Source of the DNA: Eubacteriales bacterium
GTDB taxonomy: Bacteria > Bacillota > Clostridia > Saccharofermentanales > DTU023
Length of the DNA stretch: 44,312 nucleotides
Reading direction: 5' to 3'
Assembly: GCA_030537595.1 (NCBI GenBank)
Contig: JAUNVR010000014.1
Span: forward strand, 1-44,312
Numbering within the stretch: position 1 is the first letter of the stretch; each line of letters starts with the position of its first letter. Made by a program: the position numbers and the translations under genes. Below the pieces are notes generated by a model. It did not search any database. It saw only the letters and a list, made by a program, of their open reading frames with translations, and was not told where the DNA came from. Positions 1 to 44,312 of the stretch are shown here, piece after piece.

Positions 1-54
1 CTTGCGACCTCGTGCACCCCAAGCACGCACTCTAGCCACCTGAGCTACACCCCG
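1..54 (-). tRNA. tRNA-Pro (anticodon GGG), 3' part outside window
   Basis: Read on the minus strand from 54, the sequence has a CGGGGTG acceptor strand, TA, a D-arm GCTC...GAGT, and an anticodon arm CGTGC-TTGGGGT-GCACG. The seven-base loop places GGG at the anticodon. The variable loop begins AGGTCGC, and the gene then runs off the left edge, so the T-arm and acceptor 3' strand are not visible. A strong promoter lies just upstream. Confidence 0.9.
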
Positions 55-68
55 ACGATTGCTTTAGT

Positions 69-96
69 ATTATAGCCCATGTCTGGAGCTTGTCAA
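69..96 (-). promoter_or_regulatory. Sigma-A promoter of tRNA-Pro
   Basis: On the minus strand there is a perfect TTGACA (96-91), a 16-base spacer and a perfect TATAAT (74-69). The -10 box lies 14 bases before the first base of tRNA-Pro at 54, as expected for a short tRNA leader. Confidence 0.85.
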
Positions 97-119
97 TAGT
101 GCTGATCTGAATTTAGCTC

Positions 120-148
120 TTGACAGCCGGCAAGTGAATTGCTATTAT
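120..148 (+). promoter_or_regulatory. Sigma-A promoter of tRNA-Trp
   Basis: TTGACA (120-125), a 17-base spacer and TATTAT (143-148) precede the tRNA-Trp 5' end at 161. It is back to back with the tRNA-Pro promoter, with the two -35 boxes about 25 bases apart. Confidence 0.85.
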
Positions 149-160
149 GCAGTGGCTCAG

Positions 161-235
161 AGGGGAGTGGCTCAACGGTAGAGCAACGGTCTCCAAAACC
201 GTCGGTTGCGTGTTCGAATCGCGTCTCCCCTGCCA
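161..235 (+). tRNA. tRNA-Trp (anticodon CCA)
   Basis: A complete cloverleaf can be traced. The acceptor AGGGGAG pairs with CTCCCCT, the D-arm is GCTC...GAGC, the anticodon stem is ACGGT/ACCGT with loop CTCCAAA, so the anticodon is CCA, and the T-loop is TTCGAAT. The discriminator is G and the CCA end is encoded at 233-235. It is 75 nt long and is followed directly by an intrinsic terminator. Confidence 0.96.
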
Positions 236-239
236 ACAG

Positions 240-268
240 CAGGATAGTTCTCGGACTATCCTGTTTTT
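240..268 (+). terminator. Intrinsic terminator of tRNA-Trp
   Basis: A perfect 9-bp stem, CAGGATAGT (240-248) with ACTATCCTG (255-263), encloses a 6-base loop and is followed by five Ts. Confidence 0.9.
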
Positions 269-277
269 ATTTGCAAG

Positions 278-303
278 AAAAAAGCGAGCCAGAAGGCTCG
301 CCT
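278..303 (-). terminator. Intrinsic terminator of pnp
   Basis: On the minus strand a 7-bp GC-rich stem (GCGAGCC/GGCTCGC, 301-284, 4-base loop) is followed by a run of six Ts (283-278). It lies about 30 bases after the pnp stop, and is tail to tail with the tRNA-Trp terminator. Confidence 0.88.
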
Positions 304-331
304 TAAAATAACTTGATTCTATATTCTGACT

Positions 332-2623
332 TTAAAATTCTCGAATATTCTTATCCACATCAGGCTTTGCCTGCTGCTCTTTATCTTCATAACGTCTGTG
401 GCCGCCAGAGCGCTGTCTATTCCGCTCACCACCACGGTCACCACGCTCACCGCCACGGTCATTGCGACGGCGTCTATCTGGACGCTCGCTGCGCTCTCTA
501 GAGCGAGTATTCTCACGATAATCCTCAGGCTTCTCCTGGAGGTCGCGCATTGAAAGATTAATCCGACCCTGACTATCAATTTCAGAAACCACAACTTTGA
601 CTTCTTGCCCAGGCTCTACGATATCCTCAGGTTTATCAATGTGCTCCCAAGCCATCTTCGAGATATGGACTAAACCTTCTTTGCCCGGGGCAAATTCAAC
701 GAAGGCACCGAAGTTCATCAATCTCGTGACCGTGCCATCAAAGACCTGTCCGACCTCAGGGTCAAAGACAATGGTGTTAATCATTTTGATTGCCTTATCA
801 GCTGAGGCAGAATCAACAGCGGCAATATAAACTCTGCCGATTGTACCCTCTTCGTGGATGTCGATCTCAGCTCCAGTTTCTTCTGTGATTTGGCGGATGA
901 CCTTACCACCTGAGCCAATAACCTCACGAATCTTATCCGAAGGAATCTCAATTTGCGTAATCTTAGGTGCGTAGGGGTTGAGCTCCTCACGCGGTGCGTC
1001 AATGGCTTTTAAAATTACCTCATTGATAATCTGCTCACGGCCCTTCTTCGTCATCGCAAAGGCATCGCGGATAATCTCGTAGGTCAGACCATCAACCTTG
1101 ATATCGACTTGAATGCCTGTGATACCTTCAGTGGTACCGGCAACCTTGAAGTCCATATCACCAAAGAAGTCTTCAATGCCCTGGATATCCATAAAGACCT
1201 GATAGTCATCGATATTCTCAGGATTGCTGATTAAACCACAGGAAATACCTGCGACCGGGCGTTTTAAGGGCACACCAGCAGCCATCAGAGCCAGGGTTGA
1301 GGCGCAGACGGAGCCTTGAGAGGTTGAGCCGTTAGACATGGTAATTTCAGAGACACAGCGGATTGCATAGGGGAACTCAGCACTATCCGGTAAAACCGGC
1401 ACTAAGGAGCGCTCTGCGAGGGCACCATGACCAATCTCCCGGCGACCAGGTGAACGTGCTGGGCGGGATTCGCCGACTGAATATGCTGGGAAATTATAGT
1501 GATGCATGTAGCGTTTCTCAGTTTTATCAGTGTTTAAGCCGTCTAAGCGTTCTGCATCACCCAGGGTTGCCAAGGTGGCAATTGTCATAACCTGGGTCTG
1601 TCCACGTTGGAAGAAACCTGAGCCATGGACGCGAGGAATTAAGTCAACTGCAGCACTCAGCTCACGAATTTGATCCATTGAACGTCCGTCAACACGCTTA
1701 CCTGCAAATAGATATTCACGAATCACAGCCTTTTCTAAGCCTGAGAAAACTTCCAGATAATCGGAAAGCTCTTCTTCTGACGGCTCTAGGCTTGAAAGCA
1801 TCCGCTCTTTTAGCTCATCAATTGCAGCTTGACGCTCTGCCTTGTTCTCGTTCAGCACAAATTTGCGCATCTCATCACGTGCAAATTCTTCAACCTTACG
1901 CTCGATTTCATGAGGTACTTCGTGCACTTCATAGGCATATTTACTCTTACCTACTGCGGCTACGATTTCCTCGATAAAGGCACAAATATTTTGGATTTCT
2001 TTGTGACCAGCGATGATTGCCTCTAGCATTACTTCGTCTGAGACTTCATCAGCACCGGCTTCAATCATGCAAACCTTGTCTTTCGTCCCGGCCACAACTA
2101 GGTCGAGGCTCGAGGCGCTTCTTTGCTCCTGATTGGGGTTCACAATAATCTCACCGTCAATGAGCGCTACTTGGACAGTTGCGGTCGGCCCATTCCAGGG
2201 AATATCTGAAATCGAGCAGGCAATCGAAGAGCCCAGCATGGCTGCAATTTCCGGAGGATTATCCTGATCTACCGAAAAGACTAAATTTGAAATCGTTACG
2301 TCGTCTTTGAAACCCTTAGGGAATAAGGGGCGCATCGGGCGGTCGATTGAACGAGCTGTTAAAACTGCATTCTCTGTGGGTCTGCCCTCACGCTTTAAAA
2401 AGCCACCAGGAATCTTCCCGATTGCATACATCCGCTCTTCGTAATCAACCGAGAGCGGGAAGAAATCAATCCCTTCGCGGGGAGCTGCTGCTACAACTGT
2501 AGTTAAGACTGTAGTATCACCATAGCGGACCAAAACTGCACCGTTAGCAAACTGTGCAATTTGACCTGTTTCAATTATTAAATCACGACCATTCAATGAA
2601 TAGTTAAAAGTTCTTTTTTCCAT
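332..2623 (-). CDS. pnp: Polyribonucleotide nucleotidyltransferase (PNPase)
   Basis: PNPase degrades RNA 3'-5' by phosphorolysis in the cytoplasm and acts with RNase Y, which is also encoded here. The 763-residue protein has two RNase PH cores (about 1-225 and 305-540), with GDMDFKVAGT in the second active site. A KH domain follows with IGSGGK at 569-574, then an S1 domain (about 625-694). After residue 700 there is an Arg/Gly/Glu-rich tail with repeated GGER/GDR units that is longer than usual. The start chosen is the ATG at 2623, with AGAGG six bases upstream; an in-frame GTG at 2635 would overlap that ribosome-binding site. It lies downstream of rpsO, as in many bacteria. A strong hairpin occupies its leader. 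Confidence 0.97.
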   Translation of the reverse strand: MEKRTFNYSLNGRDLIIETGQIAQFANGAVLVRYGDTTVLTTVVAAAPREGIDFFPLSVDYEERMYAIGKIPGGFLKREGRPTENAVLTARSIDRPMRPLFPKGFKDDVTISNLVFSVDQDNPPEIAAMLGSSIACSISDIPWNGPTATVQVALIDGEIIVNPNQEQRSASSLDLVVAGTKDKVCMIEAGADEVSDEVMLEAIIAGHKEIQNICAFIEEIVAAVGKSKYAYEVHEVPHEIERKVEEFARDEMRKFVLNENKAERQAAIDELKERMLSSLEPSEEELSDYLEVFSGLEKAVIREYLFAGKRVDGRSMDQIRELSAAVDLIPRVHGSGFFQRGQTQVMTIATLATLGDAERLDGLNTDKTEKRYMHHYNFPAYSVGESRPARSPGRREIGHGALAERSLVPVLPDSAEFPYAIRCVSEITMSNGSTSQGSVCASTLALMAAGVPLKRPVAGISCGLISNPENIDDYQVFMDIQGIEDFFGDMDFKVAGTTEGITGIQVDIKVDGLTYEIIRDAFAMTKKGREQIINEVILKAIDAPREELNPYAPKITQIEIPSDKIREVIGSGGKVIRQITEETGAEIDIHEEGTIGRVYIAAVDSASADKAIKMINTIVFDPEVGQVFDGTVTRLMNFGAFVEFAPGKEGLVHISKMAWEHIDKPEDIVEPGQEVKVVVSEIDSQGRINLSMRDLQEKPEDYRENTRSRERSERPDRRRRNDRGGERGDRGGERNRQRSGGHRRYEDKEQQAKPDVDKNIREF

Positions 2624-2677
2624 ATTACCTCTCACTTTGCAATTAACTGCAAACTAATCGGGACTACAACAAACGCA

Positions 2678-2737
2678 GGTAGTTTGTAGATTCCCGTGCC
2701 AACTCAGCCTCTTTGGCACGGCAATCTACCCCCTACC
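2678..2737 (-). promoter_or_regulatory. Long stem-loop in the pnp leader
   Basis: The minus-strand RNA can fold into a 60-nt imperfect hairpin. The pairings are CTACC/GGTAG at the base, a 3x3 internal loop, GTAGATT/AATCTAC, one G-G mismatch, then a 9-bp stem capped by a 10-base loop (2703-2712). It lies between the rpsO terminator and the pnp ribosome-binding site. In E. coli the pnp leader carries an RNase III-processed hairpin used for autoregulation; a similar role here is inference. Confidence 0.65.
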
Positions 2738-2750
2738 CGAGTGGTAGTCA

Positions 2751-2781
2751 CAATTAAAATAAAGGGCGGTTGCCCGCCCTT
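2751..2781 (-). terminator. Intrinsic terminator of rpsO
   Basis: A perfect 8-bp stem, AAGGGCGG/CCGCCCTT (2781-2762), with a GCAA loop is followed by the moderate U-tract TATTTTAAT. It begins 5 bases after the rpsO stop. The weak U-tract may allow readthrough into pnp, for which no separate promoter is evident. Confidence 0.8.
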
Positions 2782-2785
2782 CTGC

Positions 2786-3049
2786 TTACTTTCTCAGACC
2801 TAAACGAGCAATCAGTGTACGATAGCGCTCAATGTCTTCTTTCATCAGATAGTTCAATAAACCACGTCTTCTACCAACTAACATCAAAAGTCCACGTCTG
2901 CTATGGTGATCATGTTTGTGGAGCTTTAAATGCTCTGTCAGGTGGATGATTCTTTCAGTCAAAAGGGCTACCTGCACCTCGGGTGAACCGGTGTCGCCTT
3001 CGCTGATTGCATACTCTCTGATAATTTGTTCTTTACGTTCTTTGTCCAT
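2786..3049 (-). CDS. rpsO: 30S ribosomal protein S15
   Basis: S15 binds the central domain of 16S rRNA early in small-subunit assembly. The 87-residue protein is near the family length of 88-89 and carries the conserved GDTGSPEVQ segment and the basic [10 protein letters not shown]...GRRRGLL region that contacts rRNA. The ATG at 3049 follows an AGGAGG (3060-3055) at ideal distance. The gene is followed by its own terminator and then pnp. The upstream leader can pair an anti-Shine-Dalgarno segment with this ribosome-binding site, which suggests autogenous control, as is known for S15 in several bacteria through unrelated RNA structures. Confidence 0.97.
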
Positions 3050-3053
3050 GTTT

Positions 3054-3090
3054 TCCTCCTAGTGTTCCAGTGAACGAAGTAAAAGGAGGA
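3054..3090 (-). promoter_or_regulatory. rpsO leader hairpin sequestering the ribosome-binding site
   Basis: On the minus strand TCCTCCT (3090-3084) is a perfect 7-base complement of the rpsO Shine-Dalgarno segment AGGAGGA (3060-3054). The 23-base loop itself holds a small hairpin, GTTC-ACTG-GAAC (3075-3064). The fold would hide the ribosome-binding site, so it is a candidate S15 feedback element. The pairing is seen; the function is inferred. Confidence 0.55.
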
Positions 3091-3126
3091 CAAATCCTTG
3101 AACTGCGTCCACGGTCATACTTGGCA

Positions 3127-3155
3127 AGACTAACAGAAGAAGCACTAAAAATCAA
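3127..3155 (-). promoter_or_regulatory. Candidate promoter of rpsO
   Basis: Minus-strand TTGATT (3155-3150), a 17-base spacer and TAGTCT (3132-3127), with a TG one base before the -10 box (extended -10). The -10 box is weak. The region between the murD stop and this site (3156-3298) shows no gene and no convincing intrinsic terminator. Confidence 0.4.
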
Positions 3156-3298
3156 GCTTTCTAGCTCTTTAATCCTGCTTAATCTTCCCCTGATTTTCTT
3201 CGACTCCAGGGCGAGAAATTGAAGCCAAGTCTATGCCCTATTACTTAGAGCAATTTAAATCAGCTAGTGACCTAAAATCCAAGCTGCTATTTACAAGC

Positions 3299-4714
3299 TC
3301 AATCTAGGGCAGAAACTAAGTCTTTAAAGCGGGCCCCTCGCTCTACATAGTTTTTAAAGCGATCAAAGGAAGTTCCCGCAGGAGTGAGAATAATTGCATC
3401 CCCCTGCCTTGCGTACTCTCTCGCAAGCTTTAAAGCCGACTCATAATCCGCCGCTAGAACATATGGGTAGTCCTCGCCAGTAGCACTTGCAGCTTCTGTA
3501 ATTGCTGCTGCAATCAGGTCCTGATTTTGGCCACAAAGAATCGCCGCGCGAGAACTCTTAACTAGGATTTCCCCCAACTCAGTATAATCGAGCTCCTTAT
3601 CCTGGCCGCCAAGGATCGGCACTGTCGTTTGACCACGGTCGATAAAGGACTTTAAGCTCACAATGCTGCGACTCGGTGAGCTGTCGATAGAGGAATTATA
3701 GTATTCGACCCCATCGAGCTCTCGCAAAAATTCGATTCGATGCTCGACCCCTTTAAATTCAGCAGCAAGCTCTCTTAGACTCTGCGCTTCCACAGACTCA
3801 TGTGCGGCTGCATAGGCCATTAAAAGATTCAATGCGTTGTGTCGGCCGACTAGGCTAATCTCCGAGCGCTTACAGAGAATCTTGGGCTCAGCCCCAGGCG
3901 CCTCTTCGTAGAATAGATGCTCATCATCGAGGCCAAATAGCTCGCCACTAGGCAGGGCTCTAGATTCCACCCAAATTACCTTGCCGCGAGCAGCGAGAGC
4001 AAATTCACGGCTGCAGGGATCACTGCCATTCAAAATCAAGCTACCGAAAAGATCCTGATGCCTGAAAATATTTTCTTTGGCTTTTTTATACTCTGCAAAA
4101 TCTAGGTGGAAATCCAAGTGATTAGGCGTCAAATTCGTAATCAAAGCCGTCTCTGGCGACCTAGTTAAGGACATCAATTGAAAGGATGAAAGCTCTAATA
4201 TGACGAAATCATCTTCCTTGATCCGATCGAGCTGATTACAAAGTGGAGTTCCGATATTTCCGCCTAAATGAACCCGGTGATGTTCTTTGCGGTGCAGCTC
4301 AGCAAGTAAGCTAGTAGTCGTTGTCTTCCCGTCACTTCCTGTGACCGCGCAGATTTTCGCCGGACAAAGCGCCATAAAAACTTCCATCTCAGAACTGATT
4401 ATTGCACCCTCTTTACGCGCCTGAACTAAGGCAGGGTGGTCTGGTCTGAAATGCGGAGTTTTAAAAATCACATCATAGCCGTGTAATTTATCTAAATAGT
4501 GCTCCCCTAGGGCAAAGGAAACCTGATGCCGCTCCTCTGTTAACTCAGCCATCAAAGACTGCATGGCTGGATTACTCTCCTCCAAGCAGTCAAAAGCTGT
4601 CACTTCGATTCCCCAATCGGCAAGCATTCTCAGCAAAGGACGATTTGAAACACCTAAGCCTAAGACTGCCACCCTCTTTTCACTAAGGAAAGCTTTTAGT
4701 TTATAAGTAACCAT
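3299..4714 (-). CDS. murD: UDP-N-acetylmuramoyl-L-alanine--D-glutamate ligase
   Basis: MurD adds D-glutamate to UDP-MurNAc-L-Ala with ATP, the second amino-acid ligation of peptidoglycan precursor synthesis, in the cytoplasm. The 471-residue protein has an N-terminal Rossmann-like domain (VLGLGVSNRPLL), the Mur-ligase P-loop TGSDGKTTTT at about 125-134, GGNIGTPL, and the NLTPNHLDFH motif of the central domain. The ATG at 4714 is preferred because GGAGG lies five bases upstream; a GTG at 4720 overlaps that spacing. A 6-bp hairpin (GCTGCA/TGCAGC, 4747-4725) sits immediately before the ribosome-binding site. The gene is divergent from tRNA-Leu. The other mur genes are not in the window. Confidence 0.93.
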   Translation of the reverse strand: MVTYKLKAFLSEKRVAVLGLGVSNRPLLRMLADWGIEVTAFDCLEESNPAMQSLMAELTEERHQVSFALGEHYLDKLHGYDVIFKTPHFRPDHPALVQARKEGAIISSEMEVFMALCPAKICAVTGSDGKTTTTSLLAELHRKEHHRVHLGGNIGTPLCNQLDRIKEDDFVILELSSFQLMSLTRSPETALITNLTPNHLDFHLDFAEYKKAKENIFRHQDLFGSLILNGSDPCSREFALAARGKVIWVESRALPSGELFGLDDEHLFYEEAPGAEPKILCKRSEISLVGRHNALNLLMAYAAAHESVEAQSLRELAAEFKGVEHRIEFLRELDGVEYYNSSIDSSPSRSIVSLKSFIDRGQTTVPILGGQDKELDYTELGEILVKSSRAAILCGQNQDLIAAAITEAASATGEDYPYVLAADYESALKLAREYARQGDAIILTPAGTSFDRFKNYVERGARFKDLVSALD

Positions 4715-4774
4715 TAACACCTCCGCTGCACTATTAATCGATGCAGCTGACAGTTTAATAATATAGCTTTAACT

Positions 4775-4819
4775 TTGACAATAAAAGCACTTGATTTTTA
4801 TATTTCTCTCATCTACAAT
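4775..4819 (+). promoter_or_regulatory. Two overlapping promoters of tRNA-Leu
   Basis: P1 has TTGACA (4775-4780) and TATATT (4799-4804), with an 18-base spacer. P2 has TTGATT (4791-4796), 17 bases, and TACAAT (4814-4819), which puts its start point about six bases before the tRNA at 4832. The P2 geometry suits a tRNA best. Murein gene murD diverges from the same interval, but no good minus-strand promoter was found. Confidence 0.7.
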
Positions 4820-4831
4820 GGTGAAGCTGTC

Positions 4832-4918
4832 GCGGAAATGGCGGAATTGGCAGACGCGCTAGTTTCAGGTACTAGTGATAGCAATATCATGCAGGTTCAA
4901 GTCCTGTTTTCCGCACCA
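4832..4918 (+). tRNA. tRNA-Leu (anticodon CAG)
   Basis: A class II tRNA of 87 nt. The acceptor GCGGAAA pairs with TTTCCGC, the anticodon arm is CTAGT-TTCAGGT-ACTAG, giving CAG, the long variable arm is TGATAGCAATATCA, and the T-loop is TTCAAGT. CCA is encoded at 4916-4918. The long variable arm and the anticodon together identify Leu. Confidence 0.95.
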
Positions 4919-4962
4919 GAAGTATCCGATTTGCAAATTAATTGCTCGGATACTTCTTTTTT
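4918..4962 (+). terminator. Intrinsic terminator of tRNA-Leu
   Basis: A 12-bp perfect stem, AGAAGTATCCGA (4918-4929) with TCGGATACTTCT (4946-4957), is followed by six Ts. The loop contains a further GCAA/TTGC pairing. The stem begins on the last base of the tRNA CCA end. Confidence 0.9.
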
Positions 4963-5018
4963 ATCCAAGTCTAAATTAAAGAGCAGTCCGTCGAGCTCTA
5001 GCTCAGCCAAATATGGTC

Positions 5019-5024
5019 TATAAT
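5019..5024 (+). promoter_or_regulatory. -10 box six bases before the helicase start codon
   Basis: A perfect TATAAT ends six bases before the ATG at 5031, so transcription from it would begin at or next to the start codon. No -35 match at 16-18 bases and no Shine-Dalgarno sequence are visible. The alternative is that the box is chance and a downstream start (M13) is used. Confidence 0.45.
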
Positions 5025-5030
5025 TAAAGA

Positions 5031-7658
5031 ATGCGCTATCAACGAGAGAAGAAATCAGCTGCTGAAATGAACCGCTTAGTGATTTCGGTTCGAGAATTAC
5101 TCGAGTCGGTGATGCGGACGGGTGGACTCTTATCCCCGATTTGGGCGGCTCCTCAGTGGGAAGCCGGTCGGATTGCCGAGGATTTGGTGCATGCCCGCTT
5201 AATGGAAATCGCAGCAGAAAGAGACTGCCCCTTTCTCAAGCGCGCAGATTCTAGTCTTCTCGCAGCCAGTTCGAAAGATTTATTTCTGACATTCGAACAC
5301 GGTCTGGAACTAGAACTGAGTCGTCCAGCACTCGATAGTCTGATTGTTTTACGAGGCCGGGCCGACGTTATTGCGCGCTTTCAGCCCGACGAGCTTAGGA
5401 TTTATGAAATTAAGGCTCAGCCAGCTGGGCTAGATCAACTCCCTAAAGACGGCTACCCCCATCACTGGGCCCAAGTTAAGCTCTATGGCTATAGCCTAAT
5501 GCAGCTTTATGACTGGCCTGAAAATACTCAGCTGAAATTAGCACTTTACTATCAGGATCCTAATTTTCCCGATGCATATCGGATTATCGAAGAAAGCTGT
5601 AGTAAGGCTGAATTAACTAACTACTGCGAGCAATTACTGGGGCAATTCGAGCGACACTTTAAACCGCTTAACCCCTTCTCTCCTGCTGGCTTGGAAAAAC
5701 TAAAGGGCTTAAAGTTCCCCTACAGTAATTTCCGCAAGGGCCAAAGGGAAATGACGGAAACGGTACTACGCATCATCCTCGAGAATAGCATTGGCCTTTT
5801 GCAGGCACCTACTGGCCTCGGAAAAACTTTAGCGACGCTTTATCCTGCCTTACGCGCCTTGCTTTTTGGCTACTGTGACAGTGTCTTCTATGCCACTGCG
5901 ATGACCTCTACCCGCTCGGTTGTCGAGACTGAGTTGGAGAACTTAAGAAAATCTTGCAGTAATCCAGATGGCGAGGTATTTTTGCGGAGTTTACGCCTAG
6001 ATACGAAGTGGAACTTTTGTCTCGACCGCAGGTATTTTTGTGATCAGCGACGCTGCCCTTATGCGAAAAACTATTATGACAATTTAAATCCTGCTTTGAA
6101 TGAACTAGCTGCTATCCCAGCCCTGAGTATCGACAATATTAAACCCATCGCAGAAAAGTATCGGCTTTGTCCGCATCAGCTGGCACTCGACATTGCCTTG
6201 TACTGCCATGTCGTCATTGGCGATTACAATCATCTCTTTAGCCCTAATGCGAGGCTTAAAACTTATCTCAACCCAGATGAACGCAAGGTCACTTTATTGG
6301 TCGATGAGGCCCACAACTTACCGGCCCGGGCCAGAGAGATTTTTACTGCCCGCCTTGCTTCTAGAGATATCCTAAAGGCGCAAGCACTGATTGGCGAAAT
6401 AAAGTTTAAAGAATTTAAAAGGCAGGAAGAATTAAGCGCTGAATTAAGTAAATTACAAGCAGTATTTGAATCTTTAGCGAACTATGCTGATTCCGATTCT
6501 GCGACCGAGATTCCGGAGGAATTTTATCGCCACAATCCCTTAAAAGATGGAACTGACAGCTCAGTTTGGGCCGCAACCAGAGGTTTTATTGCGCTCCGAC
6601 TTAGGCCGGATAAGCTAGAGCCAATCAGCGAGTCTGTCCTGAAACTATTAAAGGAATTGATCGATTTGGAAAGCGCTTTCAATAGCACCCATCCAATTGT
6701 TGACTTATTCTTTCAAGTCTTAAATCTACGCGAGATTCTCAGCGAAGAGTACGCCGACAATTATCTTACGACCTTTGCCAAGGCCGAAGCTGGAGGCTAT
6801 GAGCTAAGCTTACTTTGCCTAGATGCCAGGGAGCAACTAAGCCGCTACTACAATCGTATACACCCGACGGTTTTCTTTTCAGCAACTCTTTCGCCGATCT
6901 ACTATTATCGTGAACTTTTAAGTAAAAGTAAGGATGATTGTTATGCGGAGGCCTATCCGAATCCCTTCATCGACGATAATTTAAAGCTCTTGGTCCTCAG
7001 TGAATTTTCGCTAAGAAGCGCTGATCGAGCCCAGTCCTTCAGGCCGATTATGGAATTCATCCTTCAATTGGCCACAGAAAGAATTATGAACTGCCTAATC
7101 TATGTACCCTCCTGGGCCTATCTTGAAGCTGTCAAAGAGTACTTTGCAGAAGAAAACTTAGGCGATAAGATACGCCTAAGTTTTCAAAGTAGGCAGATGT
7201 CTTATCAGGATAAGGCCGCCTTTGTCGCACAATTCTCAGACTATGGTAAAACTTCGCTTTTGGCCTTTGCTGTACTGGCATCAAACTTTAACGAAGGCAT
7301 CGATTTAAAAGGCGAAAAACTATCTGCAGTCATCGTCCTTTCAACCGCACATCCCGCCCTCAGTCCTGAGCGCCAACTCTTAGCTGAGTATGTCGATAAA
7401 AAATACTCCGGCAATGGTGAAAATTATACCTACCTCTGCCCTGGTTTTAACCGAGTCCAGCAAGCGGTGGGGCGCTTAATCCGCGACCCTAATGATGTCG
7501 GCCTAGCCGTCCTCATTGACGACCGCTGGTTAGAAGCTAAGTATCAACAATTATTCCCTGAAGAATGGCAGCCTCATTTTTGTCAAAACCGCAACGAAGC
7601 CTTAGTCAAAGCTCGTCGTTTCTGGGCTCGAATCGACCGCGGGCGTGGAATTAAATAG
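5031..7658 (+). CDS. DinG/XPD-like superfamily 2 helicase with N-terminal RecB-type nuclease domain
   Basis: A predicted Fe-S DNA helicase of 875 residues. The N-terminal 200 residues carry the RecB/Cas4-type PD-(D/E)xK signature, with H54, D112, E126-I-K128 and Q148-xxx-Y152, all intact. The helicase part has Walker A QAPTGLGKT (258-266), four cysteines (330, 337, 342, 380) that fit the XPD-type 4Fe-4S cluster, the DEAH box at 425-428, and motif VI (QAVGRLIRDP) near the C-terminus. Proteins with this layout occur in Firmicutes and are annotated as Rad3-related helicases; a role in DNA repair is inferred. It appears monocistronic, on the strand opposite to its neighbours. Its 3' end overlaps sdaAA by 57 bases, tail to tail. 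The start is uncertain because no ribosome-binding site is seen. Confidence 0.85.
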   Translation: MRYQREKKSAAEMNRLVISVRELLESVMRTGGLLSPIWAAPQWEAGRIAEDLVHARLMEIAAERDCPFLKRADSSLLAASSKDLFLTFEHGLELELSRPALDSLIVLRGRADVIARFQPDELRIYEIKAQPAGLDQLPKDGYPHHWAQVKLYGYSLMQLYDWPENTQLKLALYYQDPNFPDAYRIIEESCSKAELTNYCEQLLGQFERHFKPLNPFSPAGLEKLKGLKFPYSNFRKGQREMTETVLRIILENSIGLLQAPTGLGKTLATLYPALRALLFGYCDSVFYATAMTSTRSVVETELENLRKSCSNPDGEVFLRSLRLDTKWNFCLDRRYFCDQRRCPYAKNYYDNLNPALNELAAIPALSIDNIKPIAEKYRLCPHQLALDIALYCHVVIGDYNHLFSPNARLKTYLNPDERKVTLLVDEAHNLPARAREIFTARLASRDILKAQALIGEIKFKEFKRQEELSAELSKLQAVFESLANYADSDSATEIPEEFYRHNPLKDGTDSSVWAATRGFIALRLRPDKLEPISESVLKLLKELIDLESAFNSTHPIVDLFFQVLNLREILSEEYADNYLTTFAKAEAGGYELSLLCLDAREQLSRYYNRIHPTVFFSATLSPIYYYRELLSKSKDDCYAEAYPNPFIDDNLKLLVLSEFSLRSADRAQSFRPIMEFILQLATERIMNCLIYVPSWAYLEAVKEYFAEENLGDKIRLSFQSRQMSYQDKAAFVAQFSDYGKTSLLAFAVLASNFNEGIDLKGEKLSAVIVLSTAHPALSPERQLLAEYVDKKYSGNGENYTYLCPGFNRVQQAVGRLIRDPNDVGLAVLIDDRWLEAKYQQLFPEEWQPHFCQNRNEALVKARRFWARIDRGRGIK

Positions 7659-8513
7659 CTGATCTGCATAACGTTTTGCAGTCGGGGTCGCAGCTAAGCC
7701 ACCAAGAGCCGTCTCCCGTAGGGTAGCTGGCATGGCTTGACCAACTTTCCCCATCGCGACAATAACCTCATCCAAAGGAATCTTTGATTCAATTCCAGCT
7801 AGGGCAAGTTCGGCGGCTGAAAGTGCGTTCACGGCCCCCATTACATTGCGTTTTATACAGGGAATCTCAACCAAACCTGCGACTGGGTCACAAGCTAGTC
7901 CGAGGAGGTTTTTTAGAGCAATTGCAGCTGCATGCCCCGAAGCAGCTGGCGCACCACCAGCAGCCTCAACTAAGGCAAAAGCTGCCATTGCCGAGGCTGA
8001 TCCAACCTCTGCCTGACAACCACCAGCTGCACCGGAAAGGCTGGCTAAATTACCGATAATCCGCCCTAGATAACCGGCAGAAATTAGAAAGCGTTGTTGC
8101 GCCAAGCGAGATAATTTTAAATCTTCCGCGGCTGCTAAAAGCACAGCTGCGCAAGTCCCTGCTGAACCAGCTGTCGGAGTAGCACAAATTACACCCATCG
8201 CAGCATTACACTCATTAATTGCAATAGCTTTTGACATCACATTTAAAGTAAAGTCCGAAAGAATCCCACCGCTCTGCCTGTATTCAGCCAACTTTTTCGC
8301 ATCGCCACCTGATAATCCGGAATGAGAGAGCAGACCACTGAGGCCTCTTTCTGCCGAACTCTCCATCACTAAGAGCCGTTCCTCAAGAGCCCGATAGATC
8401 TCAGCTTCACTCATCTCCTCTTGACTTAGCTCTGCTGCCAAGGCGAGTTCCCAAAGCGCCTTTGACTCTTTTTCAGCAGCATCTAACCATGCTGCAAAAC
8501 TGTTATACTCCAC
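7602..8513 (-). CDS. sdaAA: L-serine dehydratase, iron-sulfur type, alpha subunit
   Basis: With the beta subunit upstream this converts L-serine to pyruvate and ammonia using a 4Fe-4S cluster, a catabolic step of anaerobes. The 303-residue protein has cysteines at 166, 208 and 219. Their 42- and 11-residue spacing matches the three cluster cysteines of the family. SGAAGGCQAEVGSASAMAA is the conserved core. The GTG at 8513 is preferred because AGGAG lies five to six bases upstream; a TTG at 8540 has no such site and would add an untypical N-terminus. The gene lies 68 bases after sdaAB. The 3' end is antisense to the helicase gene, and no terminator is seen there. Confidence 0.93.
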   Translation of the reverse strand: MEYNSFAAWLDAAEKESKALWELALAAELSQEEMSEAEIYRALEERLLVMESSAERGLSGLLSHSGLSGGDAKKLAEYRQSGGILSDFTLNVMSKAIAINECNAAMGVICATPTAGSAGTCAAVLLAAAEDLKLSRLAQQRFLISAGYLGRIIGNLASLSGAAGGCQAEVGSASAMAAFALVEAAGGAPAASGHAAAIALKNLLGLACDPVAGLVEIPCIKRNVMGAVNALSAAELALAGIESKIPLDEVIVAMGKVGQAMPATLRETALGGLAATPTAKRYADQLFNSTPAVDSSPETTSFD

Positions 8514-8581
8514 GAAAACTCCTACTTTCCTACTAGCCAACGCAAGGCTATCTAGATAAACACATGCCCAAAACTACTCAA

Positions 8582-9244
8582 TTAGGGACGCACATAAATT
8601 ACTTTAATCACTCCCGCTAGTGCTGAGAATTGTTGTATCAATTCTGGATCGATTATTTGATCACACTCCAAACTTAAAAGCGCCGTTTCTCCACGCTGCT
8701 TACGCGACAGCTCCATATGCGAAATATTCAGACTTCTCAAAGCCAGGCGCGAAGCTACTTCAGCCACAGTTCCAGCCCGATCCTGATGGAATAAAAGCAA
8801 GGTCCTTTTATCGCCAGAAATATTCAATTTAAAGCCATTGATTTCCCGGATTTCTACGGCTCCACCACCGACTGAAACGCCAAGCACTTCAACCGTATCA
8901 CGGTCTCCGCTTAATTTAATCCGAGCAGTATTAGGTTCTGGAACTTCTTCTTCAACTGCAGTAATACTTAAGCTTAGCCCCTGCTCCTCCGCCATTTGGA
9001 AGGCCTCAGGAATTCTTTCATCAAAGGTTGAGCAGCCTAAGATACCAGCGACAACAGCTAAGTCAGTGCCGTGGCCACGATAGGTATGAGCAAAAGAACC
9101 ATAAAAGCTGATTTCTGCAAGTTCTGCTGTGGCACCGTAAAGCGACCTGGCAACCTGACCAATCCTAACAGCACCGGCTGTATGCGATGATGAGGGACCG
9201 ACCATGATTGGTCCGATAATATCAAAGATCGAATTATAACTCAC
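8582..9244 (-). CDS. sdaAB: L-serine dehydratase, iron-sulfur type, beta subunit
   Basis: Regulatory/structural partner of SdaAA. The N-terminal domain has the family motif GPIMVGPSSSHTAGAVRIG. The C-terminal part (about 150-220) is an ACT domain, beginning RTLLLFHQDRAGTVAEVAS, that commonly binds serine. Its length of 220 residues is typical. It begins with GTG at 9244, overlapping the recO stop as GTGA, with AAGGAG five bases before it, so translation is probably coupled to recO. The pair forms the distal end of the era-recO operon, an unusual addition to a ribosome/repair cluster. Confidence 0.93.
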   Translation of the reverse strand: MSYNSIFDIIGPIMVGPSSSHTAGAVRIGQVARSLYGATAELAEISFYGSFAHTYRGHGTDLAVVAGILGCSTFDERIPEAFQMAEEQGLSLSITAVEEEVPEPNTARIKLSGDRDTVEVLGVSVGGGAVEIREINGFKLNISGDKRTLLLFHQDRAGTVAEVASRLALRSLNISHMELSRKQRGETALLSLECDQIIDPELIQQFSALAGVIKVIYVRP

Positions 9245-10044
9245 TCCAACTCCTTCTTAGCCCGCCCGGCTAAAGCCTCATGGGCGGCTTCTGTAAAACG
9301 CTCGAACTCACTAAGTAAACTATCCTTGCGATAGCTCTTGCCGAATAGCTCCTGCAGATAACGATCGACAAATTCGCCCAGTATTTTAGAATCTTTGGCA
9401 GTAATCTGCAAATTAAAAATCCGCTGCAGCGGAGCCGCACAGATTTCCTGACAAATTAATCTTAAGCTCTGATTTAAGCTAAAGTAACTACTCCCGTAAC
9501 TTAGACCGCGACAGTTAGAATCCAAGCAGAGTAAGCCACCTCGAGCAAAACTGAAATCTAGTCTATCCTCAAGTGGCTGATGACAGACGACACAGTCTTC
9601 CAACCAGGGCTTAAAGCCTAGTTCGCTTAATAAGCGCAGTGCAGCAATTGAAGCGTCAAGACGTGGGTTTGAACTGCGACTTAAAGCATAGAAACTATAG
9701 GCTAGTAATTCATAGATTCCCTGATCGCTCAGCCCCTCACGCACATTGTCGAGAACTAGTTCTGCTAAAAGGCTCGCTGCAGTTAAGCGCTCGACATCTT
9801 CCTGCAAGCCAGAAAAAGCCTCAATAATCGTTCCACCGTCCACATAATAACGATCGGCACGTTTACGCAAATCAAATTCAGCAAAGGTAAAAGGATTGTT
9901 TAAAGCTGATTTACCCGATTTTTTACCCAGGCGAGAGCCGGCAGTCAGGCGCCCATAATGCTTAGTATATAGCTCGAGCAGGCAAGCTTGCTCACCATAC
10001 CTCACCCGGCGGAGAACGAAAGCTTTGTCGATTATTTTGCCCAT
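9241..10044 (-). CDS. recO: DNA repair protein RecO
   Basis: RecO loads RecA onto SSB-coated single-stranded DNA with RecR and promotes strand annealing. The 267-residue protein has the N-terminal OB-fold (AFVLRRVRYGEQACLLELYT), a helical middle, and a zinc site of four cysteines at 151, 154, 173 and 178. It overlaps the era stop by one base (TAATG), as expected for the widely conserved era-recO pair. Sequence identity across the family is low, but context and zinc motif make the call firm. Confidence 0.93.
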   Translation of the reverse strand: MGKIIDKAFVLRRVRYGEQACLLELYTKHYGRLTAGSRLGKKSGKSALNNPFTFAEFDLRKRADRYYVDGGTIIEAFSGLQEDVERLTAASLLAELVLDNVREGLSDQGIYELLAYSFYALSRSSNPRLDASIAALRLLSELGFKPWLEDCVVCHQPLEDRLDFSFARGGLLCLDSNCRGLSYGSSYFSLNQSLRLICQEICAAPLQRIFNLQITAKDSKILGEFVDRYLQELFGKSYRKDSLLSEFERFTEAAHEALAGRAKKELE

Positions 10045-10952
10045 TACTTAAGCTCATCGGCATCGTAGCCCAATTGGCTTAGTTCCTCGAGTGATTCTCG
10101 CCACGCTTTACGCGGTTTTACAGTCAGGAACAAATCGACCTCACAGTCTAAAACTTCCTGAATGCGTTGTCTGGCACGGCTACCAATTTGCCGTATCTTC
10201 TGCCCTTCTCGGCCGAGGATCATTGGGCGATGTCGGACCTCTTCACAAACCACTGTGGCCTCAATTGATAGTTTCCCACTCTCGTTATGACTAAAATCTT
10301 CGATCCGAACTGCCGTACCATAGGGCAGCTCTTCATTTAATTCGAGTAATAAAGCTTCACGCAGCAATTCACGGGCTAAAACTCTTTCACTTTGATCTGT
10401 CCAGTCTGCCTCTGAATACAATTTTTCAGATTCTGGTAAAGCCTTTTTAATTTCCTCGAGCAAAATCTCTAGACCATCCTTAGTTTTTGCCGAAATCGGA
10501 ATAATCGCATTGAAGTCATAGGCCTTTGCATAGCAGTCGATTAAGGGAAGAATCTTCGCTTTTTCTGCGATATCGACCTTGTTAATTAAGAGAATTGATG
10601 GTTTACCTAGTCTTTTCAGCTGCTCTATAATCTGCCGTTCAATCTGATCAATTCTAGGCTTCCAGCCTGCTTCGATGATAAATACAATGACATCAGCTGT
10701 GCCTAAAGCCAAGGAAGCAGACTTTAACATATACCTATCGAGGAGATTTTTCGCCTCATGAAAACCTGGGGTATCTAAAAAAACCATCTGTGAATTCTGA
10801 TAGTCTAAGACCCCACGAATCATATTTCTGGTGGTTTGAGCCTTAGGCGTCGTAATGGCTAGGTCAAAGCCCAGTAAATTATTTAGAACTGTCGACTTAC
10901 CAACATTGGGACGACCAACTAAGGCAACATAACCCGCTTTAAATTCGCTCAT
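10044..10952 (-). CDS. era: GTPase Era
   Basis: Era binds the 3' end of 16S rRNA during 30S maturation. The 302-residue protein has G1 GRPNVGKST (13-21), G3 DTPGF, G4 NKVD and the G5 region SAKTKDG. It ends in a KH domain (about 205-280, with REGQKIRQIGSRARQ) that binds the rRNA. The ATG at 10952 follows GAGGAGAG by four bases. One base separates it from ybeY, which encodes a functional partner in rRNA processing. The cdd and dgkA genes that separate ybeY and era in Bacillus are absent. Confidence 0.97.
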   Translation of the reverse strand: MSEFKAGYVALVGRPNVGKSTVLNNLLGFDLAITTPKAQTTRNMIRGVLDYQNSQMVFLDTPGFHEAKNLLDRYMLKSASLALGTADVIVFIIEAGWKPRIDQIERQIIEQLKRLGKPSILLINKVDIAEKAKILPLIDCYAKAYDFNAIIPISAKTKDGLEILLEEIKKALPESEKLYSEADWTDQSERVLARELLREALLLELNEELPYGTAVRIEDFSHNESGKLSIEATVVCEEVRHRPMILGREGQKIRQIGSRARQRIQEVLDCEVDLFLTVKPRKAWRESLEELSQLGYDADELK

Positions 10953-10953
10953 C

Positions 10954-11481
10954 TTACTCTCCTCGACTTAAATTTAACTGCTTCATCACGATTCTTTGTA
11001 ATTCTCTCATCCGCTCTTCCTCTTTTAAATCTTGATGGTCAAAACCTAAAAGATGCAAGGTCCCGTGAACGGTCAAAAAAGCCAGCTCCCGCTCCAGGCT
11101 ATGACCGTAGTCCTCCGCCTGCTGACTGGCTCGGCTAGGGCAAATCACAATATCGCCGAGCAAGATTGTCAAAAACTCAGCTTCCGGATCAATAAAGAAA
11201 GGCGTCATTGCCTCCTCGGCAAGCTCACCCTCTCTAAAGTGTAATAAAGGAAATGAGAGCACATCGGTGACTCGATCAATTCCGCGCTGCTCTTGGTTCA
11301 GCTCGCGCATCTCCTCGGCAGACAGAAAGCTCAAATCAATACTGACATTAAATTCATTGTCGATTAGAAAACGGGCAAAATCCTTAACCGTATAAACCGC
11401 AGTTTCTGCAGCTTTAATCAAGAGCTCTTGCTGCTCCTTGCTGATCTTTTCAGCCTGATGAAAATTCAAGACTAGGGCCAA
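10954..11481 (-). CDS. ybeY: Endoribonuclease YbeY / rRNA maturation factor
   Basis: A zinc-dependent RNase involved in 16S rRNA 3'-end maturation and ribosome quality control. The metal site HGTLHLLGFDH gives H139, H143 and H149, exactly the UPF0054 signature. Length is 175 residues, slightly above average because of a short N-terminal helix. The start is TTG at 11481, two bases after the pgpH stop; AGAGG lies seven bases upstream. The order pgpH-ybeY-era-recO is a Firmicutes hallmark. Confidence 0.95.
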   Translation of the reverse strand: MALVLNFHQAEKISKEQQELLIKAAETAVYTVKDFARFLIDNEFNVSIDLSFLSAEEMRELNQEQRGIDRVTDVLSFPLLHFREGELAEEAMTPFFIDPEAEFLTILLGDIVICPSRASQQAEDYGHSLERELAFLTVHGTLHLLGFDHQDLKEEERMRELQRIVMKQLNLSRGE

Positions 11482-11483
11482 TT

Positions 11484-13592
11484 TTATTCCTCTTTCTCCG
11501 GTTCAGGATACTTAATCCGCTCATGGAAGTGACCGGAGTAAACCTGGAGGAAAGCTTGCAAGATCAGCTCTATATCCGCAAAAGACAGTCCCGATTTTAC
11601 TAATTGGTTCTGGTCAATTTTGATTCTAAAGATATCCCGCATCAAACTTTCCGCTTCTTCTAGATTATCAATCCCGGCACTCTTCATTGCTGCCTCAGTT
11701 GAGTCAGCTAACATTACAACTGCCGATTCCCGGGTTGAAGGCAGTGGCGTATGGTAGCGCCAATCATCCTTATTCGGCTCAGGTAGGCCCTGCTCCTTAG
11801 CCTCCTCTTTGGCCTTGTGATAAAAGTACTGAAGCAAGGTGGTGCCATGGTGCTCATGGGCAATTTGTAAAACTGGAATTGGTAAGCGATACTTCCGCCC
11901 CATCTCCAAGCTGGCCTCAGGATGTCGGGTAATTATCTCGTAACTTTCACGAGCTGAGATCTGGTCATGTGGATTAACATTGACCTGGTTTTCCGTGAAG
12001 TATAAGGGGTTTTCCAATTTACCAACATCGTGGTAATAGGCGCCGACTCGACAAATCAGCGCATTTGCCCCAATTGCTTCTGCTGCACTGTCGGCTAAGT
12101 TCGCAACCATCATCGAGTGTTGGGAAGTTCCTGGCGCCTCTAAGAATAAACGCTTTAACAAAGGATGCCCAGGTTGCGACAAGTCAATCAGGCGCAGCGG
12201 TGATACCGCGTTGAAGAGGAATTCAAATAGTGGCATCAGGCCAATTGCCGCAACCACGGAAACTAAGGCTGAAATAACTGTGGTCGCAATCGAAATTGAG
12301 ACGACTTGCCAACTCTCCCGATTGAGTAATGAGAAGGCAAAGGTACTAAAGATATTCACAAGCACAGTGCCGAGAATTAGCTTGGCAAAGCTGTCTTGCT
12401 TGGTTACCCCACGAGTCAATGCAGCTGCAACTAAGATGCCGCAGGCTGCAACCACAAAAAACTTCGCATTGAAAGCTGTAAAGGGCAAGACTAGTAATAA
12501 TAGCCCAGTGCTCATTACAACAGAAAGCTCAAAGCCAAAGTAAGCAGCCAAAACAACCGTAGTAAAATAGACCGGCGGAGCCAAGTTATAATACTTACCG
12601 AGGTAGGCAGAAATCAGGAAAGGTATGTACAGGGCAATAAATAAAACCAGATACATCCGGTTATAATGCGTAGCATCTTTTCTCCGTGCTAAGAGATAGA
12701 AGACTGCAATTAAAACAATCGTAAAGACGTAAACTGCCTCACCTGCTAGCTGACGCCAGTCTGGATCGGAGCTTGAACTAAGATTCAAGTCGCTTAATAA
12801 GCGGAGCTTTTCTGGGGTGACAATATCACCTTGAGAAATAATTCTGGTGCCACGGTTAATTAGAATTGGATTTGCTTTGACCGCCTCATAAGCATCTTGC
12901 CTGGCGTTATCAGTTGCTTCCTGATTAAACTTTACATTAGCCTCTAATAAGAGTCTGAGCATGGCTTGAACGTGGTCAATGTCCTCACGATAAAACTCTT
13001 CCTTTTCATCGAGGAGAGCAACTTGGCGGTTGATTGATTCCTGCAAGCGCTTTTGGTCCAAGGGCTCTTTCATAATAACCACTGCAGCGTTTAGAAGATG
13101 GGACTTAAAGGAGCTAAAATGTTCTGCATCTTGCTCTAAAAGAGCCCGAACTCGATCGACTTCAAAGGGCAGCTCGAAGTTCTGTGAAAGAGCTGAGATT
13201 AACTGAGCTGAAGCCCGAGAAAAGTCTGCTGAACTCGGCTTCTTTCTCTTTCCGTCCTCAAGCCCATATAAGTCGTTGCGCTTCTCATTAACAATCTCCA
13301 GAAAGCTTCGGACGCGATTTACAGCCTGAGTGGAGATCGTATCCGAGACATACATTTTATTGGCAACTTGTAACTTCGCCTCCTGGGCTCGCCTTTCCGT
13401 AGCCTCTACGTCAATGACTGAGCGCGGTGCTTCTATATCGTATGGCGAAACGTCATTTAACTTCAGGTCATAAGTTTTTGGTTTAGAGCCAAAATGTAAA
13501 GGCAAGAGAATCAATCCCCAGACTAAAAGTAAGATTAGGATGATTCGCATAATGCTTTTACGATCATATTTAGGTAATAGTTCCCTAGTCAT
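11484..13592 (-). CDS. pgpH: PgpH-family 7TM-HD cyclic-di-AMP phosphodiesterase
   Basis: The family hydrolyses the second messenger c-di-AMP at the membrane. The 702-residue protein has an N-terminal membrane anchor (about 16-34), a large extracytoplasmic 7TMR-HDED domain (about 40-275) and a cluster of about seven hydrophobic segments (285-465). A cytoplasmic HD domain follows, with H492, HD at 521-522, HH at 581-582 and a later Asp in VVMLADST. The metal-binding residues appear intact. The start overlaps the phoH stop by one base, with AAGGAG six bases upstream. Substrate specificity is taken from Listeria PgpH and is not proven here. Confidence 0.93.
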   Translation of the reverse strand: MTRELLPKYDRKSIMRIILILLLVWGLILLPLHFGSKPKTYDLKLNDVSPYDIEAPRSVIDVEATERRAQEAKLQVANKMYVSDTISTQAVNRVRSFLEIVNEKRNDLYGLEDGKRKKPSSADFSRASAQLISALSQNFELPFEVDRVRALLEQDAEHFSSFKSHLLNAAVVIMKEPLDQKRLQESINRQVALLDEKEEFYREDIDHVQAMLRLLLEANVKFNQEATDNARQDAYEAVKANPILINRGTRIISQGDIVTPEKLRLLSDLNLSSSSDPDWRQLAGEAVYVFTIVLIAVFYLLARRKDATHYNRMYLVLFIALYIPFLISAYLGKYYNLAPPVYFTTVVLAAYFGFELSVVMSTGLLLLVLPFTAFNAKFFVVAACGILVAAALTRGVTKQDSFAKLILGTVLVNIFSTFAFSLLNRESWQVVSISIATTVISALVSVVAAIGLMPLFEFLFNAVSPLRLIDLSQPGHPLLKRLFLEAPGTSQHSMMVANLADSAAEAIGANALICRVGAYYHDVGKLENPLYFTENQVNVNPHDQISARESYEIITRHPEASLEMGRKYRLPIPVLQIAHEHHGTTLLQYFYHKAKEEAKEQGLPEPNKDDWRYHTPLPSTRESAVVMLADSTEAAMKSAGIDNLEEAESLMRDIFRIKIDQNQLVKSGLSFADIELILQAFLQVYSGHFHERIKYPEPEKEE

Positions 13593-14545
13593 TATCTTCT
13601 CCTTCGCCCTTCAAATTTCTCATAGGCGAGAATTATCTGCTGAACCATCTGATTTCTAACCACATCACGTGAAGTTAAACGCACAAAGGCAATTCCTTCA
13701 ACATTAGCTAAAACTTTCTGTGCTTCGAGTAGGCCTGAACGCTTATCTCGAGGTAAATCTATTTGGGTAATATCTCCAGTTACGACAACCTTTGAATGGA
13801 AGCCCATCCTGGTTAAAAACATCTTCATCTGCTCTGGGCTCGTATTTTGCGCCTCATCTAGGATGATAAAGGCATCATCTAAGGTTCGCCCACGCATATA
13901 TGCCAGAGGCGAGATCTCTATCGTGCCCCGCTCCTGCAATTTGAAATATTGCTCAGGCCCCAGAAAATCTCGCAAAGCATCATGTAAAGGTCGCATATAG
14001 GGGTCTAGTTTGCTCTGCAAATCCCCAGGCAAGAAACCCAGCTTCTCACCTGCCTCGACCGCTGGTCGAGTCAGAATAATCCGGGAGACCTCCTGTGCCC
14101 TTAGGGCTTTGACAGCCATTGCAACAGCCAAATATGTCTTGCCTGTGCCAGCGGGACCGACGGCAAAACTTACATCGTGCTTAGCAATTGCTTCCAGATA
14201 CTTCTTTTGCCCCTTGGTTTTTGAATAAATTGGTCTACCCTTAGCCGTGACGGAAACAAAGTCCGGTTGAAAACCCCCGCTATCTTCCGCCGTTGCCAAG
14301 GAAATCATATACTTCAATCTCTGCTCGTCAACCTCTTCCGCACGTGTCGAGGCATCTTTAAGCTGTTGGTAAATCGCCAAAGCTTGCTCCGTGCCCTGAA
14401 GCTCGCCACGAACCGTCAAACCATCAACCGTAATTTCGGTGCAGGTCGAAAAGGCAGCATCAACTAGCCGTGCATTTTCGTTGAGACTACCGAGGATTGT
14501 CTGAGCCTCCTGTGGGCTCTCTAAGCTCATTGTGCGTGTAATCAT
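13592..14545 (-). CDS. phoH: PhoH-family ATPase
   Basis: A cytoplasmic P-loop protein related to the helicase core, often linked to RNA metabolism and found next to ybeY in many bacteria; its exact activity is unresolved. Walker A is GPAGTGKT (130-137) and Walker B contains DEAQ (230-233), with the family segment TRPAVEAGEKLGFLPGD between. The chosen start is the ATG at 14545, four bases after the rluD stop. An in-frame ATG at 14569 would lie inside rluD. Neither has a clear ribosome-binding site. A TGnTATAAT box ends seven bases before the chosen ATG, so a leaderless mRNA is possible. Sporulation genes yqfC/yqfD, usual upstream neighbours in Bacillus, are missing. Confidence 0.9.
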   Translation of the reverse strand: MITRTMSLESPQEAQTILGSLNENARLVDAAFSTCTEITVDGLTVRGELQGTEQALAIYQQLKDASTRAEEVDEQRLKYMISLATAEDSGGFQPDFVSVTAKGRPIYSKTKGQKKYLEAIAKHDVSFAVGPAGTGKTYLAVAMAVKALRAQEVSRIILTRPAVEAGEKLGFLPGDLQSKLDPYMRPLHDALRDFLGPEQYFKLQERGTIEISPLAYMRGRTLDDAFIILDEAQNTSPEQMKMFLTRMGFHSKVVVTGDITQIDLPRDKRSGLLEAQKVLANVEGIAFVRLTSRDVVRNQMVQQIILAYEKFEGRRRR

Positions 14546-14549
14546 AGAA

Positions 14550-15518
14550 CTAATTATAGCACCCTTCATTTTCTAATAGCAGAGGAGGTAAAGCTGCCTT
14601 TAAATCCAGCTGATCAAGTAAGTCCATAAAGTCTGCTGGCGGCGGCAGCCAAAAGTCCATTTCTTTTCCACTAATCGGATGTTTAAAGCGGAGGTGATAG
14701 GCGTGAAGAGCCATGAATTGAGCATCCAAAGCGTGCTTTGGCGCGTATAATTCATCCCCCCAGATCGGGCAATTTAAAGCCTTCAAATGAACTCTAATTT
14801 GGTGCGTACGACCAGTTTCCAAACTACAGGATAAAAGGCTGTAGCGCCCCGTGCTAGAAAGGCTCCGATAGTGAGTGATTGCCTCCCGGCCATCAGGACG
14901 ACAGCAAAAGCTAGTCGGACGCTGCGGATTGCGCCCTATTTTGTAGCGAATTTCACCCTCAGCAGTGGGTGGCTGACCACAGACTAAAGCGAGGTACTCG
15001 CGAACAACTGTGCGCTTCATAAACTGCTCTTTAAGCTTTAAATAAGCAGACTGATCCTTCACTAAAACTAAGGCGCCGGAGGTTCCTTGATCGAGGCGAT
15101 GAACTAAACCCTCACGCCCCTTTTCTCCCGCTTCAGCTTTCTTCCCTAAATAGAGTCTTAACCAATCAATCAAACTGTTATCAGGCTGCCTTACACCAGG
15201 ATGGCAGATTAAGCCGCGCGGCTTATTAACGAGCAGTAAATAAGCGTCCTCGTAAAGGATCTTCACCCCATAGTCAGAAAGTTCGAGGCTCGGCTTCAGC
15301 TCAGCTTCGGGAGCTTTTAAATAGATCTCTACGCTGGCAGCTAAAGGGGCTTTAAACGACGCTTTAACTATTTTCCCATCAAGCTTCACCTGAGCATTTT
15401 TGAAGCAGTCAGCAATTTCATTACGTGGAAGCTTTAATCTGCGCGCCAAGACCTTATCTAAGCGCTGATCAGCTTCCTCTGCCTCGATTTGTAATTTTTT
15501 AAGCGAATAACCTTGCAT
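14550..15518 (-). CDS. rluD: RluA/RluD-family ribosomal RNA pseudouridine synthase
   Basis: Isomerises uridines to pseudouridine in large-subunit rRNA. The 322-residue protein has an N-terminal S4-like RNA-binding domain (about 15-75) and the catalytic motif HRLDQGTSG with D143. The later segment SLETGRTHQIRVHLKAL is also typical. It follows lspA by three bases, the same neighbourhood as ylyB in Bacillus, so the RluD-type assignment is likely, but the target sites cannot be read from sequence. It is a paralogue of the plus-strand gene at 19552. Confidence 0.92.
   Translation of the reverse strand: MQGYSLKKLQIEAEEADQRLDKVLARRLKLPRNEIADCFKNAQVKLDGKIVKASFKAPLAASVEIYLKAPEAELKPSLELSDYGVKILYEDAYLLLVNKPRGLICHPGVRQPDNSLIDWLRLYLGKKAEAGEKGREGLVHRLDQGTSGALVLVKDQSAYLKLKEQFMKRTVVREYLALVCGQPPTAEGEIRYKIGRNPQRPTSFCCRPDGREAITHYRSLSSTGRYSLLSCSLETGRTHQIRVHLKALNCPIWGDELYAPKHALDAQFMALHAYHLRFKHPISGKEMDFWLPPPADFMDLLDQLDLKAALPPLLLENEGCYN
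14553..14561 (-). promoter_or_regulatory. Extended -10 promoter inside the end of rluD
   Basis: Minus-strand TGCTATAAT (14561-14553) overlaps the last three sense codons of rluD and sits seven bases before the phoH ATG at 14545. The TG motif can replace a -35 box, none of which is recognisable. Transcription would begin next to the phoH start. Confidence 0.5.
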
Positions 15519-15521
15519 AGA

Positions 15522-15992
15522 CTACTCTGCCACTAGCTCATTAAATTCATCCTGCTTAAAGAGAATTAGCACGAAGAGATAAACTGCAGCCAGAGAAATT
15601 GCCGTATCCGCCAGATTGAAGTTGGGAAAGTTATAGCTGCCGAATTTAAAGGCCAAAAAGTCCACCACCTCAGCAAATAATAGGCGGTCAATCAGATTGC
15701 CCACGGCACCTCCCAATAGGATGCGGATGGCTAAATACAAATGCTTAGATTTAATCTTACGAGAGTAAAAGAAAAGCAGAACGGCCACAATTAGAGAAAT
15801 CCCGCTCAAAAGATAAATCCCCCAGCTATGCTCACTCAAAAAACCCCAAGCGGCTCCCTTATTACGACTTTGCTGCAATTTAAAAAAGCCGGGTATAATA
15901 AGTATTTCTGTACCCAAAGGTAGGAATTTACGGACTAAGAACTTGCTGAGCTGATCTAAGGCAACGATGATCCAGCTGATGTATTTTGCCAT
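15522..15992 (-). CDS. lspA: Lipoprotein signal peptidase II
   Basis: A membrane aspartyl protease that removes the signal peptide of prolipoproteins after lipidation. The 156-residue protein has four hydrophobic segments and the catalytic aspartates D102 (GNLIDR) and D129 (NLADTAIS). D13 (ALDQLSK) and N44 (NKGAAWG) are also conserved. It begins inside the 3' end of the upstream lipoprotein gene (37-base overlap, different frame), with AAGGAG eight bases before the ATG. Its substrate and its processing enzyme are thus probably translated together. Confidence 0.95.
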   Translation of the reverse strand: MAKYISWIIVALDQLSKFLVRKFLPLGTEILIIPGFFKLQQSRNKGAAWGFLSEHSWGIYLLSGISLIVAVLLFFYSRKIKSKHLYLAIRILLGGAVGNLIDRLLFAEVVDFLAFKFGSYNFPNFNLADTAISLAAVYLFVLILFKQDEFNELVAE

Positions 15993-17809
15993 ACTGTTAT
16001 CTCCTTCAGATGGTAATAAGGGTCATGGGGTAAGAGGGTAAAATACTCAGATATCCGCGGGCTCAAAAGTAAGCCTTCGGCCGCAAAACCCAAACCATAA
16101 AAACTAACTTCGGTCATTAACTTATAGTAATCTCTAGCTGCAGCCTGCATCTCATCATGATTGTATTCAACCTTGGCCAGAACACTGAGCAGGTTCCTTT
16201 GGAAATCTGCCAGCCGATAAACTTCTTCTCTTAAATCAATTAAAGCCGAAGTAAAGTCACTTCTATAATATGCTAACTGACTATAAAAACTGATCGGATC
16301 AAAGGGGTAATCTAAGTCTAAAACTAGGTAGGCCAAATCATAATCTCCACCCTTAACCACCCCAGGATACTCCTCTTCAGGATAGAGCTGAATCTCAAGA
16401 TCAATATTCAATTCAAAGAACATATCCCTTAAAAGCTTCGCGTTTTCAGCAATCTCGGGTAAATCAGGAGCGACCAGCTGAAGCTTAGTTTGTTCAGCAA
16501 GGACAAATTGACTCAAATTAGCATCATTTTGTTTTAAATTACGGATATAAGCCCATAAATCCGCCGTCGGCCTGAGTGGAAAGGCTGCAGTCTCTAGTCC
16601 CACCACCCGCTCCGAATACTCCGGATGCTTGATCCATAAGCGGAAGAATGACTTGGCGACTTCCGGATCCGCAAACAAATGTCCTGAGACAGTTCCCGGC
16701 AATAAAAGATGATAGGCGCCTCCTGGCTTAGGTAATGAGCGTAAATCTCGTCTCCGACTAAAGGCCCGATAAGCTTCAGGGCCGAGGTAAATCAGGTCAA
16801 GCTCATCTTCAGTCAGGGCTCGCAGCATTAAATCCTCAGTCGCGTAAGACTTGACGAGAATTTCTTTAATGTTGTAGGCCTGGTCTCTAGATTTCAAAAG
16901 TAGGCTGCCATCGCCGTAAGTACGCGCTACAGTAAAGGAACCGGTCGCTGGAAATTCGCTTTTCCCGGCTAGTAAATCAGTCGCTGGTAAAATCGGAAAA
17001 TCTAGACGATAGACAATTTCTGGTGCATATCTGTTGAAATTAATCCGCAGGACCTTCTCATCTAAAAGCTCCACAGAGTGAATTGCTTGCAGGGCTTTTA
17101 AGCCGAGCACATCGCTTTCTCTAAAGGGCAAGGCCGGTAGGCGAAAGTCAGCCTTAACAGCCTCAGTATCAAGGTCCATGAGAGCTGAATCTGCCTCCTC
17201 TTTTGTAGCTGGGTCTTCTTCCTCTTCAGACTCAGCTGCAAAGTCAGAATCTTCCTGCTGTTTTTCCGCATAATCTCGTAGCACATCTTCGTCAGTCAAA
17301 TCTGTTAATTCGAGGATTTCTATCGTCCGTTCTTCTAAGCTTAAATTTTCGTCTAATTTCAAAAGTTGCGCTGCCCTAAAGTAATTTAAGGAACTGGCAC
17401 AGTCTCTAGAACTTATTGCTCTGCCATCTGCAAAGGATAAGTCTTTCCGTAAGGCAATCGTGAGGTGTAGTCCATCTTCACTGAAGGCAGCAGATTCCGC
17501 TAAATCCAAGGCCACTTTTTCATTCGAATCAATCAGGAAAAGACCGCGATAGACTAGCGCCATTACAGCCTGGTTAGCAGCCTCATCTTGCTCCAGAGGA
17601 TGCCAGCTTTCACTGCGGCGCGCAGCAATCCGCAAAAGCGGACTGGCCTGAGCAATCTTGTCAGGACTGATGCCCTCTTTACTATATTCTTGCTCTTTGG
17701 CTTTTTGCTCTTTTTGAGGCGTCTTTTTTAAGCCGCAGGAGCTGAGCAAGAAGGCAAAGCAGAGAAGCAAAGTCAGGAATTTTAAAAAAGCTGCTGTTCG
17801 TCTTTCCAT
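15956..17809 (-). CDS. Solute-binding lipoprotein, family 5 (oligopeptide type)
   Basis: An extracytoplasmic substrate-binding protein of an ABC importer, probably for peptides. It starts with a signal peptide and lipobox LLSSC (Cys25). The mature part shows SBP_bac_5 features: NQAVMALVYRGLFLID, LRKDLSFADGRAISSRDCASS, and an N-terminal domain rich in such motifs. Residues about 155-222 form an acidic, low-complexity insertion (ESEEEEDPATKEEAD) not usual in OppA. No permease or ATPase gene is near, so it may serve a distant transporter or act alone. No good ribosome-binding site is seen: GAAGG abuts the ATG, and a weak -10-like TAGACT ends seven bases before it. It heads the long operon to sdaAA. 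Confidence 0.85.
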   Translation of the reverse strand: MERRTAAFLKFLTLLLCFAFLLSSCGLKKTPQKEQKAKEQEYSKEGISPDKIAQASPLLRIAARRSESWHPLEQDEAANQAVMALVYRGLFLIDSNEKVALDLAESAAFSEDGLHLTIALRKDLSFADGRAISSRDCASSLNYFRAAQLLKLDENLSLEERTIEILELTDLTDEDVLRDYAEKQQEDSDFAAESEEEEDPATKEEADSALMDLDTEAVKADFRLPALPFRESDVLGLKALQAIHSVELLDEKVLRINFNRYAPEIVYRLDFPILPATDLLAGKSEFPATGSFTVARTYGDGSLLLKSRDQAYNIKEILVKSYATEDLMLRALTEDELDLIYLGPEAYRAFSRRRDLRSLPKPGGAYHLLLPGTVSGHLFADPEVAKSFFRLWIKHPEYSERVVGLETAAFPLRPTADLWAYIRNLKQNDANLSQFVLAEQTKLQLVAPDLPEIAENAKLLRDMFFELNIDLEIQLYPEEEYPGVVKGGDYDLAYLVLDLDYPFDPISFYSQLAYYRSDFTSALIDLREEVYRLADFQRNLLSVLAKVEYNHDEMQAAARDYYKLMTEVSFYGLGFAAEGLLLSPRISEYFTLLPHDPYYHLKEITVWQNTSAGSSLP

Positions 17810-17836
17810 CCTTCAAAGTCTAGCCGAAAAAAGGCA

Positions 17837-17870
17837 GAAAAAAAAGGGCTATTGTCTCTACAATAGCCCT
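17837..17870 (-). terminator. Intrinsic terminator of rny
   Basis: A perfect 11-bp stem, AGGGCTATTGT/ACAATAGCCCT (17870-17845), with a 4-base loop is followed by eight Ts. It lies about 15 bases after the rny stop and separates rny from the lipoprotein operon. Confidence 0.93.
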
Positions 17871-17885
17871 CTAGCTTCTTTTTGC

Positions 17886-19445
17886 TTACTTTGCGTATTC
17901 GCTGGCTCTAAACTCACGTATCATCTGGACCTTAATTTGGCCAGGATATGTTAGTTCTTCTTCGATTCGCTTGGAAATCTCGTGAGCTTTGATGATTAAA
18001 TCCTCATCCTTAACTTCTTCCGGTCTGACCAAGACTCTAACCTCACGCCCTGCTTGTACTGCAAAGACCTTCTCTACACCTGGGAAACTGCTTGCAATCT
18101 CTTCGAGCTTTTCAATTCTCTTGATGTAGGTTTCAATATTCTCACGCCTGGCGCCTGGTCTAGCAGCAGATATCGCATCGGCTGCAGCAACCAATTTGGA
18201 GAGCATTGAAGTTGCCTCCACATCACCATGGTGAGATTCAATTGCGTTGACCACAACCTCCGGCTCACGGTACTTCCGTGCAATTTGTGAGCCAAGTTCT
18301 ACGTGCGATCCTTCCAGTTCGAAGTCAATCGCCTTACCGATATCGTGGAGTAAGCCTGCACGTTTTGCTAAATTGACATCCAAGCCCAGCTCGGAAGCCA
18401 ACATGCCGGTAATTTTCGCGACTTCTATGGAGTGCTGTAAGGCATTCTGCCCGTAGCTAGTCCGGAACTTCATGCGGCCAAGAATTTTGACCAGTTCGGG
18501 GTGTAAAGCCATCACACCTGTTTCGAACACGGCCTGTTCTCCGGCTTCGCGAATTGTAACTGCGATTTCTTTCCGTGCTTTTTCCACCATTTCCTCAATC
18601 CGAGTCGGATGAATTCGCCCATCAAAGACCAGTTTCTCAATTGCAATTCTGGCTATTTCACGGCGAATTGGGTCAAAGCAGGATAGAATGACTGCTTCTG
18701 GCGTGTCGTCAATAATCAAGTCGACGCCAGTCAAACTCTCAATAGTTCTGATGTTTCTACCTTCACGCCCGATAATTCGCCCCTTCATCTCTTCGTTCGG
18801 CAAATTAACTACGGAAACAGTCGCATCAGAAACATAGTCTGAAGCATAGCGTTGGATTGAAGTTACAATCAGTTCCTTAGCAGTTAAGTCTGCTTTTTCC
18901 CGAGCTTCCGCCTCTAAATTCTTCAAGAGAATGGCGAAGTCTCTGGTATAGGTTTCACGTGCCTCATTCAAGAGAATGTCACGTGCCTCATTGAGGCTTA
19001 ATCCTGCTAAGCGTTCAAGTTCCTGTTGTTTTTCAAACTCAATATTGCTTAATGCGTCTTCACGTTCTTTTAGCTGCTTATCTTTATTATTTAAATGCTT
19101 TTCACGATCCTCATTTGCTTGTGCCTTACGGCTAAGATTTTCCTCTTTTTGCTCTAAGCGTTGACGTTCTTTTTGTAGTTCAAGTCGTTTTTCGCGGACA
19201 GCTTGATCGAGGTCAATTTTTGCCTTGTGCACTTCCTCTTTAGTTTCTAAGAGAAGCTCACGCTTCCTACTCTCACCGGCTTTCAAAGCTTCTACTTTGC
19301 GCTCTTCAATTTCCTGCAAGCTGCGCGCTGTATTTTCTGCTAATTCCTTACTAGCCTTGCTATAACCTTTTGTGAAATAGTGATAGACCAAAGCGGAGGC
19401 GAGAATCGCGCCGAGCACTAAGCCCGCTAACATGTATAAGTACAT
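17886..19445 (-). CDS. rny: Ribonuclease Y
   Basis: The membrane-anchored endoribonuclease that starts mRNA decay in many Gram-positives. The 519-residue protein has an N-terminal membrane helix (about 3-22), a long charged coiled coil (30-195), a KH domain with [12 protein letters not shown] (222-233), and an HD domain with H338, H367-D368 and D423. The start is the ATG at 19445 because AGGAGG lies eight bases upstream; two nearer upstream starts (19451, 19454) collide with it. It has a near-perfect promoter and its own terminator and so is a single-gene unit. PNPase, encoded in this window, would complete decay of its products. Confidence 0.96.
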
Positions 19446-19501
19446 GCGCATCACCTCCTATTTAATTATCAAGTTGCATTATGCCTACTGGCATGTCTAT
19501 C

Positions 19502-19530
19502 ATTGTATGAGTCGGGCAGGTCACTGTCAA
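19502..19530 (-). promoter_or_regulatory. Sigma-A promoter of rny
   Basis: Minus-strand TTGACA (19530-19525), a 17-base spacer and TACAAT (19507-19502). The expected start point near 19495 gives a leader of about 50 nt, which contains a small hairpin (ATGCC-AGTA-GGCAT, 19494-19481) before the ribosome-binding site. Confidence 0.85.
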
Positions 19531-19537
19531 ATAACTG

Positions 19538-19543
19538 TATAAT
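19538..19543 (+). promoter_or_regulatory. -10 box eight bases before the pseudouridine synthase start
   Basis: TATAAT ends eight bases before the ATG at 19552. No -35 box is evident, and its position would fall within the divergent rny promoter. An AGGG five bases before the ATG could act as a weak ribosome-binding site only if transcription begins further upstream. Confidence 0.5.
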
Positions 19544-19551
19544 AGGGATTC

Positions 19552-20571
19552 ATGAGTGAATTTTTAGCATTTGAGACAATTGTTGAGCCAAACTTTGCCA
19601 ATCTTGCCGCAAAGGATTTTTTGGCACGGCGCTTTAAACTCTCACGCAGCAGGATCAAGGCTATCCGCCTACGTGGTGCCCTCTTCATCAATGGTCAAAA
19701 GCGCAGAATGATTGATCGAGTCAAGGCCGGAGACCATCTTAGAGCAGTCTGCCCAGATTTAAGCTCACCCGAACTAAGGCTTGATGCCCTAGCCAGCTCT
19801 GGTGCAGAAATTGCCTACCAGGACCCCTGGCTTTTAGTCATCCGGAAACCAGCTGGGATTCTAGTGCACCCCTCCTACCAGGAAGACTATGCCTTAACCA
19901 CTTTAATCTCAGCACAGAGCCTACATCCTATTCGCCGCCTCGATAAGGATACGAGTGGGCTCGTACCGATTGGACTAAATCCCCATGTCCACGAGCAGCT
20001 CCAAGGTCAAAAGTCGATTAAAGCATATCGCGTGCTAGTGCATGGCCGTCTGCCTCAAAGCTCCATCACAATACGTAACGGAATTCAAAGAAATCCCCTC
20101 CGGAGTATCCAGCGGATTGCCGGTGGCGAGGAAAATCTGGCTATCTCACACTTTCGTGAGTGGGCCTACTTTCCCAAAGTAGATGTCTCTTTACTCGATG
20201 TCCAATTAGAAAGCGGTAGGACGCACCAAATCAGAGCGCACGCCCTCTACCTAGGGCTTCCGCTCCTCGGTGACTGGCTTTACGGGCGCTCTGCCCTAGA
20301 CTCCGTCCTCCAGCCTAATTACAGCTTCTATTCACTCGAAGCAAGACTCAGATTAGAGCAACTGCGCTGCGATCACTTCCTGCCCCAGGAGGCAGAGTTT
20401 CACTTCACACGACAGGCCTTGGACGCTGACTATCTAGAATTCACTAACCCTTATGACGCTAAGCTGATCAAGCTAAGTAGCGATTGGCCGGACGATTTTA
20501 AAGCATTCTTCGCGCGCTATGAGCTAGAGCCTGGCCCGAGGCCAGAGCGACTTTACTTTAATCCGGCGTAG
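19552..20571 (+). CDS. RluA-family pseudouridine synthase (second copy)
   Basis: Predicted to modify uridines in rRNA or tRNA. The 339-residue protein has an S4-like N-terminus (KLSRSRIKAIRLRGALFING), the catalytic motif RRLDKDTSG with D131, and the SGRTHQIRAHALYLG segment. It is divergent from the RluD homologue at 14550, and its target cannot be assigned. It is the only plus-strand gene in a long minus-strand stretch and overlaps the 3' end of fchA by 19 bases, tail to tail. The start codon is the first in frame after a TATAAT box. Confidence 0.9.
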   Translation: MSEFLAFETIVEPNFANLAAKDFLARRFKLSRSRIKAIRLRGALFINGQKRRMIDRVKAGDHLRAVCPDLSSPELRLDALASSGAEIAYQDPWLLVIRKPAGILVHPSYQEDYALTTLISAQSLHPIRRLDKDTSGLVPIGLNPHVHEQLQGQKSIKAYRVLVHGRLPQSSITIRNGIQRNPLRSIQRIAGGEENLAISHFREWAYFPKVDVSLLDVQLESGRTHQIRAHALYLGLPLLGDWLYGRSALDSVLQPNYSFYSLEARLRLEQLRCDHFLPQEAEFHFTRQALDADYLEFTNPYDAKLIKLSSDWPDDFKAFFARYELEPGPRPERLYFNPA

Positions 20572-21197
20572 ACCTCAGCTAAAACTTCATCCTTTAATTC
20601 GTTACCCCGAGCCTTCTGCAGCTCGACCTGCGTCCTCGCATCTTTGACAAATTTCTCATCTTTGATTCCCGGTAAATTAATCAGGACGTTAAAGTGAGCT
20701 CCGCCTAGAGCCGTATCTGCAAGCAAGGCCGCCGTGCCGATATCTGACAGGCAGTTACGATTGCCGTAGCGGGCAATTAAAGGTAGCAACTCCAGCACCT
20801 CCATCACAGCCTGCGCAGTAGCCAGGGGCACCGAAGCAGTCGTAATAGTAGCTTCTGCTATCGCAGTTTTCCGGCGCTTCACTTCACTTTCCTCAGATTT
20901 AGGCAGTTTGAAGGCCGACATTAATTTGAGAAATGCTTGGGTATCTTCATCAACTAGGTAAAGGAGACGGTCTTCAAGGCGCTGCAAGATCTCCTGCTTA
21001 CCGATAAAAGCGTCCTGGATCTCCTGCTCGAGCTCGAGGAAAGCCTTCTTACCTAAACTCAGACTGATGACCATGCGTGCTAAGGCTGCCGCCTCGGCCC
21101 CAGCCAGGGCCGCACAGGAGCCCCCACCAGGAGCTGGTGAATTAGATGCTGTCTCACGCACGAAATCCCGGAGTGAATAATCTACTAGTTTAGCCAT
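20553..21197 (-). CDS. fchA: Formiminotetrahydrofolate cyclodeaminase
   Basis: Converts 5-formimino-THF to 5,10-methenyl-THF and ammonia, the last step of this histidine route. The 214-residue helical protein shows the FTCD C-terminal family pattern, including SNSPAPGGGSCAALAGA near the N-terminus and a conserved GNRNCLSDIGTAALLA segment. The formiminotransferase is a separate gene (ftcD), as in many anaerobes. AGAGG lies seven bases before the ATG. It is the last gene of the hut cluster and overlaps the convergent pseudouridine synthase gene at its 3' end. Confidence 0.92.
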   Translation of the reverse strand: MAKLVDYSLRDFVRETASNSPAPGGGSCAALAGAEAAALARMVISLSLGKKAFLELEQEIQDAFIGKQEILQRLEDRLLYLVDEDTQAFLKLMSAFKLPKSEESEVKRRKTAIAEATITTASVPLATAQAVMEVLELLPLIARYGNRNCLSDIGTAALLADTALGGAHFNVLINLPGIKDEKFVKDARTQVELQKARGNELKDEVLAEVYAGLK

Positions 21198-21215
21198 TTT
21201 AATTCCTCTCTTTCG

Positions 21216-22430
21216 CTATTGATGGACCAGATGGCGGCCTGCTTTCCAGACATCAGAAACCAGGTTGCGCCCGAAACTATATATCAGTTCTTCCGGACTC
21301 TTAACCTTAAATGCAACGAGATCACATTCTTTTCCAGGCTCGATACTGCCAATTCGATCCGCGCGATCAATTGCCTTTGCAGCATTGATGGTCACCGCAA
21401 AGAGAATTTCCAGTGGAGTCATCTTTAATTGATAGGCTGCAAAAGACATGACCATTTGGAGATTAGGACAAGGACAAGAGCCCGGATTGTAATCTGTTGC
21501 TAGGGCCACAGTAACCCCACTATCTAGCATCTTTCGTGCTGGTGCATACTGGGGCGACATCAAGAAAAAGGAGGTTGCCGGAAGTAAAACTGCCACTGTG
21601 CCTGAAGCTTTTAGTTTTTCGATATCAGAATCTTTGATCTGCATTAAATGCTCTGCAGATACAGCCTTTAAATCTGCGGCCAGCCCCGCTCCACCGAGGC
21701 TAACAATTTCATCAGCATGGATTTTCAGCTTAAAGCCCAGTTCCTTTGCGCGCTGGCCTAAGGCCTCTGTTTCTGCTAAGGAGAAAATGCCTTCCTCACA
21801 GAAAATATCGACAAATTCTGCCAAATTTTCAGCCTTCACGCGCGGCATAATCTCAGTCATCATGTCTTCAATATAGGCCTCGTGTCCACCAGGATAATCC
21901 TGCGGGGTAGCGTGAGCCCCCATATAAGTAATGGCAAGATCGACCGCTTGCTCTGCTTGCAGCCTTTGGTTGACACGCAGTAACTTCAATTCACCTTCTA
22001 AGTCTAGGCAATACCCACTCTTACTCTCTACTGTAGTGCTGCCGTGTTCCAACATTAGCTGAAGCGTTGCCTTAGCCTTTTCATAAAGCTCAGTCTCTGA
22101 AGCCTGTCGACTGGCCCTCACGGTCGAAAAGATACCACCTCCAGCGGCATGGATATCCATATAACTTTTGCCGTTGAGCTTCATTAAAAGTTCATTTTCG
22201 CGGCTCCCACCATGGACCAAATGCGTATGCGCATCAACTAAACCTGGGCAAAGCAACTGAGCTCTTAAATCATGGATTTTATCCACTTTTCTCAATAGCT
22301 CATTATCGGGGAAGCCTTCTATGACATCTTCGATAATCCCGTCCTGGACTAGTATTGCACCAGAAATCAGGGGTTTTTTGGGATTTGCAGTAAAAATACA
22401 ATCACTGATAAAAAGCTGTCTATTCATCAT
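21216..22430 (-). CDS. hutI: Imidazolonepropionase
   Basis: Opens the ring of imidazolone-5-propionate to give N-formimino-L-glutamate. The 404-residue amidohydrolase has metal ligands H68 and H70 (VDAHTHLVHGG), a further HADE motif and the Asp of ATDYNPGSCP. It overlaps ftcD by 11 bases and so is translationally coupled. Its substrate is normally made by urocanase HutU, whose gene is not in this cluster. Confidence 0.95.
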   Translation of the reverse strand: MMNRQLFISDCIFTANPKKPLISGAILVQDGIIEDVIEGFPDNELLRKVDKIHDLRAQLLCPGLVDAHTHLVHGGSRENELLMKLNGKSYMDIHAAGGGIFSTVRASRQASETELYEKAKATLQLMLEHGSTTVESKSGYCLDLEGELKLLRVNQRLQAEQAVDLAITYMGAHATPQDYPGGHEAYIEDMMTEIMPRVKAENLAEFVDIFCEEGIFSLAETEALGQRAKELGFKLKIHADEIVSLGGAGLAADLKAVSAEHLMQIKDSDIEKLKASGTVAVLLPATSFFLMSPQYAPARKMLDSGVTVALATDYNPGSCPCPNLQMVMSFAAYQLKMTPLEILFAVTINAAKAIDRADRIGSIEPGKECDLVAFKVKSPEELIYSFGRNLVSDVWKAGRHLVHQ

Positions 22431-23331
22431 CTGCTCCCTCTAAGAGGCGATGTTCTATAATCTGATCAGCTGAGAAATTTTCGATCTGTAGATAATAAAT
22501 CGCCGAGTCAATTAGTGCCTGCATCGGGGCTAAACCAATCAGCTCGCTGCCGATAACCTCTACCCCGTAGCGTTTGGCTTCCATTTTGACCATTTCAAAA
22601 GCCTGGTAAATGGCAGATTTCTCATAATTTACCAGATTCATCGAGACCTGAACTATGCCCCGTTCCTTGAGTTCTACGCCCATGCCCTTGACAAAGCGCA
22701 GACCCCCACCGATATGTCTAACCTTCTTGGCAATCGCATCAGCGATGGCTAAATCTGAACTGTTTAAGTTAATGTTAAAAGCAATTAAAGGCATTCTTGC
22801 GCCAATTGCCGTACAGCCAGCAGAGGGGTGAACTTTGGCCGGGCCAAAATCAGGGGCCCATTCCGCTTGCTGGATCTTTTCCGCAAAGCCTTCAAACTGT
22901 CCCTTCCGGATCTTAGCTAAATTCTTCCGCTCAGCTTGCCGTGCCGAAGACTCATAAAGGTAGACCGGTATCTCAAGTTCGCATCCCACCCGCTCACCGA
23001 GCTCTTCAGCCAGCTTTGTACAGTCTGCTAAGTCGGCATTACGTAGGGGGATAAAGGGCACAACATCGCAAGCACCCATCCTCGGATGCTCACCTTGGTG
23101 CTCACGGAGGTCAATTAATTCAGAGGCGACTTTGATTGACTGAAATAAAGCCTCAAGCAAGGCTTCTGGCTCACCCATCACCGTCACGACCGAGCGGTTG
23201 TGATCATAATCACTGCTGTAGTCCAGAACTTTGACACCTCTTTGGGCCTCCAGGGGGGCTAAAATTTTGGCCAAAACGGCGGGATCTCTGCCGCATGAAA
23301 AATTAGGAACTGATTCAATAATAGCTGTCAT
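22420..23331 (-). CDS. ftcD: Glutamate formimidoyltransferase
   Basis: Transfers the formimino group from N-formimino-glutamate to tetrahydrofolate, releasing glutamate. The 303-residue protein matches the transferase half of bifunctional FTCD, with ESVPNFSCGRD at the N-terminus and the catalytic H82 in GEHPRMGACDVVPF. The cyclodeaminase half is encoded separately by fchA. It lies one base after hutH's downstream boundary and overlaps hutI, consistent with a single transcript. Confidence 0.95.
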   Translation of the reverse strand: MTAIIESVPNFSCGRDPAVLAKILAPLEAQRGVKVLDYSSDYDHNRSVVTVMGEPEALLEALFQSIKVASELIDLREHQGEHPRMGACDVVPFIPLRNADLADCTKLAEELGERVGCELEIPVYLYESSARQAERKNLAKIRKGQFEGFAEKIQQAEWAPDFGPAKVHPSAGCTAIGARMPLIAFNINLNSSDLAIADAIAKKVRHIGGGLRFVKGMGVELKERGIVQVSMNLVNYEKSAIYQAFEMVKMEAKRYGVEVIGSELIGLAPMQALIDSAIYYLQIENFSADQIIEHRLLEGADDE

Positions 23332-23332
23332 C

Positions 23333-24895
23333 TTAACTTCCTTTCTCCAGCGTGCTAGGCCGGTTTAAATCCTCAAGCTCAGGAAAGTCTGCGGCAATCT
23401 GTTCTAAGAAATTGCGTTCTGCAAGCATTTCACTGAGCGCTTTTATATCCTCATTTAAAATTCTGTCTTCAGCTAAAAACTTCACCTTTTCTCGCACCGC
23501 CTGATAAATTAAACTAGTGCCAGCGCCTAGTTTGGCCGGTGGCAATAAATCTATGGCTTGAGCTGCTGTCAATAATTCAATTGCAATGACCTGACGACTG
23601 TTCCAAACAATTTGGCGCAGCTTCCGCGCCGCATTTGCCCCCATCGATACATGATCCTCCTTGTTTGCCGATGAGGGAATGGAGTCAACTGAAGCAGGAT
23701 GGCTTAAAACCTTGTTCTCCGAAACTAGTGAGGCTGCTGTATATTGGGGAATCATTAGACCAGAATTGACACCCTCATGAGCGACTAAGAAGGCAGGTAA
23801 ACCTTCCGAGAGCTGCGGGTTCACCAGGCGCTCGATTCTACGTTCAGAGATATTTGCCAGCTCACTCACTGCAATCGCTAAGTAATCCAAGCTTAAAGCT
23901 AGTGGTTGCCCATGGAAATTACCACCGGAAATTACATCCTCAGCCTCCGGGAAGACCAGAGGATTGTCCGTGACTGAATTAAGTTCAATTTCCAAGACAC
24001 GACCAACGTGCTCTATTGCATCGTAACTAGCTCCATGAACCTGTGGTGTACAGCGTAAGGTATAGGGGTCCTGGACGTCGTCCGATCTAGAATCAAGGTA
24101 CTCGGATTTGGCCAAATACGCCCTTAATAAGCGCGCAGTCAGGATTTGCCCAGGGTGAGGCCGCAGTTCATGAATCCGCGGATCTAAGGCTCTACTGATT
24201 CCGCGAAATGCTTCAAAGGTCAAGGCCGCAGCAAAATTTGCATAATGCCAGAGAGCTTCAGCTTCACGCCAGGCTAAAATACCGAGCCCGGCCATTAAAG
24301 GCGTCCCGTTAATAATCGCTAAGCCGTCCTTGCCGCTCAGAGTAATGGCATCAATTCCATGTTTTTTTAAAATCTCCCTTGCTGGACGGTAGGGTCCGCC
24401 TGCCTCGGCTAGCTGACCTTCGCCGATTAGACAAAGCGCAATATGAGCCAGATTGGCCAAGTCACCGGAGGCTCCGAGTGAGCCCTTCTCCGGAACTAGG
24501 GGACAAAGGTCTAGGTTCAAAAACTTCGCTAAGTTCGTAACTACCTCTGGACTAACTCCAGAAAAGCCAGACAGCAAAGTATTTAAGCGCAGCAAGATAA
24601 TTGCCCTAACTGAGCTTCTATCCAAGGGTTCACCTAAGGCGCAGGCATGGCTCAAAATCAGATTACGCTGCAAGCGACCATTGTCCTCGGGACTGACCTT
24701 GACTTTTGAAAGCTCGCCAAAACCAGTAGAAATCCCGTACACCGGTCGATTCTGCTGAGCCAAGTCACAAACTAGCTCTTTCGAGCGCTTCACCTTGATT
24801 AAAGCCGCCTCAGAAATTCGAACTTTAGCACCACGACTTACGGCCTCAACCTCAGCCGCTTTAAGGGACCTACCATCTAATAAAATCTCACGCAT
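23333..24895 (-). CDS. hutH: Histidine ammonia-lyase
   Basis: Deaminates L-histidine to urocanate. The 520-residue protein contains the Ala-Ser-Gly triplet (142-144, in GSLGASGDLANLAH) that cyclises to the MIO electrophile, and other family motifs such as YGISTGFGELS, QDPYTLRC and NKEDHVSMG. The start is the ATG at 24895, with GAGG five bases upstream; a GTG at 24901 would overlap that site. It lies 34 bases after recN, with no clear promoter between, so the hut genes may be partly transcribed from the recN operon. It is the first gene of hutH-ftcD-hutI-fchA. Confidence 0.95.
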   Translation of the reverse strand: MREILLDGRSLKAAEVEAVSRGAKVRISEAALIKVKRSKELVCDLAQQNRPVYGISTGFGELSKVKVSPEDNGRLQRNLILSHACALGEPLDRSSVRAIILLRLNTLLSGFSGVSPEVVTNLAKFLNLDLCPLVPEKGSLGASGDLANLAHIALCLIGEGQLAEAGGPYRPAREILKKHGIDAITLSGKDGLAIINGTPLMAGLGILAWREAEALWHYANFAAALTFEAFRGISRALDPRIHELRPHPGQILTARLLRAYLAKSEYLDSRSDDVQDPYTLRCTPQVHGASYDAIEHVGRVLEIELNSVTDNPLVFPEAEDVISGGNFHGQPLALSLDYLAIAVSELANISERRIERLVNPQLSEGLPAFLVAHEGVNSGLMIPQYTAASLVSENKVLSHPASVDSIPSSANKEDHVSMGANAARKLRQIVWNSRQVIAIELLTAAQAIDLLPPAKLGAGTSLIYQAVREKVKFLAEDRILNEDIKALSEMLAERNFLEQIAADFPELEDLNRPSTLEKGS

Positions 24896-24929
24896 AGACA
24901 CCTCATATCATCTCTATTGCGATTTGAAT

Positions 24930-26621
24930 CTAGTCTGAATAATTTATCTCATCCTGATTTAATAGGCGCTGCGCTAAAGCCAAGCTTTCAGCTGGAGCTT
25001 CTGCTCCACTGAGTAAACGCGCCACCTCATTTAACCTAGCCTCAGCCTTTAATTCAATGCTGCTTGTTTTAGTTCGCCCAGCACTAAAGCTCTTCTCAAG
25101 TAAGAAGTGAGTGTCAGCCTGAGCTGCAATACTAGCACTATGGGTAACGCAAAAAACCTGGCGCTCGCGGCTTAAACTATGCAGGCGCTGAGCAACTTTC
25201 GCCGCAGTGCGCCCACCTATGCCCTGATCAATCTCATCAAAAATTAAAACTGGTATCTCCGCCTGGTCAGCCAGAATTGACTTAATTGCAAGAATTAAGC
25301 GTGAAGCTTCACCGCCGGAAGCTACCTTAGCTAGTGCTTTCAGACTCTCGCCCTCATTTGCCGAAAATAAAAATTCCAGCTCATCTCGGCCACTTAATGG
25401 AAAAGCCTTAGTCTCAGCAGCGGAAATCCTCACCGCAAAGCGCGCCTTAGGTAAATTAAGATCGACTAAGCTAGCTTGCATGGCCTCGGCAAAGCGCTCG
25501 GCTGTGCGCTTGCGCTCTCGACTTAAGACTTCAGCCTTAGTGCAAAGATCAGCCTCCACTTTCTTGAGTTCTGCTTGGAGCTCAGCAAAGCGCTGCTCAC
25601 TATTTTTCAGATAAGCTTCTCTAGTCTGAGCCTGTTCAAGAAAAGCAAAAATATCGTCCAGCGTATCGCCGTACTTGCGTTTTAACTCATTAATCTCTTC
25701 CAAGCGCTCGCTAATCTCAGCTGCGGATTCGGAATCAATCGCCAATTGACTCCTTAAATCAGAGAGGCTATATGCAATCTCTCGGGCATTTTCGCTCATC
25801 AGTAAGACTTCTGAACGTAAGTTGGAAAGTTTCTTTGAAAAGCGCGCAGGGTATTCCAAAGCTTTTAAAGCTGCCTGAAGATTAGTCCGAATACCCCCAT
25901 CTTCAGCAGTTGAAAACAAGGCCTCAAACTGATCTAAATCCTGATTAATCTTTGATAGTGCGGACAGCTTCTTGTGCTTGCGCTCTAAGTTTTCATCTTC
26001 ACCCGCTTCGAGCTGAGCTTCCGTCAACTCGGCGATCTGATACTCCAGTAGCTCCAGTTCCCGTGAACGCTCACGTGGTGAGAGTCCGAGCTGCTTCAAT
26101 TCACTAACTAGCTCACGCCTGATCATGACTCCAGCTTCCCATGCCTTTAAAGCAGCCTGGTGCTCTGGCCCAGCAAATTTATCTAAAAGCTTTAATTGGG
26201 CTGGCGGATGATAGATTTCTTCCTGACTGTTTTGGCCATGAATTGCAATTAATTTACTACTTAATTCGCTCAGTAAATTAAGCGTTACCAAACGCCCGTT
26301 GACCCTGGCATAACTCCGGCCATCAGTCCGAATCTCACGACTTAAAATTAACTCTGAATCATTTTCAAAGCCCAGTTCAGTAAGTAAATTTGGCTCTATA
26401 TACTTTTCCGGGCCATAAAAAAGGGCTTCAACAATTGCCTTGTCACAGCCCTCTCTTATCATTTCTCGATTTGCACGCTTACCTAGAAGCAAAGCAAAAG
26501 CATCGATTAAAATCGATTTGCCTGCTCCCGTCTCGCCACTGATTACAGTTAGACCCTCTTTGAAGTCTAGCTGCTGCCGTTCGATTAAGGCAAAGTCGGT
26601 TATCGACAATGTTTGCAGCAT
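24930..26621 (-). CDS. recN: DNA repair protein RecN
   Basis: An SMC-like ATPase that gathers broken DNA ends for recombinational repair. The 563-residue protein has Walker A SGETGAGKS (28-36), a long coiled-coil centre (about 155-385) and a C-terminal ABC signature SGGEASR followed by Walker B VLIFDEID. It lies 12 bases after argR, the usual Firmicutes order argR-recN, with GGGG six bases before the ATG. The spoIVB-spo0A genes that normally follow recN in spore formers are absent; hutH follows instead. Confidence 0.95.
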   Translation of the reverse strand: MLQTLSITDFALIERQQLDFKEGLTVISGETGAGKSILIDAFALLLGKRANREMIREGCDKAIVEALFYGPEKYIEPNLLTELGFENDSELILSREIRTDGRSYARVNGRLVTLNLLSELSSKLIAIHGQNSQEEIYHPPAQLKLLDKFAGPEHQAALKAWEAGVMIRRELVSELKQLGLSPRERSRELELLEYQIAELTEAQLEAGEDENLERKHKKLSALSKINQDLDQFEALFSTAEDGGIRTNLQAALKALEYPARFSKKLSNLRSEVLLMSENAREIAYSLSDLRSQLAIDSESAAEISERLEEINELKRKYGDTLDDIFAFLEQAQTREAYLKNSEQRFAELQAELKKVEADLCTKAEVLSRERKRTAERFAEAMQASLVDLNLPKARFAVRISAAETKAFPLSGRDELEFLFSANEGESLKALAKVASGGEASRLILAIKSILADQAEIPVLIFDEIDQGIGGRTAAKVAQRLHSLSRERQVFCVTHSASIAAQADTHFLLEKSFSAGRTKTSSIELKAEARLNEVARLLSGAEAPAESLALAQRLLNQDEINYSD

Positions 26622-26633
26622 TATCTACCCCTG

Positions 26634-27122
26634 TTAATTCACCCCGTCAAGGCTGTCAAATTCCAGGTTGGCGAGCTTTCTAAGCTTTTTGCAAAGTGAT
26701 TCTGCCTGTTTTACATCTGCAGTAGCAATAAAAATTGTGTCATCACCGGCTAAGGATGCCAAAAGCTCTTCCAAGTGCATTGAATCCAGTGCAGCTGCAG
26801 CAGCCTGAGCCATTCCCGGCAAGGTTTTTGCAACGACAAAGTTACTGGCCAATTCTAAGGAAGTAATTGCTTCGGTAAAGACCTTCATCAAACGGCCTGA
26901 AGCACCCTCACCACTTTTATTCATCGGAATATACTTCTGCTCACCGGTCGCTGTTGCAACCTTGATGATGCCCAATTCCTTAATATCTCTGGAAACTGTA
27001 GCCTGCGTAACTTCCAGTCCGTCTTTCTTGAGCGCCTCAACCAGCTCCTCTTGGGTGCTGATATTCTGACTGCGCACGATTTGTAAAATTCTGTTCTGTC
27101 TTGGATTCTTTGATGGTTTCAC
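26634..27122 (-). CDS. argR: Arginine repressor ArgR/AhrC
   Basis: A hexameric transcription factor that binds arginine and controls arginine synthesis and breakdown. The N-terminal winged-helix domain (about 1-70) contains TQATVSRDIKELGI. The C-terminal domain holds the arginine-binding oligomerisation region, here ending GDDTIFIATAD. Length is 162 residues, slightly longer than the usual 150. It starts at GTG 27122, overlapping the nadK stop as GTGA. No ArgR target operator was recognised in the window. Confidence 0.95.
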   Translation of the reverse strand: MKPSKNPRQNRILQIVRSQNISTQEELVEALKKDGLEVTQATVSRDIKELGIIKVATATGEQKYIPMNKSGEGASGRLMKVFTEAITSLELASNFVVAKTLPGMAQAAAAALDSMHLEELLASLAGDDTIFIATADVKQAESLCKKLRKLANLEFDSLDGVN

Positions 27123-27967
27123 TTACTAATCCCCCTTTTTTGGATCTTGTCGGCCAAAGTATCATAAAAATTGTCGCGCCCTAGGCGCAGCATCTTTAAT
27201 GCCTGACCTGCCTGTTTAACTTCGATATACTGTCCCGGCTCCAGCGGCAATGGCTCGCGCCCGTCAGCAGACAAGGTTACGGGCTTACTATTCTCAGGTA
27301 AGGCAACCTTGACCACCGCTCCCGCGTTCGCTAAATAACTGCGATTGTGCAAAGTATGTGGGCAGATAGCAGTAACAATCAGTGCAGCCTCTGAAGGGTG
27401 GACTATTGGCCCACCAGCAGACAAGGTATATGCAGTTGAACCAGTCGGTGTAGCCACAATCAGGCCATCGCCAGGAACCCGTTCTACCTCATCTTCATTA
27501 ATCCATAAATCTAAAGTTAGGATCGATCTGCTTGCACCCCGGTGCACCACGACATCGTTCAAAGCCATTCCGGAGTCCCTGACCTCTCCACTTTTCTTAT
27601 GAATTGAGTACTGCAAACGCATCCGCTCCTCAATGCTGTACTCACCTTGCAAGATCGCAGTCAAATCTCGGTCTAAATTTTCCGGCTCAATAATTGGCAA
27701 AAAGCCAACTGAACCCAAATTTATACCAATCATTGGAATCTGCTCAGCACCTTGTAAATGAGTCATGGCCAAAAAGGTTCCGTCACCACCCAGACTGATT
27801 AATAAATCACAATCTGCATAGTCTCCGGAAGTGCAAGCTAGAGCGGCTGCTAGTTCTCTTGAGCTAATTAAAGCCTCCCCACCGCCTGCCGCAATTACCT
27901 GCACACATTGCTGCGTGATCCGGAAACCCGGATCTCTGCTTTCATTTGTAAAAATACCAATCCGCAA
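27119..27967 (-). CDS. nadK: NAD kinase
   Basis: Phosphorylates NAD to NADP. The 282-residue protein has the catalytic GGDGT motif (60-64), the ALNDVV (NE/D-type) motif and PTGSTAYTLSAGGPIV, which are diagnostic. The start is TTG at 27967 with GAGG seven bases upstream, four bases after dxs. In Bacillus this position is held by tlyA (yqxC); here nadK directly links dxs and argR. Confidence 0.95.
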   Translation of the reverse strand: MRIGIFTNESRDPGFRITQQCVQVIAAGGGEALISSRELAAALACTSGDYADCDLLISLGGDGTFLAMTHLQGAEQIPMIGINLGSVGFLPIIEPENLDRDLTAILQGEYSIEERMRLQYSIHKKSGEVRDSGMALNDVVVHRGASRSILTLDLWINEDEVERVPGDGLIVATPTGSTAYTLSAGGPIVHPSEAALIVTAICPHTLHNRSYLANAGAVVKVALPENSKPVTLSADGREPLPLEPGQYIEVKQAGQALKMLRLGRDNFYDTLADKIQKRGISK

Positions 27968-27971
27968 GCTT

Positions 27972-29852
27972 TTACCTCGACTTTTCGAGCTGCTGATGTA
28001 AGTATAATATCAGCTTTTGTTGAATTTTCAAAGCAGACAGAGAACTTTTCTCAAGCAGTTCATGACGGTTTCCACTAAAATCAAGATTCTGCTCTATAGC
28101 TAGGTCAAGAAGCTTGCAGCTAAGTCCACTCTCCGCAATTTTACCACTGATGTAAGTCCCAAAGGATAAGGGTTTTAGCGTTTCACTGAGAATTATTAAA
28201 TGACCTGTCCTCGCACAGGATTCGAGAAATTCAGGACTCAGGCAGGGTGTAAAAGCCGCTGTTGAAAATAAATCTCCAGTCAGATTCCGCTCCTCTAAGC
28301 CTTGAATAATTGCTAAGTATTCCTTTAAAACTGTACCTAAAATTAGTACTGTATAATCTTTCCCTGAGTGAATTTTATCCACTCCCCCCAAGATTCTACG
28401 GCTTGGTAATTGGGGAAATATCTCAGCTCGATCCTTTGGATAGCGCATCATATAGGCTGAGTTATCAGCTAAAAAATCATCGAAGATCTGATCGATATCT
28501 AAAAGATCACGCGGAGCAAAACTCTTAATCTGGGGCAGATTTGCGAGCATTGCATAATCATATAGGCCCTGATGTGTCTCACCATCATTCGGCACTAGGC
28601 CAGCCCGGTCGACTGCAATCATCACCGCTAATCTTTGTAGGGCAATATCGTGAATTAATTGGTCATAAGCTCGTTGGAGAAAAGTCGAATACAAGGCCAA
28701 AACTGGCTTCATCCCGCCAGCCGCTAAACCTGCGGCTAAACAGGCTGCATGCTGCTCAGCTATGCCGACATCAAAAAAGCGCTCCGGATATTTTTCTGCA
28801 AAATCTTTCAAGCCAGTGCCTCCTGGCATCGCTGCAGTGATCGCACAAAGCTCAGGAGAAGTCTCGGCATGGCGCAAAAGGCTTGAGCCAAAGGCTTTAG
28901 AAAAACTACTCTGGCGGTCGCCAAGCTTTGGTGAAAGCCCGTCCGGAATCTCAAAACTACCTACGCCATGGTAGGATTCAGGCGACTCCTCAGCATAGGC
29001 GTAGCCCCTGCCTTTTACAGTATAGATATGGAGTAACTTTGGCCCAGGAATTCCTTTTAAAGCCTTCAAGTGGCGCTCTAAGCCCGCAATATCATGACCA
29101 TTCAAAGGGCCATAGTAACGCCAGTTCAAGCTTTCGAAGAAAACACCAGTCCTTCTGATCAAGAGTCGATCCAAAGATTTGAAGCTGCGCAAGGAATGCA
29201 ATAATTTCGGATGATTCTCCAGGCGCGGGCGCCAACGCCGCTTAAAATCTTGGTAGTCCGCCTTAATTCTTAGTTCACCCAAGCGCTTAGCCAAAGAACC
29301 CACATTCTCTGCGATCGACATCTGATTGTCATTGAGGATGACTAAAATATCGTCATCTGGCTTGGCATCATTTAAGGCCTCAAAGGCCATCCCGCCGCCA
29401 ATTGCCCCATCTCCAATAATCGCAATTACACTGCCCTCTTGGCCTTTTATCGCTTGCGCACGACTCAGACCTAAGGCCGCCGAAATAGAGGTCGAAGCAT
29501 GCCCCGTATTAAAAAAGTCGTAGGGGCTCTCCTCACGCTTTGGGAAACCTGCCAAACCCGACTCTTGACGCAGAGTTTTGAAAGCCTCACGTCGACCGCT
29601 AATTAATTTCCAAGCATAGCTTTGGTGACCAACATCAAAAATCAGCTGATCATGTCCAGCTGTAAAGTCGAAGATTCTGGCCAAAGCAAGCGTTAGTTCT
29701 ATGACGCCAAGATTTGAGGCTAGGTGACCACCGTTTTCTGAAACTCTTTGAATAATCGTTTCGCGCAGCTCAAAACCCAGACTCTCGACTTCAGCTTCAG
29801 TCAAAGTCTTGAGCTCTTCAGGACGGTTTATTTTACTTAAAATATCGCTCAA
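27972..29852 (-). CDS. dxs: 1-deoxy-D-xylulose-5-phosphate synthase
   Basis: A thiamine-diphosphate enzyme that makes DXP from pyruvate and glyceraldehyde-3-phosphate, the entry to the MEP isoprenoid pathway. The 626-residue protein has the N-terminal GHQSYAWK motif, the TPP site IIGDGAIGGGMAFEALND and the central pyrimidine-binding domain with AEQHAACLAAGLA. The start is TTG at 29852, overlapping the ispA stop as TTGA; GGAG lies eight bases upstream. Its product pathway feeds IspA, its immediate neighbour. Confidence 0.96.
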   Translation of the reverse strand: MSDILSKINRPEELKTLTEAEVESLGFELRETIIQRVSENGGHLASNLGVIELTLALARIFDFTAGHDQLIFDVGHQSYAWKLISGRREAFKTLRQESGLAGFPKREESPYDFFNTGHASTSISAALGLSRAQAIKGQEGSVIAIIGDGAIGGGMAFEALNDAKPDDDILVILNDNQMSIAENVGSLAKRLGELRIKADYQDFKRRWRPRLENHPKLLHSLRSFKSLDRLLIRRTGVFFESLNWRYYGPLNGHDIAGLERHLKALKGIPGPKLLHIYTVKGRGYAYAEESPESYHGVGSFEIPDGLSPKLGDRQSSFSKAFGSSLLRHAETSPELCAITAAMPGGTGLKDFAEKYPERFFDVGIAEQHAACLAAGLAAGGMKPVLALYSTFLQRAYDQLIHDIALQRLAVMIAVDRAGLVPNDGETHQGLYDYAMLANLPQIKSFAPRDLLDIDQIFDDFLADNSAYMMRYPKDRAEIFPQLPSRRILGGVDKIHSGKDYTVLILGTVLKEYLAIIQGLEERNLTGDLFSTAAFTPCLSPEFLESCARTGHLIILSETLKPLSFGTYISGKIAESGLSCKLLDLAIEQNLDFSGNRHELLEKSSLSALKIQQKLILYLHQQLEKSR

Positions 29853-30769
29853 AATTCTCTCTCCAGGATAAAGTCACTGAGTATCTTTAAGGCGCTTAAA
29901 TTTAGTCCCGGCAGAGCGGAGAGCTCAGCCAATTTTTCACTGATACAGCGGCAGAGCTGAGCGTAGTGCTGCTCTGCACCCTTTAGACCCATAATTCTAC
30001 TTGCTGTAAGCTTTTCATCACGCTCATCCTTACCCAAGGACTTGCCTAAATCAGCTTCTGAAGCAGTAAAGTCTAAGATGTCATCCTTAATCTGATACGC
30101 ACGACCTAAATTCGCAGCATATGCTTGCCACAAACTATAATCCTGAGCTGGAGCTAGCGCTAGGTCTAATGGTACGAGTACAGCAGCTTCAATCAAAGCT
30201 CCAGTTTTAAGCTCTTGGATAGCCTCTAATTCGCTGAGATAATTGAGCTTTTCTAATGAAGTTAATTCTGCCTTCGTCTCCAGTTCAGCTGCCAAATCTT
30301 TCAACTGTCCGGCAATCATTCCGAAGCCACCAGCTGCCTTGGCAATTCTTCCAGCTGCATCTTTTTTGGCCGGTGAATCGATTGCTCGAATGAGAATTTC
30401 ATAAGCCCGATTGAGCAGATAATCACCCAGTAAAATTGCTTTTGCCTCGCCAAATTGCCGGTGGCAGCTTGGCTTACCATGGCGCAAGTCGTCGTTATCC
30501 ATAGCAGGCAAATCATCGTGGACCAAGGAATAATTGTGAATCAATTCCAGGGCTATCATGAACGGAAGCAGCTCTGCAAAGTCCAAATTGTAAGCTTGAG
30601 CCACAGCCCATAGGAGGGCTGGCCTAATCTGCTTACCTCCGCTACAAGCATAGTTTGCAGCAGCGATAAAATCCCCCAGCTCCTCAGCTCCCCGAAGTGC
30701 ATCAGATAGGGCCTCTGAAAACTCTTGAGCTCTGCCATCCGGCCAAATTCTCAGAATTTGCTCTGTCAT
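29849..30769 (-). CDS. ispA: Polyprenyl diphosphate synthase (farnesyl/geranylgeranyl type)
   Basis: Condenses isopentenyl units into C15-C20 diphosphates for undecaprenol and quinone synthesis. The 306-residue protein has the first aspartate-rich motif DDLPAMD (85-91) with the DDLRHGKPSCHR segment, and a second motif IKDDILD. The chain length cannot be decided from sequence alone. It overlaps xseB by one base (TAATG), the usual Firmicutes arrangement xseA-xseB-ispA-dxs. Confidence 0.93.
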   Translation of the reverse strand: MTEQILRIWPDGRAQEFSEALSDALRGAEELGDFIAAANYACSGGKQIRPALLWAVAQAYNLDFAELLPFMIALELIHNYSLVHDDLPAMDNDDLRHGKPSCHRQFGEAKAILLGDYLLNRAYEILIRAIDSPAKKDAAGRIAKAAGGFGMIAGQLKDLAAELETKAELTSLEKLNYLSELEAIQELKTGALIEAAVLVPLDLALAPAQDYSLWQAYAANLGRAYQIKDDILDFTASEADLGKSLGKDERDEKLTASRIMGLKGAEQHYAQLCRCISEKLAELSALPGLNLSALKILSDFILEREF

Positions 30770-31077
30770 TAAATCTCAAACTCCACTTCGCGCTCAGGAT
30801 TATCTAAGTCGAGGAGGCGGATTCGTTCTTCCATCTCCTGGAGAATCTTATGGCAGTCTTGGCTGATTGCATGCCCACGCTCGAAGTACTTGATCGAATC
30901 TTCTAAGTTCAGCTCGCCGGACTCAAGCTTAGCCACTATTTTTTCCAGTTCTCTCATCTGAGCTTCGAAGTCCTTGGTCTGAGCTTTGGCCTCAGGCTCC
31001 TGCTGCCCAGTCTGATTGCTCTCAGCTGAACTCTTATTGACCTGCTTTAAATTTTGCTCTAAATCGATTTCTTTCAT
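30769..31077 (-). CDS. xseB: Exodeoxyribonuclease VII small subunit
   Basis: Forms ExoVII, a single-strand exonuclease, with XseA. The core (about 36-90) has the family signature FEAQMRELEKIVAKLESGEL followed by LEDSIKYFERG. The first 35 residues are a polar, Gln/Glu/Ser-rich extension not found in most XseB, which are about 75 residues; an internal start is possible but no better ribosome-binding site is seen. It lies 33 bases after xseA. Confidence 0.9.
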   Translation of the reverse strand: MKEIDLEQNLKQVNKSSAESNQTGQQEPEAKAQTKDFEAQMRELEKIVAKLESGELNLEDSIKYFERGHAISQDCHKILQEMEERIRLLDLDNPEREVEFEI

Positions 31078-31110
31078 TTTTAACTCGCTTTCTTCACTGG
31101 GCTGAGCAGA

Positions 31111-32460
31111 CTACTCTCTGCCCTCTTCGCTAATCGTCTTTTCTTTTCGTGCCAGAATTCTTCCGCTTTCTAAAACCAAGTCGAATTGACTACCATCAGC
31201 TAAGTCCCTCGGACTGCGTATTAATTCACCCTTCGAATCCAAGGCTACGGCATAGCCACGCTCGAGGACCGCAAATGGACTTAGACCCTGGAGCTGTCTG
31301 CTATAAGCTTCTAAGGCCTTAGCTTCACGCTTAACACCTATCTGCACGGCCTGCTGTAAACGATGATCAAAGGCTTTTATTTGCAGCTGGGACTGTCTTA
31401 AGCGCTCCTTAATACTCCGATAGTAGGCTGTTAAATCTAATTTACGGGCTTCATGTGAAAGCTTCAGCTTTAATTCATTGCCCTGGCGGCTGAGCCCTTT
31501 AAAAGCTAGGTCATAGCGATTTCGCTCACTAGTTCCACCCGCTTTTTGAAGCAATTGCAAACGCCTTTGCAATTGACTTAATTTCAGTGCGGAGTGACTT
31601 AAGCTTTGATAGGCGATGCGTAAGATTCTTCTTTCAACCCGATCGAGGGTCTGGTAAATCTCAGCCAAGGATGGATAAAGTAGCTCGGCTGCTGCCGAAG
31701 GTGTAGGCGCCCTAAGGTCGGCGACAAAGTCGGCAATTGTAAAATCACTCTCATGGCCAACTGCAGAAATTACTGGCTTTTTGCATTTAAAGATAGCCTC
31801 AGCCAAAGCAGCCTCGTTGAAGGACCAAAGATCTTGTAAAGAACCGCCACCTCGAGCCAGGACAATAAGTTCAATATCTTCTTTGGCCTCTGCCAATTTT
31901 AGACCACGAATTAAGGATTCAGCTGAGCCCTCACCCTGCACTTTGGCCGGGACTAACAGTAAGTCGAAATTTGGAAAACGCCGTCTGGCAATTGAGACAA
32001 AGTCATGGATAACTGCGCCCTGCGGCGATGAAACGAAGGCTACACGCTTAGGCATCCAAGGAATTTTCTGCTTATTTTCTAGGGCAAAGTAACCTTGGGC
32101 CTCTAGCCTGTTCTTCAATTCGATGAAACGCCGATACAGCTCCCCTTCACCAATCGGTTCTAAACTCTGTACAATCAATTGAAAGCGCGCTTCCTTGGTG
32201 TAGAGATTACAGCGCCCCAGCGCAACTACCTTATCGCCAGCTCGCGGAGTAAAACTGAGCTTACGATAATCACTGGCATAGGCTATGCAGCTAATATTCG
32301 AATCTTCATCCTTCAATGTAAAATAACAGTGACCTGAACGATAGACTTTGGGTTCGCTAATCTCACCCTCAACCTTAATCCCATTCAGTTCACTGTCTGT
32401 TTTAATTTTGTTTGCCACTCTCATGTTTAATTGAGTGACAGTGAGAATGTCTTGAGCCAA
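31111..32460 (-). CDS. xseA: Exodeoxyribonuclease VII large subunit
   Basis: The catalytic ExoVII subunit. The N-terminal OB-fold (LTVTQLNMRVANKIK, VEGEISEPKVYRSGHCYFTL) binds single-stranded DNA, and the central domain has SPQGAVIHDF, ARGGGSLQDLWSFNE and SAVGHESDFTIADFVADLRAPTP-like blocks in series. A coiled-coil region follows. The TTG at 32460 is preferred because GGAG lies six bases upstream; a TTG at 32472 is in frame but lacks a ribosome-binding site. It comes directly after nusB; folD, which lies between them in Bacillus, is absent. Confidence 0.93.
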   Translation of the reverse strand: MAQDILTVTQLNMRVANKIKTDSELNGIKVEGEISEPKVYRSGHCYFTLKDEDSNISCIAYASDYRKLSFTPRAGDKVVALGRCNLYTKEARFQLIVQSLEPIGEGELYRRFIELKNRLEAQGYFALENKQKIPWMPKRVAFVSSPQGAVIHDFVSIARRRFPNFDLLLVPAKVQGEGSAESLIRGLKLAEAKEDIELIVLARGGGSLQDLWSFNEAALAEAIFKCKKPVISAVGHESDFTIADFVADLRAPTPSAAAELLYPSLAEIYQTLDRVERRILRIAYQSLSHSALKLSQLQRRLQLLQKAGGTSERNRYDLAFKGLSRQGNELKLKLSHEARKLDLTAYYRSIKERLRQSQLQIKAFDHRLQQAVQIGVKREAKALEAYSRQLQGLSPFAVLERGYAVALDSKGELIRSPRDLADGSQFDLVLESGRILARKEKTISEEGRE

Positions 32461-32481
32461 ATCTAACTCCAAACTAATCTG

Positions 32482-32958
32482 CTACGATTTTGGATCCTGT
32501 TCTAATTCGTTTAATAAATTTTTTGCTGATAATTCAGGCTGCTTAGTACTGAGCTCATCGAGCTCTCGATTTAGATTCCCTAAGACCGCGTTGATATATT
32601 GCCTAGCAGCATCATCACTGTAGGTTTTAGCCAGGCGGACCGCTTCCGCGATTGCCACATTATTGGGGACGTATTCGGTAAAAATCAACTCATATAAGGC
32701 GATTCTGAGAATCGTCAAGTCGACCTTTGGCAAGCGGTCTATGGTCCAGCCACTAAGTCTAGGAGCAACTGCTAAGTCTAAATCCTTGCGATGTTCTAAG
32801 ACCCCTGCAATCAACTGATCAAAGAAGAGTAAGTCCTCCTCCGGGAGAGGATAGTTAGCTAGAAAAAGCTCCTTCGCCTGCTCTAAATTGGCACTTTGAT
32901 CGATTTCCTGACTATATAAAACTTTCATTGCACTTTCACGTGCTTCTCTACGCGACAT
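32482..32958 (-). CDS. nusB: Transcription antitermination factor NusB
   Basis: With NusE (S10) it binds boxA RNA and supports rRNA antitermination. The 158-residue all-helical protein has the family N-terminus SRREARESAMKVLYSQEI and the C-terminal part with NNVAIAEAVRLAKTYSDD followed by INAVLGNL. A Glu/Ser-rich tail of about 20 residues extends beyond the usual end. GGAG lies five bases before the ATG. It is preceded by the Asp23 membrane module, a frequent Firmicutes order. Confidence 0.95.
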   Translation of the reverse strand: MSRREARESAMKVLYSQEIDQSANLEQAKELFLANYPLPEEDLLFFDQLIAGVLEHRKDLDLAVAPRLSGWTIDRLPKVDLTILRIALYELIFTEYVPNNVAIAEAVRLAKTYSDDAARQYINAVLGNLNRELDELSTKQPELSAKNLLNELEQDPKS

Positions 32959-32987
32959 ATCTACTCCAGTCCAGCCAGCGAGTCTTC

Positions 32988-33233
32988 CTAGCGGAAGTAA
33001 CCCGGAGGGAAAATCTTATCCAATAATTCTTTAAAATCATCCAGATTCCCGAAGTAACGGGTTCCGATATAATAGCCTAAAACAGTGATTAAAAGAATAA
33101 ATAAAGTTTTGAAGAAGCCGAAAATAACTAAGAGTAAAGCCAGGACAAAAGCATAGCGAGCGCCTTTAGCACCGGCGCCTCCACTACTTATGCCGCTGAT
33201 TAAATCCTTAATAAAGTTATTTCTATTTTGCAT
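32988..33233 (-). CDS. DUF2273 small membrane protein
   Basis: An 81-residue integral membrane protein of the DUF2273 type, found with asp23 and amaP. The central part, from about residue 27 to 57, is very hydrophobic (FVLALLLVIFGFFKTLFILL, then a YYIGTRYFG segment), probably two short helices or a hairpin, with a polar C-terminus. GGGAG lies seven bases before the ATG. Its biochemical role is unknown; the context suggests it helps anchor the Asp23 assembly to the membrane. Confidence 0.85.
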   Translation of the reverse strand: MQNRNNFIKDLISGISSGGAGAKGARYAFVLALLLVIFGFFKTLFILLITVLGYYIGTRYFGNLDDFKELLDKIFPPGYFR

Positions 33234-33277
33234 TCATCTTCTCCCGGCTAATAGCTAAACTATCGCTTGGACCATTT

Positions 33278-33820
33278 CTAGCGCTCAACCCGCGCTGCTA
33301 TTTCTTCAACCCTGGCGACCTTAACTTCAACTGCTTCAATTGCCAGACCAGTATAATGCTCTAGATCTTTCTTTACTCTTTCCTGAACTCTGGCCATCAT
33401 TACTGGAATCTCAACATCAGAATAAACATTAACTGAAAGAGAAACCAAAATCTGCTTGTTTTGACGATTTCTAATCTTAACTTTAGCAGTTTTAACCCCG
33501 GACTGAGATGCCTTAGCAGAGTTCAAGGCGATACTTTCCAGCGCTGCTGTTGAGACTAAAATTCCACCGACTGCAGTATGTCTTAATTTAGCCGATGCGT
33601 TAGCACTTCTCACTAAGGCGTATAAGGCAAATGCGCTAAGTAAAATCAGGATAAAAAGAGCGTAGGCTCGATCTTGCACACCGTAAAGCTCCAAATTACC
33701 TATATACTGGCTCAGCATTCCGCGTAAAGCCGGAATAATCGTAATAAAGAAAAGCAGGGTGCAAACTAATAGTACAAAGACCAAAAGGACCACCCCTATA
33801 CTGCGTAAAATCTTCCTCAT
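33278..33820 (-). CDS. amaP: Alkaline-shock membrane anchor protein AmaP
   Basis: Anchors Asp23-type proteins at the membrane. The 180-residue protein has two hydrophobic helices (about 6-32 and 50-70) and a cytoplasmic Asp23-like C-terminal domain. The segment RVQERVKKDLEHYTGL is nearly the same as in the adjacent Asp23 (QERVKKDVELYTGL), so both carry related folds. It overlaps the asp23 stop by four bases (ATGA), and translation is probably coupled. Confidence 0.88.
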   Translation of the reverse strand: MRKILRSIGVVLLVFVLLVCTLLFFITIIPALRGMLSQYIGNLELYGVQDRAYALFILILLSAFALYALVRSANASAKLRHTAVGGILVSTAALESIALNSAKASQSGVKTAKVKIRNRQNKQILVSLSVNVYSDVEIPVMMARVQERVKKDLEHYTGLAIEAVEVKVARVEEIAARVER

Positions 33821-34227
33821 TCAAGTAACTCCTTTGCCCTTTCCTCTACCGCTTCACTTGGCTTACTTTGGCTCACGCCCATGATGTGGACATTGACTTC
33901 TTCTACAATCAAACCAGTGTAAAGCTCTACGTCCTTTTTAACGCGCTCCTGAATCTGCCAAGCTACGTCCGGTAGGATGAAAGAGAAGTAAACTATCGGG
34001 TAAACCTCAATCCGCACTTTCTGCGCTGAACGATTCGGGAAAAAGACCTTTACCCCTCGCCCCTCGTGCTTACCACCAATGGCTTCCTTAAGGGAAATAA
34101 TCACCCCAGTATCTAGGCCAGCAACCCCTTCAACATGACCTGCAGCCTCAGCAGCATACTGCGCAATAAAGCCCTGGGCCATACTGCGCTCGCCTTTGAC
34201 ACTAAACTCAGGTCTTAACTCAGCCAT
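33817..34227 (-). CDS. asp23: Asp23/Gls24-family envelope stress protein
   Basis: A cytoplasmic protein that clusters under the membrane with AmaP; the family is induced by alkaline or cell-wall stress in staphylococci. The 136-residue protein has the conserved pattern with QYAAEAAGHVEGVAGLD at the N-terminus and IQERVKKDVELYTGL near the C-terminus. The ATG directly abuts the efp stop (TAAATG). In spore-formers the spoIIIA operon and accBC lie between efp and asp23; here they do not. Confidence 0.93.
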   Translation of the reverse strand: MAELRPEFSVKGERSMAQGFIAQYAAEAAGHVEGVAGLDTGVIISLKEAIGGKHEGRGVKVFFPNRSAQKVRIEVYPIVYFSFILPDVAWQIQERVKKDVELYTGLIVEEVNVHIMGVSQSKPSEAVEERAKELLE

Positions 34228-34791
34228 TTACTTCTTAGCACGCTCCATGTAATCACCGGTTCTGGTATCAATTCTAACTACTTCGTGGTTCTCAATAAAC
34301 AAAGGAACACGAATCACAGCACCGGTTTCTAAGGTTGCATTCTTGCTCGCATTTTGCGCTGTGTCACCGCGGACGGCAGGTTCACATTCAACGATTTCCA
34401 ACTCGACAAAGTAAGGCAGTTCAATCGAGAGAATTTCACCGTCATGACTTAAAACACGGCAGACCATGCCCTCTTTCAAGAATTTTATCGGATCACCAAT
34501 CAGCTCGGGCATAATTGGTAACTGCTCGTAAGTTTCTGTATCCATGAAATAGCAGAGATCATCATCGCGATAGATATACGACATATCGTTATTCTGCAAC
34601 TGGGCATTTTCAAACTTTTCCGTGGGGTTAAAGCTGCGCTCAACAGTCGCACCGGTTTTTAGATTGCGGAATTTAGTTCTTACAAAGGCCGCCCCCTTAC
34701 CCGGTTTAACGTGCTGGAATTCCACCACTTGGCAAACATCGCCATCCATCATGAAGGTGACACCGTTTCTAAATTCACCCGCTGTAATCAT
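34228..34791 (-). CDS. efp: Translation elongation factor P
   Basis: EF-P enters the ribosomal E site and relieves stalling at polyproline. The 187-residue protein has the three-domain KOW/OB/OB layout. The loop residue K32 lies in HVKPGKGAAFVR, the usual site of lysine modification in EF-P. The C-terminal IDTRTGDYMERAKK matches the family end. GGGAGG is five bases before the ATG. A good promoter lies 64 bases upstream, so efp probably starts the long operon that runs to recN and perhaps to the hut genes. Confidence 0.97.
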   Translation of the reverse strand: MITAGEFRNGVTFMMDGDVCQVVEFQHVKPGKGAAFVRTKFRNLKTGATVERSFNPTEKFENAQLQNNDMSYIYRDDDLCYFMDTETYEQLPIMPELIGDPIKFLKEGMVCRVLSHDGEILSIELPYFVELEIVECEPAVRGDTAQNASKNATLETGAVIRVPLFIENHEVVRIDTRTGDYMERAKK

Positions 34792-34854
34792 AAATACCTC
34801 CCACTTAATTAAGCTTTATTTCTCTGCCTAATTTTCTCTTTAAATATATTGTGT

Positions 34855-34883
34855 ATTGTATTAAATCTGAGCTTCGCTAGCAA
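34855..34883 (-). promoter_or_regulatory. Sigma-A promoter of the efp operon
   Basis: Minus-strand TTGCTA (34883-34878), a 17-base spacer and TACAAT (34860-34855), giving a leader of about 57 nt. The -35 box lies inside an inverted-repeat region (34872-34918). Confidence 0.7.
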
Positions 34884-34918
34884 GCTTGGGCAGCGAGCCC
34901 TAAGTGGCTGAAGCGAAG
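34872..34918. repeat. Inverted repeats between yqeG and efp
   Basis: An outer pair CTTCGCT (34872-34878) and AGCGAAG (34912-34918) flanks an inner hairpin GGGCAGCGAGCCC (34888-34900, 4-bp stem). The efp promoter -35 box overlaps one arm. It could be a terminator without a T-run, a protein-binding site or a leader structure; the sequence does not decide. Confidence 0.4.
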
Positions 34919-34942
34919 TTTAAACCATTCATTTAATCAGTC

Positions 34943-34958
34943 AAAAAAGCAAGCTTTT
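34943..34958 (-). terminator. Weak candidate terminator of yqeG
   Basis: On the minus strand AAAAG-CTTG-CTTTT (34958-34945) ends in a run of six Ts. The stem is only 5 bp and AT-rich, so efficiency is doubtful. It lies just after the yqeG stop. Confidence 0.4.
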
Positions 34959-34963
34959 CAGAT

Positions 34964-35497
34964 TTACTTCTGTTCGGCTGAAGCTTTTCGGGGTAAGTCT
35001 TGACCTAGGTCAATAAAAGCTTTTAGCAAATACTCCAAATAACGCTTTAGTCGAACTGTGATTATTTCCTCTTTGAATCTAGGCTCTACCTTAACGGAAG
35101 TGATTCCTGCTTTTCGTGCTGCCCAGACGTCGGTTAAGATTTGGTCACCAATCATCATGGCTTTGGACTGGGGGCAGTTCAGCTCGCTCAACTTGGCTAG
35201 AATCTTACGTGGTGATGGTTTGTGAGCCTGACCTAGGCCATCAATGCCTAGTTTTTCAGCATAACGCTCAGCGCGATCTCCAGCAGCATTTGACAGCACA
35301 ACTGCTCTGAGGCCAGCGGCCTGGATTGATTCAATTGTTGCTTTGGCATAGCTGTCTGGACTTTCGGCTCCATGCTTGGCCAAGGTATTGTCAATATCGA
35401 CGAGAATAACTCTGTAACCACTGTTATAAAGGCCTGCCCAATCTATTTCACGTAAATCACTCGTATGGTAATGCGAGCAAAAATTTTTAATTCGCAA
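34964..35497 (-). CDS. yqeG: YqeG-family HAD phosphatase
   Basis: A cytoplasmic HAD superfamily IIIA phosphatase whose substrate is not firmly known. The 177-residue protein has motif I DIDNTLA (D34, D36), motif II VVLSNAAGD, the lysine motif HKPSPRKI and motif III MIGDQILTDVWAA, all intact. The start is TTG at 35497 with AGGAGG six bases upstream. It is divergent from lysC over an interval of only 99 bases, with overlapping promoters. Confidence 0.93.
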   Translation of the reverse strand: MRIKNFCSHYHTSDLREIDWAGLYNSGYRVILVDIDNTLAKHGAESPDSYAKATIESIQAAGLRAVVLSNAAGDRAERYAEKLGIDGLGQAHKPSPRKILAKLSELNCPQSKAMMIGDQILTDVWAARKAGITSVKVEPRFKEEIITVRLKRYLEYLLKAFIDLGQDLPRKASAEQK

Positions 35498-35514
35498 ATT
35501 CTGCCTCCTCTTGC

Positions 35515-35543
35515 TTGCTAAGTCTGGGTGATTATAGCATAAT
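35515..35543. promoter_or_regulatory. Overlapping divergent promoters of lysC (+) and yqeG (-)
   Basis: The lysC promoter has TTGCTA (35515-35520), 17 bases, and CATAAT (35538-35543). The yqeG promoter is an extended -10, TGCTATAAT, on the minus strand (35539-35531), inside the lysC spacer. RNA polymerase could not occupy both at once. Confidence 0.6.
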
Positions 35544-35560
35544 TTACACTGCTAGATGTG

Positions 35561-35586
35561 AGGAAGGGGGGCGAAGTTATTCTTCG
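35561..35586 (+). promoter_or_regulatory. lysC ribosome-binding site with folded spacer
   Basis: AGGAAGGGGGG (35561-35571) is the only purine-rich ribosome-binding site and lies 25 bases before the forced TTG start at 35597. A hairpin CGAAG-TTATT-CTTCG (35572-35586) between them would shorten the effective distance to ten bases. An in-frame TAA at 35594 excludes any earlier start. Confidence 0.55.
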
Positions 35587-35596
35587 TTATGAATAA

Positions 35597-36946
35597 TTGA
35601 GAAAAGTATGCAAATTCGGTGGCTCCTCTTTAGCCAACGCCGGACAAATCCAAAAAGTTATCGATATCGTCAGCTCTGATCCGGGACGTCAGTTTATTGT
35701 CGTATCCGCACCTGGCAAGGGGCGCCCGTCAGAATTAAAGATTACGGACTTATTGATTGGTTTAGCCAAAGCACGACTTAATGGCTTTGATGGCAAGCGT
35801 GAGTATGAACTGATTTCTCGAAGAATCACTGCTCTCGCCCACGATTTAAATATTTCGACTGAGCTACTCGGGATTATTGAAGAAAATATCTTAAATGCTG
35901 CTAATAGTTCAATCGAGAACGCTGCGGCTTATGAAGCTCAGCTCAAGGCACAAGGTGAAGATGCCTGCGCGAGAATCCTCGCTGAGGCCTTAACATTGGC
36001 CGGTATTGAGGCTCATTACATGTCCCCTGCCGATGCTGGGATACTCCTTTACGGCACACATGATGATGCTGAAATTGATCCCCAAAGTTATACCCTACTC
36101 AGCCAATTGCGCTACGAAGAAAGAACTCTGGTCATCCCCGGCTTTTACGGGATTTCGCAGGACGGCGAGGTTTTAACCTTTTCCCGTGGTGGCTCGGATA
36201 TCAGCGGTGCAATTATTGCTGCTGGTGTGGATGCTGAGATTTATGAGATCTGGACTGATGTTGATTCGGTCTATGCTGTGAATCCCGAGCTAGTCGATGA
36301 ACCAAAGCAAATTAAAGAAATTTCCTATCGTGAAATGCGTGAATTGGCTTATCTTGGCGCTTCTGTTGTACATCCTGAGGCAATGCTGCCAATTTACAAT
36401 AAAGCAATTCCAATCCACATTTTAAACACGAATAATCCTGATGCCAAAGGCACCAAGATCGTGCGTGAGCGCTCAAACTTTGATGGGGTTGTCACCGGGA
36501 TCTCTGGTTCTAGGAATTTTTGCTCCCTAAATATTTCTGAATATCTGCTTAATCGTAGAGTCGGTATCGTCAAGGACATCCTCAGCATTCTCGCTGAAGA
36601 AGGAGTCTCATTCGAGCACATGCCCTCCTCTATCGATTCGCTTTCAATTATTTTGCGGGACGAGAGTTTACCAAAGTCTAAAGAAGAGAATATTATCCGT
36701 AGACTGACCGATGAGTTGGAGCTAGAATCCGTTGAGTTAGTGCGGGGCTTGGCGCTGGTCATGCTGGTCGGCGAAGCAATGGCTGATACCGTGGGGGTCA
36801 CCTCACGTGCGGTCAACTGTCTTTCTGCAGCCTCAATCTCACTTGAAATGATTATTCAAGATCACAGTGAAATGTCAGTCATTTTTGTCGTGGATGGTAA
36901 ATTCTGTAACTATGCTATAGAAACTCTCTACTATGAGTATTTCTAA
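35597..36946 (+). CDS. lysC: Aspartate kinase
   Basis: Phosphorylates L-aspartate, the first step to lysine, threonine and methionine. The 449-residue protein begins with the kinase signature KFGGSSLA (6-13), has FSRGGSDISG in the active site and C-terminal ACT domains (from about 305; NRRVGIVKDILSILAEEGVS) that normally bind lysine or threonine for feedback. The TTG at 35597 is forced by an in-frame stop just upstream and gives the normal N-terminus. A three-codon ORF (ATG at 35589) ends on this start as TTGA. No lysine riboswitch fits in the short leader. It is followed by a bidirectional terminator. Confidence 0.95.
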   Translation: MRKVCKFGGSSLANAGQIQKVIDIVSSDPGRQFIVVSAPGKGRPSELKITDLLIGLAKARLNGFDGKREYELISRRITALAHDLNISTELLGIIEENILNAANSSIENAAAYEAQLKAQGEDACARILAEALTLAGIEAHYMSPADAGILLYGTHDDAEIDPQSYTLLSQLRYEERTLVIPGFYGISQDGEVLTFSRGGSDISGAIIAAGVDAEIYEIWTDVDSVYAVNPELVDEPKQIKEISYREMRELAYLGASVVHPEAMLPIYNKAIPIHILNTNNPDAKGTKIVRERSNFDGVVTGISGSRNFCSLNISEYLLNRRVGIVKDILSILAEEGVSFEHMPSSIDSLSIILRDESLPKSKEENIIRRLTDELELESVELVRGLALVMLVGEAMADTVGVTSRAVNCLSAASISLEMIIQDHSEMSVIFVVDGKFCNYAIETLYYEYF

Positions 36947-36975
36947 TAAGTACTAGCAATCTAAATCTTAAGTAT

Positions 36976-37013
36976 AAAAAATGCTTTCAACTAAGCTTGA
37001 AAGCATTTTCTTT
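36976..37013. terminator. Bidirectional terminator between lysC and the deacetylase-like gene
   Basis: A 13-bp perfect stem, AAAATGCTTTCAA (36978-36990) with TTGAAAGCATTTT (36997-37009), has a 6-base loop. T-rich tracts follow on both strands, so it can end lysC (+) and the convergent gene at 37025 (-). Confidence 0.85.
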
Positions 37014-37024
37014 GAGCAGAATAT

Positions 37025-38914
37025 TTACTTACGTACATCGTGATCTAGAATGTCAACTCCGTTAAAAATCTCAGACAAACCCCAGGCATCGGCTGCAGCT
37101 AAACTATCCGGTGAAACTGTCTGCCGATCCAGGTGGACAAAGGAATCGAAGTAGTAGTTATAGGGCTTGGGTCCCATGCCGATTAAGAGCTGGTAACCCT
37201 GATTTAAAACTACATCCAAGGCAGCACTATCTGAGTAGACGTGGCCACCTTCCGGAAAAAGCAAAATTTTTACAGGCTCACTTAGATTTAACTGATCAAT
37301 TAGGCCCTGCCAGCGCCACAGCTCCTGCTGCAACTCCGTTGGAGTCAATCGATTGTAGAGCTCCGTGCCGAGTCCTGCCGAAGCCAAATCGTAACCCTTG
37401 CGTTCTAAAGCCAAAAGTAGTTCCCTGACTTTCGTCTGCTCTAGTGCATAATCCTCATTGTCCATAACATAAGGCATTAAAGACTGTTTTTTCCTGGCTT
37501 CATTTTGATTTTCCAACATAGTTTCGTCCAAAATATAGCCGAGGGCATCTTCCCTCAGATAAAGAGCAAGAATTGCCCTTGCCCCATCAAAGGAGAACTG
37601 TGGATGCTCTGCGATATACTCCTCTAAAATCCCGATAAAGTTATTCTCCGGATCTAGGACATCACGATTTTTATCCTTATAAAAACCTTGAATCTCTTGA
37701 TTTGAATTTAAAATCAGCTTCTGCACCGTACCGTTTGCCTGATTTAAGGTGCTGTATGCAGCGTTTTCAAGCAGGAGGATTAAGGGCTTTTTACCACGGG
37801 GAACAATGATCTCCGGCTCAGATTTAGGATAATTGAAAAATAATGATGGGCGAATCAAAACATAGTTTTGCTCCTCCATCGTGGCCAAAAACTTCCTAAA
37901 TTCATCAGTTGTCAGTAAGTTGTGCTGGGCGTGCTGGGTATTGCTCTCAGCTCTAAAAGCCAAATCTGGGCGGGCAATTAGAGGTCTAATTGCTAAGACA
38001 GGAACTGGATCAATCCAACGCTCCAGCTTTTCTGGCAGATATGAGTTCAGGCGCTCCAGACTTTCCTGCAATTCTGGGCGCTCCGGAAAAACACTGTGCA
38101 TCCGATCAATTAGCTTGCGAGCACTGTAATAGCGCTGCCTCTCCTCTAAATCAGCTGCATGGGCCAGAAGATTCGTATACTCTGTCTCCTGGTACTCCTT
38201 TAACCTGAACTCTGCATATTCCCTGGCAAATATCGCCAGCTCCGGATCATCGACAATGTCCTGCCAATACTGCCAGGTCCGCTCCCAATTGCCCTCAGCC
38301 TGGATTTCTTTGGCCGTCTTAAAGCGATAGCCCGCCTGTTCTAAAGCAGGCAGTTGCTTGCGCAAGTCATTGACCATTCGCTCGAGATTGCTCAAACCTT
38401 GGAAGGCGTCAATTAGGCTGAGCCACTGCTCTTTACTAATCTTCCCATCCAGCCAGTCTTCACTCTTCTCGTAAATTAAGGGCATTATTTCCACAGCAGA
38501 AATATCTCGCATGCCTTCGATGAAATTGCGCTCACTTTCAGTCGGTGCATGACCTCGTAAAACAGCCTCGCAAATTTCACTAACCCGCTGACTAACAATC
38601 TCCTCCATAGCTAGTTGTACTTCACGATATTCAGAATTACTTTGTGGCTTCGCCTCGGTATCCGCAGCAGCAGCTTGGATCTCGCGGTAAAGCTCAGTCG
38701 CGCTATCGTAGTCTTCAGCCTCTAAGGCCGCAGTAAATTGATTCAGGCGACCTGTTGTCTGGCGCTTGTGACGGCTTTTAAGAACTCCGAATGCGATTAG
38801 CGAGAGCAGGATAATTACGCCCACTGCGATAATCAGTTTGCGATACTTTTTCTGGACCGTATCACCACGGTAAATATTGTAGTCTTTACGTTCTAAACGC
38901 AGTCTTTCGCGCAT
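37025..38914 (-). CDS. Membrane-anchored polysaccharide-deacetylase-like protein, catalytic residues apparently lost
   Basis: A 629-residue protein with one N-terminal membrane helix (about 27-45; short positive cytoplasmic stretch before it), then a helical, TPR-like extracytoplasmic region (50-295) and a C-terminal domain (about 303-625). That domain follows the order of a Firmicutes polysaccharide deacetylase family: PVLAIRPLI, TTDEFRKFLATMEEQNY, KKPLILLLENAAYS, EEYIAEHPQFSFDGARAILA and RKGYDLASAGLG. Where active members have an FDD motif and a His-x-x-x-His site, this one has LLEN and no histidines, so metal binding is probably lost. It starts four bases after parC, with AGGAG eleven bases before the ATG. 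Function is unknown; a wall-binding or scaffold role is a guess. Confidence 0.65.
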   Translation of the reverse strand: MRERLRLERKDYNIYRGDTVQKKYRKLIIAVGVIILLSLIAFGVLKSRHKRQTTGRLNQFTAALEAEDYDSATELYREIQAAAADTEAKPQSNSEYREVQLAMEEIVSQRVSEICEAVLRGHAPTESERNFIEGMRDISAVEIMPLIYEKSEDWLDGKISKEQWLSLIDAFQGLSNLERMVNDLRKQLPALEQAGYRFKTAKEIQAEGNWERTWQYWQDIVDDPELAIFAREYAEFRLKEYQETEYTNLLAHAADLEERQRYYSARKLIDRMHSVFPERPELQESLERLNSYLPEKLERWIDPVPVLAIRPLIARPDLAFRAESNTQHAQHNLLTTDEFRKFLATMEEQNYVLIRPSLFFNYPKSEPEIIVPRGKKPLILLLENAAYSTLNQANGTVQKLILNSNQEIQGFYKDKNRDVLDPENNFIGILEEYIAEHPQFSFDGARAILALYLREDALGYILDETMLENQNEARKKQSLMPYVMDNEDYALEQTKVRELLLALERKGYDLASAGLGTELYNRLTPTELQQELWRWQGLIDQLNLSEPVKILLFPEGGHVYSDSAALDVVLNQGYQLLIGMGPKPYNYYFDSFVHLDRQTVSPDSLAAADAWGLSEIFNGVDILDHDVRK

Positions 38915-38917
38915 TAG

Positions 38918-41173
38918 CTAGTTTTCTCCTGCGAGCTTATCAAAGCTTAATTGCTTATCAATGATGGTCTCATCTTTCACAAAACGTCCAGCCGCCGGCA
39001 ATGTCCTAATCCGGTAATATTCTTGCTCTTCTGTCTTTAGTCCCAGCTCCTCTGGCTCCAAGATAGCATTGAGCTGATAACCCTTGCGCTGCGACATAAT
39101 TTTAGCACCACGCGAGCTTCTTGTAGACATTAAGGGAATTAGGTCGCTATCGAGTAGAATTAATCTATCCTGAGTATTATGGAAGCAGATATCGCCATTT
39201 CCCTCAGCTTCTTCAACCCACTTTAGACCGACTAACTCAGCCTTATCGTAGAAGGCACGGACCAGCTTCTTGCGTTTTGTTTTAGTCTGGTATTGCTCCA
39301 AGGCAATTTTGACCGCCCGGCCATCAGCAAAGGCTAAAATCAAGAAGCCCTTAAAGTCCTCATCTGTCGCGTGGAAGAATAAGACTTCCTCATCTTCATC
39401 TAGCTCTAGAGTGTGGGCTAGGAAGGCTCCAAACTCTGATGGTTTATGGTCTTCCAGCTCATAGCCAAAGAGCTTGTAGACCTGAGCCTTATTTGTGAAG
39501 AATAAAAGCTCAGATTTATTAGCGCCCTCTTCTTCGGCAATAATCCGATCGCCTTCTTTTAACTTCAGCTCGCCAGCCGAGCGCAGCGAAGTCAGGGCAA
39601 TCTTTTTGAAATAGCCCTCAGCACTGAGGAAGTATTTCACATTGTAGTCATTGATCAGCTCTTCCTTGCTGAGGCTAGTGACCTTATTTGGTGAAATCAA
39701 TTCTGTCTTTCTGTCGATCGCATATTTCTTCCGATAATGCTTTAATTCTGCAGCAATTTCCGACCGTAAAAGCTTCGAGCTTGCAATCACCCGCTCCAGC
39801 TTGGAAATTCGCTTTTCTAATTCCGAGATTTCAGCAACTCTACGCAGCAAATACTCACGGTTCAAATGTCTCAATTTGATCTCTGCTACGTATTCTGCCT
39901 GCCTTTCATCAAGCTTAAAAGCAGCTTGCAGATTCGGCACAACTTCTGCTTCTTTTTCTGTCCTGCGGATAATCTTAATCGCCTCGTCGATATCTAAAAG
40001 GATCAGCTCCAAAGCCTTTAGCAAATGCAGTTGATCGCGCAGCTTATTCAGCTCAAAACTCCGCTGACGCTTGATTGTAGATTCACGCCAGTCTAACCAC
40101 TCTAGGAGCACATCGCGCACGGACATGACCTGCGGGCGGTAGTCAATCAGCAAATTAAGGTTCAAAGAAAATGAGGACTCCATTGAAGTCAGGTTATAGA
40201 GCTTTTGGATTAAAAACTCCGGATCCGCTGAGGCCTTATATTCAATTGCTATCTTCAAGCCATTTAAATCAGTTTCATCACGGACATCTGTGACTTCCTT
40301 CAAACTACCCTTACGCACCTGATTCGTAATATCTTCAATGATATTCTCGACTCTAGTTGTGTATGGAATTTCGTAAACCTCAATTAAGCGTGATTTAGGA
40401 ATCAGGCGATGCTTCGCCCGAAGGTGGAAGCTCCCTCGACCTGTTTCATAAATCTTTTGCATCTTCTCCGGCTCGTAGACTAATCGACCACCAGTCGGGA
40501 AGTCTGGAGCTGGCATGTAGTCAATTATTTTAGCCTCCGGGTCAGCAATTAAAGCTAATGTAGCATCGAGCAATTCTCCCAGATTAAATGAACAGATATT
40601 TGAAGCCATGCCAACCGCAATACCCTGAGTATTGTTCAAAAGGATTGTCGGTACCTGAACTGGCAAGAGAGTTGGTTCCTTAAAGGTGCCAGAGTAATTG
40701 TCGACGAAATCTACTGCGTCCTGATTAATGCCTTCAAAGAGAAGCTCACAAGCAGGGTCTAGTCTGGCCTCGGTATAGCGATATGCTGCGTACTGCATAT
40801 CCCGCGAGTAAATCCGGCCAAAGTTTCCTTTAGAATCAATCCAGGGTTGCAGCAAGGCTCCGTTACCTCGCGTCATCCTGACCATAGTCTCATAAATAGC
40901 CTGGTCACCATGGGGATGTAAAGCCATGGTCTGACCGACAATATCTGCAGATTTTGCGCGCGGGCCCTTACTCAGACCCATCTTATACATTGTGTAAAGT
41001 AGCTTGCGGTGAGATGGTTTGAAGCCATCAATCTCGGGCAAGGCGCGGGAGACAATGACCGACATCGCATAAGGCATATAGTTTTCCTTAATGCTGTCTG
41101 TTATTGCTCTAATTTCTGGCTCCAATTCAGTCTGGACAGGTGGTTTTTTTGGGCTTTTACTTTTCTTACTCAT
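38918..41173 (-). CDS. parC: DNA topoisomerase IV-like subunit A (type IIA)
   Basis: Cleaves and rejoins both DNA strands. The 751-residue protein has the winged-helix region with HPHGDQAIYETMVRM, the catalytic Arg-Tyr pair R132-Y133 (AAYRYTEARL) and GNFGRI. A coiled coil and a C-terminal domain follow. The gyrase box QRRGGKG is absent, so it is topo IV-like rather than GyrA. At the positions of E. coli GyrA Ser83 and Asp87 it has Gln91 and Glu95. The start overlaps the parE stop by one base. The canonical gyrase is presumably elsewhere. A Lys/Pro-rich N-terminus is unusual but short. Confidence 0.9.
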   Translation of the reverse strand: MSKKSKSPKKPPVQTELEPEIRAITDSIKENYMPYAMSVIVSRALPEIDGFKPSHRKLLYTMYKMGLSKGPRAKSADIVGQTMALHPHGDQAIYETMVRMTRGNGALLQPWIDSKGNFGRIYSRDMQYAAYRYTEARLDPACELLFEGINQDAVDFVDNYSGTFKEPTLLPVQVPTILLNNTQGIAVGMASNICSFNLGELLDATLALIADPEAKIIDYMPAPDFPTGGRLVYEPEKMQKIYETGRGSFHLRAKHRLIPKSRLIEVYEIPYTTRVENIIEDITNQVRKGSLKEVTDVRDETDLNGLKIAIEYKASADPEFLIQKLYNLTSMESSFSLNLNLLIDYRPQVMSVRDVLLEWLDWRESTIKRQRSFELNKLRDQLHLLKALELILLDIDEAIKIIRRTEKEAEVVPNLQAAFKLDERQAEYVAEIKLRHLNREYLLRRVAEISELEKRISKLERVIASSKLLRSEIAAELKHYRKKYAIDRKTELISPNKVTSLSKEELINDYNVKYFLSAEGYFKKIALTSLRSAGELKLKEGDRIIAEEEGANKSELLFFTNKAQVYKLFGYELEDHKPSEFGAFLAHTLELDEDEEVLFFHATDEDFKGFLILAFADGRAVKIALEQYQTKTKRKKLVRAFYDKAELVGLKWVEEAEGNGDICFHNTQDRLILLDSDLIPLMSTRSSRGAKIMSQRKGYQLNAILEPEELGLKTEEQEYYRIRTLPAAGRFVKDETIIDKQLSFDKLAGEN

Positions 41174-43185
41174 TAAATAGCCTCCAGCATTTCCAGATAA
41201 TCTGAACCAAATTCAGCAATATAATCTTTGCGCCCTTGTAGGTCATCTCCCAACAAGAGATCAAAGGTCTCTTTAGTCACTACTTCATCCTCGGGCAAAA
41301 GTTGAATCAGGCGTCTAGAGGCAGGGTTCATAGTCGTCTCCCACATCATCTCGGGTTCGTTTTCACCCAAGCCTTTAGAGCGTTGTATATGTACTTTCTT
41401 GTGCTCCCCTATCAGCTTCATAAATTCCTGTTTTTCCTGTTCTGAATAGGCAAAATATGTCCGATCCTTGCCCTTTTCAATATAGCTTAATTCGAAAAGC
41501 GGAGATTCAGCAATGTAGACTTTACCAGCAGTAATTAAGGATGGGGTCAAGCGATAGAGCATCGCTAGAATTAAGGTTCTAATCTGGAAGCCGTCAACAT
41601 CAGCATCTGTACAAATAATTATCTTTGACCAGCGCAGCTGTTCAATATCAAAAGAATCCAACTTCGTATTATGCTTTGATTTAATCTCTACTCCACAGCC
41701 CAAAATCTTTAAGAGATCAACAATAATGTCATTTCTAAAAATTTGGTTTAAATCGGCTTTTAAGCAGTTTAAAATCTTTCCGCGAAGTGGAATTACAGCC
41801 TGGAACTCTGCATCTCGAGCCATTTTGACAGAGCCTAAGGCTGAATTACCTTCAACGATATAAAGCTCACGACGATTATTATCTTTACTGCGGCAGTCGA
41901 CAAAGTTTTTTACCCGGTTGAACATATTGTCCACATTTCCGGAAAGCTTCTTACGAATATTCACACGCTGCTTCTCGGCCTGTTCCCGGCTCCGCTTATT
42001 AACTAAAATCTGCTCGAGAACTCGCTCGCTCTCCAGCTTATTTTCAATAAACCAAACTGTTAGTTTTTCACGCAGAGTATCACTGATGAACTTCTGAATA
42101 AATCGGTTATTAATCGCCTTTTTCGTCTGATTCTCATACGAGGTAAAGGTTGAAAAGGAGGATAAAATTAGGACCAGTGAGTTTTCAATGTCCTGGAAGC
42201 TAACTTTACTTTCATTTGCCTTATACTTACCCCGTTCCTTTAATTCCTTATCGAAGACTGAAACAAAGGCCGAACGCACCGCACGGTCTGGTGAGCCCCC
42301 ATATTCGAGGAAGGAGGAGTTATGGTAGTACTCAATTGCTTGGCGGTCACGGCAATAGCAATAGGCCAGTTCGAATTTGACCTTGTAGGAAGGTTTATCA
42401 TCACGATCCTTGCCTCTACCCTCTGCTGTAAAGTAAGAAATCTCAGACAGCAGATCCTGCTCAGCAATTTCCGCGACATGCCCCTTAATCCCATCGGGAT
42501 AGACGATGTCCTCGCAGCTCTTCTCAGCTCCACGCTCATCACAGAGTCTAAAGGTTACGCCACGATTTACAATCGCTTGCTTTTTTAAGGTCTCCTGAAA
42601 AAACTCCAAGGGAATATCTATTTCAGTGAAAACATCGAGGTCCGGGCGCCATCTTTGCCGGGTCCCAGTCTTACGTTTTTTAGATTCCTCTTTCTTTAAA
42701 CCACCAATGTTCTCGCCACGCTCGAACTCTAGTTGGTAGGTATAGCCATCACGATTTACCTCAACCTCGAAAAACTCGGAGGCATACTGAGTTGCACATG
42801 CACCTAAACCATTTAAGCCTAAGCTGAAGCCATATGACTCGCCTTCATTCGTGCGATATTTTCCACCAGCATACAATTCACAGTAAACTAGCTCCCAGTT
42901 GTATCGCTCTTCTGCGCGATTCCAGTCCAAAGGAATACCACGCCCGAAATCTTCAATTTCAATCACGCTGTTTGGCAGGAGTCTGATGATAATCGTATCA
43001 CCAAAGCCCTCTCTAGCCTCGTCTATTGAATTTGAGAGAATCTCGAAAAAAGCATGTTTACACCCGTTAAGATCATCTGAACCAAAAATAACCGAGGGTC
43101 TTAAACGAACCCGATCGGCTCCCTTTAACGAGGAAATACTTTCATTATCATAACTGTCACGAACTCGGCGCTTGCCTTCTGCCAT
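41173..43185 (-). CDS. parE: DNA topoisomerase IV-like subunit B (type IIA)
   Basis: The ATPase/TOPRIM partner of ParC. The GHKL part has E48 and N52 (FFEILSNSIDEA), EDFGRGIP and SLGLNGLGAC, a variant of the usual GLHGVG lid. The TOPRIM part has E445 in VEGNSALGS, where the common form is EGDSAGGS, and D527-x-D529 in CTDADVDG, so the catalytic acids are present. PLRGKIL replaces the usual PLKGKIL. The ATG at 43185 follows GGAGG by nine bases; a GTG at 43194 is too close to it. The 670-residue length is near that of E. coli ParE (630). It is the first gene of parE-parC-deacetylase-like. Confidence 0.92.
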   Translation of the reverse strand: MAEGKRRVRDSYDNESISSLKGADRVRLRPSVIFGSDDLNGCKHAFFEILSNSIDEAREGFGDTIIIRLLPNSVIEIEDFGRGIPLDWNRAEERYNWELVYCELYAGGKYRTNEGESYGFSLGLNGLGACATQYASEFFEVEVNRDGYTYQLEFERGENIGGLKKEESKKRKTGTRQRWRPDLDVFTEIDIPLEFFQETLKKQAIVNRGVTFRLCDERGAEKSCEDIVYPDGIKGHVAEIAEQDLLSEISYFTAEGRGKDRDDKPSYKVKFELAYCYCRDRQAIEYYHNSSFLEYGGSPDRAVRSAFVSVFDKELKERGKYKANESKVSFQDIENSLVLILSSFSTFTSYENQTKKAINNRFIQKFISDTLREKLTVWFIENKLESERVLEQILVNKRSREQAEKQRVNIRKKLSGNVDNMFNRVKNFVDCRSKDNNRRELYIVEGNSALGSVKMARDAEFQAVIPLRGKILNCLKADLNQIFRNDIIVDLLKILGCGVEIKSKHNTKLDSFDIEQLRWSKIIICTDADVDGFQIRTLILAMLYRLTPSLITAGKVYIAESPLFELSYIEKGKDRTYFAYSEQEKQEFMKLIGEHKKVHIQRSKGLGENEPEMMWETTMNPASRRLIQLLPEDEVVTKETFDLLLGDDLQGRKDYIAEFGSDYLEMLEAI

Positions 43186-43228
43186 TAGGCACACCCTCCA
43201 TCTTCCTTTTATCTCTTAATCGGAGTCT

Positions 43229-43257
43229 ATTATACATCATGCTATTTAATTGATAAA
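43229..43257 (-). promoter_or_regulatory. Promoter of parE
   Basis: Minus-strand TATAAT (43234-43229) with TG directly before it, and TTTATC (43257-43252) 17 bases upstream as a weak -35 box. Transcription would begin about 37 bases before the parE ATG. Confidence 0.65.
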
Positions 43258-43400
43258 TTAAGGCTTAGCCCACCACACGCCCCCAAGCCTCGTCTACTTG
43301 ACGCTCCGACTATATTGCTCGAAAACTTTGGCTGAAAAACTAAGCTTAGCTCTCAGATAAAACAAAGGCTCTCACTATTTGCCTTCAGGTCTTCTAATCA

Positions 43401-43428
43401 CGCAGCAGGACTCGAACACGAGACCCAT
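43401..43428 (-). pseudogene. tRNA 3'-half-like remnant
   Basis: Minus-strand reading gives GGGTC, TCGTG, TTCGAGT, CCTGC, in the order variable loop, T-stem, T-loop, T-stem of a tRNA. The T-loop is canonical (G before and C after TTCGAGT), but only three of five stem pairs hold, no acceptor partner or CCA follows, and no anticodon arm precedes. It is therefore a fragment, perhaps left by integration of a mobile element at a tRNA gene. Confidence 0.35.
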
Positions 43429-43568
43429 AGCTTAAAAAAGAGAACTAGATTTTCTAAATTATACCTAAGATAAATTAAACAGCAGTTTATCTGCTAGCTA
43501 GCGTTAAGGATATTAGTAATTTCGCTACTTATCAAGTGCAATTCATAGAATTCTTTTCTAGTTTTTCT

Positions 43569-43597
43569 TTGCATAGGATAAAAACATGCTATTTTAT
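43569..43597 (+). promoter_or_regulatory. Candidate promoter of the terminal membrane-protein gene
   Basis: TTGCAT (43569-43574), a 17-base spacer and TTTTAT (43592-43597). Both boxes are weak and the leader to 43690 would be about 85 nt. Confidence 0.3.
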
Positions 43598-43689
43598 AGC
43601 TAAGCAAGGAGATTAAATATTACTGGTGACAAATTAAGCTCTTAAGTCGCGCTTGAGTAACAGCAATAGAATAAATACTGGAGGCAAAA

Positions 43690-44184
43690 ATGAGTACCGG
43701 GAAGCTAAAAAAGGCCGAGTCAAAAATAACAACAGCAAAAGGAATATATAAAATAGCTCTTTCTTTAATATTTCTGATATGCTTGTTGGCTTTGCTTTTT
43801 ATTTTTTTAAAAAACCTTTGGACTACCCCCACATGGGGTGATGGCCTTATTTCAAAAAAAGAGGCTTACCAATGCCTGCTATCTTCATCCGAGATAATAA
43901 AGTCAGAGCTAAACGATGAAAGAATTTTAACTTTTCACGAAACCCAAACCATTGCGCAGGAGTTTCCTGATACTTACCTAGATCACGAGGGCGCTAAAGT
44001 TATTAATGTTTATGGAGTAAAGGGGGCGTATCAATGGGAGGATGAAGATGTTTATCACAAGTTCATTTATATTTTTTATGCTCGTGATCTTACAAAAATC
44101 GCCGAATCATCTACAGGCATTTACTTTGAAGACATAGATAGCGGAACTAAATACGTAAATCCGCTTATTCAACGAATCAAATAA
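43690..44184 (+). CDS. Unrecognised single-pass membrane protein
   Basis: A 164-residue protein I cannot assign to a family. It has a basic N-terminus (about 1-21, many Lys), one strong membrane helix (about 22-41, IALSLIFLICLLALLFIFLK) and a soluble, mixed-charge domain. By the positive-inside rule the C-terminal domain is outside. GGAGG lies five bases before the ATG, so translation is credible. Codons are AT-richer than in the housekeeping genes (many ATA, AAA), and the gene stands alone after a tRNA remnant, so acquisition by transfer is possible. No terminator follows. Confidence 0.6.
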   Translation: MSTGKLKKAESKITTAKGIYKIALSLIFLICLLALLFIFLKNLWTTPTWGDGLISKKEAYQCLLSSSEIIKSELNDERILTFHETQTIAQEFPDTYLDHEGAKVINVYGVKGAYQWEDEDVYHKFIYIFYARDLTKIAESSTGIYFEDIDSGTKYVNPLIQRIK

Positions 44185-44213
44185 AAAAGCCCTCTCACCG
44201 AGCCTCAAAGTTA

Positions 44214-44312
44214 ATGGAGACCGCCCCCAAAGAAAGGTCAAAAGCTTGTGACTACGTCAGGAAGGCTCATGAGTCTAGGCAAACAGCTTTGAAACTACTA
44301 CAAGAACTACTA
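44214..44312 (+). CDS. Possible partial gene running off the right edge
   Basis: An ATG-initiated frame stays open for 33 codons to the window end and encodes a charged, helix-prone start (SKACDYVRKAHESRQTALK). No ribosome-binding site is visible, and 33 open codons can occur by chance. Reported only because the region would otherwise be blank. Confidence 0.2.
   Translation, partial: METAPKERSKACDYVRKAHESRQTALKLLQELL

Follow-up and report, generated by a model that had tools for sequence, protein, structure and literature searches.

The window, by which we mean the whole stretch of 44,312 nucleotides analysed here, carries on its minus strand the gene order parE, parC and, as the third member, a gene encoding a protein of 629 amino acids (37025..38914, ATG start) in which a membrane anchor and a TPR-like arm are combined with a degenerate NodB2-type domain, hereafter the pseudo-NodB2 gene. 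The parE-like gene (673 amino acids, 41173..43194, minus strand) overlaps by 1 nt with the parC-like gene (751 amino acids, 38918..41173, minus strand), and the TAG of parC is followed after 3 nt by the ATG of the pseudo-NodB2 gene, with an AGGAG inside the end of parC, 11 nt before that ATG. A promoter-like site before parE (TTATCA-16-TATAAT, 43229..43256, minus strand) has 10 of 12 consensus matches only, and such sites are only mildly more numerous than chance would give (18 found, 12.6 expected). Directly behind the pseudo-NodB2 gene and before a convergent lysC lies a hairpin with a U run (36965..37024, minus strand), a probable terminator at −17.2 kcal/mol (z −3.3; 1 of 200 shuffles was equally stable) that a simple terminator scan missed. 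As the original prediction had it, the pseudo-NodB2 gene is probably co-transcribed with parE and parC, as the last gene of the unit.

Neither subunit of the topoisomerase pair reaches the cut-off of any curated NCBIfam model for ParC, ParE or gyrase. The parC product retains the YTEAR active-site region and scores 410 bits against a cut-off of 813 for parC_Gpos, 428 against 629 for parC_Gneg and 507 against 877 for the GyrA model, with no GyrA box found by the patterns used; the parE product reaches 394 bits (ParE cut-off, 900) and 479 bits (GyrB, 882). Elsewhere in the same genome, a gene with GyrA-box-like motifs passes as GyrA (1139.6 bits versus 877) and is 32% identical to the window parC, and a second B-subunit gene is also present. 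Given this clear GyrA and second B subunit, the two window genes encode a second type IIA topoisomerase, a divergent one, and gyrase was rejected as its main reading. Topoisomerase IV, the earlier designation, stands as the natural reading by elimination only, but both the ParC and the ParE cut-offs were failed.

Membrane anchor, helical arm and NodB2 domain

A membrane helix at residues about 25-46 (38777..38842, minus strand; hydropathy peak 3.1 at residues 27-45) is found in 79 of the 81 rows of the family alignment, the two rows without it being cut by contig ends. The stretch before the helix is richer in lysine and arginine than that behind it in 53 of these 79 rows, poorer in 8 and equal in 18. 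From the sequence, a cytosolic tail of about 24 residues, poorly conserved in the family, probably precedes the helix, and the folded part probably lies outside, across the membrane from the topoisomerase. There is no sign of a lipoprotein anchor, as the first 110 residues hold no Cys and the helix no lipobox.

The helix is followed by a TPR-like arm (residues 49-295; 38030..38770, minus strand), predicted by AlphaFold2 to be all helical, also when residues 48-298 were modelled alone (pLDDT 93.5), and hence without an N-terminal Fn3 domain. Residues 245-295 superpose on a stretch of BepA at about 1.0 Å over 51 residues; the best structural match to the whole arm is middling (Z 9.2 at 14.7 Å), Pfam TPR matches are weak (15 of the 30 members show TPR_19 with E no higher than 1 and 3.8e-4 at best) and Foldseek with the arm alone gave no match at E < 0.001. 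With no Foldseek match and only a middling Z, no partner can be named from the arm. Both the membrane anchor and the TPR-like part that had been read from the window alone are nevertheless supported, the former by the helix in 79 of 81 rows and the latter by the all-helical arm with its BepA match.

The remaining part of the protein, residues about 299-617 (37064..38020, minus strand), was delineated by structural match and alignment as a degenerate NodB2-type domain. In the AlphaFold2 model built on the 81-row alignment (pLDDT 91.3), VIA-align matched it to PplD (6dq3; Z 18.0, 221 residues, 3.5 Å), a deacetylase of Bacillus anthracis (6go1; 17.6), BA0330 (4v33; 17.3), PgaB (17.3), IcaB (4wcj; 17.0) and BpsB (14.1), over about residues 298-618. 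Eight deacetylase entries fall at Z 17.0-18.0, followed by a TPR match at 8.8 and the next barrel at 8.6; the rows at Z 7-9, among them GH57, heparan-sulfate deacetylase and allantoinase, were read as having no more than the barrel architecture in common. Foldseek found the NodB domain at E 1.8e-5, and the structure prediction and superposition proposed for the NodB fold have thus produced deacetylase matches at Z 14-18.

Sequence searches with single members were less telling. The window protein alone gave no Pfam or NCBIfam family above cut-off, no PF01522 match above the gathering score, no PF04748 (the SddA/YibQ family) among its Pfam matches up to E 10 and no PDB relative, and a single-protein scan of the genome contigs found no relative; matches to VapC, ZipA and the like were discarded as off-topic, being below cut-off and confined to residues about 21-93. 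PF01522 appears weakly in 7 of 30 members (best E 0.0064), and a 30-row profile searched against the PDB found deacetylases (best E 1.8e-4). Among eight scanned relatives from the class and paralogues (one paralogue from the order), five pass Polysacc_deac_1 (23.1 bits), which makes the homology unbroken from true deacetylases to the window protein. The NodB2 type, to which PMC10967932 assigns PgaB, IcaB, BpsB and Bc0361/Ba0330, is described there as having the MT5 strand first and an MT3 of type AYPYG. In the window protein, MT1 is preceded by a strand around RPLI (306-313), the counterpart of xFFHxLI in the alignment with intact relatives. By the structural model together with the sequence alignment, the domain is a NodB fold of NodB2 topology.

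The catalytic site and its intact relatives

The place of the MT1 Asp pair is occupied by E383-N384 ('LLEN'; 37763..37768, minus strand), that of the HxxxH metal ligands of MT2 by A513-T517 (37364..37378, minus strand) and that of the catalytic histidine of MT5 by R310 (37985..37987, minus strand); of MT3, P554-x-G556 remains (37247..37255, minus strand), with P and G in 81 of 81 rows. Across these rows, position 383 is E in 62, D in 18 and N in 1, and D384 occurs in 10 but never together with D383, so the Asp pair, already reported to be replaced by LLEN, is found in none. A metal-binding His at 513 or 517 is likewise absent from all 81, which bears out the predicted loss of the histidine site, and judging by the alignment the third catalytic histidine, that of MT5, is also gone, a loss beyond those originally noted. 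In a smaller set of 30 rows, two (L028 and L030) keep Asp-Asp, but with Q or R at the histidine places; a weak metal site may therefore persist in a few members that have D383, D384 or, as in these two, both.

Positions 384, 513 and 517 have no conserved replacement residue and drift freely. Retained instead are an acid at 383 (80 of 81), a base at 310 (79 of 81; R in 65, K in 14, L in the other 2) and Y387, T514, Y515, Y585 and D596, each kept in 74 to 80 of the 81 rows. PMC10967932 describes for AaPgaB, a NodB2 enzyme, a second metal site to which both the MT5 His and the catalytic MT1 Asp belong, so places 310 and 383 lie close to each other. Since both base and acid were kept after the metal ligands had drifted, a salt bridge in the metal's stead is suggested; the residues are seen in the alignment, and their contact is probable.

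Relatives with an intact site anchor this comparison. For it, rows were hand-picked: 14 from the order, 33 from other Clostridia (class relatives), two of the five paralogue loci and nine ordinary deacetylases. About 34 genomes outside the order had a match at E < 1e-20, of which 31 were taken, and profile matches among the class relatives (for example, L190, L163 and L121) go down to E 1e-107. The H-D-D-H-H set is whole in 26 of the 33 class relatives and in 0 of the 14 order rows. Five of the 33 have Asn for the second Asp, and two depart further from it: L188, at the first two places of the set, and L173, at three, where R stands at 310 and N replaces each of the paired histidines; the MT5 His is present in 31 and both MT2 His in 32 of the 33. 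Within the order, five g2 genomes have a second copy, intact for H-D-D-H-H in both of the two read. Intact homologues show the same motif order, so the possibility that the original alignment was wrong was rejected; the two findings that would have told against the prediction, intact homologues overturning its alignment and a missing NodB fold, did not materialize, and the domain stands as catalytically degenerate with deacetylase motif order.

In a tree of 64 rows, rooted on ordinary deacetylases with long branches meeting at the root, the parC-linked rows form one clade (100/100) among the intact relatives, and the node that nests this clade beside one group of them has a support of 74/94. 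In a first tree of 69 rows, L173 was sister to the parC-linked rows (85); the long rows L116 and L173, as well as L122, L198 and L199, were left out of the 64-row tree, and neither tree includes L022, which is truncated, or seven rows that nearly duplicate other rows of the order. The most likely history, inferred from the tree, is a single recruitment and a single disarming of the gene, close to or at the base of the order.

Spread, selection and linkage to parE and parC

A match at E ≤ 0.001, in several cases a fragment, was found in 54 of 59 genomes, which comprised the window's own and its relatives. A profile scan of named genomes yielded 144 relatives. The best-scoring 80 loci were kept, their sources being Saccharofermentans, Mageeibacillus and uncultured Clostridiales, and the linkage and residue counts describe this better-matching part. 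We take the order to be the Saccharofermentanales of GTDB; NCBI puts Saccharofermentans and Mageeibacillus in Oscillospiraceae. The locus sets L001-L030, L031-L110 and L131-L148 come partly from the same organisms, and their counts are kept separate. Best-segment identity to the window is 23-35% for the pseudo-NodB2 protein, 45-61% for parC in 74 loci and, where alignments were long, 59-68% for parE in 67. Nonetheless, the gene is under strong purifying selection, with a median dN/dS of 0.052 and a maximum of 0.154 in 43 close pairs (dS < 1.5, out of 350 pairs of 72-98.5% identity). A decaying pseudogene was rejected on this median and because all matches listed among the 59 genomes are stop-free. 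A separate class-wide scan returned one match from the order, L141, that carries a TGA.

Of the 80 loci fetched, two start at contig ends, and in all 78 judgeable ones the parC frame ends within 50 nt upstream on the same strand, whereas the convergent lysC is 200 nt or less away in just 14 of the 74 loci that extend 1.5 kb or more downstream. The adjacency to parC is thus more than general synteny. The first 30 loci agree in 28 cases, one being cut and L030 having a 151-nt gap between the frames. In three genomes of the same order, G042, G050 and G055, parE and parC are present but the gene is missing behind parC, which is followed directly by lysC in G055, by another gene in G042 and by no family member in G050. 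No profile match covering the NodB domain was found anywhere in these three genomes, only short N-terminal matches (E 5e-4 to 0.13). These three losses with parEC kept imply that the topoisomerase does not require the pseudo-NodB2 gene.

Outside the order, the association was not seen in the class relatives fetched. No match to parC, parE, lysC or yqeG (E 1e-10) was found in the flanks that were scanned, at most about 6 kb to either side, and inspection by eye of the neighbours at 12 class-relative and paralogue loci brought up no recognisable partner of parC-like, wall or division type. A few housekeeping genes do recur there: what we take by eye to be an isocitrate-dehydrogenase-like gene lies near L188, L189 and L190, and presumably a seryl-tRNA-synthetase-like gene near L165 and L180. 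L121 and L123, from the same genus, have both neighbours in common. The expectation that relatives would keep both the loss of catalytic residues and the link to parEC was therefore borne out within one order only. Among the papers listed in the literature searches, few of them subscription titles, we found no description of a deacetylase-like gene behind parC.

Function and significance

We give a little better than an even chance to the reading that the protein is a non-catalytic NodB2 relative that binds the wall or forms a membrane-to-wall scaffold and is probably made together with the topoisomerase. One membrane helix would hold the protein, with the short tail inside and all else outside, as the sequence implies; the TPR-like arm would reach outward and bear the NodB2 barrel, in which acid 383 and base 310 would probably be salt-bridged where the metal had been. 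By analogy with BA0330 and BA0331, the barrel would most likely still dock on glycan or an enzyme of the wall and so scaffold the membrane to the wall. As the last gene of the parE-parC-X unit, it would probably be made whenever the topoisomerase is made, and no direct action on the topoisomerase would be needed.

BA0330 and BA0331 are the nearest functional precedent, an analogy of fold and place only. PMC4505593 describes them as membrane-attached putative deacetylases that bind peptidoglycan, stabilise the wall and are inactive on the substrates tried, and reports that their mutants were complemented without the catalytic Asp. Like BA0330 of Bacillus anthracis (Bc0361 is also NodB2), the window protein has a NodB2 fold (Z 17.3) and membrane attachment; unlike the window protein, which is without a metal site, BA0330 retains zinc and the catalytic motifs, and BA0330 and BA0331 are lipoproteins with Fn3 in place of a membrane helix and a TPR-like arm (PMC4505593). 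PgaB, IcaB, BpsB and PplD, which lead the structural comparison (Z 14-18, with some 200-230 residues aligned), are called deacetylases in PDB titles or in PMC10967932, whereas their catalytic residues are absent from the window protein. The true homologues are the clostridial NodB2-type relatives, which share the domain and in some cases have a helical arm but differ in the H-D-D-H-H set of 26 of 33 and in having no parC nearby.

How far the operon bears on function separates the scaffold from its rivals. Only just short of an even chance is the reading that the protein is an operon passenger with an envelope job of its own, its site behind parC being inherited, transcriptionally convenient and irrelevant to segregation. 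The genomes G042, G050 and G055, where parEC remain and the gene is absent, speak for such a passenger, as do the class relatives fetched, with no parC near them, the probable separation of ectodomain and topoisomerase into different compartments and the much faster divergence of the pseudo-NodB2 protein than of parC or parE. The unbroken adjacency to parC beside a changing lysC side, however, suggests selection for co-expression or coupled translation. A regulator that docks on and gates a division amidase or similar hydrolase, in the manner of SddA/YibQ, is a considerably less probable alternative, though one with an instructive parallel: according to PMC12440217, SddA has a deacetylase fold and shares an operon with a division factor across a 3-bp gap, and its homologue ATU2773 (Agrobacterium), without zinc ligands, is still in the operon. 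The TPR-like arm would also suit protein docking. SddA/YibQ nevertheless belongs to PF04748, is exported with a predicted signal and sits beside envC rather than parC, and its amidase inhibition requires its activity (PMC12440217), while the parE-parC-X operon holds no hydrolase or known division gene.

Partnering with an active paralogue is common among pseudoenzymes, and five g2 genomes contain an additional copy (both of those read are intact) that a disarmed protein could activate or compete with. The window's genome (96% complete), however, has no PF01522 match at E 0.001, which makes a helper role for such a deacetylase there unlikely, and we regard this explanation as extremely improbable; among seven genomes searched, the other one without PF01522 is G042, which also has no pseudo-NodB2 gene. 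A rebuilt enzyme, working as a hydrolase or transferase through acid 383 and base 310 instead of the usual metal, would account for the retention of these two residues, for the invariant P-x-G and for the five residues kept in 74 to 80 of 81 rows, but positions 384, 513 and 517 drift freely and an Arg-Glu pair would more often be structural, so we hold it to be very unlikely. A trans-membrane coupler, whose tail contacts ParC or ParE during their synthesis while the barrel grips septal glycan, bringing decatenation to the closing septum, is favoured only by the operon and the inferred topology, and with a poorly conserved tail and three genomes that do without the gene we consider it a shade more doubtful still. 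The link from wall sensing or cell division to decatenation in the original prediction has accordingly gained no support: those genomes keep parEC without the gene, the folded part is probably across the membrane, and class relatives have no parC nearby.

For the favoured scaffold, the closest parallels among disarmed proteins are CE4 pseudoenzymes. We know of no fixed operon partner for BA0150 (4M1B), EcCDA (2VYO) and BA3943 (7bkf), which, like the window protein, have a deacetylase fold with a defective catalytic set. BA3943 is named a pseudoenzyme in its PDB title, and BA0150 and EcCDA are NodB1 in PMC10967932. CE4 pseudoenzymes as such are already known; what is new is a disarmed NodB2 domain with a TPR-like arm fixed behind parEC. 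In the literature surveyed, CE4 pseudoenzymes are single proteins, whereas here the loss of the metal site, most simply a single event, is shared by a whole clade that is conserved throughout an order of Clostridia, is under strong purifying selection and retains a specific acid-base pair. Whether NodB2 domains act non-enzymatically in Gram-positive walls thereby becomes testable against intact sister proteins, and the fixed place behind a divergent topoisomerase pair raises the question of a coupling between envelope and chromosome.

Altered catalytic sites in class relatives

Among the homologues from other Clostridia outside the order, one (locus L173 of genome G248, positions 5847-7073, + strand) carries arginine at the MT5 place and asparagine at both histidine places, with both residues of the Asp pair retained. 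In the first tree of 69 rows it is sister, on a long branch, to the clade in which the gene lies behind parC (SH-aLRT 85), and no parC was found within the stretch fetched around the locus. This homologue is either a transitional form or one that lost the site separately, in a second event. Five more relatives (L169, L172, L175, L170 and L178) have intact histidines and Asn in place of the metal-binding Asp ('VDN', 'FDN'); they are possibly additional part-way pseudoenzymes, belonging to other families of the class.

Additional copies and the deacetylase complement

A second, unlinked copy (L121-L125; frames of 507-530 aa) occurs in five g2 genomes, all belonging to the same family; the catalytic set is intact in both copies read, L121 and L123. 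The class relative in genome G418 (L182, 5786-8881, + strand) is a tandem pair of 511 and 519 aa frames with intact sites. Searches of seven genomes for PF01522 gave zero matches at E 0.001 in the whole genome of the bacterium under study (Clostridia, 96% complete), and likewise none in G042, of the same order.

Surroundings of the gene

A hairpin at 36965-37024, between the gene and the convergent lysC, could act in both directions. The adjacent parEC-like pair (38918-43194) scores far under all curated ParC, ParE, GyrA and GyrB cut-offs; its frames are open, its conservation is order-wide and the active-site region is retained. The pair is a divergent lineage of type IIA topoisomerase, one worth attention in its own right.
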